Source of the DNA: Betaproteobacteria bacterium SCGC AG-212-J23
GTDB lineage: Bacteria > Pseudomonadota > Gammaproteobacteria > Burkholderiales > SG8-39
Assembly (NCBI GenBank): GCA_001644455.1
Contig: LSTF01000001.1
Span: 1-64,000 of the forward strand
Direction of reading: 5' to 3'
DNA: 64,000 nucleotides
The notes under the pieces are model-generated. The model ran no database searches and was not told the origin of the DNA. It worked only from the letters and a program-made list of their open reading frames with translations. Each line of letters starts with the position of its first letter. Position 1 is the first letter of the stretch. Below are positions 1 to 64,000 of the stretch, in pieces. Position numbers and translations under genes: made by a program.

Positions 1-158
1 GCGGCGAGGCCCCAGCCGGCGAGCGCGGCGGCGATGCCGACCGCGAGATGCGGCAGGTAGGTCTGCCGCCACCAGCGCTGCAGCATGGCGAGGCCGAGGT
101 CCATCGCCTCCCAGGGCGTGCGCCGGCGCAGCGCGATGGCGATGTCAGCTGGCTGCAC
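1..158 (-). CDS. 5'-end of a hypothetical membrane protein (runs off the window edge), overlapping the SpoIIM-like gene
   Basis: Reverse strand reads VQPADIAIALRRRTPWEAMDLGLAMLQRWWRQTYLPHLAVGIAAALAGWGLA from a GTG at 158 to the window edge; same strand and overlapping the stop of the next gene. Confidence 0.5.
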   Translation of the reverse strand, partial: MQPADIAIALRRRTPWEAMDLGLAMLQRWWRQTYLPHLAVGIAAALAGWGLA

Positions 159-1104
159 GGCCGCGGCCCGCGAGGAGGAAGTAGAGGAGGAAGATCGCCC
201 AGCCGGAAATGCCGACGATGATTTTTATTTGAAAATCGACCTCCGTCAGGGGCGACCAGAAGGCTTCGACGAACGCCGCGGCGAGGAACATCACCGCCGC
301 GCCGTACATGAGGCGCACCGCCGGCTTCGCCGCGGCGACCAGCGCCGCGCGCCGGCTCATGTTGCCCGGCGCGATCAGCGCCATGCCCAGGCGCAGGCCG
401 GCCGCGCCCGAGATGACGATCGCCAGCAGCTCGGGCGACGAGTGTCCGGCGACGAACGACCAGAAGGTCTGGGTGTAGCCGACGTGCGTGAGGTAGCCGG
501 CGACCGCGCCGATGATCACGCCGTTCGCGCCGAGAAACCAGATCGAGCCCACGCCGAACAGCAGGCCCCCGGCGAAGGTCTGGAAACCGATGCAGATGTT
601 GTTCCAGATATAGAAGCCGAACATCATCAGGCTCGAGTCCGCGCCGCGGGTGCCGAGGCGCCTGTTCGCCGGGTCGTACATCTCGTGGAAGCTGGCGATC
701 TGCCCGGGCTCGAGGATGTAGTGCGCGAACTCGGGATACGACTGCAGCACCGCGATCAGGCAGAGCAGCGGCCCGAAGAAGAGCAGCGCGGCGGCGGCGA
801 CCAGGCGCCACTCGGCGCGCACCAGCGCCGGAAAGCCGGCGAGCAGGTACTCGAGCACGCGCTGCGACTGGCGGCGGCGGTTGCGGTAGAGCGCGTGGTG
901 GCCGCGCAACGCCAGGCGGTTCAGGCGATCGACCAGCTCCGGGCTGTACTGGCGATCCGCGGCGAGGGCCAGCGTCTGGCAGATCCGCCGGTAACGGGAT
1001 GGCATTTCCTCCGCGGCAAATGGAGATTTCTCGGGGTTTTCCAGAAAAGCCTCGAATTCCTGCCATTCCGTCGCGTGCGCGGTCTCGAACTGGTGCTGCC
1101 TCAC
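145..1104 (-). CDS. Stage II sporulation protein M-like (SpoIIM/DUF95) integral membrane protein
   Basis: 319 aa ORF, multiple TM segments, NNICIGFQTFAGG / GHSSPELLAIVISGAAGLRLG motifs typical of the family; adjacent to an RDD gene. Confidence 0.8.
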   Translation of the reverse strand: MRQHQFETAHATEWQEFEAFLENPEKSPFAAEEMPSRYRRICQTLALAADRQYSPELVDRLNRLALRGHHALYRNRRRQSQRVLEYLLAGFPALVRAEWRLVAAAALLFFGPLLCLIAVLQSYPEFAHYILEPGQIASFHEMYDPANRRLGTRGADSSLMMFGFYIWNNICIGFQTFAGGLLFGVGSIWFLGANGVIIGAVAGYLTHVGYTQTFWSFVAGHSSPELLAIVISGAAGLRLGMALIAPGNMSRRAALVAAAKPAVRLMYGAAVMFLAAAFVEAFWSPLTEVDFQIKIIVGISGWAIFLLYFLLAGRGRAAS

Positions 1105-1787
1105 TTGCCGCTTCCCGCGATGTGGTTCGCCATGCCGATCAGCCGCGCGGCGGCGCGGCTGCCGTCGAGCGTGCCGACCAGCGGCTCGGGCAGCTCGGCG
1201 AGCTCTTCCAGGCGCTCGCGCGTGAGGGTGGAGGCGCGTTCAGCGAGCTCGAGCACCGCGCGCTGCTCCTCCAGGGAGAGCGGGAAAGGCGGCGCGACCG
1301 GAGAGGCTTCCGGGAACACCCGTGGCGCCGGCTTCTCCGCCTGGTACACGACCACCGTACCGGCGGCGAGGTCGCCGAGGCGCTTGAAATCGCGGTTGCA
1401 GAGCATCGCCACCAGGCCGACGCCATAGAAAAACGGCAGGAAGTCGGCGGCGCGCAGCAGGTTGCGCGTCAGCGCCGCCGGCCAGCGCACCGGCGTGCCG
1501 TCGTCATTCAGCACGGCGATGCCGAAGGCGCGCTTGCCGGGCGTCTGCCCGTTCCAGCGGGTCTCGAACCACGCCGGCAGCAGCCACTCGACGAAAAAGG
1601 CCGTGATGAGGACGATGCCGGTGCCGGTGCGCCCGAGCGGCCCGACGGCCATCATGACGACGAACACCACGGCGATGCGCAGCAGCAGGTCGACCGACCA
1701 GGCGAGCGCGCGCGGCACCGGGCCGGCGAGCCGCAGCGTCAGTTCGATCCCTTCAGGTGTCGCTACTCGACGGGTGGTGTCGAGCAT
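1101..1787 (-). CDS. RDD family membrane protein
   Basis: 228 aa; RALAWSVDLLLR, GKRAFGIAVLNDDG, KRLGDLAAGTVVVY motifs. Confidence 0.85.
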   Translation of the reverse strand: MLDTTRRVATPEGIELTLRLAGPVPRALAWSVDLLLRIAVVFVVMMAVGPLGRTGTGIVLITAFFVEWLLPAWFETRWNGQTPGKRAFGIAVLNDDGTPVRWPAALTRNLLRAADFLPFFYGVGLVAMLCNRDFKRLGDLAAGTVVVYQAEKPAPRVFPEASPVAPPFPLSLEEQRAVLELAERASTLTRERLEELAELPEPLVGTLDGSRAAARLIGMANHIAGSGK

Positions 1788-1818
1788 CGGTCCCTCCCCG
1801 GGGACCGATTCTAAGTTC

Positions 1819-3180
1819 TTATCCGCGCCGCATCGAGTCGAAGAACTCGGCGTTGGACTTGGTGGCTTTCAGCTTGTCGATGAGGAATTCCGCCGCTTCC
1901 AGCTCGTCCATCGGGAAGAGCAGCTTCCGCAGCACCCAGACTTTCTGCAGCACCGGCGCGTCGATGAGCAGCTCTTCGCGACGGGTGCCGGAGCGGTTGA
2001 CGTTGATCGCCGGGTAGATCCGCTTCTCGTGCATCCGGCGATCCAGGTGGATCTCCATGTTGCCGGTGCCCTTGAATTCCTCGTAGATCACGTCGTCCAT
2101 GCGGCTGCCGGTGTCGATCAGCGCCGTGGCGATGATCGTCAGGGAGCCGCCTTCTTCCACGTTGCGCGCCGCGCCGAAGAAGCGCTTCGGCTTCTGCAGC
2201 GCGTTGGCGTCGACGCCGCCGGTCAGCACCTTGCCGGAGGCAGGCACGACGGTGTTGTAGGCGCGGGCGAGGCGCGTGATCGAGTCGAGCAGGATCACGA
2301 CGTCTTTCTTGTGCTCGACCAAGCGCTTGGCCTTCTCGATCACCATCTCGGCGACCTGCACGTGGCGTGAGGCCGGCTCGTCGAAGGTGGAAGCGACCAC
2401 TTCGCCCCGCACCGAGCGCGACATCTCGGTCACTTCCTCCGGCCGCTCGTCGATCAGCAGCACGATCAGGCTGACGTCGGGGTGGTTCGAGACCAGGGCA
2501 TGGGCGATGTGCTGCAGCATCACCGTCTTGCCGGCTTTGGGCGGGCTGACGATCAGGCCGCGCTGGCCCTTGCCGATCGGCGCGACGATGTCGATGACCC
2601 GGCCGGTGATGTTCTCCTCGGCCTTGATCTCGCGCTCGAGCTTGAACGCCTTGTCCGGGTGGAGCGGCGTCAGGTTCTCGAACAGGATCTTGTTCTTCGC
2701 CGCTTCCGGCGCTTCGCCGTTGACCTTGTCGACCTTGACCAGGGCGAAGTAGCGCTCGCCGTCCTTCGGCGTGCGGATCTCGCCTTCGATCGAGTCGCCG
2801 GTGTGCAGGTTGAAGCGGCGGATCTGCGAAGGGGAGACGTAGATGTCGTCGGTGCTCGCGAGATACGAGGTCTCGGGCGAGCGCAGGAAGCCGAAGCCGT
2901 CGGGCAGTACTTCCAGCGTGCCGTCGCCGAAGATGGAGACGCCCTTCTTCGCCTGGCTCTTCAGCATGGCGAAGATCAGGTCCTGCTTGCGCAGGCGGCT
3001 GGCGTTCTCGATGCCGTTGGCGACGGCCATCTCGACCAGCTGCGTGACGTGCTGCGCCTTCAGCTCGGACAGGTGCATGGGAATCGGCACCGCTCCGGAC
3101 GCCGCTGCCGCTGCGGGCGCGGCTTCGGTGCCTTGGGATGCGCGAACTTCTGGCGGCTGGACTGCCTGGGGCCTGCTCAT
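1819..3180 (-). CDS. rho: Transcription termination factor Rho
   Basis: [37 protein letters not shown] (Walker A), [15 protein letters not shown]; true start may be the internal MHLSEL, about 34 codons downstream. Confidence 0.97.
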
Positions 3181-3257
3181 TCTCGGGGTAGGCGCCTGGA
3201 CTTCGGCGCAGGAACTACGTTGTTCGGTTGACTTAGCTGCGAGTCACTGTAGACGGG

Positions 3258-3587
3258 TCAAATGTTGCTGTCAAGAAAAGCGGTGAGCTGGGACTTCGAA
3301 AGCGCGCCGACGCGGGTCGCCTCGACGTTGCCGTTCTTGAACAGCATCAGGGTCGGGATGCCGCGGATGCCGAACTTGGCCGGCACCTGCTGGTTCTCGT
3401 CGACGTTGATCTTGGCGATCTTGAGGCGGCCCTCGTACTCCTTGGCCACTTCATCGAGGATGGGCGCGATCGACTTGCACGGCCCGCACCACTCGGCCCA
3501 ATAGTCGACCAGGACCGGGGTGTCGGCCTTGAGGACCTCGGGGTCGAAGGTGCTGTCGGTAACGTGATGGATATCCTTGCTGCTCAT
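3258..3587 (-). CDS. trxA: Thioredoxin
   Basis: 109 aa with [13 protein letters not shown] active site. Confidence 0.96.
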
Positions 3588-3672
3588 GAATCCGGTGCTC
3601 CTGATGGGGGGTGTTGCAGGAAGGGCTCTATTATGAGGCCACCCCCGCCAAAGTGCTAAACTATTGATTCCT

Positions 3673-3996
3673 ATGGCTTACATCGTTACCGAAAGCTGCA
3701 TCAAGTGCAAGTACACGGACTGCGTCGACGTCTGCCCCGTCGACTGCTTCCGCGAGGGGCCGAACATGCTGGTGATCGACCCCGACGAGTGCATCGACTG
3801 CACCCTGTGCGTCCCGGAGTGCCCGGTCGAGGCGATCTTCGCCGAGGACGATGTGCCCGACGAGCAGAAGCCGTTCATCGCGCTCAACCGCGAGCTCGCG
3901 CAAAGCTGGCCGGCGATCATCGAGCGCAAGCCCGCGCCCGCGGATGCGGACGAATGGGCGAAGAAGAAAGACAAGAAAGATCTGCTGGAAAAATAA
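3673..3996 (+). CDS. fdxA: 7Fe ferredoxin (FdxA)
   Basis: [55 protein letters not shown]. Confidence 0.95.
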
Positions 3997-4164
3997 GCAG
4001 TGCAGCAATTGCCGCGTTGCAAAAATATTTCTGTCGTGTGAATGACCACAGAAGTTTTGAAGTCTCACTCATCGCGTTTTTTTCTCTGCGCGCGTCACAC
4101 ATTTGCAAGCTAACCGGCGTAACCTGATCTCGTCGAGTTCACGAAGCTGAGCGAGGAGATACGG

Positions 4165-4416
4165 ATGGAACAGGGACGGCTCGCATTCACCGCGGTGTAC
4201 CTCAAATCGAATCACGGCTATGTCGGCTTCATCGAGGAACTGCCTGGAGTGAATTCGCACGGCCGCACCCTGGACGAAGCGCGCGAGACGCTGCAGAAGC
4301 TCGCCGCCGTGGTGTTCGACGAAGAGCGCCGCGAGGCCGAGGAGTTGATCGCCGGCAAGGACGTGGTGCGCGAGAACTTCGTCGTGCCGATCCCGCGTCC
4401 CGCCGAAGTCTCCTAG
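4165..4416 (+). CDS. Type II TA HicB-like family protein (orphan)
   Basis: 83 aa; GYVGFIEELPGVNSHGRTLDEARETLQKLAAVVF matches HicB/UPF0150 pattern; no adjacent HicA. Confidence 0.7.
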   Translation: MEQGRLAFTAVYLKSNHGYVGFIEELPGVNSHGRTLDEARETLQKLAAVVFDEERREAEELIAGKDVVRENFVVPIPRPAEVS

Positions 4417-4433
4417 CTGTCTCCTAGCCGCCG

Positions 4434-4712
4434 CTACTTCTTGCCGTAGTTCTCCGCGAGGTAGCTCGCGATCGCGTCGACGTCTTCCTTGGCGATCGGC
4501 GCGCCGAACGCGTTGATCATCTTGTTCACCGACGCCGTCCAGCCCGCCTTGTCGAGGAAGCGCGAGTTCATCGGGATGTAGTCCACGCTGTGGCAGGCGA
4601 GACATGCCTGCGCCTTCTCCTTGCCGGGCCCGTCTTTGAGCGCGATTTTTCCCTCCTGGGAAAAAGCATTTCCCATCAGAAGCGCCAACGGCAGGATCAG
4701 AGTCGCTTTCAT
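4434..4712 (-). CDS. sorB: Small c-type cytochrome, probable sulfite dehydrogenase cytochrome subunit (SorB-like)
   Basis: Signal peptide + CLACH heme motif + MNSRFLDKAGW; 4-nt overlap with the upstream sorA-like gene. Confidence 0.8.
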   Translation of the reverse strand: MKATLILPLALLMGNAFSQEGKIALKDGPGKEKAQACLACHSVDYIPMNSRFLDKAGWTASVNKMINAFGAPIAKEDVDAIASYLAENYGKK

Positions 4713-5935
4713 ACCACCTCCACGTAGATGCGCTGGATGACGTTGTGGTGATAGCCCGCGGGGTTGTGGATCAGCTCGTTCACCTGTGTCTCGCCGGCCT
4801 TGCTGGTCGCGCGCGCCATGACGACGTGCGAGCCCGATTCGCGGGTCGGCATGCTGAAGGAGAACTCGCGGAACGAGAAGCGGCCGAGGTCCTTGCCGAG
4901 CTTCGCCTCGCGCCAGTCGGCGCCGTTGGTGGAGACCTCCACCTTGGCGATTCCCGAACCGCTGTCCCAGGCGATGCCGTTGACGACCAGCGGCTGGCCG
5001 CGGCGCAGCTGCTGGCCGCTCTTGAGCGAGGTGATGAGCGAGTTCACCACCATCGTCGTGATCGGCTCGTTCGGGGAATAGAGCTGCGACTGGAAGGTCG
5101 GCGTCTTGAACTTGCCGCGCGGCAGCCGGTAGGCGGTCGCCATCCAGAAATTCTTCTCCGGCTGCGCCACCACCCTGACCGAGGCGAGCTGCTTTACCCA
5201 GTAGGTACCGGTCCAGCCGGGCACGACCAGGCGCGCCGGGAAGCCGTTCCAGTGCGGCAGGGGCTGTCCGTTCATCTCGAAGGCGATCAGCGTGTTCTCG
5301 TCCATCGCCACCTCGAGGGGCAGCGATTTGACGAAGTCGGGCGTCTTCTCGAGCGGCGCGTGGTCCGCGCCGTCGAAGACCACCTCGAGCGCGCCGGCCT
5401 TCACGCCGGCCTTGGCGAGCACGTCCTTGAGGCGCACGCCCTTCCACACCGCATTGCCCATCGCGCCGACGCCCCATTCGACTCCGGCGACGTGCGGCTC
5501 GAACAGGCCGCGCCGGTTGCCCGAGCACTGGCAGACGGCGGTGACCTGCGCCGCCTTGAACTCCTTCTTCATCTGCGCCAGCGTCAGCTTCAGCTCGCGC
5601 TCCGCGCTGTCGCCGCCGACGCTCAGCGCCCAGTCCTTCGCCGAGACCTCGGGGATGGCGGCGAGGTGATAGCGCACGAAGAACGCACGGTTCTGGGTGA
5701 TCGGCGTGCGGAAGTACTGGATCGGCGTCTCGAAATTCGGCGGCCGGAAGGTCTTCTTGATGAGCGGCAGCTTGCCCGGGAGGGCGAACAGCCCCTGCTC
5801 GGCGAGCGTGCCGTCGGGGATTTCCGCGAAGCCGAGCTCCGCGGTGCCGCCCACCGGCGCGGCGAGGGCGCGCGAAAACGGCAGGACGGCGAGCGCCCCG
5901 GCAGCGGCGCTGAAGCGGCGGCGTGATCTATCCAT
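4709..5935 (-). CDS. sorA: Molybdopterin sulfite oxidase/dehydrogenase catalytic subunit (SorA-like)
   Basis: Tat-like N-term (SRRRFSAAAGALA), VCQCSGNRRGLFEPHVAGVEWGVGAMGNAVWKGVRL, HWNGFPARLVVPGWTGTYWVKQL. Confidence 0.9.
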   Translation of the reverse strand: MDRSRRRFSAAAGALAVLPFSRALAAPVGGTAELGFAEIPDGTLAEQGLFALPGKLPLIKKTFRPPNFETPIQYFRTPITQNRAFFVRYHLAAIPEVSAKDWALSVGGDSAERELKLTLAQMKKEFKAAQVTAVCQCSGNRRGLFEPHVAGVEWGVGAMGNAVWKGVRLKDVLAKAGVKAGALEVVFDGADHAPLEKTPDFVKSLPLEVAMDENTLIAFEMNGQPLPHWNGFPARLVVPGWTGTYWVKQLASVRVVAQPEKNFWMATAYRLPRGKFKTPTFQSQLYSPNEPITTMVVNSLITSLKSGQQLRRGQPLVVNGIAWDSGSGIAKVEVSTNGADWREAKLGKDLGRFSFREFSFSMPTRESGSHVVMARATSKAGETQVNELIHNPAGYHHNVIQRIYVEVV

Positions 5936-6905
5936 ACGGCGAGCCTCCTTTGACCTTGCCCCTGAAGATGCGGTACGCGTAGAACGTGTAGCCGAGCAGG
6001 AACGGCAGCACGATCGCCGTGCCGACGAGCATGAAGTTGAGCGCGCTGGGATGCGCCGCCGCGTCCCAGATGGTGAGGGAGTCCATCACGACGTACGGAA
6101 ACAGGCTGTAGGCGAGGCCGGCGAACGCCAGCACGTAGATCGTCACCGCGCCGGCGAACGGCAGCGTGTCGGATTTCTTCAGCGAAACCCAGGTGAATGC
6201 GCCGGCGGCGAGCGTGAGCGCCGGCAGGATCATCAGGTACAGCGTGCGCGGGAAGTCGAACCAGCGCTCGCGCACCGTTTCGCTCGCGAGCGGCGTGGCG
6301 ATGCTCACCAGCGCCACCGCGAGCGCGACCCAGGCGAGGCCCCAGCGCGCCCAGACGGCGCTCTTCTCGCGCAGCGCGCCCTCGGTGCGCAGCACGAGCC
6401 AGGTGGCGCCCAGCAGCATGTAGCCGCCGCACAGCGCGACGCCGGTCAGCGCCGCGAATCCCCAGGGGAGGAAGCCGGGCTCGAAGCCGGTGATGAAGCG
6501 GCCGAGCATCAGGCCCTGCGAGAAGGACGCGAGATAGGAGCCCGCGGAGAAGAGCCAGTTCCACAGCTCGCGGTGCCAGCCCTCGGCCTTGATGCGAAGC
6601 TCGAAGGCCACGCCGCGAGCCATCAGCCCCACCAGCATCGCCGCCACCGGCAGGTAGAGCGCGCCGAGCACCACGCCGTGCGCCACCGGGAAGGCGACCA
6701 GCAGCAGGCCGACGCCGAGCACGAGCCAGGTCTCGTTCGCGTCCCAGAACGGGCCGATCGAGGCGATCATGACGTCGTGCTCCTCGCGCTCGCTGTCCCA
6801 GAGCATCAGCATGCCGACGCCGAGGTCGTAGCCGTCGAGCACCACGTAGGCGAGGATCGCCACGCCCATCAGCGCGGCGAAGATCAGCGGCAGGTCGATC
6901 GTCAT
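5928..6905 (-). CDS. cydB: Cytochrome bd ubiquinol oxidase subunit II
   Basis: VVLDGYDLGVGML, GPFWDANETWLVLGVG, YPYVVMDSLT-type motifs. Confidence 0.95.
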   Translation of the reverse strand: MTIDLPLIFAALMGVAILAYVVLDGYDLGVGMLMLWDSEREEHDVMIASIGPFWDANETWLVLGVGLLLVAFPVAHGVVLGALYLPVAAMLVGLMARGVAFELRIKAEGWHRELWNWLFSAGSYLASFSQGLMLGRFITGFEPGFLPWGFAALTGVALCGGYMLLGATWLVLRTEGALREKSAVWARWGLAWVALAVALVSIATPLASETVRERWFDFPRTLYLMILPALTLAAGAFTWVSLKKSDTLPFAGAVTIYVLAFAGLAYSLFPYVVMDSLTIWDAAAHPSALNFMLVGTAIVLPFLLGYTFYAYRIFRGKVKGGSPYG

Positions 6906-8191
6906 GCGCTGCCCTTTCCGGCGAGGTGGGTGAGCGTCACCATGTAGGAGAGGAGCAGCACCGCGTAGGTCGCGACGTAGGCAGTGAGGCTCGCGCCGAG
7001 CTCCGCCCCGGTCGCGCCGCCGACCGCGTCGGCGGTGAGCAGGACGCCTTGCACGAGCCACGGCTGGCGGCCGATCTCGGTCACCATCCAGCCGGCGAGG
7101 GTGGCGACCCAGCCCGAGAAGGTGAAGGACGCGAAGGCCCACAGCAGCCACCTTGGGGTTTTGGTTCTTAATACAAACGTCCCCACCCAAGACAGGGCGA
7201 GCATGAGCACGCCCATGCCGACCATGATGCGAAACGCGAAGAACACCGGCGCGACTGGCGGATGCTCCTCGAACTCCTCGAGGCCTTTCAGCTCCGCGTT
7301 GGCGTCGTGCGCGAGGATGAGCGAAGCGCCCTTCGGCAGCATGATCGCGTAGTCGGTGCGCTTTTCTTCCTCGTTCGGGATGCCGACCAGGGTCAGCGGC
7401 GCGCCGCGCTCGGTTTTCCAGATCGCCTCCAGCGCCGCGATCTTCGCCGGCTGATGCTCGAGCGTGTTCAGGCCGTGCAGGTCGCCGACGAAGACCTGCA
7501 GCGGCATGAGGACAGCGGCGATGTGCGCGCCGAAGCGCAGCGTCTTGTTCGCCGCCGCGTCGCCCGGCGCCTTGAGCAGGCGCCAGGCCGAGAGGCCGGC
7601 GACGACGAACGATGCGGTGATGCCCGTGGCGAGCAGCATGTGCGTGAAGCGGTAGGGGAACGACGGGTTGAAGATCACCGCCCACCAGCTGCCGGCGATC
7701 AGCTCGCCGTCGACCTCGATGTGCCCGGCGGGGGTCTGCATCCAGGAGTTGAGCGCCAGGATCCAGAACGCCGACAGCGTCGTGCCGGCGGCGACGATGA
7801 GCGCGGAAGCGACGTGCACCCGACCCGAGACGCGGTCCATGCCGAACAGCATCACGCCCAGGAAGGTCGCCTCGAGGAAGAACGCGGTCAGCACCTCGTA
7901 GGCGAGCAGCGGCCCGGCGATGTTGCCGACGCTCGCCATGTAGCCCGGCCAGTTGGTGCCGAACTGGAAGCTCATGGTGATGCCCGAGACCACGCCCATG
8001 GCGAAGGACAGCGCGAACACCTTGACCCACAGCTTGTAGGTCGCGAGCCACGCGGGGTCGCGGGTGCGTTCGTACTGGATGCGGAAATACGCGACCAGCC
8101 AGGCGAGCCCGATGGTCAGCGTCGGGAACAGGATGTGGAAGGCGATGTTCAGCCCGAACTGGGCCCGGGCAATGAGGAGGGTATCGTCCAT
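6902..8191 (-). CDS. cydA: Cytochrome bd ubiquinol oxidase subunit I
   Basis: MDDTLLIARAQFGLNIAFHILFP, GVVSGITMSFQFGTNWPG, TEIGRQPWLVQG; 430 aa short form. Confidence 0.95.
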   Translation of the reverse strand: MDDTLLIARAQFGLNIAFHILFPTLTIGLAWLVAYFRIQYERTRDPAWLATYKLWVKVFALSFAMGVVSGITMSFQFGTNWPGYMASVGNIAGPLLAYEVLTAFFLEATFLGVMLFGMDRVSGRVHVASALIVAAGTTLSAFWILALNSWMQTPAGHIEVDGELIAGSWWAVIFNPSFPYRFTHMLLATGITASFVVAGLSAWRLLKAPGDAAANKTLRFGAHIAAVLMPLQVFVGDLHGLNTLEHQPAKIAALEAIWKTERGAPLTLVGIPNEEEKRTDYAIMLPKGASLILAHDANAELKGLEEFEEHPPVAPVFFAFRIMVGMGVLMLALSWVGTFVLRTKTPRWLLWAFASFTFSGWVATLAGWMVTEIGRQPWLVQGVLLTADAVGGATGAELGASLTAYVATYAVLLLSYMVTLTHLAGKGSA

Positions 8192-8211
8192 CGCGGAGCT
8201 AATATACGACG

Positions 8212-9081
8212 ATGCAGGACGCAAAGCAGGCCATCGTCGAGTACTGCAGGAAGCGTGGCGCGCTGGCGGTCGGGGTGGCGAGCCTGGAAGCCTGCGAGCG
8301 TATCGCCCCGCCCGGCCACCGGCCGAGCGACCTCTTCCCGCGGGTGAAGTCGGTGATCTCGCTCGGCGTCGGCGGCCAGACGCAGGGAACGTGGCAGATG
8401 CCGGCCAAGGCGATGGCCTACTCGGGCTCGACCGAGGTGCGCGCCTACAAGCTCGCCTACGGGCTCGCTTTCCATATCGAGCAGAAATTCGGCGCGCCTT
8501 CGATCTACGTGCCGCCCGACCTCGATCCCGAGGGCGGGCCGCGCGTGCCGCTGCAAAGCCTGAAGCTGCACGCCGAGCTCGCGGGCATCGGCGCCCGCTC
8601 GCTCGCCGGCGACATCCTGCTGCATCCGGAGTTCGGCTTCATGTATTACGCGTCGGTCTTCACCGAGCTCGAGCTCGAGGCCGACGCGCCGATGGCGGAG
8701 AACCCCTGTCCCGCGCCGTCTTGCGTCTCGATGTACCGGCAGATCGGCCGCACGCCGTGCATGAAGTTCTGCCCGGCGCAGTGCCTCTCCGGCGAGATCG
8801 ACGACAAGGGCAAGCAGAAGCTGATGCGCTACGACATGGCGGCGTGCGCCGAGCTCACGCAGGAATACGAGGCGGTGCCGAAGATCCTCGCCGAGGCGGT
8901 CAGGGACGAGGTGCGCTCGGAGGGCGCCGAAGGCCTGCTCGATCCCGACCGCAAGATGCTCTGGTACAAGGTGTCGGCCGGCTCCGGCGCGTGGTTCGCG
9001 CAGTGCTTCGAGTGCATGCGCGTCTGCCCGATCGCCACCCAGTCGCCGCAGGCCGACCCGATCCTCCGCTCGAAGAGCTGA
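8212..9081 (+). CDS. 4Fe-4S protein, epoxyqueuosine reductase (QueG)-like family
   Basis: Cysteine clusters CMKFCPAQCL and CFECMRVCPIATQ; N-term resembles QueG-like proteins. Confidence 0.65.
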   Translation: MQDAKQAIVEYCRKRGALAVGVASLEACERIAPPGHRPSDLFPRVKSVISLGVGGQTQGTWQMPAKAMAYSGSTEVRAYKLAYGLAFHIEQKFGAPSIYVPPDLDPEGGPRVPLQSLKLHAELAGIGARSLAGDILLHPEFGFMYYASVFTELELEADAPMAENPCPAPSCVSMYRQIGRTPCMKFCPAQCLSGEIDDKGKQKLMRYDMAACAELTQEYEAVPKILAEAVRDEVRSEGAEGLLDPDRKMLWYKVSAGSGAWFAQCFECMRVCPIATQSPQADPILRSKS

Positions 9082-9082
9082 C

Positions 9083-10939
9083 ATGGCACGAGGGATGACG
9101 CGCGAGCAGCTCGGCGTCACCGAGGCGATGCTCGCCACCTTCGGCGAGGCGGTGTTCCGCATGAGCCACAACCTGCAGCTGCGCGAGGGCGACCCGGTGC
9201 GCCGACTCGACTGGGCCGAGATCGAGCGCCAGCGCGAGGCGATGGGCCTCGCCGACGGGCAGATCGCCGCGAAGCTCGGCCTGACGCGCGAGCAGGTCAT
9301 GTTCATCCGCAACAGCGAGGAGAGCCGCCGCTTCCGCACCGGCCAGACCGCGTACCTCCTCGACCTCGGCGGCGGGCGCCGCTACCGGCCGGAGCGCGTG
9401 GTGCGCCTCGAGGATCGCTTCGCCTACAGCGAGAGCGCGCTGCGCCTGCGCGGCGCGCTGAAATTCGATGCCGAGGCGACGCGCCGCTACGTCGAGCAGG
9501 GCTGGTGGGGCGACGACACGCTGCCCAAGTGGCTTGCCCGCCATGCGAAAGAACGCCCGGACGCTCCCGCCGTTGTTTCGGGTGAAATCATTTCTTGGAA
9601 AATCCTGGAGCAGCGAGTCCTTCATTTCGCCGAAGGCCTGCGCCGCGCCGGCGTCGCGCCGGGCGAAGTGGTCGCTGTGCAGCTGCCCAACACGCCGGAG
9701 TTCATCGTCGCCTTCCTCGCCATCTGCCGCCTTGGCGCGGTGATGTGCACCGTGCACATGCCTTACCGCGGCGCGGAGATCGCGGCGCTGCTGCGCCACA
9801 GCCGCGCGAAACTCGCCATTTGCCTTCCCGCCACGAAAGAATTGTTCGGCGGCCTTGGCCGTACACCCTCGGAACTCGAAGCGGATTCGCCTCTATCGAA
9901 GGACTTTCCCGAGCCGGTCGCCGCGGATCCTTTCCTGCTGCTCTACACCTCGGGCACCACCGCCGCGCCGAAGTGCGTGCCGCACAGCTATCACACCATG
10001 CTCTCCAACGCGCGCCTGGGCGTGCCCGAGCATCGCCTCTCCGCCGCCGACCGGATTCTTTCCGCCGCGCCGTTCACGCATCTCTTCGGCCTGTACGCGT
10101 TGCACTGCGCGTGGTCCTGTGGTGCAGCGTCGGTCTTGCTTCAAGCCTTTTCTCCAAAAGATCTCTCAGAAAAAATTCAAGAACAGAAACCATCAGCGTT
10201 GTGGACTGCGCCCGCCCACATCGCCGCGGTTCGCGCGCAGGGGCTGTTCGACAAGCACGACTGGTCGTCGCTCAAGCTCGCGATCATGTCGGGCAGCGCC
10301 TGCCCGCCGCAGCTGGTGCGCGAGTTCTCCGAGCGGGTGAAAGGCTGCGCGGTGACGCAGCTCTGGGGCATGACCGAGACGCAGGGCGCGCTCTACACGC
10401 GGCCCGGCGACGCGCTCGAGGTGCACTGCTCGAGCGCCGGCCGGCCGAGCCCCGGAACCGAGACGCGCATCGTCGAGGGCGAGCTGCAGGTGCGAGGCTG
10501 CCTGCTCTTTCCCGGCTTCTACGACAACGACGAAGCGAACGCCGCCGCGTTCACCGCCGACGGCTGGTATCGCACCGGCGATCTCGCCGCGGTCGACGCC
10601 GCGGGCAATTTCTCGATCACCGGCCGGGTGAAGGACATCATCAATCGCGGCGGCGTGAAGTTCAATCCGCGCGACGTCGAGGACCTGCTCGACTCGCACC
10701 CGAAGATCCTGCAGTCGGCGATCGTGCCGATGCCCGATCCGATCCTCGGCGAAAAGGCTTGCGCTTTTGTTGTTCTTCGCAAGGCGGAAGACCCGGTGCG
10801 CCTGGAAGAATTAACCCAGTATCTGCTTGATAAGAAAATCGCAAAGAATAAATTGCCCGAGCGTCTCGTCGTTATTCCTGACATGCCGCTGACGCCGACG
10901 CGCAAGGTCATCAAAGGGAAACTCAAGCTGCCGGAGTAG
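9083..10939 (+). CDS. AMP-binding acyl-CoA synthetase/ligase with about 130-aa N-terminal extension
   Basis: LLYTSGTTAAPKCVPHSY, QLWGMTETQGA, DGWYRTGDLAAVD, GRVKDIINRGGVKFNPRDVE motifs. Confidence 0.88.
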   Translation: MARGMTREQLGVTEAMLATFGEAVFRMSHNLQLREGDPVRRLDWAEIERQREAMGLADGQIAAKLGLTREQVMFIRNSEESRRFRTGQTAYLLDLGGGRRYRPERVVRLEDRFAYSESALRLRGALKFDAEATRRYVEQGWWGDDTLPKWLARHAKERPDAPAVVSGEIISWKILEQRVLHFAEGLRRAGVAPGEVVAVQLPNTPEFIVAFLAICRLGAVMCTVHMPYRGAEIAALLRHSRAKLAICLPATKELFGGLGRTPSELEADSPLSKDFPEPVAADPFLLLYTSGTTAAPKCVPHSYHTMLSNARLGVPEHRLSAADRILSAAPFTHLFGLYALHCAWSCGAASVLLQAFSPKDLSEKIQEQKPSALWTAPAHIAAVRAQGLFDKHDWSSLKLAIMSGSACPPQLVREFSERVKGCAVTQLWGMTETQGALYTRPGDALEVHCSSAGRPSPGTETRIVEGELQVRGCLLFPGFYDNDEANAAAFTADGWYRTGDLAAVDAAGNFSITGRVKDIINRGGVKFNPRDVEDLLDSHPKILQSAIVPMPDPILGEKACAFVVLRKAEDPVRLEELTQYLLDKKIAKNKLPERLVVIPDMPLTPTRKVIKGKLKLPE

Positions 10940-10960
10940 ACTCGCCGCCGAGGAGGTTCC

Positions 10961-12580
10961 ATGCGCTTCACGCTTCTCGCTCTGTTCTTTCCCCTTTCCG
11001 TGTTCGCTCAATTGAGCGGAACGGTCGCTTCAAAAGAAGAAGGCCCGATGGAAGGCGTGCTGGTCAGCGCCAAGCGCGCCGGCTCGACCATTACCGTCAC
11101 CGTAGTGAGCGACGCCAAGGGCAACTACAGCTTTCCCGCGGCAAAGCTCGCGCCCGGCAAGTACGCCCTCAAGGTCCGCGCGGCCGGATTCGAGTACTCG
11201 GGCGAAGCCTCCGTGCCGGGGTCCAAGGATCTCGCGCTGGTGAAGACGAACGACCTCGCCAGCCAGCTCTCCAACGGCGAGTGGATGGCGAGCATGCCGG
11301 GGACGGACGCGCAGAAGGGGCAGCTGCTCAACTGCGTCGGTTGCCACACGCTCGAGCGCATCGCGCGCTCGCCCTACGACGCCGACACCTTCATGAAGAC
11401 GCTCCTGCCGCGCATGCAGGGCTACGTCAACCAGAGCATTCCGCAGCACCCGCAGCTGCGCAAGGCGGAGCGGCTGATGGAAGAGCGCGGCGACCAGCGC
11501 GTGCAGGTCTATCGCGCCGCCGCCGAGTACCTCGCCACCATCAACCTCGGCCCGGAGAAGCTGTGGAGCTATCCGCTGCGCACGCTGCCACGGCCGACCG
11601 GACGCGCGACGCGCGTGATCTACACCGAGTACGACCTGCCGCGCGAGACCATCTCGCCGCACGACGTGATCGTCGACGCGCAGGGCATCGCCTGGTACTC
11701 GAGCTTCGGCGAGCAGAACCTGGGGCGCCTGGATCCGAAGACCGGCGCGGTGAAGGAATACGCCATTCCGGAACACAAGCCCGGCTTCCCGACGGGCTTG
11801 CTCGGCCTGCGCCCGGATCGCGACGGCAACCTCTGGCTCGGCAACATGTACCAGGCGACGATCGCCAGGTTCGACCGCAAGAGCGGGAAGTTCACCTACT
11901 GGCAGCTGCCCCCGGAGCAGAACATCGACGCCGCGCAGGTGAACATGGTGAGCCCGCAGTTCGCGCACGTCGACGGCAAGGTCTGGATGCAGAACAACGG
12001 CTTCGCCGGCGTGCACCGGCTCGACGTCGCCACCGGCCGGATCGAGACCTGGGAGCCGTTCAAGAACGCGCCCAAGGGCGAGCCGCACAACATCTACGAC
12101 GTCATCCCCGATTCGAAGAACAACGCCTGGTTCACCGACTTCCGCCGCCGCGACATCGGCCGCATCGACGCGAAGACCGGCGAGCTGAAGCTGTTCCAGA
12201 TTCCGGTCGAGAACCGCGCCGCCGCGCCGCGCCGGGGCATGATGGACGCGCAGGACCGCCTCTGGTTCGCGCTGTACCGCGACGATCGCGTCGGCATGCT
12301 CGATACGAGCAGCGGCAAGTTCACCCTCTGGCAGATGCCGACGCGCTGGGCGTCACCGTACGACGTGGCACTCGACAAGGACGGCGAAGCGTGGACCGGC
12401 TCGATGATCACCGACCAGGTCGCGCGCCTCGACCCGAAGAGCGGGGCGATCGTCGAGTACCTGCTGCCGCGCAAGACCAACATCCGGCGCGTGTTCGTCG
12501 ACAACTCGACCACCCCGGTGACGTTCTGGGTGGGCTCGAACCACGGCGCCTCCATCGTCAAGCTGGAGCCGCTCGACTAG
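10961..12580 (+). CDS. Secreted Vgb-like beta-propeller protein with carboxypeptidase-regulatory-like domain and a CXXCH motif
   Basis: Signal peptide; GTVASKEEGPMEGVLVSAKRAG...GNYSFPAAKLAPGKYALKVRAAG; LLNCVGCHTLERI; repeated DxxG.xWF.. blades. Confidence 0.75.
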   Translation: MRFTLLALFFPLSVFAQLSGTVASKEEGPMEGVLVSAKRAGSTITVTVVSDAKGNYSFPAAKLAPGKYALKVRAAGFEYSGEASVPGSKDLALVKTNDLASQLSNGEWMASMPGTDAQKGQLLNCVGCHTLERIARSPYDADTFMKTLLPRMQGYVNQSIPQHPQLRKAERLMEERGDQRVQVYRAAAEYLATINLGPEKLWSYPLRTLPRPTGRATRVIYTEYDLPRETISPHDVIVDAQGIAWYSSFGEQNLGRLDPKTGAVKEYAIPEHKPGFPTGLLGLRPDRDGNLWLGNMYQATIARFDRKSGKFTYWQLPPEQNIDAAQVNMVSPQFAHVDGKVWMQNNGFAGVHRLDVATGRIETWEPFKNAPKGEPHNIYDVIPDSKNNAWFTDFRRRDIGRIDAKTGELKLFQIPVENRAAAPRRGMMDAQDRLWFALYRDDRVGMLDTSSGKFTLWQMPTRWASPYDVALDKDGEAWTGSMITDQVARLDPKSGAIVEYLLPRKTNIRRVFVDNSTTPVTFWVGSNHGASIVKLEPLD

Positions 12581-13540
12581 CTACTGCGGCTCGATCCTCG
12601 CGAGCCTGACCCAGCGCCCCCAGCGCTCGGTCTCGGTCTTGAGCAGCGCCGCCATCGATTCCGGCGAGCCGGGGAAGGCATCGAACGCCGAGCGCGCGAG
12701 GAACTGCTTCGCGTCCTCGCTGGTGGTGATCTGGTTGAACCAGGCGGCGAGCTTGTCGACGATCGGCCGCGGCGTTCCCGCCGGCACCACCACCGCGAAC
12801 CAGGGCGCGATGTCGAACTCGCCCATGCCGAGCTCGCTCAGCGTCGGCACGTCGGGCAGCGCGCCGGAGCGCTTCGCCGAAGTGACCGCGAGGATGCGCA
12901 GCCGGCCGTGCGGCTCGCGCTGCGTCACCGCCCAGGTCGCGTCGTAGGAGAGGAAATCGACTTCGCCGCTCAGCACCGCGGCGAGCGCGCTCACCGTGGC
13001 CTTGAAGGGCACGTAGGTCGTCTCCACGCCGGTGCGCACCTTGAGGAGCTCGGCCGCGACCTGGCCGGTATTGGAACCGGTGCCGTAGAAACCATTCTTC
13101 GGTTTTGCTTTCAGAGCGGCAATCAAGTCCGGAATCGTCTTGATCGGCTTCGACGCGTCGACCGCGATGACGAAGCTGAGCGACGTCAGCGTCGTCACCG
13201 GCGCGAAGTCCTTCGCCGGGTCGAAGGGCAGGCTCTTGAAGATGTGCGGCGCGGTGGCGAGCGTCGAGCTCGCCGGGGTGATCATGAGGGTGTAGCCGTC
13301 GGCCTTGGATTTCGCGACGTAGTCGGTGGCGACGGTGCCCTGGTTGCCGGGCTTGTTCTCGACCACCACCGGCTTGCCGGCGAGCTTCGAGAGCCGGTCG
13401 CTGTACCAGCGCACGATGATGTCGGCGCCCGAGCCTGCGGAGAAGTTGCAGATCGAGCGGATCTCGCGCGCCGGGTAATCCTGCGCCGGTGCCGGCGCGG
13501 CGAAGAGGGTGGCCAGAAGAAAGATTGACGTTCTGCCCAT
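12581..13540 (-). CDS. Tripartite tricarboxylate transporter substrate-binding receptor (TctC/Bug)
   Basis: MGRTSIFLLATLFAAPAPAQDYPAREIRSICNFSAGSGADIIVRWYSDRLSKLAGKPVVVENKPG. Confidence 0.9.
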   Translation of the reverse strand: MGRTSIFLLATLFAAPAPAQDYPAREIRSICNFSAGSGADIIVRWYSDRLSKLAGKPVVVENKPGNQGTVATDYVAKSKADGYTLMITPASSTLATAPHIFKSLPFDPAKDFAPVTTLTSLSFVIAVDASKPIKTIPDLIAALKAKPKNGFYGTGSNTGQVAAELLKVRTGVETTYVPFKATVSALAAVLSGEVDFLSYDATWAVTQREPHGRLRILAVTSAKRSGALPDVPTLSELGMGEFDIAPWFAVVVPAGTPRPIVDKLAAWFNQITTSEDAKQFLARSAFDAFPGSPESMAALLKTETERWGRWVRLARIEPQ

Positions 13541-13929
13541 CAGCTGGCCTTCTTCGGCAGCAGCCGGCGCACGGCCTTGAGGAGATCCTCCGGCTGGAAC
13601 GGCTTCGTCAGGTGGCCCTTCGCGCCTTTCCTCACTGCCCAGGCGGCATCGGTCTTGCGCGTCGCGGTGATCATGATCACCGGTACGCGCTCCCAGCCCG
13701 GCGTGGTCTTGATCTGCATCATCAGCTCCTCGCCCTTGACGTGAGGCAGCTCGAGGTCGAGCGTCACCAGCGCCGGCGCCCACTGGCTGGTGATGAACAC
13801 CTTCGCCTCCAGGCCGTCGGCGGCGTGCCGGACCTCGAAGCCTTCGTACTCGAGGACGAGGCGGATCAGCTTCGCCGTGGCCTCGTCGTCCTCGACGACC
13901 AGGATGGCCGGCTTATCGGATAGAGTCAT
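13540..13929 (-). CDS. Response regulator (receiver domain only)
   Basis: ILVVEDDEATAKLIRLVL...LVTLDLELPHVKGEELM...GAKGHLTKPFQPEDLL. Confidence 0.9.
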   Translation of the reverse strand: MTLSDKPAILVVEDDEATAKLIRLVLEYEGFEVRHAADGLEAKVFITSQWAPALVTLDLELPHVKGEELMMQIKTTPGWERVPVIMITATRKTDAAWAVRKGAKGHLTKPFQPEDLLKAVRRLLPKKAS

Positions 13930-13933
13930 CGCC

Positions 13934-15220
13934 ATGGCCAACATACCACGCCGCGTCGCGATCCTCGGCGGCGCCCGCATTCCCTTCGCGCGCGCCAATA
14001 CCGCCTACGCCGAGGCGAGCAACCAGGACATGCTCACGGCGGCCTTCAAGGCCCTGGTTCAGAAATTCGATCTGAAAAATCAAAAAATGGGCGAGGTCGC
14101 CGCCGGCGCGGTGATCAAGCACTCGCGCGACTGGAACCTGGCGCGCGAGTGCACGCTCGGCTCGGGGCTGCATCCCGAGACGCCCGCGTACGACCTGCAG
14201 CGCGCCTGCGGCACCAGCCTCTCCGCCGCGGCGCAGCTCGCGCACCGCATCGCCGCGGGCGAGATCGACTGCGCGATCGCCGGCGGCGTCGACAGCGCGA
14301 GCGACATCCCCCTCTCGTACGGGAAGAAGCTGCAGCGCGCCGTGCTCAAGCTGAACCGGGCAAGGACCTTCGGCGAGCGCCTCGGCACCATCGGCTCGGT
14401 GCGGTTGCGCGACCTCAAGCCGATGCCGCCGAGCGTCGGCGAGCCGCGCACCGGCCTGTCGATGGGCCAGCACTGCGAGGAGATGGCGAAGGAATGGAAG
14501 ATCGGCCGCCGCGAGCAGGACGAGCTCGCGCTCGCTAGCCATCACCATGCGGCAAAGGCGTGGAAGGACGGGTTCTTCAAGGATCTGGTCTTCGAATTCA
14601 ATTCGCTGAAGACAGACAACAACGTGCGCGCCGATACCTCGCTGGAAAAGCTCTCGACGCTGAAGACCGCGTTCGATCGTAGCGCGGCGGGCACGCTCAC
14701 TGCCGGCAACAGCTCGCCGCTCACTGACGGCGCGGCTTGCGTGCTGCTGGCCAGCGAGGAATGGGCTGCTTCGAGAAAAATTCCTGTCCAGGCGTATTTG
14801 TCTTTCACGGAAACCGCGGCGGTCGACTTTGTCGGCATGGCGGGGCCCAAGGAAGGCATGCTGATGGCGCCGGCCTATGCCGTGCCGCGCATGCTCGACC
14901 GGGCGAAGCTGAAGCTGCAGGACTTCGACATCTACGAGATCCACGAGGCTTTCGCGGCGCAGGTGCTCTGCACGCTCAAGGCCTGGGAATCGGAAGATTT
15001 TTGTCGAAAGAAATTGAATCGATCTGCACTGGGGGCGATCGATCGAAACAAGATGAACCCCGTCGGTTCCAGCGTCGCCCTTGGCCATCCCTTCGCGGCC
15101 ACCGGCGCGCGCATCGTCGCGACGCTGGCGAAGGAGCTCGCGCAGCGCGGCTCGGGGCGCGGCCTGATCTCGATCTGCGCCGCCGGCGGCATGGGCGTCA
15201 CGGCCATCCTGGAGCGATAA
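13934..15220 (+). CDS. Thiolase / acetyl-CoA acetyltransferase (FadI-like)
   Basis: RVAILGGARIPFARANTAY; LQRACGTSLSAAAQLAHRIAAGEIDCAIAGGVDS; GHPFAATGARIVATL; CAAGGMG. Confidence 0.92.
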   Translation: MANIPRRVAILGGARIPFARANTAYAEASNQDMLTAAFKALVQKFDLKNQKMGEVAAGAVIKHSRDWNLARECTLGSGLHPETPAYDLQRACGTSLSAAAQLAHRIAAGEIDCAIAGGVDSASDIPLSYGKKLQRAVLKLNRARTFGERLGTIGSVRLRDLKPMPPSVGEPRTGLSMGQHCEEMAKEWKIGRREQDELALASHHHAAKAWKDGFFKDLVFEFNSLKTDNNVRADTSLEKLSTLKTAFDRSAAGTLTAGNSSPLTDGAACVLLASEEWAASRKIPVQAYLSFTETAAVDFVGMAGPKEGMLMAPAYAVPRMLDRAKLKLQDFDIYEIHEAFAAQVLCTLKAWESEDFCRKKLNRSALGAIDRNKMNPVGSSVALGHPFAATGARIVATLAKELAQRGSGRGLISICAAGGMGVTAILER

Positions 15221-15231
15221 GCTCTCCGGTC

Positions 15232-17967
15232 ATGGGGGTCTCGCTCATCCTCGGCGGCGCGGTCGGCGCCATGGCATTCGGCGCGGTGATGGTGTTCGTC
15301 TCGCGCCGCGCCGACCACGTCTCGCTCTGGCTCGGCTGCTTCCTCGTCTGCGTGGCGACGGAGATCCTGCTCGGCGGCGAAATGGGCCGCGTGGCGGGCA
15401 TGCTCGGCCTGCCGTTTCTCGCCGCGTTCCTCGCCGAGGTGAGCCCGGGCAAGTGGCAGCGTCGCGCCGCGATCGCGGTGGCGCTGGTCGGGGTCGCGGC
15501 GGCGGCCTTTGGCGGGATCGGCGTGGTGCAGCTGCTCGCCTTCGGCCTCGTGGGCTGGGCGAGCGTGGTCTCGGTGCAGCTCGCGCGGGAGCGGCGCACC
15601 TGGTGGCCGGTCGTGATCACCGTGATGGCGTTGATGTATCCGTTGCTCACGCTCGGCTTCTTCGATCCGCCGGCGCTCGAGCCCGCGGGCTTTCTCTCCT
15701 ACGTGGTCGCGCCGGGCGTGATCCTGACGCGGCGCGCGATCCGCGCCTTCGACGCCGAGGCGCGGCGCGCGCTCGACCAGGCGAAGTTCGCCACGGACGT
15801 GTTCGACTCGGTGCCGGTGGCGCTGTCGATGCGCGACCTCGACGGCCGCTACGTGTTCGTCAACCGCACCTGGGAGAAGTACTACGGCAACCTGCGCGAC
15901 CGGGTCATCGGCACCAGTCCGCGCGACCGCGCCACCCCGGAAGAGGCGAAGGCGCTGCTCGCGCTCGACAAGGCGGCGCTCGACGCCGGCCCGAACCAGC
16001 CGACGCCGCCCGCGGATTTCACGCTCGGCGACAAGCGCTACCTGCAGACGCGCACGGCGATGGTCGATTCGCAGGGCAAGCTGCTCGGCGTGCTCACTGC
16101 GAGCATCGATACCAGCGAGCGCAAGGCGATGGAAGAGGCGCTCGCCATGGAGCAGCAGCGCCTCGCGCTGGTGGTGCACTCCTCCAAGCTCGGCATGCTC
16201 GACTGGGACGCCGCGACGCGCAGCGCGTACTACTCGCCGCGCTTCAAGGAGATCCTCGGCTACGCGCCCGACGCCGACACCTCGGGCTGGCCGGACTACT
16301 TCGACCTGCTGCATCCCGAGGACGCGCCCAGCGTGAAGAAGCGCTTCCGCGACCACATCATCGGCAGCCGCGACGATTTCCACGAGGCGCTCGACTACCG
16401 GCTGCGCCGTGCCGACGGCAAGTACATCTGGGTGCAGGCGCAGGGCATCTCGGTGCGCGACGAGAAAGGCTACGCCCGGCGCTTCATCGCCACGCTCACC
16501 GACATCACCCAGCGCCGCGCGCAGGAGGAGGCGATGCGCGAGAGCATGCACCTGCGCGAAGAAGTGGAGCGCATGTCGCGCCACGACCTGAAGACGCCGC
16601 TGAACAGCGTCATCGCCGTATCGCGCCTGCTGCGCCAGAGCGCGAACCTGTCGCGCGACGACGAGGAGCTGCTGTCGATCGTCGAGCGCGCCGGCTACCG
16701 CATCCTGTCGATGGTGAATCTCTCGCTCGATCTCTTCAAGATGGAGCAGGGCACCTACCAGTTCCGCGCGCAGGCGGTCGATCTCTCGGAAGTGGTGCGC
16801 AAGGTCGCCGCCGACCTCGAGAGCCAGGCGGCGTCGAAGGACGTGGTGATCAACCTCAAGCAGTCGGGCCACGCCACCGCGCGCGCCGAGGAAGTGCTGT
16901 CCTACTCGATGCTCGCCAACCTGGTGAAGAACGCGATCGAAGCCGCGCCCGAGGGCGGCGTGGTCACGGTGACGGTGGAAGGCGCGGGCGACAACGTCGC
17001 GGTGCACATCCACAACCCCGGCGAGATCTCGCCGCGGGTGCGGCCGCGCTTCTTCGAGAAGTACGTCACCACCGGCAAGGGCGGCGGCGTCGGCCTCGGC
17101 GCCTACTCGGCGCGCCTGATGGCGCGCGTGCAGGAAGGCGAGCTCACCATGCACAGCGAAGCCGGACCCGGCACCACGCTCTCGGTGCGCATGCGCGCCG
17201 CACATGCCCAGCAGCCGAGTGAAGAGCGCGCCTCGGCGCCGACCGCCTCGCCGGGCGAGCGCCTGCCGGTGCTGCCGGCGCTCAAGGTGCTGGTGGTCGA
17301 CGACGACGAGTTCAACCGCCTGGTGTTCCGCCGCATGCTGCCCACCCCGCCGCTCGAGCTCACCATGGCGGTGAACGGCCGCGCCGCGCTCGACGCGGCG
17401 AAGGGCGACTTTCCCGACGTGGTGCTGCTCGACCTCGAGATGCCGGTGATGGACGGCTACGAGGCCGCCGGCCGGCTGCGCAAGCTGCAGACCCAGCTGA
17501 AGAAGCCGCTGCGCATCATCGCCATCTCCTCGAACGACGATTCGCGCTCGATCGAGCGCGCGCTCAACTCCGGCTGCGACGAGTACCTGGTGAAGCCGGC
17601 GCCGCGCGAGGCGCTGTGGGCGGCGCTGGCGGGAAGCGAGACCACGCCGGCGAGGAAGAAGGAAGAAGATGCCCATGAAAAAGATCCCGTCGATCTCGAC
17701 GCGGATCTGCGGGCGACGCTGCCCGACTTCCTGCGCTCGCGGCGCGAGGCGCTCGACGAGCTGCCGCAGGCGCTCGCCGCCGGCGACCGCGAGAAATTCC
17801 GCCGCCTGGCGCACAAGCTCGCCGGCAGCTTCGCGCTCTACGGATTCAAGTGGGCGGGCGCGCAGTGCCGCGCGCTGCAGGACGCGGCGGCGCAGGGCGA
17901 AGCCGCCGATCTTTCGCGCCGCGTGAGCGCGCTGCGCACGCATCTCGACAAGGTGGAGATCCGCTGA
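15232..17967 (+). CDS. Hybrid sensor histidine kinase: TM region, PAS domains, HisKA/HATPase, receiver, Hpt
   Basis: RHDLKTPLNSVIAVSRLL; LVVDDDEFNRLVFRRML..VLLDLEMPVMDGYE; C-term FRRLAHKLAGSFALYGF (Hpt). Confidence 0.92.
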   Translation: MGVSLILGGAVGAMAFGAVMVFVSRRADHVSLWLGCFLVCVATEILLGGEMGRVAGMLGLPFLAAFLAEVSPGKWQRRAAIAVALVGVAAAAFGGIGVVQLLAFGLVGWASVVSVQLARERRTWWPVVITVMALMYPLLTLGFFDPPALEPAGFLSYVVAPGVILTRRAIRAFDAEARRALDQAKFATDVFDSVPVALSMRDLDGRYVFVNRTWEKYYGNLRDRVIGTSPRDRATPEEAKALLALDKAALDAGPNQPTPPADFTLGDKRYLQTRTAMVDSQGKLLGVLTASIDTSERKAMEEALAMEQQRLALVVHSSKLGMLDWDAATRSAYYSPRFKEILGYAPDADTSGWPDYFDLLHPEDAPSVKKRFRDHIIGSRDDFHEALDYRLRRADGKYIWVQAQGISVRDEKGYARRFIATLTDITQRRAQEEAMRESMHLREEVERMSRHDLKTPLNSVIAVSRLLRQSANLSRDDEELLSIVERAGYRILSMVNLSLDLFKMEQGTYQFRAQAVDLSEVVRKVAADLESQAASKDVVINLKQSGHATARAEEVLSYSMLANLVKNAIEAAPEGGVVTVTVEGAGDNVAVHIHNPGEISPRVRPRFFEKYVTTGKGGGVGLGAYSARLMARVQEGELTMHSEAGPGTTLSVRMRAAHAQQPSEERASAPTASPGERLPVLPALKVLVVDDDEFNRLVFRRMLPTPPLELTMAVNGRAALDAAKGDFPDVVLLDLEMPVMDGYEAAGRLRKLQTQLKKPLRIIAISSNDDSRSIERALNSGCDEYLVKPAPREALWAALAGSETTPARKKEEDAHEKDPVDLDADLRATLPDFLRSRREALDELPQALAAGDREKFRRLAHKLAGSFALYGFKWAGAQCRALQDAAAQGEAADLSRRVSALRTHLDKVEIR

Positions 17968-17977
17968 TGGTGAGCCA

Positions 17978-18349
17978 ATGAGCAACCCGCGCATCCTGGT
18001 GGTCGACGACGACGAAGCGGTGCTGACCTTCTGGAAGATGAAGCTCGCTTCGCGCTACGAGGTGGTGACGACCAGCGCTCCCGAGAGCGTGCTCGCCATG
18101 GCGCGGCGCGAGAAGCCGCAGCTCATCCTCTGCGACGTCGACATGCCGGACGTGGACGGCGGCGACATCTCGAGCGCGCTGTTCGCGGACGACGAGCTGC
18201 GCGGCATCCCGGTGCTCTTCCTCACCGGCCTGGTCGGGCCGGCGGAGCTGAAGGGCCTCGCCGGCCAGCTCGGCGGCCGCGCCGCGGTGTCGAAGAGCGA
18301 GCCGGTCGAGGCGATCGTCGCCCGGATCGAGTCGCTGCTCGCCCGCTAG
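17978..18349 (+). CDS. Response regulator (receiver domain)
   Basis: RILVVDDDEAVLTFWKMKL..LILCDVDMPDVDGG. Confidence 0.9.
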   Translation: MSNPRILVVDDDEAVLTFWKMKLASRYEVVTTSAPESVLAMARREKPQLILCDVDMPDVDGGDISSALFADDELRGIPVLFLTGLVGPAELKGLAGQLGGRAAVSKSEPVEAIVARIESLLAR

Positions 18350-19074
18350 AAGACGAGATCGACGCCGAGCAGCAGGCCGATGCCGCCGGCGCGGATCGGC
18401 GACTTGAGGAGGTTGTCGTCGGCGTTCTCGCGCGCCGAATACGCGGTGAGGTAGCCCAGGCCGCCGCGGATCTGGAAGTTCTTGCCCAGCGCGTGCGTGA
18501 CCGAGATGTCGCCGCTCGAGGCGCTGGTCACGCCTTCCTTCTTGCCGCCGATGAATTGCAGGAAGCGAAGCTGCAGGGCGGTCGAGCTGGCGAAGCGCCA
18601 GATGCCGCCCAGGCCGATGACGCCGCCGGCATTGCTCAGGCGCTCCGACGCGGTCAGGCCGGTCGCTTCGCCTTTCAGGCCGAGCCCGGCCCAGCCGGCG
18701 CCGATCACGCCTTCGAGGGCGAACTGGCTGTCGCCGAACCAGAAGCGCGGCCGGTAGCCGACGTGCGCGAGCTGGATGTTGCTCGTCCACTCGATGTCGC
18801 CCGCCGCGCCGGGGAAGACCGTGCCGCCGAAGACCACCGGCTGGTCGCCGGCCTCGCGGTCCTGCCGGCGCTTCGCCTTGGCGTACGAGAAGCCCGCTTC
18901 GATGGCGTGCGAGCTGCCGGTATGGTTGCGCAGCGTCGAGTCGCCGACGACGTCGATGCTCATGCCGACGTTGCCGATCACGGCGCCGCCGCCCGCCTTG
19001 GCGTCGTCGGTGCTGTTTGCAAGAACCGCGCAGGGCGCGAGGAGCGCGAGCGCGGCGAATCGGAAGATTTTCAT
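18346..19074 (-). CDS. Putative outer-membrane beta-barrel protein
   Basis: Signal peptide MKIFRFAALALLAPCAVLA; alternating hydrophobic strands, terminal aromatic (GVDLVF). Confidence 0.55.
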   Translation of the reverse strand: MKIFRFAALALLAPCAVLANSTDDAKAGGGAVIGNVGMSIDVVGDSTLRNHTGSSHAIEAGFSYAKAKRRQDREAGDQPVVFGGTVFPGAAGDIEWTSNIQLAHVGYRPRFWFGDSQFALEGVIGAGWAGLGLKGEATGLTASERLSNAGGVIGLGGIWRFASSTALQLRFLQFIGGKKEGVTSASSGDISVTHALGKNFQIRGGLGYLTAYSARENADDNLLKSPIRAGGIGLLLGVDLVF

Positions 19075-19136
19075 GATTCCTCCCTTGGTTTGCCGGCAGC
19101 GTACACCAGCCGCGCGCGGGCCGGCGTGTGATCGAT

Positions 19137-20147
19137 TCACCTCAGACGAAACACGCTTTCGATGTTGTCCTGGTAGAGCTTTTTCCGGTCCGCGTCGCTC
19201 ATCGGCATCTCGTCCGTGACTTTTACCTCGTCGGGCACGAACTGGTAGGGATAGTCCATCGCGTACATCACGCGCTCGATGCCGAGCACCGAGATGCAGA
19301 ACTGGATCGCCGGCGCCCACTGCATGCCGCTGGTGGTGACCCAGATGTTCCGCTTGAAATAATCACTCACCTTCATTTCGAGGGGCTTCACCCCCGGATA
19401 GCGCTGCGCTCGCACCATTGAGGCGTGCATGAAGTCGAGGCGGAACAGCCAGAACGGCAGGCCCTCGCCGAGGTGGCCGACGACGATGCGCAGCTTCGGG
19501 AAGCGGTCGAAGACGCCGGCGACGATGATGCGCAGGAGATGCAGCCCGGTCTCGACCGCGAAGCCGTAGATCGCGCCGTCGAGGCCGCGCGGCAGGAACG
19601 GCGCGATCATCTCGCGCGGCGGCGTGTTGGGATGGATGTAGATCGGCACGTCGAGCGCCTGCGCCGCCTCGAAGATCTCCCAGCACTTCGGGTCGTCGAG
19701 GTACGCGCCCTGCGTGTGCGAGTTGACCACCGCGCCCTTCAGGCCCAGTCCGACCGCGCGCTGCAGTTCCTTCACCGCGTCGCGCGGAGCGTGCGGGGCG
19801 ATCGCCGCCAGGCCGGCATACCGATCCGACAGGTGGGCGATGAGTTGGTCGTTCATGTCGCGAGCGAGGGCCACGGCCTCGGTCGCCTCGAAGACCTGCA
19901 CGCCCGGCGAGCTGAGCAGGATGAGCTGCTTCGCGATGCCGGTCGCGTCCATGTCGGCGAGGCGCTGCGGGCCGAGGTCCTGGATGCGGCGCACGAGCGC
20001 AGTGGCGCGCTCGGTCGGGCCGAGGAAGAAACCCCACAGGCTGCGGAAGCCCGGGTCCCAGGATTCCGGCTTCTCCTGCAGGAGCTTGCGATAGCGCTCG
20101 AGGATTTCCTTCGGCGCCCAGGCTTCCTCTGCCGCGATGCGGATCAT
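19137..20147 (-). CDS. Amidohydrolase family protein (ACMSD-like decarboxylase superfamily)
   Basis: IRIAAEEAWAPKEI; DVPIYIHPNTPP; RIVVGHLGEGLPFWLFRLD; AMDYPYQ. Confidence 0.85.
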   Translation of the reverse strand: MIRIAAEEAWAPKEILERYRKLLQEKPESWDPGFRSLWGFFLGPTERATALVRRIQDLGPQRLADMDATGIAKQLILLSSPGVQVFEATEAVALARDMNDQLIAHLSDRYAGLAAIAPHAPRDAVKELQRAVGLGLKGAVVNSHTQGAYLDDPKCWEIFEAAQALDVPIYIHPNTPPREMIAPFLPRGLDGAIYGFAVETGLHLLRIIVAGVFDRFPKLRIVVGHLGEGLPFWLFRLDFMHASMVRAQRYPGVKPLEMKVSDYFKRNIWVTTSGMQWAPAIQFCISVLGIERVMYAMDYPYQFVPDEVKVTDEMPMSDADRKKLYQDNIESVFRLR

Positions 20148-20164
20148 TGGAATAGCATAGCCGC

Positions 20165-20902
20165 ATGCGATGGGGGATCGCTCTACTGCTTTCGCTTTGC
20201 GCGCTCGCCGCGAGCGCGGCCCGGACGCTCGAGGAGGACACCCAGTACTACCTCGACCTCCTCAACGAGCCCGATGCGCGCCGCCAGGCCACCGAATTCG
20301 AGGCGCTCTCGGCGATGGGTCTCTCCGATCCGCGCCTGTTCGATGCGGTGCAGGAACGGCTGGTCGTCGATTACGAATTCGCGCGCCTCGTCCGCGAGAA
20401 CCGCGCCCGGGTGGCCTGGTACTTCCGCGCGCTGGGCTTCTCCGGCCAGGCGAAGTACGAGCCGACGCTCCGGCGCTTCGTCGACGACAAGACCTACCGC
20501 AACTACGCCATCGCCGCGCTGCGCGACCGGCCGCAGTACGAGAAATGGAACCCGGTGATCTCCTCCCGCGCCGCGTTCGATCCGGGCCTGACCGACGACC
20601 AGAACCGGCTGCTGAACATGCTGCGCGCCGACGATCCGCTGCTTTACCGCGTGGCCGCGAAGCGCGCCTTCCTGACCCACGAGACGAATCCCGCGGTGGC
20701 GGGCGCGCTCGCCGACCGGCTGCGCGCCCTGTACCCGACCGCGACCGACGACGAGAGCGAGGAAACCGCCGGCTGGCTGATCAACGCGCTCGGCCGGGCC
20801 GGCGGCGAAACGGCGGCGACGCTCCTCGGCGAGGTCGCCCGGCGCGCGCCCTCCGACAAGCTGAAGCGGCGCGCCGGAACCGTGCTGAGCCGCGGAAGCT
20901 AG
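20165..20902 (+). CDS. Hypothetical exported protein, possibly HEAT-like helical repeats
   Basis: 245 aa, signal peptide, helical repeated pattern. Confidence 0.6.
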   Translation: MRWGIALLLSLCALAASAARTLEEDTQYYLDLLNEPDARRQATEFEALSAMGLSDPRLFDAVQERLVVDYEFARLVRENRARVAWYFRALGFSGQAKYEPTLRRFVDDKTYRNYAIAALRDRPQYEKWNPVISSRAAFDPGLTDDQNRLLNMLRADDPLLYRVAAKRAFLTHETNPAVAGALADRLRALYPTATDDESEETAGWLINALGRAGGETAATLLGEVARRAPSDKLKRRAGTVLSRGS

Positions 20903-20911
20903 ACTCCCGGA

Positions 20912-23464
20912 GTGCAAATCGAGAAGGGAAAGCTGTTTTCGCGGCTGGCCGAAGGCCACGCGGCGCGCATCACCGTCGTCACGCCGAACAAGCGCCTCTC
21001 GCAGGCGCTGATGCTCGAGTTCGACTCGTTTCAAATAGAGAGAAAACTGTCCGTCTGGGAGGCGCCCGACATCCTGCCGTTCGGCGCCTTCGTGCAGCGC
21101 CTCTACGAGGACGGGCTCTATTCCGATCTCTCCGCCGAGCTGCCGATGCTCCTCACGCCGGCGCAGGAAGAGGAGATCTGGAAGCAGGTCGTCGCCGGCA
21201 GCGGCCTGCTGGCCGTGGACGGAACCGCGGCGAAGTGCCGCGACGCCTGGAACCTCGCCAACCTGTGGCGCGTTCGCCCGGGCGAGAGCAACGAGGACAC
21301 CAGCGCTTTTTCCCAATGGTTGAATCACTACAAGAGAAAAATCGGCAGCGACGTCGATAGCGCGCAGCTTCCCGACCTGCTGCACAAGTTCCTGCCCGAG
21401 CTGAAGCGGCCGAAGACTGTCGTCGCCTACGCCTTCGACATCCTGCCGCCGCAGACGAAGGAATTCCTGGACGCGCTGGGAATCGAAGTTCTCTTTTCGA
21501 AGCCGACCCCTCGCGCCGGCGGCGCTTCGCGAGCGGCCTTCGACTCGCCGAAGAAGGAGCTCGAGGCCGCGGCGCAGTGGGCGAGGGCGCGGCTCGAGGC
21601 GGGCGCGACGCGGATTGGCGTTGTTTTTCCTTCTTTGCAGGAAAGGAGAAAAGAAGTCGCGCGGGTTTTCTCGCGCGTCATGGGCGATGTGAAGCCGTTC
21701 AATATCTCGATCGGCATTCCCCTGGATCGGTACCCGGTCGTCGCGCTTGCCTTGCTGGTGCTTCGCTTTTCGGAAGAGCAACTCTCCTTCGACGAGGTGA
21801 GCAGGCTGGTGCGCTCGCCCTTCATCGGCGGCGCCGAGAGCGAGCTCGGCGCGCGCATGAAGCTCGACCTGCGCCTGCGCGACAAGCTCGGCGCGACGGT
21901 GGCGCTGCCGAAGCTGATCGCTTTCCTGGACAAGAGCCTGGTCCTGAGGCAGAAGCTCGAAAAAGCCTTTGCCTTGCGCGAGACCGGGCTCTTCGCGCAG
22001 AAGACGCCGGCCGAGTGGGCGCGGCATTTCTCGGCGGTTCTCGAAGCCGCCGGCTTCCCCGGCGAGCGCCCGCTCGATTCGGACGAATTCCAGGCGCGGG
22101 CCAAGTGGCACGAGGCGCTCGGCGAGCTCTCGAAGCTGGACCGAATTTCTTCGCCGTTGCCTTTCAATGAAGTCTTCTCGATCTTGAGAAAGATTTGTGC
22201 CGACACGCTTTTCCAGCCCGAGACCCCCGACACGCCGATCCAGGTGCTGGGCCTCCTCGAGTCGGTCGGCGCGGAGTTCGACCATCTCTGGGTGACCGGC
22301 CTCACCGACGAGGCCTGGCCGCTGAAGAGCGCGCCGAATCCCTTCCTGCCGCTCGCGCCGCAGAGGAAGGCCGGCATCCCCGAGGCGAGCGCGGAGACTT
22401 CGCTCGCGCTCGACCGGCGCATCACCGACGGCTGGAAGCAGGCCGCGGGCGAAGTGGTGTTCTCGTTCTTCACCAAGGAGCAGGACCGCGACGTGCTGGC
22501 AAGCCCGCTGATCGCCGACGTCCCCGAGAAGAAGGTCGAGGTTCCCGCTTTCCCGAGACTGCGCGACTTGATCTTTGCTTCTCGAAAAGTTCAGATCATC
22601 GAAGATCGCGTCGCGCCCGCCGTTAGGGCAAAACAGATCCGCAGCGGTACCAAGGTCCTCTCCGACCAGGCGGCGTGCCCGTTCCGCGCCTTCGCGCGCC
22701 ATCGCCTCTCCGCCGAGGAGATGGAGGAGCCCGCCGACGGCCTCGACGCCTCGGAGCGCGGCAAGCTGGTGCACGAGCTGATGAGGCACCTGTGGGAACA
22801 AATAAAAAATTCAGAAGGGTTGAAAGGCGATGTTTCATCGGCCATCGAGCAAGCCGCGGCAGCCGCGGTGAAGGAACTCAAGCTCGAAGGCCGCATCGCC
22901 GAGCTCGAGCGCGCGCGCCTGGCGCGCCTCGCGCGCGAATGGCTGGAGGTCGAGAAGGCGCGTCCCGCCTTCAGTATTTTTTCCCTGGAAGAAAAACGAA
23001 CCCTCGAGTTCGCCGGCCTGGAGTTCGGCGCGCGCATCGACCGCATGGACAAGCTCGAGAGCGGCGGCCACGCGATCATCGACTACAAGACCGGCGGCAG
23101 CATCACGCCGCGGCGCTGGGACCCGCCGCGCCCCGACGAGCCGCAGCTCGCGCTCTACGCGGTGGCGGCGAAGGAGGAGATCTCCGCCGTCGCCTTCGCC
23201 AAGGTGCGTCCCGGCGAGATGCGCTTCATGGGCTACTCGCGCGACGACAAGGCGATCCCCAAGGTGCAGAAGGCGAAGGCGTGGCAGCCGCTGCTGCGCG
23301 CCTGGAAGGACGAGGCCGAGTCGCTCGGCACTTCGTTCGCGCGCGGCGACGCGGGCGTCGACCCCAAGAAGGACCTCATGACCTGCCGCTACTGCGGCCT
23401 GGAGACGCTCTGCCGCGTCTACGAGAAGATCAACGTGCTGGCGGAAGAGGAATTCGAAGAGTGA
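20912..23464 (+). CDS. AddB-like PD-(D/E)XK nuclease / inactivated helicase family DNA repair protein
   Basis: 850 aa, GTG start; GHAIIDYKTGG nuclease motif; CPFRAF ... CRYCGLETLC Fe-S-type cysteines. Confidence 0.82.
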   Translation: MQIEKGKLFSRLAEGHAARITVVTPNKRLSQALMLEFDSFQIERKLSVWEAPDILPFGAFVQRLYEDGLYSDLSAELPMLLTPAQEEEIWKQVVAGSGLLAVDGTAAKCRDAWNLANLWRVRPGESNEDTSAFSQWLNHYKRKIGSDVDSAQLPDLLHKFLPELKRPKTVVAYAFDILPPQTKEFLDALGIEVLFSKPTPRAGGASRAAFDSPKKELEAAAQWARARLEAGATRIGVVFPSLQERRKEVARVFSRVMGDVKPFNISIGIPLDRYPVVALALLVLRFSEEQLSFDEVSRLVRSPFIGGAESELGARMKLDLRLRDKLGATVALPKLIAFLDKSLVLRQKLEKAFALRETGLFAQKTPAEWARHFSAVLEAAGFPGERPLDSDEFQARAKWHEALGELSKLDRISSPLPFNEVFSILRKICADTLFQPETPDTPIQVLGLLESVGAEFDHLWVTGLTDEAWPLKSAPNPFLPLAPQRKAGIPEASAETSLALDRRITDGWKQAAGEVVFSFFTKEQDRDVLASPLIADVPEKKVEVPAFPRLRDLIFASRKVQIIEDRVAPAVRAKQIRSGTKVLSDQAACPFRAFARHRLSAEEMEEPADGLDASERGKLVHELMRHLWEQIKNSEGLKGDVSSAIEQAAAAAVKELKLEGRIAELERARLARLAREWLEVEKARPAFSIFSLEEKRTLEFAGLEFGARIDRMDKLESGGHAIIDYKTGGSITPRRWDPPRPDEPQLALYAVAAKEEISAVAFAKVRPGEMRFMGYSRDDKAIPKVQKAKAWQPLLRAWKDEAESLGTSFARGDAGVDPKKDLMTCRYCGLETLCRVYEKINVLAEEEFEE

Positions 23465-23469
23465 GCGAG

Positions 23470-26400
23470 ATGAAGGACGCCGCCCAGCGGGAACGCGCGC
23501 TCGACGTGCGCCACTCGTTCATCGTCCAGGCGCCCGCCGGCTCCGGGAAGACGGATTTGCTGGTGCGTCGCTTTCTGAAGCTGCTGGCCACGGCAAAAAA
23601 GCCGGAAGAAATCCTCGCCATCACGTTTACGAAGAAAGCCGCGGCGGAGATGCGCAAGCGCATCCTCAAAGAGCTTCCGAACTCCGCCGAGGTCGCCCAC
23701 CGCCTTCGCATCCAGACCATCGACGCTTTCTGTGCAGCCTTGACTCGTCAAGTCCCGGTGCTCGCCCGCTTCGGCGCGCAGCCCGAGATCATCGAGGACG
23801 CGCGGCCACTCTACAAGGAAGCCGCGGGGCGCGTCTTCGAGGAATTCAATCCCGCGACCGAGCGGCTGCTCGCGCACCTCGACAACAACATCCCGCTCGC
23901 CACCGACCAGCTCGCGAAGATGCTCGAGAGCCGCGACCGCTGGCTGCGCAAGACCGGCGCGGTGCCGACGCGGCAGGAGCTGGAAGCGACCCTGGTCTCC
24001 GAAAGGAATCGCCTTCTCCACAAAGCCAAGGCCCTTTACCCGAAAGCCTCGGAAGCTCTCGCGCGCGGCTTCCTGACGCAGAAGGGCGAGTGGACCAAGC
24101 GCTCCCCGCCGCCGCCCGAGTTCGTCCAGATCGCCGGCCTGCGCGAAGCGCTCTGGGCGCTCTACAACATGCCGCCGGAGAAGTACGAGGACCGGCAATG
24201 GGAGGCGCTGGAAGCGATCCTCGCGCTGCTCAAGCCCGCCGTCGCGCAGCTGAAGGTGCTGTTCGGCGAGCGCGGCCAGGCCGACTTCACCGAGTTCGCG
24301 CACGGCGCGCTCGCCGCGCTCGGCTCGGTCGACGACCCGAGCGATCTCCTGCTCTCGCTCGACCAGAAGATCTCGCACATCCTGGTCGATGAGTTCCAGG
24401 ACACTTCGCTTTCCCAATATGAATTACTTGTGAAGTTGACCTCGGGGTGGTCCGCCGACGACGGCCGCACGCTCTTCCTCGTCGGCGACCCGATGCAGTC
24501 GATCTACCGCTTCCGCGAAGCCGAGGTGTCTTTGTTTTTGCGCGCCAAGCACTCCGGCGTCGGTTCCGTTTCCCTCGAGCCGATCGAGCTCAGCACCAAC
24601 CGCCGCTCGCAGGAAGGCCTCGTCGAGTGGTTCAACGCCGCCTTCCCGCGGGTTTTACCTTCACAAGAGGATCAAACCTCCGGGGCTGTCCCGTACCTCC
24701 CCGCCACGCCCTTCGAGCCGAAGCTCGATGGCACCGCCGTGAGCTGGCACTGCGGCTATGACCGCGAAGCCGAAGCAGCCCAAGTTGTTTCAATCGTTAA
24801 ATCTTCCCCCGGGAAAAAAGCAATTCTGGTCCGCAACCGCGCCCACCTCGACGAGATCGTCCCCGCGCTCAAGGAGGCGGGCGTGCGCTTCAAGGCGCTC
24901 GACATCGAGCAGCTCGGCGAGAAGCAGGTGGTGCAGGACCTCTATGCCCTGACGCGCGCGCTCCTGCACCTCGGCGACCGCATCGCCTGGCTCGCCCTCC
25001 TCAGGGCGCCTTGGTGCGGCCTGACGCTCGCCGACCTGCTGGCCTTGTCGGTTGGCCCCCCTGACAAGGGGGGAAGCGAGTTTACGAGCGGGGGGTTTTT
25101 GGTTTTCGATCTTTTGAACGATTCCGTCCATTTGTCCCCCGACGGCTACGCCCGCGTCTCCCGCCTTCGCGATGTGCTCAAGCCGCTGATCGACAACCGC
25201 CTGCGCGGCTCCTTGCGCGAGCGCGTCGAGGGCGCGTGGCTCGCGCTCGGCGGCCCCGCGTGCGTCGAGAGCGCCACCGACCTCGAGGACGCCGAGATCT
25301 TCCTCGACGAGCTCGAGCGCCTGGAAGAGGCGGGCGAGGTCGACCTCGCCGCCCTCGAAGACCGGATCAAGGGCCGCCTCTACGCGCTCCCCGATGTCGA
25401 GGCCCCCGACGACGCGGTCGAGATCATGACCATCCACCGCGCCAAGGGTCTCGAGTTCGACCACGTGATCGTCCCCGGCCTCGACCGCCTCCCTCGTTCG
25501 GGCCCCAAACCACTTCTTGTTTGGAAGTCTTTGGTTTCTTCGGTTTTGCGCCCTGACTCGGGGGTTCGCTCGCCTCGGCCCCCTGACAAGGGGGCAGCGA
25601 ACGAAGTGAGCGGGGGTTCTCTTCTCCTCGCGCCCATCGACGAGACCGGCGCCGGCGAAGACCCGACATATAAGTATGTGCGCGAGCTCGACAAGGACGC
25701 CGACGACATCGAGTCCGGCCGCCTCTTCTACGTCGCCGCCACCCGCGCCAAGCAGCGCCTGCACCTCCTCGCCTGCGCGAAGGCAACCGAAGACCTCGCC
25801 GCCCGCGATCCCTCGAAGCGCTCCCTCCTCAGCAAGATCTGGTGGCAAGCACGCGCGCACTTCGGCCCCGCGCCCGCCGATGCGATCGCCGAACCCGAGC
25901 GCATGCCGATTCGAGATGTGTTGCAGCGGCTTCCTGCCGGCTTCGCTGTGCCAGGTGCGCCGACGTCGGTGAAGTGGAGCGCGCCGGAGGATGGACGTCA
26001 GGAAGAAGAGATCGAATTCTCATGGGCGGGCGAGACAGCGCGGCACGTCGGAACGGTGGTGCATCGGTGGCTGCAGCGAATTGCAGACGATGAGTTGCGC
26101 GAGTGGGACGTGAAGCGCGTCGATGCCCTTAGGAAGAAATTCCGTACGGAGCTCGAACGGCGTGGTGTGCCACTACGCGATATCAAAGCCTCGCTCGAGG
26201 CGGTTGGAGGTGGGCTGAAGAATGCGATTTCAGATGAGCGCGGCCGTTGGATTCTTGGTCCGCATCTAGAGGCGCGCAGCGAGCATCGCCTGCGCGTGTC
26301 GGGCAAGAACGGCGCGCGGAACTATGTCATTGATCGTCTATTCCGCGACACCTCTGGCGAACGGTGGATCGTGGACTTCAAGATCAGCAGTCACGAGGGC

Positions 26401-26538
26401 GGGGGGGTCGAGGCCTTTCTCGATGAGCAGCAAAAACGGTATGAGCCTCAACTCAACGCCTATGCGGCCTTGTTCGACCGGGCTCGCTTAGGGCTCTACT
26501 TCCCGCTTCTTCGAGGTTGGCGGCGCTGGGGCGCGTAG
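23470..26538 (+). CDS. AddA-like UvrD/Rep superfamily helicase-nuclease
   Basis: SFIVQAPAGSGKTDLLVRRFLKLL; ILVDEFQDTSLSQYELL; FLVGDPMQSIYRFREAEV; MTIHRAKGLEFDHVIVPGL; C-term RWIVDFKISSHEGG; immediately follows the addB-like gene. Confidence 0.88.
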   Translation: MKDAAQRERALDVRHSFIVQAPAGSGKTDLLVRRFLKLLATAKKPEEILAITFTKKAAAEMRKRILKELPNSAEVAHRLRIQTIDAFCAALTRQVPVLARFGAQPEIIEDARPLYKEAAGRVFEEFNPATERLLAHLDNNIPLATDQLAKMLESRDRWLRKTGAVPTRQELEATLVSERNRLLHKAKALYPKASEALARGFLTQKGEWTKRSPPPPEFVQIAGLREALWALYNMPPEKYEDRQWEALEAILALLKPAVAQLKVLFGERGQADFTEFAHGALAALGSVDDPSDLLLSLDQKISHILVDEFQDTSLSQYELLVKLTSGWSADDGRTLFLVGDPMQSIYRFREAEVSLFLRAKHSGVGSVSLEPIELSTNRRSQEGLVEWFNAAFPRVLPSQEDQTSGAVPYLPATPFEPKLDGTAVSWHCGYDREAEAAQVVSIVKSSPGKKAILVRNRAHLDEIVPALKEAGVRFKALDIEQLGEKQVVQDLYALTRALLHLGDRIAWLALLRAPWCGLTLADLLALSVGPPDKGGSEFTSGGFLVFDLLNDSVHLSPDGYARVSRLRDVLKPLIDNRLRGSLRERVEGAWLALGGPACVESATDLEDAEIFLDELERLEEAGEVDLAALEDRIKGRLYALPDVEAPDDAVEIMTIHRAKGLEFDHVIVPGLDRLPRSGPKPLLVWKSLVSSVLRPDSGVRSPRPPDKGAANEVSGGSLLLAPIDETGAGEDPTYKYVRELDKDADDIESGRLFYVAATRAKQRLHLLACAKATEDLAARDPSKRSLLSKIWWQARAHFGPAPADAIAEPERMPIRDVLQRLPAGFAVPGAPTSVKWSAPEDGRQEEEIEFSWAGETARHVGTVVHRWLQRIADDELREWDVKRVDALRKKFRTELERRGVPLRDIKASLEAVGGGLKNAISDERGRWILGPHLEARSEHRLRVSGKNGARNYVIDRLFRDTSGERWIVDFKISSHEGGGVEAFLDEQQKRYEPQLNAYAALFDRARLGLYFPLLRGWRRWGA
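25055..25100. repeat. In-frame palindromic repeat copy 1 in the addA-like gene
   Basis: gccccc ctgacaag gggggaagcgagtttacgagcggggggttttt, encodes PPDKGGSEFTSGGF. Confidence 0.6.
25578..25620. repeat. In-frame palindromic repeat copy 2 in the addA-like gene
   Basis: gccccctgacaagggggcagcgaacgaagtgagcgggggttct, encodes PPDKGAANEVSGGS. Confidence 0.6.
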
Positions 26539-26963
26539 TCCCAACGATTGGTCGTGGTGCGTGCGGAAACAATCGTGAGCACAGTGCTGCACGCTTTGGC
26601 CAGGTTTCGATCGATCTCGTGTTCCCAAATGCGGATGACACCCCATCCATTCGATCGTAGCCACCGAGATACCTTCCGGTCTCTTTTCTTATTGGCTAGA
26701 AGTTTTGTCTTCCAAAACGCCCTACGCAACTTCGGCATGACGTAATGCTGCGGGCACCCGTGCCAAAAGCATCCGTCCACGAAGATCGCGACTCGGGCAC
26801 CCGGAATGACAAGGTCCGGCCTGCCCAGAATGGAATTCTTGATCCGATAGCGCACTCCACACGCCCACAAGGCTTTTCGGAACACAACCTCTAGTCTGGT
26901 GTCACGCCCGCGATTCCGCGACATGCAGTAGGCACGTTGCGCGGGTGAAAGAACATCAGCCAC
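26496..26963 (-). CDS. vsr: Very short patch repair endonuclease (Vsr)
   Basis: MADVLSPAQRAYCMSRNRGRDTRLEVVFRKALWACGVRYR..GRPDLVIPGARVAIFVDGCFWHGCPQH. Confidence 0.95.
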   Translation of the reverse strand: MADVLSPAQRAYCMSRNRGRDTRLEVVFRKALWACGVRYRIKNSILGRPDLVIPGARVAIFVDGCFWHGCPQHYVMPKLRRAFWKTKLLANKKRDRKVSRWLRSNGWGVIRIWEHEIDRNLAKACSTVLTIVSARTTTNRWDYAPQRRQPRRSGK

Positions 26964-26978
26964 CGCACATCCTTGCGC

Positions 26979-28085
26979 TTATTCGGTCTCGACAACTACC
27001 TCGAGAGGCGTTTCGGCTGCAAAGGTTAAAGTCCGCGGGTCTACGGATATGGCATCCGCCTCAACACCTTTTGGTAGATTCGTGAGGACCTTAAGCACGC
27101 CTTCGGCAAAAGCCTTCATGGGACCAGAGACGCGGAGTTTCGCTTGGCGCTCCACGATTCCGTAGACGCGAAAGATGCGATAGTCCGTCGAGTCGCGCAT
27201 CTCCAGCAGTTCAGCGATGGAGATGTGAAGAGGGTTTTCGAAAGGTCCTCTGGTCGTCTTCACGTCAACTAACTGGTTGGCAGCCTTCTCGCGGATTTCA
27301 AAGTCAAAGGGCATGATCGCGTTGTCCCGCGACGCCCATGTGAACGCCTCGATCCTGCCGGCCCCTAATTCGCGGGTGAGGTGGTCATTCACGAATTCCT
27401 CTCCAAGCGCTCCAATCTCCTCCGCCTTCTGTCGCGCCTGTTGTAGCTCTTCCTTGGAAATGCGCCTCAACCCAGACCGTCGCTTGAGCTCGCGCATTCC
27501 TTTCGCGCCACCGACTGCAGCGTCCTCGAGGGACGACTCCAACGAAGCTCCGGCGATTGGGAACGAGGCGAGAAGTCCCTGGTGATTGAGGAGGATGTCC
27601 AAGTCAACCGGACTAATTTCGGACATCCGCCGCGACCCGAGGTGGCGATCGAACGCGGCGTGGAGCTTTGCGTCCAGCGCTTGGGACACGAGCGCTATGC
27701 GCATTGAATCTGGAAAGTGCTGTCCCGTGAATTCAAGAAGAGCAATGTCGCCCTCTCTAAGGGTGTTGAACCTATCGGGCGATTCAGGGGGGTTAAAAAT
27801 GAACTCGCCGTTCAAGCGCCAGTTCTTGTATTCACCTAGCTTGATGATCTTGCGCTGCAGGTTTAGACGTGGCGCGGGTCCCGGACCGTAAATGTCCAAG
27901 TCGACTGCAAACTTGCCTGCTCGGCTTTTCGCTTCGTCTGGCATGGCAGGAAACAGCAGTTCGACGAGCACATCAGCGTTCAGATTGATCGCCTTTTGGT
28001 TCCCTGCGTTCACATGTCGGAACTGCCATTCAAACAACGTTAGGTCTGAGCGGGTCAGTCGCTTGAGCGCCAGCTTCTTGTGCAT
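26979..28085 (-). CDS. DUF3883-like PD-(D/E)XK protein, candidate restriction endonuclease
   Basis: C-term EEIGALGEEFVNDHL...MPFDFEIREKAANQLVDVKTTRGPFENPLHIS resembles DUF3883/Mrr-like nuclease core; sits between vsr and a C5 MTase. Confidence 0.7.
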   Translation of the reverse strand: MHKKLALKRLTRSDLTLFEWQFRHVNAGNQKAINLNADVLVELLFPAMPDEAKSRAGKFAVDLDIYGPGPAPRLNLQRKIIKLGEYKNWRLNGEFIFNPPESPDRFNTLREGDIALLEFTGQHFPDSMRIALVSQALDAKLHAAFDRHLGSRRMSEISPVDLDILLNHQGLLASFPIAGASLESSLEDAAVGGAKGMRELKRRSGLRRISKEELQQARQKAEEIGALGEEFVNDHLTRELGAGRIEAFTWASRDNAIMPFDFEIREKAANQLVDVKTTRGPFENPLHISIAELLEMRDSTDYRIFRVYGIVERQAKLRVSGPMKAFAEGVLKVLTNLPKGVEADAISVDPRTLTFAAETPLEVVVETE

Positions 28086-29551
28086 TAGTGGAGGCCCAGA
28101 CCGGTCTTGAAAGTCATTGCTATCCGATAGGCGAGCAGCGGGGGGACTGCATTGCCGATCTGGCGGAACGCTGGATTCATGGTCCCGGCAAAAGCGAAGC
28201 CATCAGGGAAGGACTGCAACCTAGCCGCCTCACGAACGGAGATGGTGCGGGCTTGGCTGCTGTCGTAGTGGATATGGGAATAACTGTCCTTGCCCAAGTG
28301 AGCCATGAGTGTTCGAGCAGGCTTGTTCCGCTCCATCTTTCGCCACTTGTTCGGAAACTTCCCCGGATCATAGGGCGGGACGATCGAACGCTTGACCCGC
28401 TCATACTCGGCGCTTCCCTCGCGTATACGCTTTCCGTTTCTTCGCATCGCCTTCAACTTTGCTTCAAAAAGGTCCAATGCGTGGCGGTGAGCAGCCGGAT
28501 ACTCGTCACCCGCATTCATCTTGCTGAAGATTTGGTAGTCGCGTGGGAGCGATCTGATCACGTGGTCTAACACACCGCCATTCGCTTCAAATCCCGGCCA
28601 CTCTCGCATCTGGCGAGCGAAATCGGACAGTGGCTTCTTCTTCGGGTATGGAACTAGCTGAGTAAAGCGGCGAGCGCCCCTCTTGAGACCGCCATTCAAG
28701 TGCTCTGTAATGGAGGGCAAGTCAGAGATTGCGTCATACGCGGTTACCGCCGGAAGCAACGAGTCCTTCTCGGGCTCAGGAGGCGGAGTGTAGAACTGGT
28801 CCTGGTCGAACAAATCGTTGCGGAGCGTCTGAAGAGCTACTTGCCGCGAGCTCACATAGCCCCGCGGTAGTTCGATGTAGTTGAGTGGATTGGGAAATGC
28901 TGGTTCGGCTTTGAGTGATTCGTGATAGGCGATGAGGAACATGCGCTCCCGCATTTCTGGAACGCCATAGAAGACTGAATTTAGTAGCGTGTACCGACAC
29001 TCATATCCAAGATCCGCAAGCGTCTCGCATATCTCCTCAGCGATGTTGTGCCCTCCGTAGTTGAGTACATCAGGCACGTTTTCCATGAGAAGTGCCAAAG
29101 GCTGGAGTTCACGCACATAGTGCAGATAGCGTAGGTAGAGGTTGCTTCGCGGGTCCAACTTGAACGCCCGCGGATGCTCCAACACTTCACGAAGCTTTGC
29201 GCGGCCAACCCTCGCAAACGCTTGGCAAGGAGGGCCGCCAACAATTACGTCAACGACGCGTTCAGGTGGTTCCTGATGGCCGTGTTCCCTAAGGAAGTCC
29301 GCCGGCTCAGTCGATGTTATGTCTCGAGCTCTGGCGTGGATGTCCCTGATGTGCTTTGGCGCTTCCCGACTGAAATTCAGAGCGTGAGACTGCGCGGCAT
29401 GTGGATCAAACTCCACTGCGCCGACTAGCTCAAAGCCGGCCCGATGAAATCCAAGCGAAATGCCGCCGCAACCGGCGAAAAGGTCTACGAGTCTCGGTCT
29501 GCCGCCAGCTTCTAGTCGAGCGATCTTTTGTCTGATCGTCTTGTTCAGCAC
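28085..29551 (-). CDS. DNA (cytosine-5) methyltransferase
   Basis: LVDLFAGCGGISLGFHRAGF, VIVGGPPCQAFARVG, LLMENVPDVL, RTISVREAARLQSFPDGF, RQIGNAVPPLLA. Confidence 0.96.
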   Translation of the reverse strand: MLNKTIRQKIARLEAGGRPRLVDLFAGCGGISLGFHRAGFELVGAVEFDPHAAQSHALNFSREAPKHIRDIHARARDITSTEPADFLREHGHQEPPERVVDVIVGGPPCQAFARVGRAKLREVLEHPRAFKLDPRSNLYLRYLHYVRELQPLALLMENVPDVLNYGGHNIAEEICETLADLGYECRYTLLNSVFYGVPEMRERMFLIAYHESLKAEPAFPNPLNYIELPRGYVSSRQVALQTLRNDLFDQDQFYTPPPEPEKDSLLPAVTAYDAISDLPSITEHLNGGLKRGARRFTQLVPYPKKKPLSDFARQMREWPGFEANGGVLDHVIRSLPRDYQIFSKMNAGDEYPAAHRHALDLFEAKLKAMRRNGKRIREGSAEYERVKRSIVPPYDPGKFPNKWRKMERNKPARTLMAHLGKDSYSHIHYDSSQARTISVREAARLQSFPDGFAFAGTMNPAFRQIGNAVPPLLAYRIAMTFKTGLGLH

Positions 29552-29702
29552 TATCTAAATCCCTTGGCCCTCTTCTTGTTGACCCTACTACCGTGCCCAG
29601 ACGAGATGCATGAATAAATATACACCAGGACGCTGTCGCCGGAGCGGTGCTTTGGCAGCCGAAACCTACTGACTTAAGCTATCCGCCAACAAAGGGGGGC
29701 GT

Positions 29703-30941
29703 ATGGCTCGGCTCGTGGACTTTGGGAGCATTCTGGACAAGAAGAAGGAGGGGAATAGCACCTGTTATCTGGTTCGATCAAGCCTCAAGCGCTACCTCGC
29801 GGCTTTGCCGGAGGAGTTCGGTGACTACCAGATTCAGCGGGAGGTGGTTACCAATGTATATCTTGATGAGCTGGTCAAGACAGTCCTGAAGTGCGGACAC
29901 ATTCCGCCGTTGGTATTGATCGGGGAGGGAGCTCTAGCGAACAACGGCGAATTAAGACTTGCGCGGTTCCGAATCCTTGACGGACTGCAGAGGACCGTTC
30001 GGCTGAAAGCGATACACGACGCCGCGGACCTACTAAGCGAGCACGATAACGATGTCAATCATGCGCGAAAGATTGCACGGGAGAGGCTCGCTAAGACAGG
30101 CTCAGAACGTCTCGTTGAAATCGGCGCCTCTCAGGGTCTCTTTACTGCACTTGCGGAATTTGTGAAGAAACACAGCGAGGCGGACCTTAACGCTGTGTTT
30201 GAAAGCAGTCAGTGGTTTGAGATCTGGACCGATTTGGGCACGGAAGAGCAGATCCGAAAAATGCTGGTGCTCAACGCGGGCCATAAGCCAGTAAGGACAC
30301 GTCATCAATTAGAGCTTCTCTTCTTGAACGTCCTACCAAAGTTGAAAGGGGCGTCTAAACGAGAGATTTCGGTGGTGAGGGAAAAAGAGCGCAGTGCTAT
30401 CTTTTTTGCGAAATCCCGGAAGAAAGGCCAATTTCATTTCGCTGAGTTGATAGCAGCGCTAATCGCGATGTCGGAAGGCGAGCCGGTCACCACCAATCCT
30501 GCGCTCATCACTGATATTCAGAACGGCGAACTCAAGGACGGCCTTGCTTCGTGCCTCAGGGAAGAGGTCCTCGCATCGTTTGTCGACACACTGGTGGCGC
30601 TTGAGGATGCCGCGCTAAAGGACTCAGAGAAATACGGAGTGCAGTGGGTGGGGCGCGAAGTCGTGTTGGTTGGCCTATTTGCTGCCGTTGGACACTACGC
30701 TAATCGCAAGGGTGTCAGTTTTGAGAAAGGGATGGAGCGGTTGCAGAAGCGGCTCGCAAGGACGGGATGGCTAAAGCTCTCGGAGTTTGAGAAAGAGCGC
30801 AACTCTCAGGACTTGGCAAAGGTCAACATTGGCACCGTGAACAAGCGCGCTGTATTTCGGGCGTTTAGCAATGCGTTAGATGCCGAAGCAGAAGCTCCGG
30901 AGGCAGTCAAATGGGGCAGACTGTTTAGGGAGCCTGCCTAA
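29703..30941 (+). CDS. Uncharacterised ParB/Srx-fold-like protein (DGQHR/DUF262/DndB-type motif)
   Basis: FRILDGLQRTVRLKAIHDA resembles DGQ(H/Q)R motif; LNAGHKPVRTRHQLELL resembles the second conserved segment; strong SD (aaggggggcgtATG). Confidence 0.6.
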   Translation: MARLVDFGSILDKKKEGNSTCYLVRSSLKRYLAALPEEFGDYQIQREVVTNVYLDELVKTVLKCGHIPPLVLIGEGALANNGELRLARFRILDGLQRTVRLKAIHDAADLLSEHDNDVNHARKIARERLAKTGSERLVEIGASQGLFTALAEFVKKHSEADLNAVFESSQWFEIWTDLGTEEQIRKMLVLNAGHKPVRTRHQLELLFLNVLPKLKGASKREISVVREKERSAIFFAKSRKKGQFHFAELIAALIAMSEGEPVTTNPALITDIQNGELKDGLASCLREEVLASFVDTLVALEDAALKDSEKYGVQWVGREVVLVGLFAAVGHYANRKGVSFEKGMERLQKRLARTGWLKLSEFEKERNSQDLAKVNIGTVNKRAVFRAFSNALDAEAEAPEAVKWGRLFREPA

Positions 30942-32318
30942 ATGGCCAACCCCAGTGTCAATTCACTCCTCAAGCGGCGAATAAAGGAGTTGTCGTCCCT
31001 CGCGGTAACACCGCCGAAGGGCCTGCCCACATATTGGGGCCGCAAAGGTATGTCAGTTGAAGCGAAAGCAGCTGTCGGCTCTCTGCAAGCCGCGCTGCAG
31101 GACCTGTCAGTTGGATCTTCCATGGAACTCGTGGAATTGGTAGTCAAGCTGCTGGATGACTGCGAGCGGGTTGGGCGGCCAATTCCACATGGCTATCACG
31201 CTGCGGCGTTGCTCGCGGCGCGACTCGTCAAGAAAGTCGGACAGTCTGTCAAAGACGGGTCGCTTCCAGGGACCACATCCGTTGCGAAGGGCAAGGTCAT
31301 TGCCTTCAAGCAAGCAATCTTGAACGAGTCATTTGTGTTTGTTGATCCCTCCAGCGCGGCGAGGAATCTCTCCTACTTGGACCTGCAGTATTCGGTAGAC
31401 AAACGGAAATCGTTGGACGTAGCGATCGACTCAACTCCCGAAGTATTACTGTTGATTGCGCTAGCGGGAGTGAAGCCGCTCGAGCGTATTGAAGCACCTT
31501 TTCTGGCGTTGGTGGGTGATGCAATTACTGGCGATGCCGCTCATGTAGCTGCGCTGGCGCGCTTCTACCGACTGGCTCGCGGCCAGATATTTCACGCAAC
31601 CAACGAATACAAGCGCAAGAGTGATCCAGTCGCGGCGACAAACCTCGATATTGCGGTTGACTACTCGCAATTCGAAGATGTGGCCTATGTGATGAGTGAG
31701 GCAAACGAGAAGCAAGACGTTCTTGATAGGTTCCTGCGTCTCTACCAAGTGCTCGAAAACTTCATGATACGAAGGGTAGTCGCGAAGTTAGCTAACGCCA
31801 CACCCGGGCGGGTGTTCTCCCTCCGGGATTTTCGGGGGCTCTATAAGAGCTTTATCGACGGCGAAATCAAAACCCTATCGAACCTATTTGGGGAGGCACT
31901 GAAGATTGCCGTTCCAGCGAGTGCGCCGGGCGGTCCGCATGCCGACCTTGAAGCTTACATTCGATACCTCTGGCACTCGGGTCTGCCGCATGCATCCATG
32001 CATGCGGACCTTGAGGTCCTTCTGGACCGTATCGATCCTGGTGGAGGATACAAGCCCATAAATAGTTTCCACTCGCAGCTAGATGGGCGGAAGTTCGCGA
32101 GACTGATTTATGCGGTCAGGAACTCCATCGTTCATAACAAGGAGACGGAGTTTCATCTGACACACAAGACGTTGACGCCCGCGCTTGTCATATTGATGAA
32201 CGAGGTTCTCTTTCCCGCACTCGAAGAGATGATCTTTTCATGTGTGTGTGCGCCGACACCGGGGAACTTCGTTCGCTATGACCACCGTCAAATGGCTCTC
32301 TACGAAAGGATCGCCTAG
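30942..32318 (+). CDS. Uncharacterised protein with C-terminal HEPN-like motif
   Basis: 458 aa; FARLIYAVRNSIVHNKETEFHLT (Rx4H at residue 393); starts immediately after the previous stop. Confidence 0.6.
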   Translation: MANPSVNSLLKRRIKELSSLAVTPPKGLPTYWGRKGMSVEAKAAVGSLQAALQDLSVGSSMELVELVVKLLDDCERVGRPIPHGYHAAALLAARLVKKVGQSVKDGSLPGTTSVAKGKVIAFKQAILNESFVFVDPSSAARNLSYLDLQYSVDKRKSLDVAIDSTPEVLLLIALAGVKPLERIEAPFLALVGDAITGDAAHVAALARFYRLARGQIFHATNEYKRKSDPVAATNLDIAVDYSQFEDVAYVMSEANEKQDVLDRFLRLYQVLENFMIRRVVAKLANATPGRVFSLRDFRGLYKSFIDGEIKTLSNLFGEALKIAVPASAPGGPHADLEAYIRYLWHSGLPHASMHADLEVLLDRIDPGGGYKPINSFHSQLDGRKFARLIYAVRNSIVHNKETEFHLTHKTLTPALVILMNEVLFPALEEMIFSCVCAPTPGNFVRYDHRQMALYERIA

Positions 32319-32393
32319 GGCAGGTCGCCGTTCTCGAGCGTGGTTGTGGGCGCAATTGGATGCGAGGCGTCTGTTGCGCAACCGCAGCTCTAA

Positions 32394-33344
32394 CTACAAC
32401 TGCAACCCGAACTCCCGGCTGATCCGTGCCGTCTGCTCGTAGGTTTCAGCAAGGATCTTCGCCAGCTCCTCCGGCGTGCTCGAGAGCGCGATCGTGCCCG
32501 CCTTTTCCGCCATCTCGCGATATGCCGCCGACTGCACCACCGCGACGACATGGCGGTTGAGGAGCGAGACGATCGGCTGCGGGGTGCCTGAGCCGACGCA
32601 GATGCCGAGCCAGCCGAAGCGCACGAACGGCAGGCCCTTCTCGACGAGCGTCGGGATCTCCGGCGCGGCGGCGAGGCGCTCGGGGCTCGAGACGGCGAGG
32701 AGGCGCACGCGCCCGGCCTTGTAGGGCGGAAGCACGGCGAGCGTCGGCGAGACGTAGAGCTGCACGCGGCCGGCGAGGACATCGTTCAGCGCGTCGGCGC
32801 CGCCCTTGTAAGGCACGCCGACCATCTCGGTGCCGGTGAGCTTGCCGAGCTCGAGCGCGAGGATGTGCTGCGCCGAGCCCTTGCCGAGCATGCCGTAGTT
32901 CAGCTTGCCGGGATTCGCCCTGGCGTAGGCGACGAACTCTTCCCAGTCGCGCGCGGGGACGTCGTTCGCGGCGACGACGCCGTAGTAGTAGCGCGAGACC
33001 TGGCTCACCGGCGCGAGGTCGTCGAGCTTGTAGGGCGCGTTCTTGTAGACCGCGGCGTTGATCGCCTCGAAGTGCGTGCAGAGCAGCAGGCTGTAGCCGT
33101 CGCGCGGCTTCGCGAGCACGTCCTGCGTCGCGATCTGGCCGGCGGCGCCGGGGCGGTTCTCGACGACCACGCGCTGGCCGAGCGCGGCGCCGAGCCGGTC
33201 GGCGATGAAGCGAGCGGGCAGGTCGGTCGGCCCGCCGGCGGAGAAGCCGACCACGAGACGGATCGGCTTGTCGGGATATGGAGCCGAATTTTGCCCGTGG
33301 GCCGTGGCCCACAAGAGCGAAAGGAGGAGGGCACCGAGCCGCAT
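32394..33344 (-). CDS. TctC/Bug substrate-binding receptor
   Basis: YPDKPIRLVVGFSAGGPTDLPARFIADRLGAALGQRVVVENRPGAAGQIATQDVLAK. Confidence 0.92.
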   Translation of the reverse strand: MRLGALLLSLLWATAHGQNSAPYPDKPIRLVVGFSAGGPTDLPARFIADRLGAALGQRVVVENRPGAAGQIATQDVLAKPRDGYSLLLCTHFEAINAAVYKNAPYKLDDLAPVSQVSRYYYGVVAANDVPARDWEEFVAYARANPGKLNYGMLGKGSAQHILALELGKLTGTEMVGVPYKGGADALNDVLAGRVQLYVSPTLAVLPPYKAGRVRLLAVSSPERLAAAPEIPTLVEKGLPFVRFGWLGICVGSGTPQPIVSLLNRHVVAVVQSAAYREMAEKAGTIALSSTPEELAKILAETYEQTARISREFGLQL

Positions 33345-33364
33345 TGAAGTTCTACTATAGAGCG

Positions 33365-34513
33365 ATGTCGAAGATCCGTACTACCCACACCGGCAGCCTG
33401 CCCCGGCCGAAGCAGATCCTCGAGGCGGTGCGCGAGCACTTCGCGACCGGGAAGGCGATGGACGAGGCGATGCTCGCGCGCACGGTCGGCGACGTGGTGC
33501 GCAAGCAGGTCGAGGCCGGCATCGACATCGTCACCGACGGGGAGATGAGCAAGCCGAGCTTTTTCCACTATCTGTCGGAAAGGCTCGAGGGGTTCGCGCC
33601 GCGCGAGCCCAAAGTGAAGGGGCGCGTCGTCGGGCCGATGGACCTCGACGGCCGCGACGCGATCCAGTTCCCCGACTACTACGCCGGCTTCGAGAAGCAC
33701 AGCCCGTTCGAGAACACGATCCGCGTCGCGCCGCGCGCTTGCGTCGCGCCGATCAAATACATGGGGCGCAAGTTCCTGGAGCGGGACATCACGAACCTCA
33801 AGCAGGCGATGGCGAAGGTCGGCGTGAGGGACGGCTTCATGCCGGCCGCCTCGCCGCTGCCGTTCATGGCGAACGAGCACTACAAGAGCGACGAGGAGTA
33901 CTTCGAGGCGTACGGCGAGGCGATGCGCGAGGAGTACAAGGCGATCCTCGACGCCGGCTTCACCCTGCAGGTCGACGACCCGCGCATGGTGAGCGCGTGG
34001 GACTCGTTCAAGGACATGACCCTCGCGCAGTACCGCAAGTGGATGCAGGGCCGCATCGCGCACATCAACCACGCGCTGCGCGGGCTGCCGGCCGAGCGCA
34101 TCCGCTATCACACCTGCTACGGCGTGAACTTCGGGCCGCGCGTCTCCGACCTGCAGCTCGACGACGTGCTGGATCTGCTCTTCACCATCAACGCCGGCTT
34201 CTACTCCTTCGAGGCGGCCAATCCGCGCCACGACCACGAGTGGCGCGTGCTCGCGAAGATCAAGCTGCCCAACGGCAAAAAGCTCATCCCGGGAGCGGTG
34301 ACGCATTCCAACGTGACGATCGAGCACCCCGAGGTCGTCGCCGACCGCATGCAGCGCTGGATCGAGGCCGCGGGCGCGCAGAACGTGTTGTTCGGCAACG
34401 ACTGCGGCTTCTCGTCGACCGCGGGGAACACGGAGATTCCCGAGACGGTAGCTTTCGCGAAGCTGAAGTCACTCGCAGAGGGGGCGCGGCTCGCCGCTTC
34501 ACGCGTACGATAG
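33365..34513 (+). CDS. Cobalamin-independent methionine synthase C-terminal family (MetE/UROD-like) protein
   Basis: RTTHTGSLPRP; VEAGIDIVTDGEMSKPSFFHYL; FGNDCGFSS. Confidence 0.85.
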   Translation: MSKIRTTHTGSLPRPKQILEAVREHFATGKAMDEAMLARTVGDVVRKQVEAGIDIVTDGEMSKPSFFHYLSERLEGFAPREPKVKGRVVGPMDLDGRDAIQFPDYYAGFEKHSPFENTIRVAPRACVAPIKYMGRKFLERDITNLKQAMAKVGVRDGFMPAASPLPFMANEHYKSDEEYFEAYGEAMREEYKAILDAGFTLQVDDPRMVSAWDSFKDMTLAQYRKWMQGRIAHINHALRGLPAERIRYHTCYGVNFGPRVSDLQLDDVLDLLFTINAGFYSFEAANPRHDHEWRVLAKIKLPNGKKLIPGAVTHSNVTIEHPEVVADRMQRWIEAAGAQNVLFGNDCGFSSTAGNTEIPETVAFAKLKSLAEGARLAASRVR

Positions 34514-34543
34514 AGGGGTTTCCTTCTCGTCAGGCCCCTCCCA

Positions 34544-35326
34544 ATGCTCAAAGGTAAAACCGCGCTGGTGACCGGATCGACGTCCGGCATCGGCCTCGGA
34601 ATCGCAACACGCTTCGCCGCCGAAGGCGCAAATCTGGTGCTGAACGGCTTCGGCGACGCCGCCGAGATCGAAGCGCTGCGCGCGAAGCTCGCGGCGCAGT
34701 ACAAGGTGACGGTGACCTACGACGGCGCCGACATGCTGAAGCCCGAGACGATCGCGGCGATGGTGCGCAAGGCGATCGAGCGCTTCGGCGCGATCGACGT
34801 GCTGGTCAACAACGCCGGCATCCAGCACGTCGCGCCGGTCGACGAGTTCCCGATCGACAAGTGGGACGCGATCATCGCCATCAACCTCTCCTCCGCCTTC
34901 CACGCCACGCGCGCCGCGCTGCCGGCGATGAAGAAGAAGAAATGGGGACGCATCGTCAACATCGCCTCGGCGCACGCGCTGGTGGCGAGCCCGTTCAAGT
35001 CGGCGTACGTGGCGGCGAAGCACGGCCTCGCCGGCTTCACCAAGACCGTGGCGCTGGAGGTCGCGCAGCAGGGCATCACCGCGAACGCGATCTGCCCGGG
35101 CTACGTGCGCACCCCCTTGGTCGAGAAGCAGATCCCCGACCAGGCGAAGGCGCGCGGCATCAGCGAGGAAGCGGTGGTGCGCGACGTGATCCTCGCCGCG
35201 CAGCCGACCAAGCAGTTCGTCAAGGTCGAGGAGATCGCCGACCTCGCGGTGTTCCTCTGCTCGGAGGGCGCGGCGTCGATCACCGGCGCCATCCTCTCGA
35301 TCGACGGCGGCTGGACCGCGGGGTGA
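34544..35326 (+). CDS. SDR oxidoreductase, 3-hydroxybutyrate dehydrogenase
   Basis: ALVTGSTSGIGLGIA; DVLVNNAGIQHVAPVDEFP; YVAAKHGLAGFTKTVALE; ICPGYVRTPLVEKQI. Confidence 0.92.
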   Translation: MLKGKTALVTGSTSGIGLGIATRFAAEGANLVLNGFGDAAEIEALRAKLAAQYKVTVTYDGADMLKPETIAAMVRKAIERFGAIDVLVNNAGIQHVAPVDEFPIDKWDAIIAINLSSAFHATRAALPAMKKKKWGRIVNIASAHALVASPFKSAYVAAKHGLAGFTKTVALEVAQQGITANAICPGYVRTPLVEKQIPDQAKARGISEEAVVRDVILAAQPTKQFVKVEEIADLAVFLCSEGAASITGAILSIDGGWTAG

Positions 35327-36426
35327 GCCCGCACGGCCAGACCGTGCTGGTGCTGCAGGGCGGCGGCGCGCTCGGCGCCTACCAGGGCGGCGTCTACGAG
35401 GCGCTGCACGAGGCCGGCCTCGAGCCCGACTGGGTGATCGGCACCTCGATCGGCGCGATCAACGGCGCGCTCGTCGCCGCCAACGCGCCGCAGGCGCGCC
35501 TCGAGCGGCTGCGCGAATTCTGGGCGCGCATCGTGCAGGACACGCCGCTCTACGGGCCGGTCTTGTGGCCGGGCCTGGGTGAGCTGACCGCGCACTTCTC
35601 GACGCTGACGCGCGGCGTGCCGGGGTTCTTCGAGCCGCGGCTGCCGACGTGGGGCGGGGTGACCGCGCCGGTGGGCGTCGACCTCGCGTCCTACTACAGC
35701 ACCGCGCCGCTGCGCGAGACGCTGTCCGAGCTGCTCGACCTGGAGATCCTCGCGAAGAAGAAGCCGCGCCTGACGGTCGGCGCGGTCAACGTGCCCAAGG
35801 GCGAGATGCACTACTTCGACAACCGCGAAATGGAGCTCGGCCTCGACCACGTGATGGCCTCGGGGGCGCTGCCGCCGTGGTTTCCGGCGATCCGCCTCGG
35901 CGGCGAGGCGTACTGGGACGGCGGCGTGTACTCCAACACGCCAGTCGAGGTGGTGTTCGACGACAACCCGCGGCGCGACGCGCTGATCTTCGCCGTCAAC
36001 GTCTGGCAGCCGACCGGCCTCGAGCCCGAGTCGATCTGGCAGGTGATGGGACGGCAGAAGGACATCCAGTTCGCGAGCCGCGCCGACAGCCAGATCGCGC
36101 GCCAGAAGCAGATCCACCACCTGCGCCGCATCATTCGCGAACTTTCGAAAAATCTTTCTCTTGAAAAGAAAAATGCCGCGCATCTGCAGAAACTCGACAC
36201 CTGGGGCTGCGATACCACCATGCACGTGGTGCGCCTGCTCGCGCCGGCGCTCGCGAGCGAGGACTACTGGAAGGACATCGATTTCAGCTCGGCCGGCATC
36301 GCCGCGCGCTGGCAGGCGGGGCTGGAGGATGCGCGGCGGATGATCGCTGACGCACCGTGGAAAGCGCCGGTCGACCCGATGGAGGGCGTCGTGGTGCACG
36401 AGCTCTCCGCCCGCACGAATGCATGA
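35323..36426 (+). CDS. Patatin-like phospholipase family protein
   Basis: VLVLQGGGALGAYQGGVYEALHEAG; GTSIGAINGA; DGGVYSNTPVE; GTG start overlapping the previous stop. Confidence 0.9.
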   Translation: MSPHGQTVLVLQGGGALGAYQGGVYEALHEAGLEPDWVIGTSIGAINGALVAANAPQARLERLREFWARIVQDTPLYGPVLWPGLGELTAHFSTLTRGVPGFFEPRLPTWGGVTAPVGVDLASYYSTAPLRETLSELLDLEILAKKKPRLTVGAVNVPKGEMHYFDNREMELGLDHVMASGALPPWFPAIRLGGEAYWDGGVYSNTPVEVVFDDNPRRDALIFAVNVWQPTGLEPESIWQVMGRQKDIQFASRADSQIARQKQIHHLRRIIRELSKNLSLEKKNAAHLQKLDTWGCDTTMHVVRLLAPALASEDYWKDIDFSSAGIAARWQAGLEDARRMIADAPWKAPVDPMEGVVVHELSARTNA

Positions 36427-36466
36427 AATAGGGGAATAAAAGCGTCCGCCGGGCGGTCATTGGCGG

Positions 36467-36739
36467 ATGGACCCCAAAATGCTCGCCGAAGTCTTCGCCG
36501 CCGTCTTCATCGCCGAGCTGGGCGACAAGACCCAGCTCGCCACCATGCTCTTCGCCGCCGACAAGGCGGTGAGCAAGTGGACGGTCTTCACCGGCGCCTC
36601 GCTCGCGCTGGTCGTCGCCTCCGGCATCGGCGTCCTGGCGGGGACCGCGCTCTCGCAATACGTCAGCCCCAAGGCGATGCACTACGCCGCCGGGGTCGGC
36701 TTCATCGGCATCGGGATCTGGACGCTGGTCCGGGCGTGA
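36467..36739 (+). CDS. TMEM165/GDT1 (UPF0016) family protein, single-repeat form
   Basis: FIAELGDKTQLATML (ExGDKT motif), 90 aa, 3 TM-like segments. Confidence 0.85.
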   Translation: MDPKMLAEVFAAVFIAELGDKTQLATMLFAADKAVSKWTVFTGASLALVVASGIGVLAGTALSQYVSPKAMHYAAGVGFIGIGIWTLVRA

Positions 36740-36808
36740 CAGTCTGCTTGATGACGGTCTACGATCAAGCGCGAGGTGCAGAACTTCCTCGAGGAGCCCG
36801 CCGAGTAG

Positions 36809-37225
36809 CTAGGTTTCCTGCCCGAGCCGGCGCAGCTGGCAGCCGTTGGTGCGCCAGACGCCGTCCGCGCCGCGCTGCATCGGGTAGAGCGCGATCCAGG
36901 CGCGGCCGTCGGCATCGGTGAGGCGCACGGGCTGCACGAGCGCGTCGTCATCGAGGGGAATCGGTGCGTCGAAGGCGACGCTGCGCGGCCGGTAGACCGC
37001 CGCGTACTGGGTGCGCACCATCTCCATGAAGTTCTCCGCCGTGCCGAAGGTCGTGCGGATACCGGCGGTCGCGTAGGAGAAGGCGCGCGCCGCGTCGTCC
37101 TTGCGGAAGGCGTCGATCTGAGCCTCGATGACTTGGCGTACCGCGGCCGCGTCCGCCGCCGGGACCTGCGCAGTGGTGGTGAAAGACAGTAAGGCAAGGA
37201 GTAATCCGCAGACGGCACGGCGCAT
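36809..37225 (-). CDS. DUF4864-like exported protein
   Basis: Signal peptide; AAAVRQVIEAQIDAFRKDDAARAFSYATAGIRTTFGTAENFMEMVRTQYAAVYRPRSV. Confidence 0.75.
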   Translation of the reverse strand: MRRAVCGLLLALLSFTTTAQVPAADAAAVRQVIEAQIDAFRKDDAARAFSYATAGIRTTFGTAENFMEMVRTQYAAVYRPRSVAFDAPIPLDDDALVQPVRLTDADGRAWIALYPMQRGADGVWRTNGCQLRRLGQET

Positions 37226-37246
37226 GGCGCTAGCATAGCGGCAAGC

Positions 37247-38344
37247 ATGGCCGCCACCCCGCAGGAACCGCAGGCCCACGTCTCGACGATCGAGCTGTTC
37301 TTCGACCTCGTCTTCGTCTACACGGTCACGCAGCTCACGCACCTCGTCGACCATGCGCACGGCGCGTCCGACTTCGTCCACGCGTTCGTGGTGCTGGTGC
37401 TGATCTGGTGGATCTACGCCGGCTACGCCTGGCTGACCAACGGCGTCGGCGCGGCGCGGAAGATGCGCCTCGTGCTCATCGCCGCCGCGACCGGCTTCCT
37501 GGTCATGTCGCAGGCGATCCCGGGCAGCTTCGGCGAGCACACGCGCGCCTTCGCGTTCTCGTACCTCTTCGTCATCGCGCTGCACCTCGGCGCCTTCGCC
37601 TGGCAGGGCGGGGCGGGCCTCGGCCGCGCCATCGCGCGCCTCGCGCCGTTCAACCTCGGCGCGGCGGGCCTGGTGCTCGCCGCGGCGTTCGCGCCGGAAG
37701 CCTGGAAGCTCGCGCTCTTCGGCGCGGCGGCGCTCATCTACCTCGTCGCCACGCTGGCGCGACGCGAGGTGGGCTTCTCGATCAACGCCAGCCACTTTGT
37801 CGAGCGCCACGGCCTCGTCATCCTCATCGTGCTCGGCGAGTCGGTGGTGGCGATCGCCACCGGCAGCTCGCCGCGCGGCTTCGGCTCGGAGACGGTGGCG
37901 GAGATCGCGCTCTCCTTCGTGCTGCTGGCGACGCTCTGGTGGTGCTACTTCGACCGCGATGACGAGCGCGCCGAGCACGCGATGCGCATCGCCGGCCCGA
38001 GGGCGCGCGGCCGCATGGCGATCGTCGGCTACTGGTACGGCCACCTGGCGATGATCTGCGGCGTGGTGCTGGTCGCGGCGGGCATCCGCCAGATCCTCGG
38101 CGACGATCCGGCGCGCGGCGCGGTCTGGCTGGTGTCGTGCGGCGTTTCGGTCTATCTCGCGGGCGACGTGCTGTTCCGCACCGCGCTGCACCTCGCGCCG
38201 CTCGCCTTCCGCGCCTTCGGCGCCGCGGCGGCGCCGGCGATCGGCCTGGTCGGCATCTGGCTGGGCGCGGCGGTGGAGCTCGCCGCGCTCGCGGTGCTGG
38301 TCGCGGCGGTGCTCGCGGTCGAGCGCCAGTACAACCTGGTGTGA
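37247..38344 (+). CDS. Low temperature requirement protein A (LtrA) family membrane protein
   Basis: VSTIELFFDLVFVYTVTQLTH; FVERHGLVILIVLGESVVAI. Confidence 0.9.
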   Translation: MAATPQEPQAHVSTIELFFDLVFVYTVTQLTHLVDHAHGASDFVHAFVVLVLIWWIYAGYAWLTNGVGAARKMRLVLIAAATGFLVMSQAIPGSFGEHTRAFAFSYLFVIALHLGAFAWQGGAGLGRAIARLAPFNLGAAGLVLAAAFAPEAWKLALFGAAALIYLVATLARREVGFSINASHFVERHGLVILIVLGESVVAIATGSSPRGFGSETVAEIALSFVLLATLWWCYFDRDDERAEHAMRIAGPRARGRMAIVGYWYGHLAMICGVVLVAAGIRQILGDDPARGAVWLVSCGVSVYLAGDVLFRTALHLAPLAFRAFGAAAAPAIGLVGIWLGAAVELAALAVLVAAVLAVERQYNLV

Positions 38345-39420
38345 CCGTGGCCGCAAGGAAATCCACCCTGCAGACCCTCGAGCTGCAGTTGCACGAGGCG
38401 CAGGCGCTCGCGCACTTCGGCAGCTGGGAATGGGACCTGCTCGAGGATCGGGTCACCTGGTCGGACGCGATGTACGCGATGATGGGCGCCGATCCCGCCA
38501 CCTTCCGGCCGTCGGCGGACGCGTTCATGCGCTGCGTCCATCCCGAGGACCGGGAGCGGGTCGCGCAAGCCGCCGCCGAGAATCGCGCGAAGGGCACCCC
38601 GTATGCGGCGCCGTTCCGCATCCTGCGGCAGGACGGCAGCGTGCGTACCCTGCGCGGCGCCTCGCACGCGGTGACCGACGCCGCAGGGCGGCCGCGGCGC
38701 GTGGTCGGCGTCCTGCAGGACATCTCCGACGAAGTCGCGGCGCAGGAAGCGCTGCGCAGCTACGCGGCGCAGGTCGTGGTCCTCTCGCGCCGCCTGGTCG
38801 AGGTGCAGGAAAGCCATGACCAGGCGCTGGCGCGCGAGCTGCACGACAACCTCGGGCCGAGCCTGACCGCGCTTAGCATCAACCTGCGGCTGATCGAGGA
38901 CGCGCTACCCGCGCCCCTGCGCGAGCAGCTCGCCGCCACCCTCGCCGACTCGCGCGAGCAGGTGCGCCAGGCGACCTCGGCGATGCGCGACGTGATGGGC
39001 GAGCTGCACCCGCACTCGCTCGACGACCACGGCCTGCCGGCGGCCCTGCGCGTGCTCGCCGGCGCGTTCGAGAAGCGCACCGGCATCCGCGTCGCCGTGA
39101 CGGTGAGCGGGCCCGAGCGAGCCGCCGACCGCGTCGCCCTGCCGCTCTATCGCATCGCGCAGGAGGCGCTCAACAACGTCGCCAAGCACTCGCGCGCGCG
39201 CAACGTGCAGATCCGCTACACCGCGAGCGCCATGGGCATCCTGCTCGAGATCGAGGACGACGGCGTCGGCTTTGCCGCGCCGCGGCTCGACGACGCCGAA
39301 GTGTCGGGGTGGGGACTGGCGACGATGCGCGAGCGCGCCGCCGCGGCCGGCGCGTCATGCGAAGTGCTGTCGCGGAGCGGGGGCGGCGCGCTGGTGCGGG
39401 TGGCGATCGGCTCGGCTTGA
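38341..39420 (+). CDS. PAS-containing NarL-type sensor histidine kinase
   Basis: PAS (HFGSWEWDLLEDRVTWSDAMYAMMG), ARELHDNLGPSLTALSINL (HisKA_3), LATMRERAAAAGA; GTG start overlapping the ltrA stop. Confidence 0.9.
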   Translation: MTVAARKSTLQTLELQLHEAQALAHFGSWEWDLLEDRVTWSDAMYAMMGADPATFRPSADAFMRCVHPEDRERVAQAAAENRAKGTPYAAPFRILRQDGSVRTLRGASHAVTDAAGRPRRVVGVLQDISDEVAAQEALRSYAAQVVVLSRRLVEVQESHDQALARELHDNLGPSLTALSINLRLIEDALPAPLREQLAATLADSREQVRQATSAMRDVMGELHPHSLDDHGLPAALRVLAGAFEKRTGIRVAVTVSGPERAADRVALPLYRIAQEALNNVAKHSRARNVQIRYTASAMGILLEIEDDGVGFAAPRLDDAEVSGWGLATMRERAAAAGASCEVLSRSGGGALVRVAIGSA

Positions 39421-39436
39421 TGCCGCCTCGCGGCGG

Positions 39437-39850
39437 CTAGGGCTCCTTGGGAATATCGACGGCGATCCACACCGCCGCGACGCCCTGGCGGTTCTCGGCC
39501 CAGTGCGTGGTGTCCTTGCCTTCGGCGATGCCTTCGCCGGCTTTGACCACGCGCGGCGGCTTGCCTTCCTCGTGGTAGATCACCTCGCCCTGCAGGAAGT
39601 AGCTCACCGTCGGCCGGTCCTTGTGGCTGTGCAGGCCGATCACGCCGCCGGGCAGCAGCATGATCTTGCGCATGCGCAGCGGCCGGCCCTTCACCGAGTC
39701 GATCTCCTCGCTCAAGTCGAGCGAGCGCAGCTTGTCGGCGCTGAGGCCCTTGTTCTCCGTGGGCGCCTTCATCTGGCCGACGGCGATGCCGGCGGCGAAG
39801 CCGAGCGCGAGCGCGGATGCAACGGCGAGTATTGCTTTGCTGCGGGTCAT
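39437..39850 (-). CDS. Cupin-domain exported protein
   Basis: MLLPGGVIGLHSHKDRPTVSYFLQGEVIYHEEGKPP. Confidence 0.85.
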   Translation of the reverse strand: MTRSKAILAVASALALGFAAGIAVGQMKAPTENKGLSADKLRSLDLSEEIDSVKGRPLRMRKIMLLPGGVIGLHSHKDRPTVSYFLQGEVIYHEEGKPPRVVKAGEGIAEGKDTTHWAENRQGVAAVWIAVDIPKEP

Positions 39851-39917
39851 GGTGGTTCCTCCGTCCACCATTTTCCCAGCGCGCGGCGCGCTTGGGCGAC
39901 GATTTCGCGGCCCCGGA

Positions 39918-40745
39918 CTATTTCCTCACGCCGATCGTCACCAAGTACTCGCGCGGCATCGCCACGCCGAGCTCGGTGCGAAAGCCATCGTGGAAGGCGG
40001 CGAAGTCGCGCTGCAGCTCCTTGCGCCGCGCGGCGTCGAGCGAAGCGGCGAGCATCTTGGTCGGCCCGTAGGACTCGACGAAGAGGTCCCACACCGCCTG
40101 GCCGCTCGGCTCGCGCAGCGTGCTGATGCCGGTCTCGAAGTGCAGGTCGAAGGCACCGCCGAGCAGTTCGTGCACGCGCTGCGTGCTGCCCCAGGCGAAG
40201 GGCGAGGGCGGAGGCGTGCCCGCGGGCGCGGCCATGTAGGGTTTCATCGTCTTGAAGACGCCGGCGAGGGTGCCCTCCACCGCCCAGGTGGCGAGTGCGA
40301 GGCGACCGCCCTTTTTCGTGACACGCGCGAGTTCCGCTGCGGCGGCCTCGGGTTTCGAACAGAACATCACGCCGAAGGTCGAGATTGTGGCGTCGAAGCT
40401 CGCGTCGCCGAAGGGCAGCGCCTCCGCGTCGCCGACGTGAAAGCCGATGCGTAGCCGCGCCTCGGCGGCGAGCGCTTTGGCGGCGTCGATCAGATCGGCG
40501 TGCAGGTCGAGCCCGTCGACCGTGGCGCCGCGCGCAGCGGCGAGGCGCGCCGCCCAGCCGGTGCCGGTGGCAACGTCGAGCACGCGCTCGCCGGCTTTCG
40601 GCGCGAGGCGCGCGACGGCGTGCTCGATAGCGTCGGCGATGGTGTGGCTGATGCGGTCGTAGTGGCGGCCGCCCGAGCCCCAGGTGGCGGCGGCCTTGGC
40701 GTTGTGCGGCAGGACGGCTTGCTTCTCGAGCGTGGCGGTGTTCAT
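39918..40745 (-). CDS. Class I SAM-dependent methyltransferase
   Basis: VLDVATGTGWAARLAAARGATVDGLDLHADLI. Confidence 0.9.
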   Translation of the reverse strand: MNTATLEKQAVLPHNAKAAATWGSGGRHYDRISHTIADAIEHAVARLAPKAGERVLDVATGTGWAARLAAARGATVDGLDLHADLIDAAKALAAEARLRIGFHVGDAEALPFGDASFDATISTFGVMFCSKPEAAAAELARVTKKGGRLALATWAVEGTLAGVFKTMKPYMAAPAGTPPPSPFAWGSTQRVHELLGGAFDLHFETGISTLREPSGQAVWDLFVESYGPTKMLAASLDAARRKELQRDFAAFHDGFRTELGVAMPREYLVTIGVRK

Positions 40746-40845
40746 GGCGTTTCCTTGTGTGGGTGACGCCAGCAGTGTCCGCGCGGACTGTGCTGCGGAC
40801 CATGGGAGCGCGGTCCCGCCATCCCGCCGCGGTAGGACCGGAGTC

Positions 40846-41907
40846 CTATTTCCCCAGGGCGAGGACGATCAGCTGCGCCCGGGTCTCGACCTCGAGCTTG
40901 GCGAAGATGCTGGTGATGTGGTTGCGCACCGTCTTCTCGGAGAGCTCGAGGCGCGCGGCGATCTGCGCGTTGTCGAGGCCCTGCGCGATGAGCTGCGCCA
41001 GCTCGCGCTCGCGCGGCGTGAGGCCGGCAAGCCCCGCGCCCTCGGCACGCGCCGGCGCCGCATCGCCGAGGAAGCCGAGCACCTCGCCGAACCAGCGCTC
41101 GTAGCCCGGCTCGGTCTCGAGCAGCAGGTGGTTGCGGCTGTCGATGGACACGAAATGCGCGCCCGGGACGAGGCTTGCCACCAGGCGGCCTTCCTCGAAC
41201 GGCACGCGCGCGTCGTGCTGGGAATGCAGCACCAGGGTCGGGCAGGCGATGCGCGGCGCGAGCGTGGAAACGTCGATCTCGAGCAGCACGGAGAAGAAGC
41301 GCGCGGCGATGTGCGGCGCGGTGCACACCCGCGCCAGCTCGTTGAACCACTGGTGCTGCTCCGGCGTGCCGCCGGGGATGAACTGGGTGGTGAAGAACTG
41401 GCGGAACGCCGGGTTCTCCTTGCCCCAGCCGATCTCGATCAGCTTGCGCATGGTCTCGGCCTCCTCACGCTGCTGCGGCGGGGAATCGCGCTTGAGGAAG
41501 CCGCGTGCGTAGGCCCCGCCGAGGACGAGGCGGCTGACGCGCTCGGGATGGCGCACCGCGTAGGCGATGGCGACCGGCGCGCCCTGCGACATGCCGAGCA
41601 GCGGAAAGCGCTCGAGCCCCGCCGCGTTGACCACCGTTTCCAGGTCCTCCACCCAGGCGTCGAAGGAGAGCGCCGCGTCCCAGTCCGACAGGCCGCAGCC
41701 GCGCGAGTCGTAGCGCACCAGCGTGTGGCTGCGCGTCATGCGCTCCAGCCAGCCGCGCCAGACCGGACTTTGCCACTGGTACTCGAGGTGCGTCAGCCAG
41801 CTCGCCGCCATAACGAGCGGCGGGCCTTTGCCCGCGGTCGCATACGCCAGCCGCACGCCATCGGCGGCAGTGCAGAAGCTGATCTGCTGGGCTACCACTT
41901 TCCCCAC
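40846..41907 (-). CDS. Alpha/beta hydrolase fused to a C-terminal LuxR-type HTH
   Basis: LVRYDSRGCGLSDWD; LGMSQGAPVAIAYAVRHPERV; LTPRERELAQLIAQGLDNAQIAARLELSEKTVRNHITSIFAKL. Confidence 0.9.
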   Translation of the reverse strand: MGKVVAQQISFCTAADGVRLAYATAGKGPPLVMAASWLTHLEYQWQSPVWRGWLERMTRSHTLVRYDSRGCGLSDWDAALSFDAWVEDLETVVNAAGLERFPLLGMSQGAPVAIAYAVRHPERVSRLVLGGAYARGFLKRDSPPQQREEAETMRKLIEIGWGKENPAFRQFFTTQFIPGGTPEQHQWFNELARVCTAPHIAARFFSVLLEIDVSTLAPRIACPTLVLHSQHDARVPFEEGRLVASLVPGAHFVSIDSRNHLLLETEPGYERWFGEVLGFLGDAAPARAEGAGLAGLTPRERELAQLIAQGLDNAQIAARLELSEKTVRNHITSIFAKLEVETRAQLIVLALGK

Positions 41908-42284
41908 GCGCCGTACGGTTTGGTGATGATCTCGAGCAGGTGGCCGCTCAGGTCCTGGAAATAGACGCCGCGACCGCCGTAGTGGCGGTTGATTTCACCT
42001 TCCTGCTTCATTCCGGGGTCGGCCCAGTACTTGAGCTTGCGCTTCTGGATGCGGGCGAAGATGGCGTCGAACTCCTCCTCGCTCACCAGGAACGCATAGT
42101 GCTGCATCTGCACGTCCATGCCTTCCGCGGCGAGGAAGGCGAGCGTCACCTCGTTGCCGAGCTCGACATCGAGAAACGGGCCGAAGGACTTCGGCGCGGG
42201 CAGGCCGAACAGGCCGGCGAAGAACTGGGCGGCCGCGTCGGGGTCGGTCGAATGAACGATGGTGTGGTTCAGCTTGATGGCCAT
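41892..42284 (-). CDS. VOC (glyoxalase) superfamily protein
   Basis: LNHTIVHSTDPDAAAQFFAGLFGL; GRGVYFQDLSGHLLEIITKPYG. Confidence 0.9.
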   Translation of the reverse strand: MAIKLNHTIVHSTDPDAAAQFFAGLFGLPAPKSFGPFLDVELGNEVTLAFLAAEGMDVQMQHYAFLVSEEEFDAIFARIQKRKLKYWADPGMKQEGEINRHYGGRGVYFQDLSGHLLEIITKPYGAWGKW

Positions 42285-42314
42285 GGCGCTATCGTAAAAC
42301 TACTATGATGGGCG

Positions 42315-42566
42315 ATGAAGAATTCCGACGTGCCGATGATGACGCTGCGCCGCGCGGTGCAGCTGTGCAACGGGGTGGATGCGCTGAGCGACGCGCTCAA
42401 CGTGTCGACCGACCGGCTGGAGAAGATGCTGGCGGGCGAGGAGGAGGTGCCGCTCGCCACGTTCACCCAGGCGGTGGGGCTGCTGCTGGAGGCGACGACG
42501 ACGCGCTCGCCGAAGCGCGGCAAGCCGGACTCGAACGAGGGCGGGCGCAAGGGCCCGCGGCACTGA
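42315..42566 (+). CDS. Small putative HTH protein
   Basis: 83 aa; LRRAVQLCNGVDALSDALNVSTDRLEKMLAGEEEVPLATFTQAVGLL. Confidence 0.55.
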   Translation: MKNSDVPMMTLRRAVQLCNGVDALSDALNVSTDRLEKMLAGEEEVPLATFTQAVGLLLEATTTRSPKRGKPDSNEGGRKGPRH

Positions 42567-42586
42567 GCTAGACTGAAAACGATCCG

Positions 42587-44008
42587 ATGAACAAGCTCGC
42601 CACCCTTTTTTCACTCGCGCGCCGGACGGCGGCGCCGAAAGCGCCCGCTTCGGACCTGCCGCCGCTGCAGATGCTGGACCATCGCCAGGTGCCCGTGATC
42701 ATCAACAGTTTCAACCGGCTCGGCTCGCTGCGCCGGTTGGTGGGTTGGCTCCTGCGGGCCGGGCAGGAGAAGCTCGTCATCATCGACAATGCCTCGCGCT
42801 ACCAGCCGCTGCTCGATTACCTCACCGCCCTCGAAGCGGCGCGCCAGGCCACGATCGTCCGACTCGATGGGAATTACGGGCACAAGGCCCTGTGGGAACG
42901 CGGGCTGCTGTCGCAGCTCGGCATCGAGACGGAATACGTCTACACCGATCCCGACGTGGTGCCCTGCGATTTCTGCCCGACGGGCGCGATCAGGTTCCTG
43001 CAGGCGGTGCTCGCCAGCGAGCCCAGGATTGCCCGCGTCGGGCTGGGCCTGCGCCTCGACGACCTGCCCGACACCTATCGGCACAAGCGCGAGGCGATCG
43101 ATTGGGAGCGCCATTTCTGGCTGAAGCCGGCGGCGCGCGGCCTCTTCTTCGCCAAGGTCGACACGACCTTCGCCCTCTACCGCCCGCGCCGCGGCTTCGA
43201 CTTCGAGCTCCCGGCGCTGCGCACCGGCTGGCCCTATCTCGCCGCCCACGAAGGCTGGTACCTCGACAGCGGGCGCCCGAGCGACGAGGACCTCGTCTAT
43301 AGCCGGGAGGCGTCGCCCAAAGTGACGTGCTGGTCGGCCGCGGAGCTGCCGTCCGGGCTCGGCGAGGCCTCGCGGAGGGAAGCGGCCCGGCATCCGCGCG
43401 TTCTTCACCTCGGCTCGGGCCGCGATCTCCTGCCCGGCTATATCAATATCGATGACGCGGCCGTCGGCGCCGATATCCGCTTCGACCTCGATCGCTGCCG
43501 GGCGGAGCGATTGCCGCTCGCGGACGATTCGGTCGACGGCATGTACGGTTGCCACGTCTTCGAGCACGTGAGGGACACGCTGGCGCTCATGGCCGAGCTG
43601 CACCGGGTCGCGAAGCCGGACGCGCGGCTGATCCTGCGCCTGCCCTATGGGTCGAGCGACGACGCCGTCGAGGACCCGACGCATGCGCGGCCCTATTTCG
43701 AAGGCAGCTTCGTCTATTTCGGCCAGCCCGCCTATTCGCGCGCCGACTACGGCTACCGCGGCGACTGGGCGATCGAGAGCGTGAAACTGGTGCTGCCGCG
43801 CGAGCTCGCGGAGCGGGGCGCAGGCGAGCTGCGCCAGATGATCAGGGAGCGGCGCAACGTGGTGCAGGAGATGATCGTCCATCTGCGCGCCGTGAAGCCG
43901 CCGCGGCCCGCGCGCCTCGATCTGCTGCAATGGCCGGCACCCGAAATCGTCTTCAGCCGGCTCGACTGGGATGGCGGGTTTCTACCCGGCGAGAGCGCGT
44001 CGGCCTGA
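42587..44008 (+). CDS. Glycosyltransferase-like domain fused to class I methyltransferase
   Basis: VPVIINSFNRLGSLRRLVGWLL..LVIIDNAS; YVYTDPDVVP; then RVLHLGSGRDLLPGYINIDDAAVGADIRFDLDR. Confidence 0.75.
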   Translation: MNKLATLFSLARRTAAPKAPASDLPPLQMLDHRQVPVIINSFNRLGSLRRLVGWLLRAGQEKLVIIDNASRYQPLLDYLTALEAARQATIVRLDGNYGHKALWERGLLSQLGIETEYVYTDPDVVPCDFCPTGAIRFLQAVLASEPRIARVGLGLRLDDLPDTYRHKREAIDWERHFWLKPAARGLFFAKVDTTFALYRPRRGFDFELPALRTGWPYLAAHEGWYLDSGRPSDEDLVYSREASPKVTCWSAAELPSGLGEASRREAARHPRVLHLGSGRDLLPGYINIDDAAVGADIRFDLDRCRAERLPLADDSVDGMYGCHVFEHVRDTLALMAELHRVAKPDARLILRLPYGSSDDAVEDPTHARPYFEGSFVYFGQPAYSRADYGYRGDWAIESVKLVLPRELAERGAGELRQMIRERRNVVQEMIVHLRAVKPPRPARLDLLQWPAPEIVFSRLDWDGGFLPGESASA

Positions 44009-44038
44009 TAGACTTTCTCCGAGGAGAGTGAATCACCC

Positions 44039-44995
44039 ATGACGTACCGTCCGTTCGTCGCCGTGATGGTGCTGGCGCTGTTCGCCGTTTCGGCCGAGGC
44101 GCAATACCCGAACCGCCCCATCCGCCTGATCGTCCCGGCCGCTCCCGGCGGCGGCACCGACATCACCACGCGCGGCTTCGCGCCTGCCCTGCAGGAGCAG
44201 CTCGGCCAGCCGGTGGTGATCGAGAACCGCGGCGGCGCGGGCGGCGTGGTCGGCAGCGACGTGGTGGCGAAGGCCGCGCCCGACGGCTACACGCTGCTCA
44301 TGGTCTACATCAGCCACGCCACCAACCCGACGCTGGTCGACAAGCTGCCCTATGACACGCTGCGCGACTTCACGCCGATCACGCTGGTCTCGCAAGAGCC
44401 GACCGTGCTGGTGACGAATCCCTCGGTGCCGGCCAGCTCGCTCGCCGAGTTCACCGCCTGGGCAAAGCCGCAGGGCGACAAGCTCTCCTACGCCACCGAC
44501 CCGGGCAGCGCGGGCTTCCTCGCCGCCGAGCTCTACAAGCAGCTCGCCGGCGTGAAGGCGACCTACATCCCCTACAAGGGCTCGGGTCCCGCCGCCGCCG
44601 ACGTGCTCGCCGGGCACGTGCCCTACATGTGGTCGGTGATCTCGATCATCACGCCGCACGTCAAGTCCGGACGGATGAAAGGGCTCGCCATCGCCGCCGA
44701 GAAGCGCGCGCCGGGGCTGCCCGACGTGCCGACCACCGCCGAAGCCGGGATGAAGGATTTCGCGGTGGGCGGCTGGTACGGCCTGGTCGGGCCGGCGAAG
44801 CTGCCGAAGGAGATCGTCGACAAGGTCAACGCCGCGGCGCTGAAAGCGCTGAAGGACGAGAAGGTCATCGAGCGCCTCGCGGCCGGGGGCTCGCAGCCGA
44901 TCGGCGCCGGCCCGGCCGAGTTCGACGCGCACATCCGGCGCGAGATCGAGCGCTGGAACAAGGTGCTCAAGACCGCGGGGATCCAGCTGAAGTGA
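44039..44995 (+). CDS. TctC/Bug substrate-binding receptor
   Basis: YPNRPIRLIVPAAPGGGTDITTRGFAPALQEQLGQPVVIENRGGAGGVVGSDVVAKAAPDGYTLL. Confidence 0.95.
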   Translation: MTYRPFVAVMVLALFAVSAEAQYPNRPIRLIVPAAPGGGTDITTRGFAPALQEQLGQPVVIENRGGAGGVVGSDVVAKAAPDGYTLLMVYISHATNPTLVDKLPYDTLRDFTPITLVSQEPTVLVTNPSVPASSLAEFTAWAKPQGDKLSYATDPGSAGFLAAELYKQLAGVKATYIPYKGSGPAAADVLAGHVPYMWSVISIITPHVKSGRMKGLAIAAEKRAPGLPDVPTTAEAGMKDFAVGGWYGLVGPAKLPKEIVDKVNAAALKALKDEKVIERLAAGGSQPIGAGPAEFDAHIRREIERWNKVLKTAGIQLK

Positions 44996-46047
44996 GCGAG
45001 GCGACGCCGGCGCATCACAGTTACGAGGAAGGCCGGCGCTTCGTGCGGCGCCTGTACGGGCCGCGGATCATCGGCTTCCTGCTCGGCACACTCTGCATCG
45101 GCGGCGGGCTGTGGGAGGTCGGCGCGCCGCAGTGGGTCTGGGCCCTGCTCGCGTTGCACGGGTTCGGCTGGCCGCACCTCGCTTACGCGATCGCGGTGCG
45201 CAGCCGCGATCCCGGCCGCGCCGAGCTGCGCAACCTGCTGCTCGACTCCTTCGGCGGCGGCGTGTGGATCGCGGCGATGAATTTCAACCTCGCGCCGAGC
45301 GTGATCATCGTCGCGATGCAGGCGATGGACAAGGCGGCGATCGGCGGCCCCCGGCTCCTGGGGCGCTGCGTGCTGGCCCAGCTCGCCGCCGCCGTCGCGG
45401 TGGCGGTCCTTTTCCAGATCGAGCCGCAGGTCATCCTCTCCGGGCCGGTGGCGCGGCTCGCGAGCGCGCCGCTGCTGTTCATCTTTCCCATCATGGTCGG
45501 CCTGACCGCCTACCAGCTGTCGCGACGCGTGCGCCAGCAGAACCGCGAGCTCGCGGCGCTGTCGCGCACCGACGGCCTGACGCGCCTGCCCAACCACACC
45601 GCGTGGCTCGAGGCGGTGGAGCGTGAATTCGCGCGCGCCAAGCGCGAGGGGTCGTCGATGTCGGTGCTGATGATCGACCTCGACCACTTCAAGGCGACCA
45701 ACGACAAGCACGGCCACCCGGCCGGGGACGAGGTGCTGCGCGGCGTGGCCGAGGTGCTGCAGGAGGCCCTGCGGCTGCACGACGTGCCCGGCCGCTACGG
45801 CGGCGAGGAGTTCGGGGTGCTGCTGCCCGGCAGCGACCTGTCCGCCGCCGAGGCGATCGCCGAGCGCGTGCGCCGGAAAATCGAGTGGGCGTCGTTCGCC
45901 GGGGACGTCAAGGCCACGGCGAGCATCGGCTGCGCGACGCTCGACGAGAAGGACCTGTTTGCCGCCTCGCTGGTCGCCCGCGCCGACCGCGCCCTGTACG
46001 CCGCCAAGGCGGCGGGGCGCAACCGCGCCATGCGCGAAGCAGCCTGA
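44992..46047 (+). CDS. MASE2-like membrane domain + GGDEF diguanylate cyclase
   Basis: RTDGLTRLPNHTAWLEA; MIDLDHFKATNDKHGHPAGDEVL; RYGGEEFGVLLP; GTG start overlapping the previous stop by 4 nt. Confidence 0.9.
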   Translation: MSEATPAHHSYEEGRRFVRRLYGPRIIGFLLGTLCIGGGLWEVGAPQWVWALLALHGFGWPHLAYAIAVRSRDPGRAELRNLLLDSFGGGVWIAAMNFNLAPSVIIVAMQAMDKAAIGGPRLLGRCVLAQLAAAVAVAVLFQIEPQVILSGPVARLASAPLLFIFPIMVGLTAYQLSRRVRQQNRELAALSRTDGLTRLPNHTAWLEAVEREFARAKREGSSMSVLMIDLDHFKATNDKHGHPAGDEVLRGVAEVLQEALRLHDVPGRYGGEEFGVLLPGSDLSAAEAIAERVRRKIEWASFAGDVKATASIGCATLDEKDLFAASLVARADRALYAAKAAGRNRAMREAA

Positions 46048-46085
46048 GGGCCGCCTGAGGTAGACTTCCTCGCAGAGGAGGAATC

Positions 46086-47369
46086 ATGACTTTCATTCGA
46101 CCGTTGGCCGCCATGGCCGCGCTGGCGCTCGCCGTCGCCGCGCAGGCGCAGCAGAAGGAAATCAAGATCGGCTTCATCTACGACGTGAGCGGCCCGTTCG
46201 CGGGCGGGGGCTCCGAGCCGGCGCAGATCGGCACCAAGGCGATCGTCGACTACGTCAACGAGCACGGCGGCGTCGCCGGCTACAAGATCGTGCCGATCTT
46301 CGCCGACGCGCAGTCCAAGGTCGACGTGGCGATCAACGAGATGACCCGCCTCATCGACCAGGAGAAGGTCGACATCATCAGCGGCGTGTACTCGAGCGCG
46401 CAGTGCGTGCCGATGGTGCAGCAGGCCGACGCGCGCAAGAAGTTCACCTGGCTCAACGTCTGCGTCGCCACCGCGGTGTTCAAGGACAAGAAGCTGCAGT
46501 ACGTGTTCCGCCCGCAGGCGCACTCCGACCAGTTCGGCGCCTGGTCGTGCGACTACATCACTCACTATGCCAAGTCGAAGTTCGGCACCGATCCCAAGAA
46601 CCTGCGGGTGGCGATCATCCACGAGGACGGCCCGTACGGCGTCGGCGTCGCCGCGGGCAACGAGGCGCAGTGCAAGAAGGACGGCCTCAACATCGTGCTG
46701 AAGGAAGGCTACTCGGCGACCGCGCCGGACCTCTCCAGCCTGGTCACCAAGCTGAAGCGCGCGCGGCCCGACGTGCTGCTGCACACCGGGTACAACCCGG
46801 ACATCACGCTTTTCCTGCGCCAGGCGAAGGAGCAGGGCCTGAAGTTCAAGGCGGTGATCGGCCATGGCGCCGGCCACAGCCAGTTCGACAAGCTCTCGCA
46901 GACCTTCGGCAAGGACGTGAACTACTTCCACACCATCGACCCGGCGGCGGCGCAGCTGCTCGACCCGAAGACGCTCAAGCCCGGCGTATGGGCGATGACG
47001 CAGGAGATGGTGAAGCGCTACCAGGCGGTGAAGGGCCCGGGCGAGCTGCCGCCGCACGTGTCGATGGGCTTCAACAACACCTGGATCCTGCTGAACGACG
47101 TGCTGCCGCGCGCGATCAAGAAGTACGGCGGCTTCGACTCCGAGTCGCTGCGCAAGGCCGCGCTCGAGACCGACATCCCGGTGGGCGGCACGATGCAGGG
47201 CTACGGCGTCAAGTTCTACCCGCCCGGGCATCCGCTCGCCGGGCAGAACGAGCGCGCCTTCCCGGTGGTGATGCAGTTCGTCGACGGCAAGGCGCGCATC
47301 GTCTGGCCGATGGCGATCGCCTCCGAGCCGGTGCTGCCCTTCCCGAAGGGCCACGCCTACGCCCCATAG
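46086..47369 (+). CDS. Branched-chain amino acid-type ABC transporter substrate-binding protein
   Basis: EIKIGFIYDVSGPFAGGGSEPAQIGTKAIVDYVNEHGGVAGYKIVPIFADAQ. Confidence 0.92.
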   Translation: MTFIRPLAAMAALALAVAAQAQQKEIKIGFIYDVSGPFAGGGSEPAQIGTKAIVDYVNEHGGVAGYKIVPIFADAQSKVDVAINEMTRLIDQEKVDIISGVYSSAQCVPMVQQADARKKFTWLNVCVATAVFKDKKLQYVFRPQAHSDQFGAWSCDYITHYAKSKFGTDPKNLRVAIIHEDGPYGVGVAAGNEAQCKKDGLNIVLKEGYSATAPDLSSLVTKLKRARPDVLLHTGYNPDITLFLRQAKEQGLKFKAVIGHGAGHSQFDKLSQTFGKDVNYFHTIDPAAAQLLDPKTLKPGVWAMTQEMVKRYQAVKGPGELPPHVSMGFNNTWILLNDVLPRAIKKYGGFDSESLRKAALETDIPVGGTMQGYGVKFYPPGHPLAGQNERAFPVVMQFVDGKARIVWPMAIASEPVLPFPKGHAYAP

Positions 47370-48092
47370 GTGTTCCTACAAGTCTCAAAACTCACCAAGA
47401 GATTTGGCGGGTTTACTGCGGTAAGCGACGTTTCGTTCGAGGTGGCCGAGGGCGAGATCCTCGGCCTCATCGGCCCGAACGGCTCGGGGAAGAGCACCAC
47501 CTTCAACCTCATCGCCGGCGCGCTGAAGCCCGACGCGGGCTCGGTGCGCTTTCGCGGCGACGAGGTCGGCGGGCTGCCGGCGTACCGCGTCGCGCACGCC
47601 GGCATCGGCCGCACCTACCAGATCCCGCGGCCGTTCAAGAAGCTCTCGCTCCTCGAGAACGTCGCGCTCGCCGCGTTCTACGGCGCGAACTCCCGCCTTT
47701 CCCGTGAGAAGGCATTCGAGCTCGCGAAGGATTCCCTGAAACTAGTTGGGTTACAGGAAACGAAAGTGGAAGGCTTGGGCGCGTCGGCGCTGAAGAAGCT
47801 CGAGCTCGCCCGCGCGCTCGCCACGCAGCCCAAGCTGCTGCTCGCCGACGAGTCGCTCGGCGGCCTCGACCACGCGGAGATGGACGGCGCGGCCGACATG
47901 CTGGCGCGGATCCGCGCCGAGCGCGGCGTCACCATCGTCTGGGTCGAGCACATCATGGGCGTGCTGATGCGCGTCGTCGATCGCTGCGTGGTGCTCGACC
48001 ACGGCGTGGTGATCGCCCAGGGCAAGCCGGCCGACGTCGCGAAGGACGCGAAGGTCATCGAGGTGTACCTGGGGACCGATGCTTTCGCTTAG
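47370..48092 (+). CDS. ABC transporter ATP-binding protein (LivG-like)
   Basis: GLIGPNGSGKSTTFNLIAGALKPDAG; GIGRTYQIPRPFKKL. Confidence 0.93.
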   Translation: MFLQVSKLTKRFGGFTAVSDVSFEVAEGEILGLIGPNGSGKSTTFNLIAGALKPDAGSVRFRGDEVGGLPAYRVAHAGIGRTYQIPRPFKKLSLLENVALAAFYGANSRLSREKAFELAKDSLKLVGLQETKVEGLGASALKKLELARALATQPKLLLADESLGGLDHAEMDGAADMLARIRAERGVTIVWVEHIMGVLMRVVDRCVVLDHGVVIAQGKPADVAKDAKVIEVYLGTDAFA

Positions 48093-48777
48093 CGACATTT
48101 CCGCCGCGTACGGCGGCTTCCAGGCGCTGTTCGGCGTCAGCCTCGAGGTGCGCGCCGGCGAATCGGTGGCGGTGATCGGCCCCAACGGTGCGGGCAAGAC
48201 GACGCTGCTCCGCCTGATTTCCAAGCTGATCGAACCCACGCAGGGAACGATCTCATTTCAAGACAATTCCCTTGTGCATGTCCCTCCTCATCAGGTGGTG
48301 GGACGCGGCATTGCCCACGTGCCGGAGAACCGGCGGCTCTTCCCGCGCCTCACCGTCGAAGAGAACCTGCGCATGGGGGCATTCACCGCGCGCGAAAAAT
48401 ACCAGGAACGACTTTCGCTGGTTTATGAATTGTTTCCCCGCATGAAAGAACGTCGCGCCCAGCCCGCGGGCACGCTCTCGGGCGGGGAGCAGCAGATGTG
48501 CGCCATCGGCCGCGCGCTCATGTCGGGGCCGAAGCTGCTCCTGCTCGACGAGCCCTCGGCCGGGCTCGCGCCGGTGGTGGTGCAGTCGATCTTCGAGCTG
48601 GTGAGGAAGATCTGCCGCGAGGGCTACACGGTGCTGATCGTCGAGCAGAACATCCGCCAGGTGCTGAAGGTCGTCGAGCGCGCGTACCTGCTCGAGGCGG
48701 GGAAGATCAAGATGCAGGGACCGTCGCAGGACTTCCTCCGGTCCGAAGAAATTCGCAAGGCCTACCTGGGGCTCTGA
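48079..48777 (+). CDS. ABC transporter ATP-binding protein (LivF-like)
   Basis: VIGPNGAGKTTLLRLISKL; TLSGGEQQMCAIGRALMSGPKLLLLDEPSAGLAP. Confidence 0.94.
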   Translation: MLSLSDISAAYGGFQALFGVSLEVRAGESVAVIGPNGAGKTTLLRLISKLIEPTQGTISFQDNSLVHVPPHQVVGRGIAHVPENRRLFPRLTVEENLRMGAFTAREKYQERLSLVYELFPRMKERRAQPAGTLSGGEQQMCAIGRALMSGPKLLLLDEPSAGLAPVVVQSIFELVRKICREGYTVLIVEQNIRQVLKVVERAYLLEAGKIKMQGPSQDFLRSEEIRKAYLGL

Positions 48778-49640
48778 TGGAAATCTTCGACATCTATCTC
48801 CTCGAAGCCGTCCTCAACGGGCTATTGCTCGGCGGGCTGCTCGCGCTGCTCTCGCTCGGCCTGAACCTGATCTTCGGCGTGATCGACGTGGTGTGGATCT
48901 GCTACGCGGAATTGATCATGTGCGGCATGTACGCGGTCTACTACCTGCACGTGCAGTACCACTGGCCGCTCTACGCGGCGATGCCGGCGGCGATCGTCAT
49001 CGTGGCGATGCTCGGCGTGCTGCTGCACCAGCTGGTGATCAAGCCGGTGCTCGCCGCCGAGCCGATCAACCAGCTGCTCGTCACCGGCGGCGTGCTCTTC
49101 TTCCTGCAGGCGGCGGCGACGCTCGCCTTCGGCATCGACTTCAAGAACCTCGGCGTGAGCCTGCCGGCGGTGCGCATCGGCGAGATGTCGTTCTCCGCGG
49201 CGCGCCTGATCGCGTTCGGCGCGGCAGTCTTGGGAGTCCTCGGTTTATTTGTTTTTTTAAGAAAAACTTATTTAGGTACGGCGATCCGCGCAATCAGTCA
49301 GGACCGGGCGATCATGCCGCTGATGGGCGTGAGCCCGGGGCGCATCTACACGCTCACCTCCGCGCTCGGCGGCGCGCTCGCCGGCCTCGGCTCCTGCCTG
49401 CTGGTGCTGCAGTACGACGTGCACCCGGCGATCGGCCTGTCCTTCGGCCCGATCACCTTCCTCATCTGCGTGATGGGCGGCCTGGGGAGCATGGCGGGCG
49501 GCCTGATCGCGGCGTTCGTCTTCGCCCAGTTCATCTCGGTCGGCGGCTTCTTCTTCGCCGTCGAGTGGGGCTACGTCATCGCCTTCGCCTTCTTCATCGG
49601 GATGATGTTTGTGAGACCCCAGGGCTTGTTTCGAAGATGA
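48777..49640 (+). CDS. Branched-chain amino acid ABC permease (LivH-like)
   Basis: LLEAVLNGLLLGGLLALLSLGLNLIFGVI; GTAIRAISQDRAIMPLMGVSPGRIYTLT. Confidence 0.93.
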   Translation: MEIFDIYLLEAVLNGLLLGGLLALLSLGLNLIFGVIDVVWICYAELIMCGMYAVYYLHVQYHWPLYAAMPAAIVIVAMLGVLLHQLVIKPVLAAEPINQLLVTGGVLFFLQAAATLAFGIDFKNLGVSLPAVRIGEMSFSAARLIAFGAAVLGVLGLFVFLRKTYLGTAIRAISQDRAIMPLMGVSPGRIYTLTSALGGALAGLGSCLLVLQYDVHPAIGLSFGPITFLICVMGGLGSMAGGLIAAFVFAQFISVGGFFFAVEWGYVIAFAFFIGMMFVRPQGLFRR

Positions 49641-49647
49641 GCAAGCG

Positions 49648-50565
49648 ATGATCGGCAACTACCCGCTGCACCTCATGATCCTGGTGCTGCTCTGGGGCTA
49701 CATCTATACGGGCTGGTCGCTGATGGGGCGCCTGGGCATGGTGAGCTTCGGCCACGGCGCGTTCATGGGCATCGGCGCGTACACGGTGGTGATGCTGTGG
49801 AACCACTTCGGCCTCTCGCCGTGGCTCGGCGCGCCGGCCGCGCTGGCGCTGACCGCGGCGGTCGCGCTGGTCATCGCCTACCCGTGCTTTCGCTTCAAGA
49901 TCGTCGGCCACTACTTCGCGCTGGTGACGCTCGCGCTCTCGGAAGTGACGCGGCTGGTGATCACCGCGATGCGCGATGTGACCGGCGGCTCGCTCGGCGC
50001 GACACCGAACGGCGCGCTCACCGAAGGCCGGAGCGTGGCGATCGGCGCGCTGCAGTTCTCCGACAAGTGGGTCTGGCTCGCCATCATCTTCGCTTTTTGG
50101 TTGCTGGGCCTGTGGGTGTGGCGCCTCGTCGACCGCGGCATGGGACGGCTCGCGCTGCAGGCGATCAGCGAGGACGAGGAGGCGGCGGCCTCGATCGGCA
50201 TCCACGTCACGCGCGCCAAGCTGCAGGTGACGCTCGTCTCGGCGCTCATGACCTGCACCGGCGGCATCCTCTACGCGCAGTACCAGCTCTACGTGAACCC
50301 GGACACCGTCTCGGGCATCGCCATCAGCCTGCAGATGGTGTTCGGCGTCATCGCCGGCGGCATGTTCGTCATGCTCGGGCCGACGGTCGGCGCCGCGTTC
50401 ACGCTGCTGCTCGCCGAGGGCCTGCGGCTCGCCTTCGGCAACAAGTACCCGGCGCTCGACACCACGATCTACGGCGCGATGCTGGTCCTGTTCATCATCT
50501 TCATGCCCAAGGGGATCCTGGGCGCGCTGCTTGATCTAGTGCGCCGCCCGCGGCGCGCTTCCTAG
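49648..50565 (+). CDS. Branched-chain amino acid ABC permease (LivM-like)
   Basis: GWSLMGRLGMVSFGHGAFMGIGAYT; LALQAISEDEEAAASIGIHVTRAKL. Confidence 0.93.
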   Translation: MIGNYPLHLMILVLLWGYIYTGWSLMGRLGMVSFGHGAFMGIGAYTVVMLWNHFGLSPWLGAPAALALTAAVALVIAYPCFRFKIVGHYFALVTLALSEVTRLVITAMRDVTGGSLGATPNGALTEGRSVAIGALQFSDKWVWLAIIFAFWLLGLWVWRLVDRGMGRLALQAISEDEEAAASIGIHVTRAKLQVTLVSALMTCTGGILYAQYQLYVNPDTVSGIAISLQMVFGVIAGGMFVMLGPTVGAAFTLLLAEGLRLAFGNKYPALDTTIYGAMLVLFIIFMPKGILGALLDLVRRPRRAS

Positions 50566-51549
50566 CAGCTCTTCCAGCTCTTTCTTCCACCACTTGGCGC
50601 TGCCGGTCGTGCCGTGCCCTGCGGTGTCGGGGCTACCCGGAATCAGCAGCACGCGGCCGTTCTTCACCCGCTTGATCTCGCGATCGAGCACGCCCGTCTC
50701 GGGCGGGTTGCGCTCGTCGTCGGCGGAGTTGATCGCGAGCAGCGTCGCGGTGATCTTCTCGAGGCCGGGCGAAGGGTTGTAGTCGCGCGACGAATCCCAC
50801 TGGTAGAGGGTGTCGTCTGGGTCGGCGGTGAAGGGCGCCTTGAGGCGCGCATCGAGGAGCGCGTCGGCCTTCTCGCGCGTCGGCGCGGCCTTGTAGAGCG
50901 CCTGGCTGCCGCCGCTGGTCGCGAAGCCGAAGAACACCGACGCGAACTGGGCGTTCTTCGGGTCGCGGCGGATCGAGTCGATGATCAGGCGCCGCAGGAT
51001 CCAGTTGCGGCTCGCCATCTCGGTCGGCAGCGAGGCCATCGGCACGGCGATGTCCATGAAGCCGGGGTGCTTCTCCGCCCAGATCCAGGTCTGCATGCCG
51101 CCCATCGAGTTGCCGATGACGAGGCGCGCGTGGTGCACCTTCAGCCCCTCGGTCGCGAGGCGGTGCGCGGCGTCGACCATGTCGTCGTAGTTGTAGCGCG
51201 GGAACTTCGCGTGCATCCCGTCGGAAGGCTTGCTCGACTGGCCGTGGCCGAGCGAGTCGGGGAGGATGATGAAGTAGCGCTTCGCGTCGAGCGGCTGGCC
51301 GGGGCCGAACAGCTCGCCCGCAAACGCGGGCGTGAGCATGCTCGCGCCGGAGCCGGTCGTGCCGTGCAGCACCAGCACCGGCTCGCCGGTCGGCGCGCCC
51401 AGCGTGCGGTAGTGCATGCGCAGCTCGGGCAGCGTCTCGCCGGTGTGGAATTTGAAATCGCGCGCGACCCAGCTCCCTTCCTGCGGCGCCGGGTAATCGG
51501 CGTGGGCGGAAAAGGCGATCACCAACAGAAACAGTTTCAAGAGCTTCAT
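50536..51549 (-). CDS. Alpha/beta hydrolase (homoserine O-acetyltransferase-like fold)
   Basis: ELRMHYRTLGAPTGEPVLVLHGTTGSG; ARLVIGNSMGGMQTWIWAEKHPGFMD. Confidence 0.88.
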   Translation of the reverse strand: MKLLKLFLLVIAFSAHADYPAPQEGSWVARDFKFHTGETLPELRMHYRTLGAPTGEPVLVLHGTTGSGASMLTPAFAGELFGPGQPLDAKRYFIILPDSLGHGQSSKPSDGMHAKFPRYNYDDMVDAAHRLATEGLKVHHARLVIGNSMGGMQTWIWAEKHPGFMDIAVPMASLPTEMASRNWILRRLIIDSIRRDPKNAQFASVFFGFATSGGSQALYKAAPTREKADALLDARLKAPFTADPDDTLYQWDSSRDYNPSPGLEKITATLLAINSADDERNPPETGVLDREIKRVKNGRVLLIPGSPDTAGHGTTGSAKWWKKELEELLGSAPRAAH

Positions 51550-51582
51550 GTCTCCTCCTTGCGGGAATCCTACAATGGTCCC

Positions 51583-52530
51583 ATGCGGATATTGGCGGCG
51601 GTCCTGCTTTTTGCGTTCGGCGCGGCGCACGCTGCCTGGCCGGAAAAGCCGATCCGCTTCGTCGTTCCCTCGGCGCCGGGCGGCTCGCCCGACGTCCTGA
51701 TGCGCATCCTCGCGCAGCAACTCTCGGTGCAGTTGGGCGTTCCCTTCGTCATCGACAACAAGCCGGGCGCGTCGTACGTGCCGGGGACCATGGACATCGT
51801 CCGCGCGCCGCCCGACGGCTACACGCTCGGCTACGGCAACATTGTCTCGCTCGCCATCAACTACTCGCTGCTGCAGAAGGTGCCGTACCTCGTCGAGCGC
51901 GACCTGACGCTGGTCTCGAACTGCGTGAACGTCTTCAACATGCTCGCGGTGAGCAACGACCTGCCGGTGCGCACGGTGCCGGAGCTGATCGAGTACGCGA
52001 GGAAGAATCCGGGCAAGCTCACCAACGGCTCGTCGGGCAACGGCACCACCGGGCACCTCGGCGGAGAGCTCTTCAAGATGATGACCGGCATTTCCATGGT
52101 GCACGCGCCGTACAAGGGCAGCCCGCAGGCGATCAACGACCTGATGGCCGGGCGAATCCAGGTGATGTTCGACAACGTGCCCTCGATCGGGCCGCATGTG
52201 AAGGCTGGCAAGGTGCGCGGCCTCGGCGTCTCCTCGCTCGTGCGCGCGGCGCAGTTCCCGCAGATTCCGGCGATCGCCGAGAGCGTGCCGGGCTACCAGA
52301 CCAACGCCTGGGGCGGCGTCATCGGCCCCGCCGGGCTGCCGCCCGAAATCGTCAAGAGGCTTTCCCTGGAAATCAGGAAAGCATTGGCGGCGCCCGAAGT
52401 CGCGGAGCGCTATCGCGTCCTCGACACCGAGCCCGACGGCAGCGGCCCCGAGGCGTTCGCCGAGCTGGTGCGCAGGGAAACCCGCAAGTGGGGAGACGTG
52501 GTCTCCCGTTCCGGCGCGAAGGTGGACTGA
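51583..52530 (+). CDS. TctC/Bug substrate-binding receptor
   Basis: WPEKPIRFVVPSAPGGSPDVLMRILAQQLSVQLGVPFVIDNKPGASYVPG. Confidence 0.94.
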   Translation: MRILAAVLLFAFGAAHAAWPEKPIRFVVPSAPGGSPDVLMRILAQQLSVQLGVPFVIDNKPGASYVPGTMDIVRAPPDGYTLGYGNIVSLAINYSLLQKVPYLVERDLTLVSNCVNVFNMLAVSNDLPVRTVPELIEYARKNPGKLTNGSSGNGTTGHLGGELFKMMTGISMVHAPYKGSPQAINDLMAGRIQVMFDNVPSIGPHVKAGKVRGLGVSSLVRAAQFPQIPAIAESVPGYQTNAWGGVIGPAGLPPEIVKRLSLEIRKALAAPEVAERYRVLDTEPDGSGPEAFAELVRRETRKWGDVVSRSGAKVD

Positions 52531-53957
52531 TGGACCTGGTGATTCGCAACGCGACCGTCATCGACGGTACCCGCGCTCCCCGCTTTCAGGCCGATATCGG
52601 CATCGCTGGCGGGCGGATCGCAGCGATTGGAAAAGCACCGAAGGGCAATAAGGAGATCGATGGCGGAGGAAAGATCCTGGCGCCGGGATTCATCGACGCG
52701 CACACCCACGACGACCGCCTGATGCTTTCCGCCCCGGAGATGGCGCCCAAGGTGAGCCAGGGCGTGACCACGGTGGTCGCCGGCAACTGCGGCATTTCGC
52801 TCGCTCCCGCGCCGAAGGGCATGCGAGCACCGGTGACGCCGCCGATCGACCTCATGGACGACGAAGGGAAATGGTTTCGCTTCAAGGAATTCAAGGATTA
52901 CGTAAAGACCCTGAGAGAAAATCCGCCTGCAACCAACTGTGCTCTGCTCGTCGGCCACACGATGCTGCGCGTGCAGACGATGGATGATGTCGAAAGAGCC
53001 GCTTCAGAAAAAGAGATTTCTTCCATGCAACGCCTGGTGGAGGAAGCCCTTGAAGCCGGCGCGATCGGCGTCTCGACCGGCCTCTACTACGAGCCCGCCA
53101 GCGCCGCGCCGACCGAGGAAGTGATCGAGGTCTGCCGCCCGCTCTCGAGGCGCAACGCGCTCTACTGCACGCACATGCGCGACGAGGGCGACCGCATCGT
53201 CGACTCGCTGGAGGAAACCTTCCGCATCGGCCGCGAGCTCGGCGTGCCGGTGGTGATCTCGCACCACAAGCTCGCCGGCACGCCCAACCACGGCCGCTCC
53301 GCCGAGACGCTGCCGCTCATCGAGAAGGCGATGCGCTCGCAGAAGATCGGCCTCGACTGCTACCCCTACTGCGCGTCCTCGACGATCCTTTCCTTTGGCC
53401 GGACCCAGGTGGCTTCGAAGACGCTGGTGACCTGGTCGAAGCCGCACCCCGAATTCCAGGGGATGGATCTGCGCGACATTGCTACGAAAATGAGACGTTC
53501 GATCGAAGAGACCGTAGGGCAGCTGGTCCCCGCGGGGGCAATCTATTTCTCGATGGACGAGAAAGACGTGCAGCGCATCCTCGCCTTCGAGCACACCATG
53601 ATCGGCTCCGACGGCCTGCCGCACGACGCGGCGCCGCACCCGCGGCTGTGGGGGACCTTTCCGCGCGTGCTCGGGCACTATGCAAATGGCCTGAACCTGT
53701 TTCCGCTCGAGACGGCGGTCTACAAGATGACCGGCCTCACGGCGAAGACCTTCGGCCTCGCGGATCGCGGCGTGTTGAAGGAGGGCTATGCCGCCGACAT
53801 CGTGCTCTTTGATGAAGGCATCCACGAGAGCGCGACCTTCGAGAAGCCCATCCAGGCGGCGAAAGGCATCGACACCGTGATCGTCAACGGCCAGGCGGTG
53901 TGGCGCGGCGGCAAGCCGACCGGCGCGCGGCCGGGGAAGGTCCTGAGACGGGAATAG
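52530..53957 (+). CDS. D-aminoacylase / N-acyl-D-amino-acid deacylase
   Basis: MDLVIRNATVIDGT; APGFIDAHTHDDRL; GVTTVVAGNCGISLAP; IGSDGLPHDAAPHPRLWGTFPRVLGHY. Confidence 0.93.
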   Translation: MDLVIRNATVIDGTRAPRFQADIGIAGGRIAAIGKAPKGNKEIDGGGKILAPGFIDAHTHDDRLMLSAPEMAPKVSQGVTTVVAGNCGISLAPAPKGMRAPVTPPIDLMDDEGKWFRFKEFKDYVKTLRENPPATNCALLVGHTMLRVQTMDDVERAASEKEISSMQRLVEEALEAGAIGVSTGLYYEPASAAPTEEVIEVCRPLSRRNALYCTHMRDEGDRIVDSLEETFRIGRELGVPVVISHHKLAGTPNHGRSAETLPLIEKAMRSQKIGLDCYPYCASSTILSFGRTQVASKTLVTWSKPHPEFQGMDLRDIATKMRRSIEETVGQLVPAGAIYFSMDEKDVQRILAFEHTMIGSDGLPHDAAPHPRLWGTFPRVLGHYANGLNLFPLETAVYKMTGLTAKTFGLADRGVLKEGYAADIVLFDEGIHESATFEKPIQAAKGIDTVIVNGQAVWRGGKPTGARPGKVLRRE

Positions 53958-54007
53958 CAGGCGGTCCGTACTGTTAGTCAACGAACGTTCACCACGGAGG
54001 AGGTCCA

Positions 54008-54661
54008 GTGAAAATCACCATCATCACGGCAGCGTTGCTGCTGGCATTCGGAGCGCAGGCGCAGGACAAGAAGCCCGCAGGCAAGATGTCGTTCTTCGTC
54101 ACCAGCGCCGGCAAGGGCAACGGCGCGGACCTGGGCGGCCTGGAAGGCGCCGACGCGCATTGCAACGCACTCGCCAAGGCCGCGGGCTCGAAACAGAGTA
54201 ACTGGAAGGCCTACCTCAGCACCTCGCTGCCGGGCGGCGACGCCGGCGTCAATGCGCGCGATCGCATCGGCAAGGGCCCCTGGTACAACGCCAAGGGCGT
54301 CATGGTGGCGAAGAACGTCAACGACCTGCACTCGAGCAAGAACAACATCAACAAGCAGACCGCGCTCGACGAGAAGGGCAACCCGATCAAGGGCCGCGGC
54401 GACACGCCGAACGAGCACGACATCCTCACCGGCTCCGATCCGATGGGCATGTACTCCACCGCCGGCGGCGACACGACCTGCGGCAACTGGACGAAGAGCG
54501 GCGAGGGTTCGGCGATCGTCGGCCACCACGACCTGCAGGGCCTGAAGGACACGCGGCACATGAAGTCGTGGAATTCCTCGCACGGCTCGCGCGGCTGCAG
54601 CCAGGACAACCTGAAGGCCTCCGGCGGCGCGGGACTGCTTTACTGCTTCGCAGCGAAGTAG
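54008..54661 (+). CDS. Secreted lectin/endostatin-like-fold protein
   Basis: Signal peptide; MSFFVTSAGKGNGADLGGLEGADAHCNALAKAAGS...SWNSSHGSRGCSQDNLKASGGAGLLYCFA. Confidence 0.65.
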   Translation: MKITIITAALLLAFGAQAQDKKPAGKMSFFVTSAGKGNGADLGGLEGADAHCNALAKAAGSKQSNWKAYLSTSLPGGDAGVNARDRIGKGPWYNAKGVMVAKNVNDLHSSKNNINKQTALDEKGNPIKGRGDTPNEHDILTGSDPMGMYSTAGGDTTCGNWTKSGEGSAIVGHHDLQGLKDTRHMKSWNSSHGSRGCSQDNLKASGGAGLLYCFAAK

Positions 54662-54665
54662 CTTT

Positions 54666-54995
54666 TCATTTCTTCTTGAGGAGGTCCTGGAGCGCGGTGC
54701 CGGTCACCCGCTCCACGCGACCGTCGTTGGTGAGCTCGACTGCCTCGCCGGCGAAGAAGGTGTTGTCTTCGACGTCCACGGTCTGGAAGCCGCCGACGTC
54801 CATGCGGATCTGCAGGCGATAGAGATGCGGCTCCTTCTCCTTCTTCGTGCCCTGGTTCGGCACCACCGCGATCGAGTCGATCACGCCCGAGCCGGCGCGG
54901 AAATTCCCGGGCCGGACGATCTGGCTCTCGTTCTGCGCCGGGTCGGAGGTGTAGGTACATCCCGCGAGGACGAGAAGCAGCAAGGCGAGGCGCAT
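54666..54995 (-). CDS. Small putative lipoprotein
   Basis: Lipobox-like MRLALLLLVLAGC; 109 aa. Confidence 0.75.
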   Translation of the reverse strand: MRLALLLLVLAGCTYTSDPAQNESQIVRPGNFRAGSGVIDSIAVVPNQGTKKEKEPHLYRLQIRMDVGGFQTVDVEDNTFFAGEAVELTNDGRVERVTGTALQDLLKKK

Positions 54996-55100
54996 CCCCT
55001 GATTCTGCCATTCTTGACCGGCGAATCTCCCTGATCCGGGCAGCGCAGTGCCTCGCTTCCCCAGTGCAATGGCGGAATCCTCTCCACGAAAGGAAACGCC

Positions 55101-55592
55101 ATGCTGAAGCAGTCACTGATCCTCGCCGCGCTCGTCGCCATGAGCGGCTGCGATCCTCGGTCTCCGACCAAGGAGGCGCCAAAGGTCTCCGCCCTGCCGC
55201 AACCGGACACCTTCCGCGCCGAAGTGCTGTTCGACTTCGAGCGTGCCGAGCTGGGCGGCGAGGGCCGCAAGCTGCTCGACGAGCTGGCGCGCGAGCTGGT
55301 CGCCTCGGACATCGAGCGGCTGACCGCCACGGCGCACACCGATCGCATCGGCGGTGCGGCGTACAACGAGGAGCTGGCGGCGCGCCGTGCCGAAGCGATC
55401 CGCGACTACCTGGTCGGCAAGGGCGTGCCCGTGGACTTGCTGCAGGTCGAGGGCAAGGGCGCGCGCGAGCCGGTCACCGCCGGGCGCTGCGACGGCCTGG
55501 GTCCCGAGAACAAGCAGAACGCGAAGCTGATCGCCTGCCTGCGGCCCGATCGCCGCGCGGTGATCGAAGTCAGGCAGCGAGCGGCGCGCTGA
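55101..55592 (+). CDS. OmpA-family lipoprotein
   Basis: Lipobox LVAMSGC; VLFDFERAELGGEGRKLLDEL..LTATAHTDRIGGAAYNEELAARRAEAIRDYL. Confidence 0.9.
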   Translation: MLKQSLILAALVAMSGCDPRSPTKEAPKVSALPQPDTFRAEVLFDFERAELGGEGRKLLDELARELVASDIERLTATAHTDRIGGAAYNEELAARRAEAIRDYLVGKGVPVDLLQVEGKGAREPVTAGRCDGLGPENKQNAKLIACLRPDRRAVIEVRQRAAR

Positions 55593-57063
55593 CCCTGACC
55601 ACCACGCCCGAGCCGTCCTCGCGGTCCATCGCCTGCGCTGTCCCGCCGTGGAATTCGGCGATGAGGCGCACGATGTACAGGCCGAGGCCGAGGTGCGGCT
55701 CGGTGCCGTCGCTCTTGCGGATCGAGATCATCGACTCGAACAGCTTGCCCGCCATCGCCGCCGGCAGGCGCGGCCCGCGGTTGCTGACCGTGAGCACCGC
55801 CTGGCCGTCCTTCACCGATAGCCGCACCCGGATCGGCTCGTCGCCGGTGGAAAAATCCATCGCGTTGGCGATGAGCTTGTCGAGCATTTGCGCGTACAGA
55901 TCCGGCGCGCCCGACACCCAGACGGGTTGTTCGGGAACCTCGATCTCGAGTTTTTTCTCGGGGTAGCTCTGCAGGCACTTGCGCGCGTCGAAGCGCTCGC
56001 GCTCGCCGCTGCGCACCACCTGCTCGAGGCGCGTAGCCTCGCTCATGCGGGTGAGGATCGTGGTGAGGCGCTGCAGCCCGTCGTCGGCGCGGGCGACGTA
56101 GACGTTGGCGTCCGGCGGCAGCGGCTGCAGCTTCAGGTTGTCGAGCGAGGAGCGCACCACCGCGATCGGCGTACGCAGCTCGTGCGACAGCCGCCCGGCC
56201 ATGTTCTCCAGGTAGCTCGTGTACTGCCCGAGGCGCTCGAGCACCGTCGAGAAGCTGCGCGACAGGTCGCCGATCTCGTCGCGCGCCTGCGAGCCGGCGA
56301 GCAGCTTGCCGACGCGGCCGCGGGCATCGATCGCCGCTTCCGCCTCGTCGCGCAGGCGGCGCAGGCGGATCGAGAGGCGCGAGGCGAAGGCGAGCAGCGC
56401 CAGCGCGCCGGCGAGGAAGGCGATCAGCGTCACCGCCACCACCTGCTCGAGCGCGCGGTTGGCGATCGAGCGGATGGCGTTGGTGGTCTCCTCCGCCACC
56501 ACCGCCGCCACCACGCGGTCTTCCGCCCAGACAGGGTAGGACGCCGAGAGGATCACGGCGCGCGAGTCGGGCGAGTTGCGCCAGCGCCGCGCCGCGACGC
56601 CTTGCAGCGCGCTCGCCGCCACCGGGTTGACGATCTCGGATTCGGGCAGCGCGTCGTCGAAGTCGTTGGTCGGCCGCTCGAGCATGCGGTTCGTCACCGG
56701 CCGGATGAGGCGCATGGTGTAGTCGAGCGGCGCGGGCGGCGGCGCGAGCGTTTCCTCGTCCTCGCCGGATTTCAGGCTGCCGGCGAGCGCGATCAGGCGG
56801 TGGCGCTGGTCGACGATCCAGATGCGCGACTCGGCGCGCGCCAGGAGCTTCAGCGTGAGGTCCATCTCGCTCGGTCGCAGGCCGAGCGGATCGGGCCGGC
56901 TGCTCAGCGCCGTCGCCACCGAGCGCGCGGTGGCGAGCAGCGCCTGCTCCTGGTTCTGGCGCAGCAGCGCTTCCATCTGCTGCACGTGCAGCCAGCCGAC
57001 GAACGGAATGACGGCCAGCACCAGCGCCACCAGGACGACCTTGCTGCGCAGCCCGAGTCTCAA
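55570..57063 (-). CDS. Sensor histidine kinase resembling the proteobacterial dedicated sortase system kinase (PdsS-like)
   Basis: MRLGLRSKVVLVALVLAVIPFVGWLHVQQMEALLRQNQEQALLATARSVA; MAGRLSHELRTPIAVVRSSLDNL. Confidence 0.75.
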   Translation of the reverse strand: MRLGLRSKVVLVALVLAVIPFVGWLHVQQMEALLRQNQEQALLATARSVATALSSRPDPLGLRPSEMDLTLKLLARAESRIWIVDQRHRLIALAGSLKSGEDEETLAPPPAPLDYTMRLIRPVTNRMLERPTNDFDDALPESEIVNPVAASALQGVAARRWRNSPDSRAVILSASYPVWAEDRVVAAVVAEETTNAIRSIANRALEQVVAVTLIAFLAGALALLAFASRLSIRLRRLRDEAEAAIDARGRVGKLLAGSQARDEIGDLSRSFSTVLERLGQYTSYLENMAGRLSHELRTPIAVVRSSLDNLKLQPLPPDANVYVARADDGLQRLTTILTRMSEATRLEQVVRSGERERFDARKCLQSYPEKKLEIEVPEQPVWVSGAPDLYAQMLDKLIANAMDFSTGDEPIRVRLSVKDGQAVLTVSNRGPRLPAAMAGKLFESMISIRKSDGTEPHLGLGLYIVRLIAEFHGGTAQAMDREDGSGVVVRVSAPLAA

Positions 57064-57749
57064 GCGTTCCAGCGGTACCCTAGACCGTACACGGCGTCGA
57101 TCGCAACAAACTGCTCATCCAGCGCCAGGAATTTGCGGCGGATGCGCTTGATGTGCGAGGTGATGGTCGAATCGTCGACGACGATGTGCGCGTCGCGCAT
57201 CAGCTGCTCGCGATCCTTGACGTGCCCCGGAAAGCGCGCGAGCGAGTGCACCAGCCAGAACTCGGTGAGGGTGAGATCGACCGTGCGCTCCTGCCACGTG
57301 GCGAGGAAGCGCTTCATGTCGAGGCGGAGCAGGCCGCGATCGAGCACCTCCTCGACCGCGCGCGGCTGCGTCAGCAGGTCGGCGCGGCGGAAGAGGGCGC
57401 TGATGCGCGCGAGAAGCTGCGGCAGCGCCACGTCCTTAGTGAGGTAATCGTCGGCGCCCATGCGCAGACCCGACACAGTGTCGAAGTCGCTGTCGCGCGC
57501 GGTGAGGAAGATGATCGGCAGCGCCGCCGACATCGCGCGCAGCTCGCGGCACAGCGTGAAGCCGCCGTCGGGCTCGTCGCCGAGGCCGATGTCGAGCAGC
57601 GCGAGGTCCGGAAGCTGCGTGCGGAAAGCGTCGGCCGCGGACTTGCGGTCGGGATAGGCGCGCACCTGGTAGCCGTGCTTCTTCAGCATGTCGGCATAGT
57701 TGGCGCGGATGGCGGCGTCGTCTTCGACGATCGCCACGGTTTTCGGCAT
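57060..57749 (-). CDS. OmpR-type response regulator resembling PdsR
   Basis: TVAIVEDDAAIRANYADMLKKHGYQVRAYPDRKSAADAFRTQLPDLALLDIGLGDEPDGGFTLCRELRA; overlaps the kinase start. Confidence 0.82.
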   Translation of the reverse strand: MPKTVAIVEDDAAIRANYADMLKKHGYQVRAYPDRKSAADAFRTQLPDLALLDIGLGDEPDGGFTLCRELRAMSAALPIIFLTARDSDFDTVSGLRMGADDYLTKDVALPQLLARISALFRRADLLTQPRAVEEVLDRGLLRLDMKRFLATWQERTVDLTLTEFWLVHSLARFPGHVKDREQLMRDAHIVVDDSTITSHIKRIRRKFLALDEQFVAIDAVYGLGYRWNA

Positions 57750-57873
57750 GGCGCGCAAATATACCCGCCGCGGAGGCGCCCGGAACGCCTTGCCTTCGGT
57801 TCGCCACTATTGATCTTCAGCCTGCCAGCGGGTCCCCCCGCGCCGGACCGCAATCGGCTGCTGGAATGGCGCC

Positions 57874-57996
57874 ATGAACATCACGACCAAACAGTTCCTG
57901 CGGGACTTCGCGTTTACGTGCGGGGCGGCGATCGCCACCGGCGGCATCGTCAGCGCGGTCGCCGCGACCGTCATCCTGATCTTCGCCGCGGCCTGA
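57874..57996 (+). CDS. Candidate 40-aa small membrane protein
   Basis: MNITTKQFLRDFAFTCGAAIATGGIVSAVAATVILIFAAA* read directly; single TM segment; not in the ORF track. Confidence 0.4.
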   Translation: MNITTKQFLRDFAFTCGAAIATGGIVSAVAATVILIFAAA

Positions 57997-58133
57997 TCCG
58001 GCGCTGCGGGCTGGTGGCTGGGGCTTTGCCTGACTCCCGCCTAGGACGTGCCGCGTGCCTCCCTCACGCGGCGGTCCCCACGCCACTAGCCCCCAGCGCC
58101 GGAGCGGTGCGTTGGTTCGGGCCAAAGCACCGC
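57997..58133. other. Nested inverted-repeat structure upstream of cyanase
   Basis: 21-bp imperfect IR 57997-58017/58083-58103 (2 mismatches), inner 8-bp hairpin 58050-58072 with CCTCCCT loop, adjacent hairpin 58104-58133. Confidence 0.6.
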
Positions 58134-58198
58134 AAGCGTGCAGGAATCGCCGGCTTTCCGGGCAAAACACCTGGCATGGTTGGTGCAAAGAGGCGCGC

Positions 58199-58642
58199 AT
58201 GAAGCGCGAAGACGTGACCGACCTGATCGCATTGCGCAAGGTCAAGAAGGGAATCAAGTGGGCCGACGTCGCCACCAAGGTCGGCCAGTCGAAGGAATGG
58301 ACCACCGCCGCGTGCCTCGGCCAGATGCAGATGACCAAGAAGCAGGCCGAGACGGTCGGCAAGATCTTCGACCTGCCGGAAGAAGCGGTCCTCATCCTGC
58401 AGACGGTGCCCTACAAGGGCTCGCTGCCCACCGCGGTGCCGACCGATCCGCTGATCTACCGCCTCTACGAGCTGGTCAACGTCTACGGCACCACGTTCAA
58501 GGCGCTGATCCACGAGGAGTTCGGCGACGGGATCATGAGCGCCATCGACTTCAACATGGACATCGCGCGCGAGGCGAACGAGAAGGGCGACCGCGTGCGC
58601 ATCGAGATGTCCGGCAAATTCCTGCCGTACAAGACGTATTGA
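58199..58642 (+). CDS. cynS: Cyanate hydratase (cyanase)
   Basis: MKREDVTDLIALRKVKKGIKWADVATKVGQSKEWTTAACLGQM; PLIYRLYELVNVYGTTFKALIHEEFGDGIMSAIDFNMDI. Confidence 0.96.
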   Translation: MKREDVTDLIALRKVKKGIKWADVATKVGQSKEWTTAACLGQMQMTKKQAETVGKIFDLPEEAVLILQTVPYKGSLPTAVPTDPLIYRLYELVNVYGTTFKALIHEEFGDGIMSAIDFNMDIAREANEKGDRVRIEMSGKFLPYKTY

Positions 58643-58678
58643 AAGGCTGCTGAAAGTCTGGTCTGCAATAGTGGCGGC

Positions 58679-59218
58679 ATGAAGAACCTGCTCGCCGTCC
58701 TCGCTTTCCTCCTTTCTTCGGCAGCGGCGGCGCAGGACCTCGACCGCGCCATGATGCTGGTCGCCACGCCCGACCTCGAGGGCGCCTACCGCCATACCGC
58801 GCTGGTCGTCATGCCGGTGGGCGAGAACCGCCACCTCGGCTTCATCGTCAACCGCGCCTCGGAGATGCAGCTCGCCGCCTCGACGCTCTACTACGGCGGC
58901 CCGGAGATGGTCGGCGCGGTGTTCGCCCTGGTGCGCAAGGACCCCGGCCAGCCGTCGATGCACATGTTCGGCGAGGTCTACGTGACCGGCGACCGCGAGG
59001 TCATCGACCACGTCCTCGGCGAGACGCCGGGAAGCGCGCGGCTCTTCGCGGGGTTCGTCGGCTGGGAGTCGGGCGAGCTCGCCGACGAAATCGCCGCCGG
59101 CTACTGGTACGTGGCCGAGCCGGAGGTGGCGCAGGTGTTCAGCCAGGAACCGGGCGAGAACGTGTGGAGCGACCTGGTGAAGCGCGTCGGCCGGAGGCTG
59201 CAGACCCGCCTATACTGA
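58679..59218 (+). CDS. YqgE/AlgH-family-like exported protein
   Basis: Signal peptide; MLVATPDLEGAYRHTALVVMPVGENRHLGFIVNRASEMQL; YYGGPE; FAGFVGWESGELADEIAAGYWYV. Confidence 0.75.
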   Translation: MKNLLAVLAFLLSSAAAAQDLDRAMMLVATPDLEGAYRHTALVVMPVGENRHLGFIVNRASEMQLAASTLYYGGPEMVGAVFALVRKDPGQPSMHMFGEVYVTGDREVIDHVLGETPGSARLFAGFVGWESGELADEIAAGYWYVAEPEVAQVFSQEPGENVWSDLVKRVGRRLQTRLY

Positions 59219-59222
59219 GGCG

Positions 59223-59999
59223 ATGAGAGCATCCATCGCCGCGGTCCTCGTTCTCGCCGGTTGCGCGGCAGCCGGGCCTTCGCAGGAAGCAAAAACCCAA
59301 CTCGCGCCGACCGGCGCGCTCCGCGTCGCGGTGCTGACTTCCAATCCGATCATCGGCACCAAGGCCGGCAACGAGGTCGGCGGCACGACGGTGACTCTCG
59401 GCCGCGAGCTCGCCGCGAGCGCGGGCGTGGCGGCGCAGATCCTCGACTACGCCGCGATCAATCGCCTGATGGAGGACGCGGGCAAGAACGTCTGGGACGT
59501 CGCCGTGGTGGCGATCGATCCGGCGCGCACCAGCATCGTCGATTTCGCGCCGGCGCACCTCTCCGCCGACGGCTTTCTCACCGTGCTCGTGCCGCCGGGC
59601 TCGGCGGCGCGCACCATGGCCGACCTCGACCAGCCCGGGAAGAAGATCGCCGCGGTGCGCGGCGCGGCGCCGCTCATGGTCCTGCAGCGCACGCTGAAGA
59701 GCGCCACGGTCCTGCCCGCCGAGAACGAGAACGCCGCCTTCGCCTCGATGCAGGAAGGCCAGGCCGACGGCTATGCGCAGAACCGCTTCATGCTGCGCGC
59801 CCGCGCCGCGACGCTGCCCGGCTCGCGGCTGCTCGACGATTCCTTCGCCGGGCTGCAGCTCGCGTTCGCGGTGCCGAAGGGACGGCCGGCGGCGGCAGGC
59901 TACGTCGCGAAATGGGTGGAGGACGCGAAGGCTTCCGGCACGGTGCAACGCGCGATCGAGCGGGCGAAGCTCGTCGGCGAGGTCAGTGTTGCGAAGTGA
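59223..59999 (+). CDS. Periplasmic substrate-binding protein (SBP_bac_3-like)
   Basis: GALRVAVLTSNPIIGTKAG; DVAVVAIDPARTSIVDFAPAHL. Confidence 0.82.
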   Translation: MRASIAAVLVLAGCAAAGPSQEAKTQLAPTGALRVAVLTSNPIIGTKAGNEVGGTTVTLGRELAASAGVAAQILDYAAINRLMEDAGKNVWDVAVVAIDPARTSIVDFAPAHLSADGFLTVLVPPGSAARTMADLDQPGKKIAAVRGAAPLMVLQRTLKSATVLPAENENAAFASMQEGQADGYAQNRFMLRARAATLPGSRLLDDSFAGLQLAFAVPKGRPAAAGYVAKWVEDAKASGTVQRAIERAKLVGEVSVAK

Positions 60000-60867
60000 C
60001 GTGCTTGCGCACGGCCTCGATGATGGCCGTGTGATACGCCTCGCCCAGTCCGAGCGAAACCGCTTCCGCCAGTAGCTTCTGCACCGTGCCCGCGGACTGC
60101 AGCGCGAGCCCCGCGTCGCGCGCGAGCTGCAGCGCGTAGCTCACGTCCTTCAGCATGTAGCTCACGGGAAAGGCGCGCTCCGGGTGCGACTCGGGGAGCA
60201 GCGATTTCATGCCGTGGTTGCGCAGCGCGAAGCTGTCGGCCGAGCCCTTGGCGAACGCGTCGAAGAGGAGCTTCGGCTCCACCAGGCCGCTCGCCTTCGC
60301 CACCGCCAGCGCTTCGGCGAGCGCGGTCACGGTCGCCGACAGCACCATGTTGTTGAGCAGCTTCACCGCCTGGCCGGCGCCCGGCGGCCCGCAATGCGTG
60401 ACGTCGCTGCCCATCGCGCGCAGCAGCGGTTCGATGCGATGGAAGAGGAAGGCATCGGCGCCGACCATGAAGGCGAGGGTGCCGTCGATCGCCGCCTGGC
60501 GCGTGCGCGCCACCGGCGCATCCGCGAAATGCGCGCCGCGCGCCGTGAAGGCGGCGGCGAGCTCGCGGGCGAGGGCGACCGGGGCGGTGCTGCAGTCGAC
60601 GATCGCCTGCCCGGCGCGCGCCGCGAGCGAGAGCTCGAGGCCCACCGAGCGCACCTGCGGCTCGCCCGGCAAGGAGAGAAAGATGACGTCCGCCTGCGAG
60701 GCAAGCTCGGCGATGGAATGCGTCGCGGCGACGCCGTCGACCGAGAGCCGCTTCAGCGGCTCGGGTCGCAGGTCGTGGGCGAGGACCTTGCCGCGCTGCT
60801 TGCGCGCGAGGTTGCGGCACATGGGCTCGCCCATCACGCCCAGGCCGATGAAACCCAGCTTGTCCAT
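59983..60867 (-). CDS. NAD(P)-dependent beta-hydroxyacid dehydrogenase (3-hydroxyisobutyrate dehydrogenase family)
   Basis: LGFIGLGVMGEPMCRNLARK; GPPGAGQAVKLLNNMVLS. Confidence 0.92.
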   Translation of the reverse strand: MDKLGFIGLGVMGEPMCRNLARKQRGKVLAHDLRPEPLKRLSVDGVAATHSIAELASQADVIFLSLPGEPQVRSVGLELSLAARAGQAIVDCSTAPVALARELAAAFTARGAHFADAPVARTRQAAIDGTLAFMVGADAFLFHRIEPLLRAMGSDVTHCGPPGAGQAVKLLNNMVLSATVTALAEALAVAKASGLVEPKLLFDAFAKGSADSFALRNHGMKSLLPESHPERAFPVSYMLKDVSYALQLARDAGLALQSAGTVQKLLAEAVSLGLGEAYHTAIIEAVRKHVTSQH

Positions 60868-60904
60868 CGCTCCCTCCGGAAGGAGGGAGCTTATTTCATA
60901 ACGG

Positions 60905-61096
60905 CTAGACCAGGGGTCCCGGTCCGGGCCCGCGGCCGCGGCCGCGCAGGTGCATCACCAGCGAAACGACGAACGCGATCAGGAACAGGAAGAACAGCAC
61001 CTTGGCGATTTCGACCGCGCCGGCGGCGAGGCCGCCGAAGCCGAACACCGCGGCGATGATGGCGACGATGAAGAACGTGATGGCCCAGCTCAGCAT
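60905..61096 (-). CDS. DUF1328 (YtjA-like) small membrane protein
   Basis: [46 protein letters not shown]. Confidence 0.92.
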
Positions 61097-61144
61097 GAGA
61101 CCTCCTGGCGTAAGTGACGGCCAGGGATGCTGCAATTTGCGCTC

Positions 61145-63346
61145 CTAGGCGAAGCGCAGGTCCTGAGCCGAAAGAGGCAGGGAGCGTACCGGCTTGCCCG
61201 CGAGGGCGAGGATCGCGTTGGCGAGCGCCGGCGCGATCACGGGCGTCGAGGGCTCGCCGACGCCCGTTGGGTTGTCTTTTGAAACGACGATGGCGGTTTC
61301 TATTTTCGGCATCTGGCTCATGCGCAACACTTGGTAGTCGTGGAAGTTCGACTGGTCCACCATGCCATCGGTCAGGGTGATCGCGCCGCTGAGCGCGGCC
61401 GAGAGGCCGTAGGCGATGCCCGATTCCATCTGCGCGGCGACGACGTCCGGATTCACCGCTACGCCGCAGTCGACCGCGCAAATCACTTTCTCGATTTTCA
61501 GTCCGGCCTTTCGTTGCGACAGCTCGACGACTTGCGCGACGACCGTGTTGAAGGACTCGTGCACCGCGATGCCGCGCGCTATGCCCTTGCGCGGCCGGCC
61601 GGCGCGCCGCGCGGCGAGGTTCAACGCGGCGAGATGGCGCGGTTGCTTCGCCAGCAATGCCCGGCGCAGCGCGAGCGGATCCTTGCCCGCCGCCCGAGCG
61701 CATTCGTCGAGGAAGCATTCGGTGGCGAACGCGGTGTGCGTCGAGCCGACCGAGCGCCACCATTGCACCGGCACGCCGACCTTGGGCGAATGCAGGGTCA
61801 CCGAGAGGTTGGGAATGGCGTAGGGCAGGTTGGCCGCGCCCTCGACGGAGGTCGCGTCGATGCCGTCCTTCACCATCATCGGCTCGAAGGCGGTGCCGGC
61901 GAGGATCGACTGGCCGACGATGGTGTGCTGCCAGGCGACGAGGTTGCCCTGCGCGTCCAGCCCGGCCTTGAGCGCGTGCACGTAGAGCGGCCGGTAGTAG
62001 CCGGCGCGCATGTCGTCCTCGCGGCCCCACACCAATTTGATGGGATTGGGTTTGGAAAAACTCTTGGCAATTGCGGCAGCTTCGAGGAGGTAGTCCGACT
62101 GCGGATTGGCGCGCCGGCCGAAACTGCCGCCGGCGTAGAGCTGGTTCAGCTTCACCTGTTGAGGCTTCAGGCCGAGGAACTGCGCCAGCGCCGCCTGGTC
62201 GACGGTCTGGAACTGCTCGCCGTTCCAGACTTCGCAGCCGTCGGCCGAGAGGCTGACCACGCAGTTCATCGGCTCCATGGAGGCGTGCGCGAGGTAGGGG
62301 AACTCGTACATCGCCTCGAGGGTTTTCGCCGCGCCGGCGAGCGCGGCGGCGACGTCGCCTTCCTTGCGCGCCGCGCGTCCCGGGCCGGCGGCGAGCTTTC
62401 GATAGTCGGCAAGAAGTTCTTTCGATGAACCCTTGAAGGCGGCAGAGTCATCCCACTCCGCCTTCAACGCGTCGCGCCCCTTCCGCGCGGTGAAGTAGTC
62501 GCGCGCCAGCACCGCGACGCCGTTCGTCGCCGGCGTCGAGAACGCGACGGCGTCGACCACGCCGGGAATCGCTTTCGCTTCCGCCGCATCGAAGCGCTTC
62601 AGCTTCGCGCCGAAGCGCGGCGGATGCAGGACGACGGCGGTCAGCATGTCGGGCAGCCTCATGTCCTGCGTGAACACGGCCTTGCCGGTCGATTTCGCAC
62701 GCGCGTCGAGTCGCGGCGCGCTCTTGCCGATGTAGAGGAAGCGGCCCGGATCCTTGAGCTTCACCTCGGCCGGGACTTTCTGCTTCGCGGCGTCAGGGGC
62801 GAGCTGACCGAAGGTCGCTTTTTTCTCTTTCCACGAAACCACGCCCCTGGACACGCGGATTTCAGCAACCGGCGCCTTCCATTTCTCCGCCGCGGCGGCG
62901 ACGAGCATGGCGCGCGCGGTCGCGCCGGCCTTGCGCATCTGTTCCCAGGAGTTCGCGAGCGCGGTGCTGCCGCCGGTGCCCTGCGCCGGGCCCCACAGCA
63001 GGTTGTTGTACTTCGCGGCGTCGGCGGGCGCGCCCTCGACGCGAACCTGCGACCAGTCGGCGTCGAGCTCCTCGGCGACGAGCGTCGGCAGGCCGGTGTA
63101 CGTGCCCTGGCCCATCTCCAGGTGCTTGACGATCACCGTGACCGTGTTGTCGCTCGCGATGCGCACGAAAGCGTTGGGCGAGAAGCCGCGGTGCAGGAAC
63201 AGGCTGTCTTCCTGGGCGCGCGCGGGAAAGCCGACCGCGAGGAGCAGCCCGCCGGATGCCTGCAGGAAGCGGCGGCGGCTGACGTTGCGCACGCCGGGTA
63301 TGGCGTTTGCTCCCTTCCGGTCAAACTTTTCGAAAAGGAATCCCAT
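61145..63346 (-). CDS. Xanthine dehydrogenase family molybdopterin-binding subunit (isoquinoline 1-oxidoreductase beta-like)
   Basis: Tat-type SRRRFLQASGGLLLAVG; ARDYFTARKGRDALKAEWDDS; AGGSFGRRANPQSDYLLEAA; GVGEPSTPVIAPALANAI. Confidence 0.9.
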   Translation of the reverse strand: MGFLFEKFDRKGANAIPGVRNVSRRRFLQASGGLLLAVGFPARAQEDSLFLHRGFSPNAFVRIASDNTVTVIVKHLEMGQGTYTGLPTLVAEELDADWSQVRVEGAPADAAKYNNLLWGPAQGTGGSTALANSWEQMRKAGATARAMLVAAAAEKWKAPVAEIRVSRGVVSWKEKKATFGQLAPDAAKQKVPAEVKLKDPGRFLYIGKSAPRLDARAKSTGKAVFTQDMRLPDMLTAVVLHPPRFGAKLKRFDAAEAKAIPGVVDAVAFSTPATNGVAVLARDYFTARKGRDALKAEWDDSAAFKGSSKELLADYRKLAAGPGRAARKEGDVAAALAGAAKTLEAMYEFPYLAHASMEPMNCVVSLSADGCEVWNGEQFQTVDQAALAQFLGLKPQQVKLNQLYAGGSFGRRANPQSDYLLEAAAIAKSFSKPNPIKLVWGREDDMRAGYYRPLYVHALKAGLDAQGNLVAWQHTIVGQSILAGTAFEPMMVKDGIDATSVEGAANLPYAIPNLSVTLHSPKVGVPVQWWRSVGSTHTAFATECFLDECARAAGKDPLALRRALLAKQPRHLAALNLAARRAGRPRKGIARGIAVHESFNTVVAQVVELSQRKAGLKIEKVICAVDCGVAVNPDVVAAQMESGIAYGLSAALSGAITLTDGMVDQSNFHDYQVLRMSQMPKIETAIVVSKDNPTGVGEPSTPVIAPALANAILALAGKPVRSLPLSAQDLRFA

Positions 63347-63566
63347 GGAATACGCTCAGCTTAATCCGACCGATACCAACATCCACCGCACGTCGGAAGA
63401 AATCAAGGACGAGGCGCGCGCAACCTTCGAGGAGGCCACACGCTATGCGAAGCGCAGCGTTCGGGAAAACCCCTGGACGGCTGTGGGAATCAGCTTCGGC
63501 GCCGGGGTCGTTTTCGGCGCCTTGATCACCCTCGCCCTGGTCACCCTATCGGCGAGCAGGGCTTAG
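63345..63566 (+). CDS. DUF883 (ElaB/YqjD-like) membrane-anchored protein
   Basis: ATRYAKRSVRENPWTAVGISFGAGVVFGALI. Confidence 0.8.
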   Translation: MEYAQLNPTDTNIHRTSEEIKDEARATFEEATRYAKRSVRENPWTAVGISFGAGVVFGALITLALVTLSASRA

Positions 63567-63886
63567 TAGCGCTGCTGGCCCTTGATCGCCCACGGAATCG
63601 TGGGTCCGGAGGATTCCCCGTCCTTGTTCTCGCCGCCGTTGTTCGCGTTCTTCTTCGGGCGGCCGGGACGATAGGTGACCTGGAAGATCTTCAGGGGCGG
63701 CACCACCGGGGGGCTTTCGAGGAATTTGCAATCCGACTCGGTCGGCATGCTGAGGAAGGCGCCGAGGCGCTTGCCGTTCAGCATCACCGTGTAGCGCAGC
63801 ATGTGCATGGAGCCGAGCGCCGGTTGAGCGAGGATGTCGTACTTGCCGATCTTGAACTGCCTGCGTTGCTGGGGCGAAGGTGCCAT
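63563..63886 (-). CDS. Conserved hypothetical protein
   Basis: 108 aa from MAPSPQQRRQFKIGKYDILAQPALGSMHMLRYTVMLNGKRLGAFLSMPTESD. Confidence 0.6.
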   Translation of the reverse strand: MAPSPQQRRQFKIGKYDILAQPALGSMHMLRYTVMLNGKRLGAFLSMPTESDCKFLESPPVVPPLKIFQVTYRPGRPKKNANNGGENKDGESSGPTIPWAIKGQQRY

Positions 63887-64000
63887 GGGCTCCTGAATAG
63901 CCTGTAGGGGTCGACCGGGGAAACGACCATTATAAGTCACGGGAGCACATAGAGAAAGACGCATGATCGGCGGTCAAAACCGGCCTTTTCCCCGCCATCT

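Follow-up and report, generated by a model that had tools for sequence, protein, structure and literature searches.

The Gene Pair and Its Surroundings

The window, that is, the whole stretch of 64,000 nucleotides analyzed here (contig LSTF01000001.1 of Betaproteobacteria bacterium SCGC AG-212-J23), carries on its forward strand two intact genes, each starting with ATG, which abut with zero gap (30941/30942). Gene 1 (dzbA-like; 29703-30941) encodes a protein of 412 aa and ends with a TAA stop codon at 30939-30941, while gene 2 (dzbB-like; 30942-32318) encodes a protein of 458 aa; a single copy of gene 1 is present in the genome to which the window belongs (2.06 Mb, 60% complete). The first-pass annotation had described two adjacent open reading frames, a strong Shine-Dalgarno sequence before the first of them, and two motifs in its product. 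Both reading frames are confirmed, and so is the presence of ILDGLQRTVRL and LNAGHKPVRTRHQL in the gene 1 protein. The purine run AAAGGGGGG is indeed Shine-Dalgarno-like, but its spacing is short, with only 3 nt to the ATG.

Three genes linked to restriction-modification (R-M) lie on the reverse strand next to the pair: a C5-cytosine DNA methyltransferase (C5-MTase; 28085-29551; PF00145, 9.2e-59), which is divergent from dzbA; a probable restriction nuclease (26979-28085); and a Vsr mismatch endonuclease (26496-26963; TIGR00632, 4.7e-38). The nuclease has no Pfam match of its own, and was considered a DUF3883 relative based on 36% identity to a DUF3883-annotated protein, encoded on an Azospirillum plasmid where it adjoins a related MTase. 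The R-M genes and the pair, taken over both strands, form a block (26496-32318) with a GC content of 0.550, compared to 0.675 in the rest of the window (SD of 0.023 when the latter is divided into 1.3-kb chunks). This common low GC gives them the appearance of one acquired segment, and the pair was probably acquired together with the m5C R-M system in this genome. Directly upstream of the block, reading frames of UvrD-type helicase-nuclease and PD-(D/E)XK-like character were observed at 22675-26538 and 20912-23464, which resemble addA/addB when judged by a look at the sequence only.

Relationship to Dazbog

Searches with the PADLOC models identified gene 1 as DzbA (PDLC03835, 1.3e-32) and gene 2 as DzbB (PDLC03836, 4.9e-15), in the gene order of the antiphage system Dazbog; both matches are given here by E-value, and the gene 2 protein covers positions 193-324 of the 341 in the DzbB model (39%). 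No match to either protein was obtained in NCBIfam, no significant one in Pfam, and sequence searches of the PDB were likewise negative for both. For further comparison, we use the term PADLOC-model type for the Bacilli pairs matched by the DzbA model (with up to 481 bits) together with a shorter DzbB of 367-374 aa. In hhalign, the DzbA profile of the window clade aligned with DzbA of the PADLOC-model type at 99.9% (E 5e-33), and the C-terminal domain of window-clade DzbB with DzbB of that type at 95.2% (E 2.6e-8). Moreover, in a maximum likelihood tree, DzbA from the window falls into a clade of 24 rows, split from the PADLOC-model type with a support of 100/100 and by 3.2 changes per column. 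Its rows represent Pseudomonadota, Bacillota, Campylobacterota and Thermodesulfobacteriota, and some of them sit on long branches of uncertain placement.

As judged by these profiles and this tree, the window pair is a divergent branch of Dazbog, a known antiphage system, and belongs to a cross-phylum clade. The earlier description of the pair as an uncharacterized, candidate new module must consequently be abandoned, since models for a named system match both proteins and the pair groups with that system, while the idea of a two-gene defence unit is upheld. The pair resembles Dazbog (Millman et al. 2022) in its two genes and their order, in the motifs DG(L/M)QR and LN(A/T)G of DzbA, and in Y-x3-E and R-x4-H of DzbB. 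On the other hand, most DzbB proteins of the window clade have approximately 450 aa, compared with 367-374 aa in the PADLOC-model type, and the clade carries an HNKETEFH signature; window-clade DzbA reaches only about 110 bits, whereas the best Bacilli DzbA found scores 481. What is new is not Dazbog, already described, but the repeated attachment of this divergent clade to DNA-modification genes of different kinds.

Gene Pairing and Distribution

The association of the two genes is strict. When GTDB species genomes were scanned with gene 2 alone, a DzbA relative was located directly upstream, on the same strand, in 15/15 bacterial loci. A scan of genome contigs with gene 1 alone returned no relatives, as its peptide patterns were too specific. 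The only plasmid match for DzbA, on a Priestia plasmid, shows the same arrangement, as do five of the six loci that gene 1 detected on viral contigs, the sixth stopping at the contig edge. The neighbourhood check thus agrees with the expectation that homologues of the two proteins co-occur. DzbAB is found at low frequency: it was detected in 2/387 genomes of the window's class, in 7/401 genomes when a class sample centred on Bacilli was examined, and in 3/298 genomes from the order around Rhizobium, of which two group in the tree with the PADLOC-model type. On three IMG/VR contigs (L022, 1-3997; L025, 6790-10597; L026, 7989-12044), DzbAB lies beside integrase-like genes, which means that prophage-like elements carry the pair as well.

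Conserved Features of DzbA

Two blocks stand out in DzbA. The DGLQR motif (residues 93-97; 29979-29993, forward strand) is part of a stretch in which L92, D93, G94, L95, Q96 and R97, as well as R100, are invariant across 22 DzbA sequences. The second DUF262-type block, LNAGHKPVRTRHQL (residues 190-203; 30270-30311, forward strand), has L190, N191, A192, G193, K195, H201 and Q202 invariant in 22/22, and reads LNTGQTPMSIRHQL in DzbA of the PADLOC-model type. Since the 22 relatives show little or no variation in LDGLQR and LNAG(H)K, the motifs noted in gene 1 are not due to chance. These are candidate counterparts of the DUF262 blocks, with DGLQR taking the place of DGQQR, the motif that makes up the nucleotide pocket of GmrS and that SspE has kept (PMC10952713).

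Pfam PF03235 scores the gene 1 protein at 13.8, under the gathering score of 33.2, and GmrSD_N is matched by 7/22 DzbA relatives at E <= 0.01. In hhalign, DzbA aligned with a profile of 23 DUF262 proteins at 85.8%, over the DGxQR block, while negative controls against HEPN sets gave 0.4-0.7%. An AlphaFold2 model of DzbA (pLDDT 85.8) was compared to known structures by Foldseek: BrxU (the best), Noc and PadC, all of them DUF262 or ParB-type proteins, were among the top ten, but none of the matches was significant (best E 0.11). With a profile match of this kind and controls below 1%, the gene 1 protein is probably related to DUF262/ParB-Srx proteins, as the first-pass annotation had proposed, and the ParB/Srx assignment is likely. 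DzbA is predicted to consist of a DUF262/GmrSD_N-like (ParB/Srx-type) N-terminal half and a helical C-terminal half, and to act as a sensor/NTPase.

Candidate RNase Site of DzbB

The DzbB relatives gathered in alignment A4 are merely 18-26% identical overall to the gene 2 protein, and yet E272, R393 and H398 are shared without exception by the DzbB sequences compared (29/29), a set spanning both Dazbog branches, with the PADLOC-model type included; the motif in gene 2 is therefore not a chance occurrence. An R-x4-H motif alone would be uninformative, because the same protein contains a second one, RGQIFH, by chance. E272 belongs to a Y268-x3-E272 motif (31743-31757, forward strand; Y268 in 28/29) within a long helix predicted by AlphaFold2 at residues 260-286, and R393-x4-H398 is continuous with the HNKETEFH clade signature (residues 393-405; 32118-32156, forward strand), in which N399 is found in 23/29 sequences, K400 in 24/29, E401 in 24/29, T402 in 23/29 and E403 in 25/29. 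The first-pass annotation had stated that gene 2 ends with an Rx4H motif typical of HEPN RNases: the numbering of R393 and H398 was right and the HEPN-type motif is strictly conserved, but it lies 54 aa from the C-terminus.

The AlphaFold2 model of DzbB (pLDDT 77.7) is helical, with R393 and H398 at a helix end and E272 within an earlier long helix. HEPN domains have the same layout, with the arginine and histidine at a helix end and a polar residue on an earlier helix. The combination by which HEPN sequences are recognized, R-x4-6-H (R393, H398) plus an acidic residue of an earlier helix (E272), is present in 29/29 sequences. This strongly suggests that E272, R393 and H398 form a HEPN RNase site, E272 being the candidate for its third conserved polar residue, and DzbB is accordingly predicted from its sequence to be a HEPN-type RNase effector. 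Foldseek searches of PDB and BFVD with the DzbB model gave no HEPN match and no solved-structure match. Comparison of DzbB with HEPN families in hhalign was negative, but that test has no power, since a HEPN-HEPN control (PF18735 against DUF4145) was equally negative. The alignments behind both structure models were built from the recovered loci, with the plasmid-database row left out.

Modification Genes in the Neighbourhood of DzbAB

We then focused on the genomic contexts in which relatives of the pair occur. In another genome of the window's class (L050; 5840-15003, minus strand), a type I R-M operon harbours DzbAB, with the minus-strand order hsdR, hsdS, dzbA, dzbB, a small ORF and hsdM. 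In a Campylobacterales MAG (L015) and in L017, the phosphorothioation genes sspB, sspC and sspD stand in a row, and dzbA starts 12-15 nt behind the last of them; next to DzbAB, on the far side, is the gene of a GHKL-type ATPase with approximately 820 aa (L015, 1404-8747; L017, 1255-8747). PADLOC supports these assignments with 1.2e-76 for SspB (L015), 1.5e-129 and 2.5e-137 for SspC, and 2.2e-93 and 2.9e-91 for SspD (in the two loci). No DUF1524 protein was detected in either genome, an absence that is provisional as both are MAG records. With SspBCD present and DUF1524 not detectable, DzbAB occupies the position in which one would expect the effector SspE. Homologues of SspB, SspC and SspD occur in type-4 BREX too (PMC12839542), but at these loci BrxP scores far below the SspD models, and the stretch holds no further recognizable BREX gene.

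A third context is that of Rhizobium and Ensifer (L018-L020), where a C5-MTase is divergent from dzbA, as in the window. Between the window and the Rhizobium locus L018, the MTases are 59% identical, whereas the DzbA proteins are only 38% identical, and in the tree rhizobial DzbA and that of the window do not form sister groups; the modules were thus probably joined separately. Overall, a C5-MTase was found within 8 kb of DzbAB in 6/18 genomes, where random placement expects 0.18; this model ignores defence-island clustering and relatedness, but with only four independent cases counted it still gives P ~3e-5. Nevertheless, no modification gene is recognizable near the majority of DzbAB loci, so the coupling is not obligatory. 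The MTase in particular was discarded as an obligatory partner, given that most loci lack it and that the 21 plasmids with relatives of the window MTase do not include the Priestia plasmid, the only one with DzbA. The proposed co-inheritance with the Vsr-nuclease-MTase block is therefore sustained only in part: the shared low-GC block and the rhizobial loci, with the same MTase family divergent from DzbAB, speak for it, while the majority of loci and the plasmid distribution speak against it.

In three further loci (L058, L059 and L060), relatives of the window MTase occur with Vsr and with varied restriction partners (DUF2357, Z1/PD-(D/E)XK and DUF3883), from which the C5-MTase family appears to be itself a shuffling module. 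Separately, a RloC-like AAA protein, recognized by eye, is encoded a few genes downstream of DzbAB in L012 (11126-13366), an island that possibly holds two HEPN-type effectors.

Comparison with Other Defence Systems

PD-T4-2 (Vassallo et al. 2022) unites a DUF262 protein with a HEPN protein, the composition predicted for DzbAB, its HEPN protein being of the PF18735 family (PMC10952713), but the gene 2 protein has no Pfam match to PF18735 and only 0.6% in hhalign. Genes for ParB and DNA-methylase proteins adjoin those of the MAE_28990 HEPN family (Anantharaman et al. 2013, PMC3710099), which shares with DzbAB, where HEPN is a prediction, the placement of a HEPN gene beside a DUF262/ParB gene, sometimes with a C5-MTase too; its HEPN protein differs in having approximately 220-235 aa, and a direct relation to DzbB was dismissed, as no profile similarity exists. 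Pairs of a PF18737 (MAE_28990) HEPN gene and a DUF262 gene were also seen in L056 (1-2193), behind a C5-MTase fragment, and in L057 (1462-3224), and are a second, separate DUF262+HEPN pair family. The phosphorothioation effectors SspE and DndI, which combine DUF262 and DUF1524, resemble DzbAB in their DUF262-type reader and in the position of DzbAB behind sspD in two genomes; in DzbAB, however, the predicted HEPN-type effector is a separate gene and there is no DUF1524. In line with this, no PF07510 match (DUF1524, HNH), as in GmrSD, SspE or BrxU, is reported in the DzbA or DzbB families. PrrC and RloC, HEPN anticodon nucleases linked to R-M, are similar in having a HEPN-type RNase, predicted in DzbAB, at an R-M locus, as in the hsd operon of L050, but DzbAB has a DUF262 partner instead of an ABC-type ATPase.

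Proposed Mechanism and Alternative Explanations

According to reviews, disrupting the DUF262 gene abolishes Dazbog protection (PMC10952713), phage methylases activate Dazbog by a mechanism that was left unclear (PMC12409349), and in SspE the DUF262 domain is a phosphorothioate reader by which a nuclease is gated (PMC10952713). On balance, we favour a model in which DzbA, in response to DNA modification or to a phage methylase, sets the DzbB RNase free, leading to abortive infection. DzbA would be a nucleotide-binding protein of the ParB/Srx fold (DUF262-type), whose probable role is to detect DNA modification, or to react to a modification enzyme of the phage, and thereby to control DzbB. Upon sensing of phage modification or of modification failure, DzbB would be released and, as a HEPN-type endoRNase (E272/R393/H398), would cut RNA, so that growth of the infected cell stops. 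In the window genome, DzbAB may be functionally coupled to the MTase as a second line behind m5C R-M. PrrC and RloC follow such a logic, as a backup behind modification-based defence (PMC3710099), and by analogy a backup role of the same kind is the simplest reading for DzbAB. Nevertheless, a host MTase beside a methylation-triggered killer counts against the model, which needs a rule for distinguishing self from non-self.

A serious competitor, to which we give somewhat less than an even chance, is that Dazbog stands alone and senses a phage protein or a replication intermediate, its proximity to R-M genes reflecting defence-island clustering only. The plasmids would fit, with 21 carrying MTase relatives and the single DzbA plasmid not among them; so would the prophage-like contigs L022 and L026, which have adjoining integrases and no modification gene seen nearby, and the probable separate joining of modules that the window and rhizobial loci suggest. 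However, insertion in a type I R-M operon and a position 12-15 nt behind SspBCD, with no detectable DUF1524, are tighter than island clustering, and the literature links Dazbog activation to phage methylases (PMC10952713, PMC12409349).

Alternatively, DzbAB could be a toxin-antitoxin module, with an RNase toxin, DzbB, neutralized by DzbA and freed by any disturbance of DzbA or of its expression. Such modules commonly contain HEPN toxins (PMC3710099), and the strict two-gene pairing and the antitoxin-first order agree with this, but a nucleotide-binding-type protein of 412 aa is atypical of small antitoxins and functional equivalence with Dazbog is more specific, which makes the explanation unlikely. 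Less probable still is a Type IV-like restriction system in which DzbA itself acts on modified phage DNA, in the manner of GmrSD or BrxU, with DzbB as an accessory: the DUF262 relation of DzbA and BrxU as its best structural neighbour would be accounted for, but a DUF1524/HNH domain is reported for neither protein and the invariant residues of DzbB are an RNase-type R-x4-H and E.

This clade makes the triggering of Dazbog by methylases testable: its DzbB has a candidate catalytic triad that does not vary, its DzbA has a candidate nucleotide site, and operons found in nature join DzbAB to known modification enzymes that can be switched on and off, namely SspBCD, type I R-M and a C5-MTase. What makes it worth following is its attachment to three chemically different modification systems, above all to SspBCD without a detectable SspE-type nuclease. 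A bolder possibility, which we regard as doubtful, is that the clade represents a portable modification-gated RNase effector, pluggable into m5C, type I m6A and phosphorothioate systems, that replaces the DNA-nicking SspE in Ssp loci. If true, modification by Ssp would be combined in these loci with a restriction arm that degrades RNA rather than DNA.
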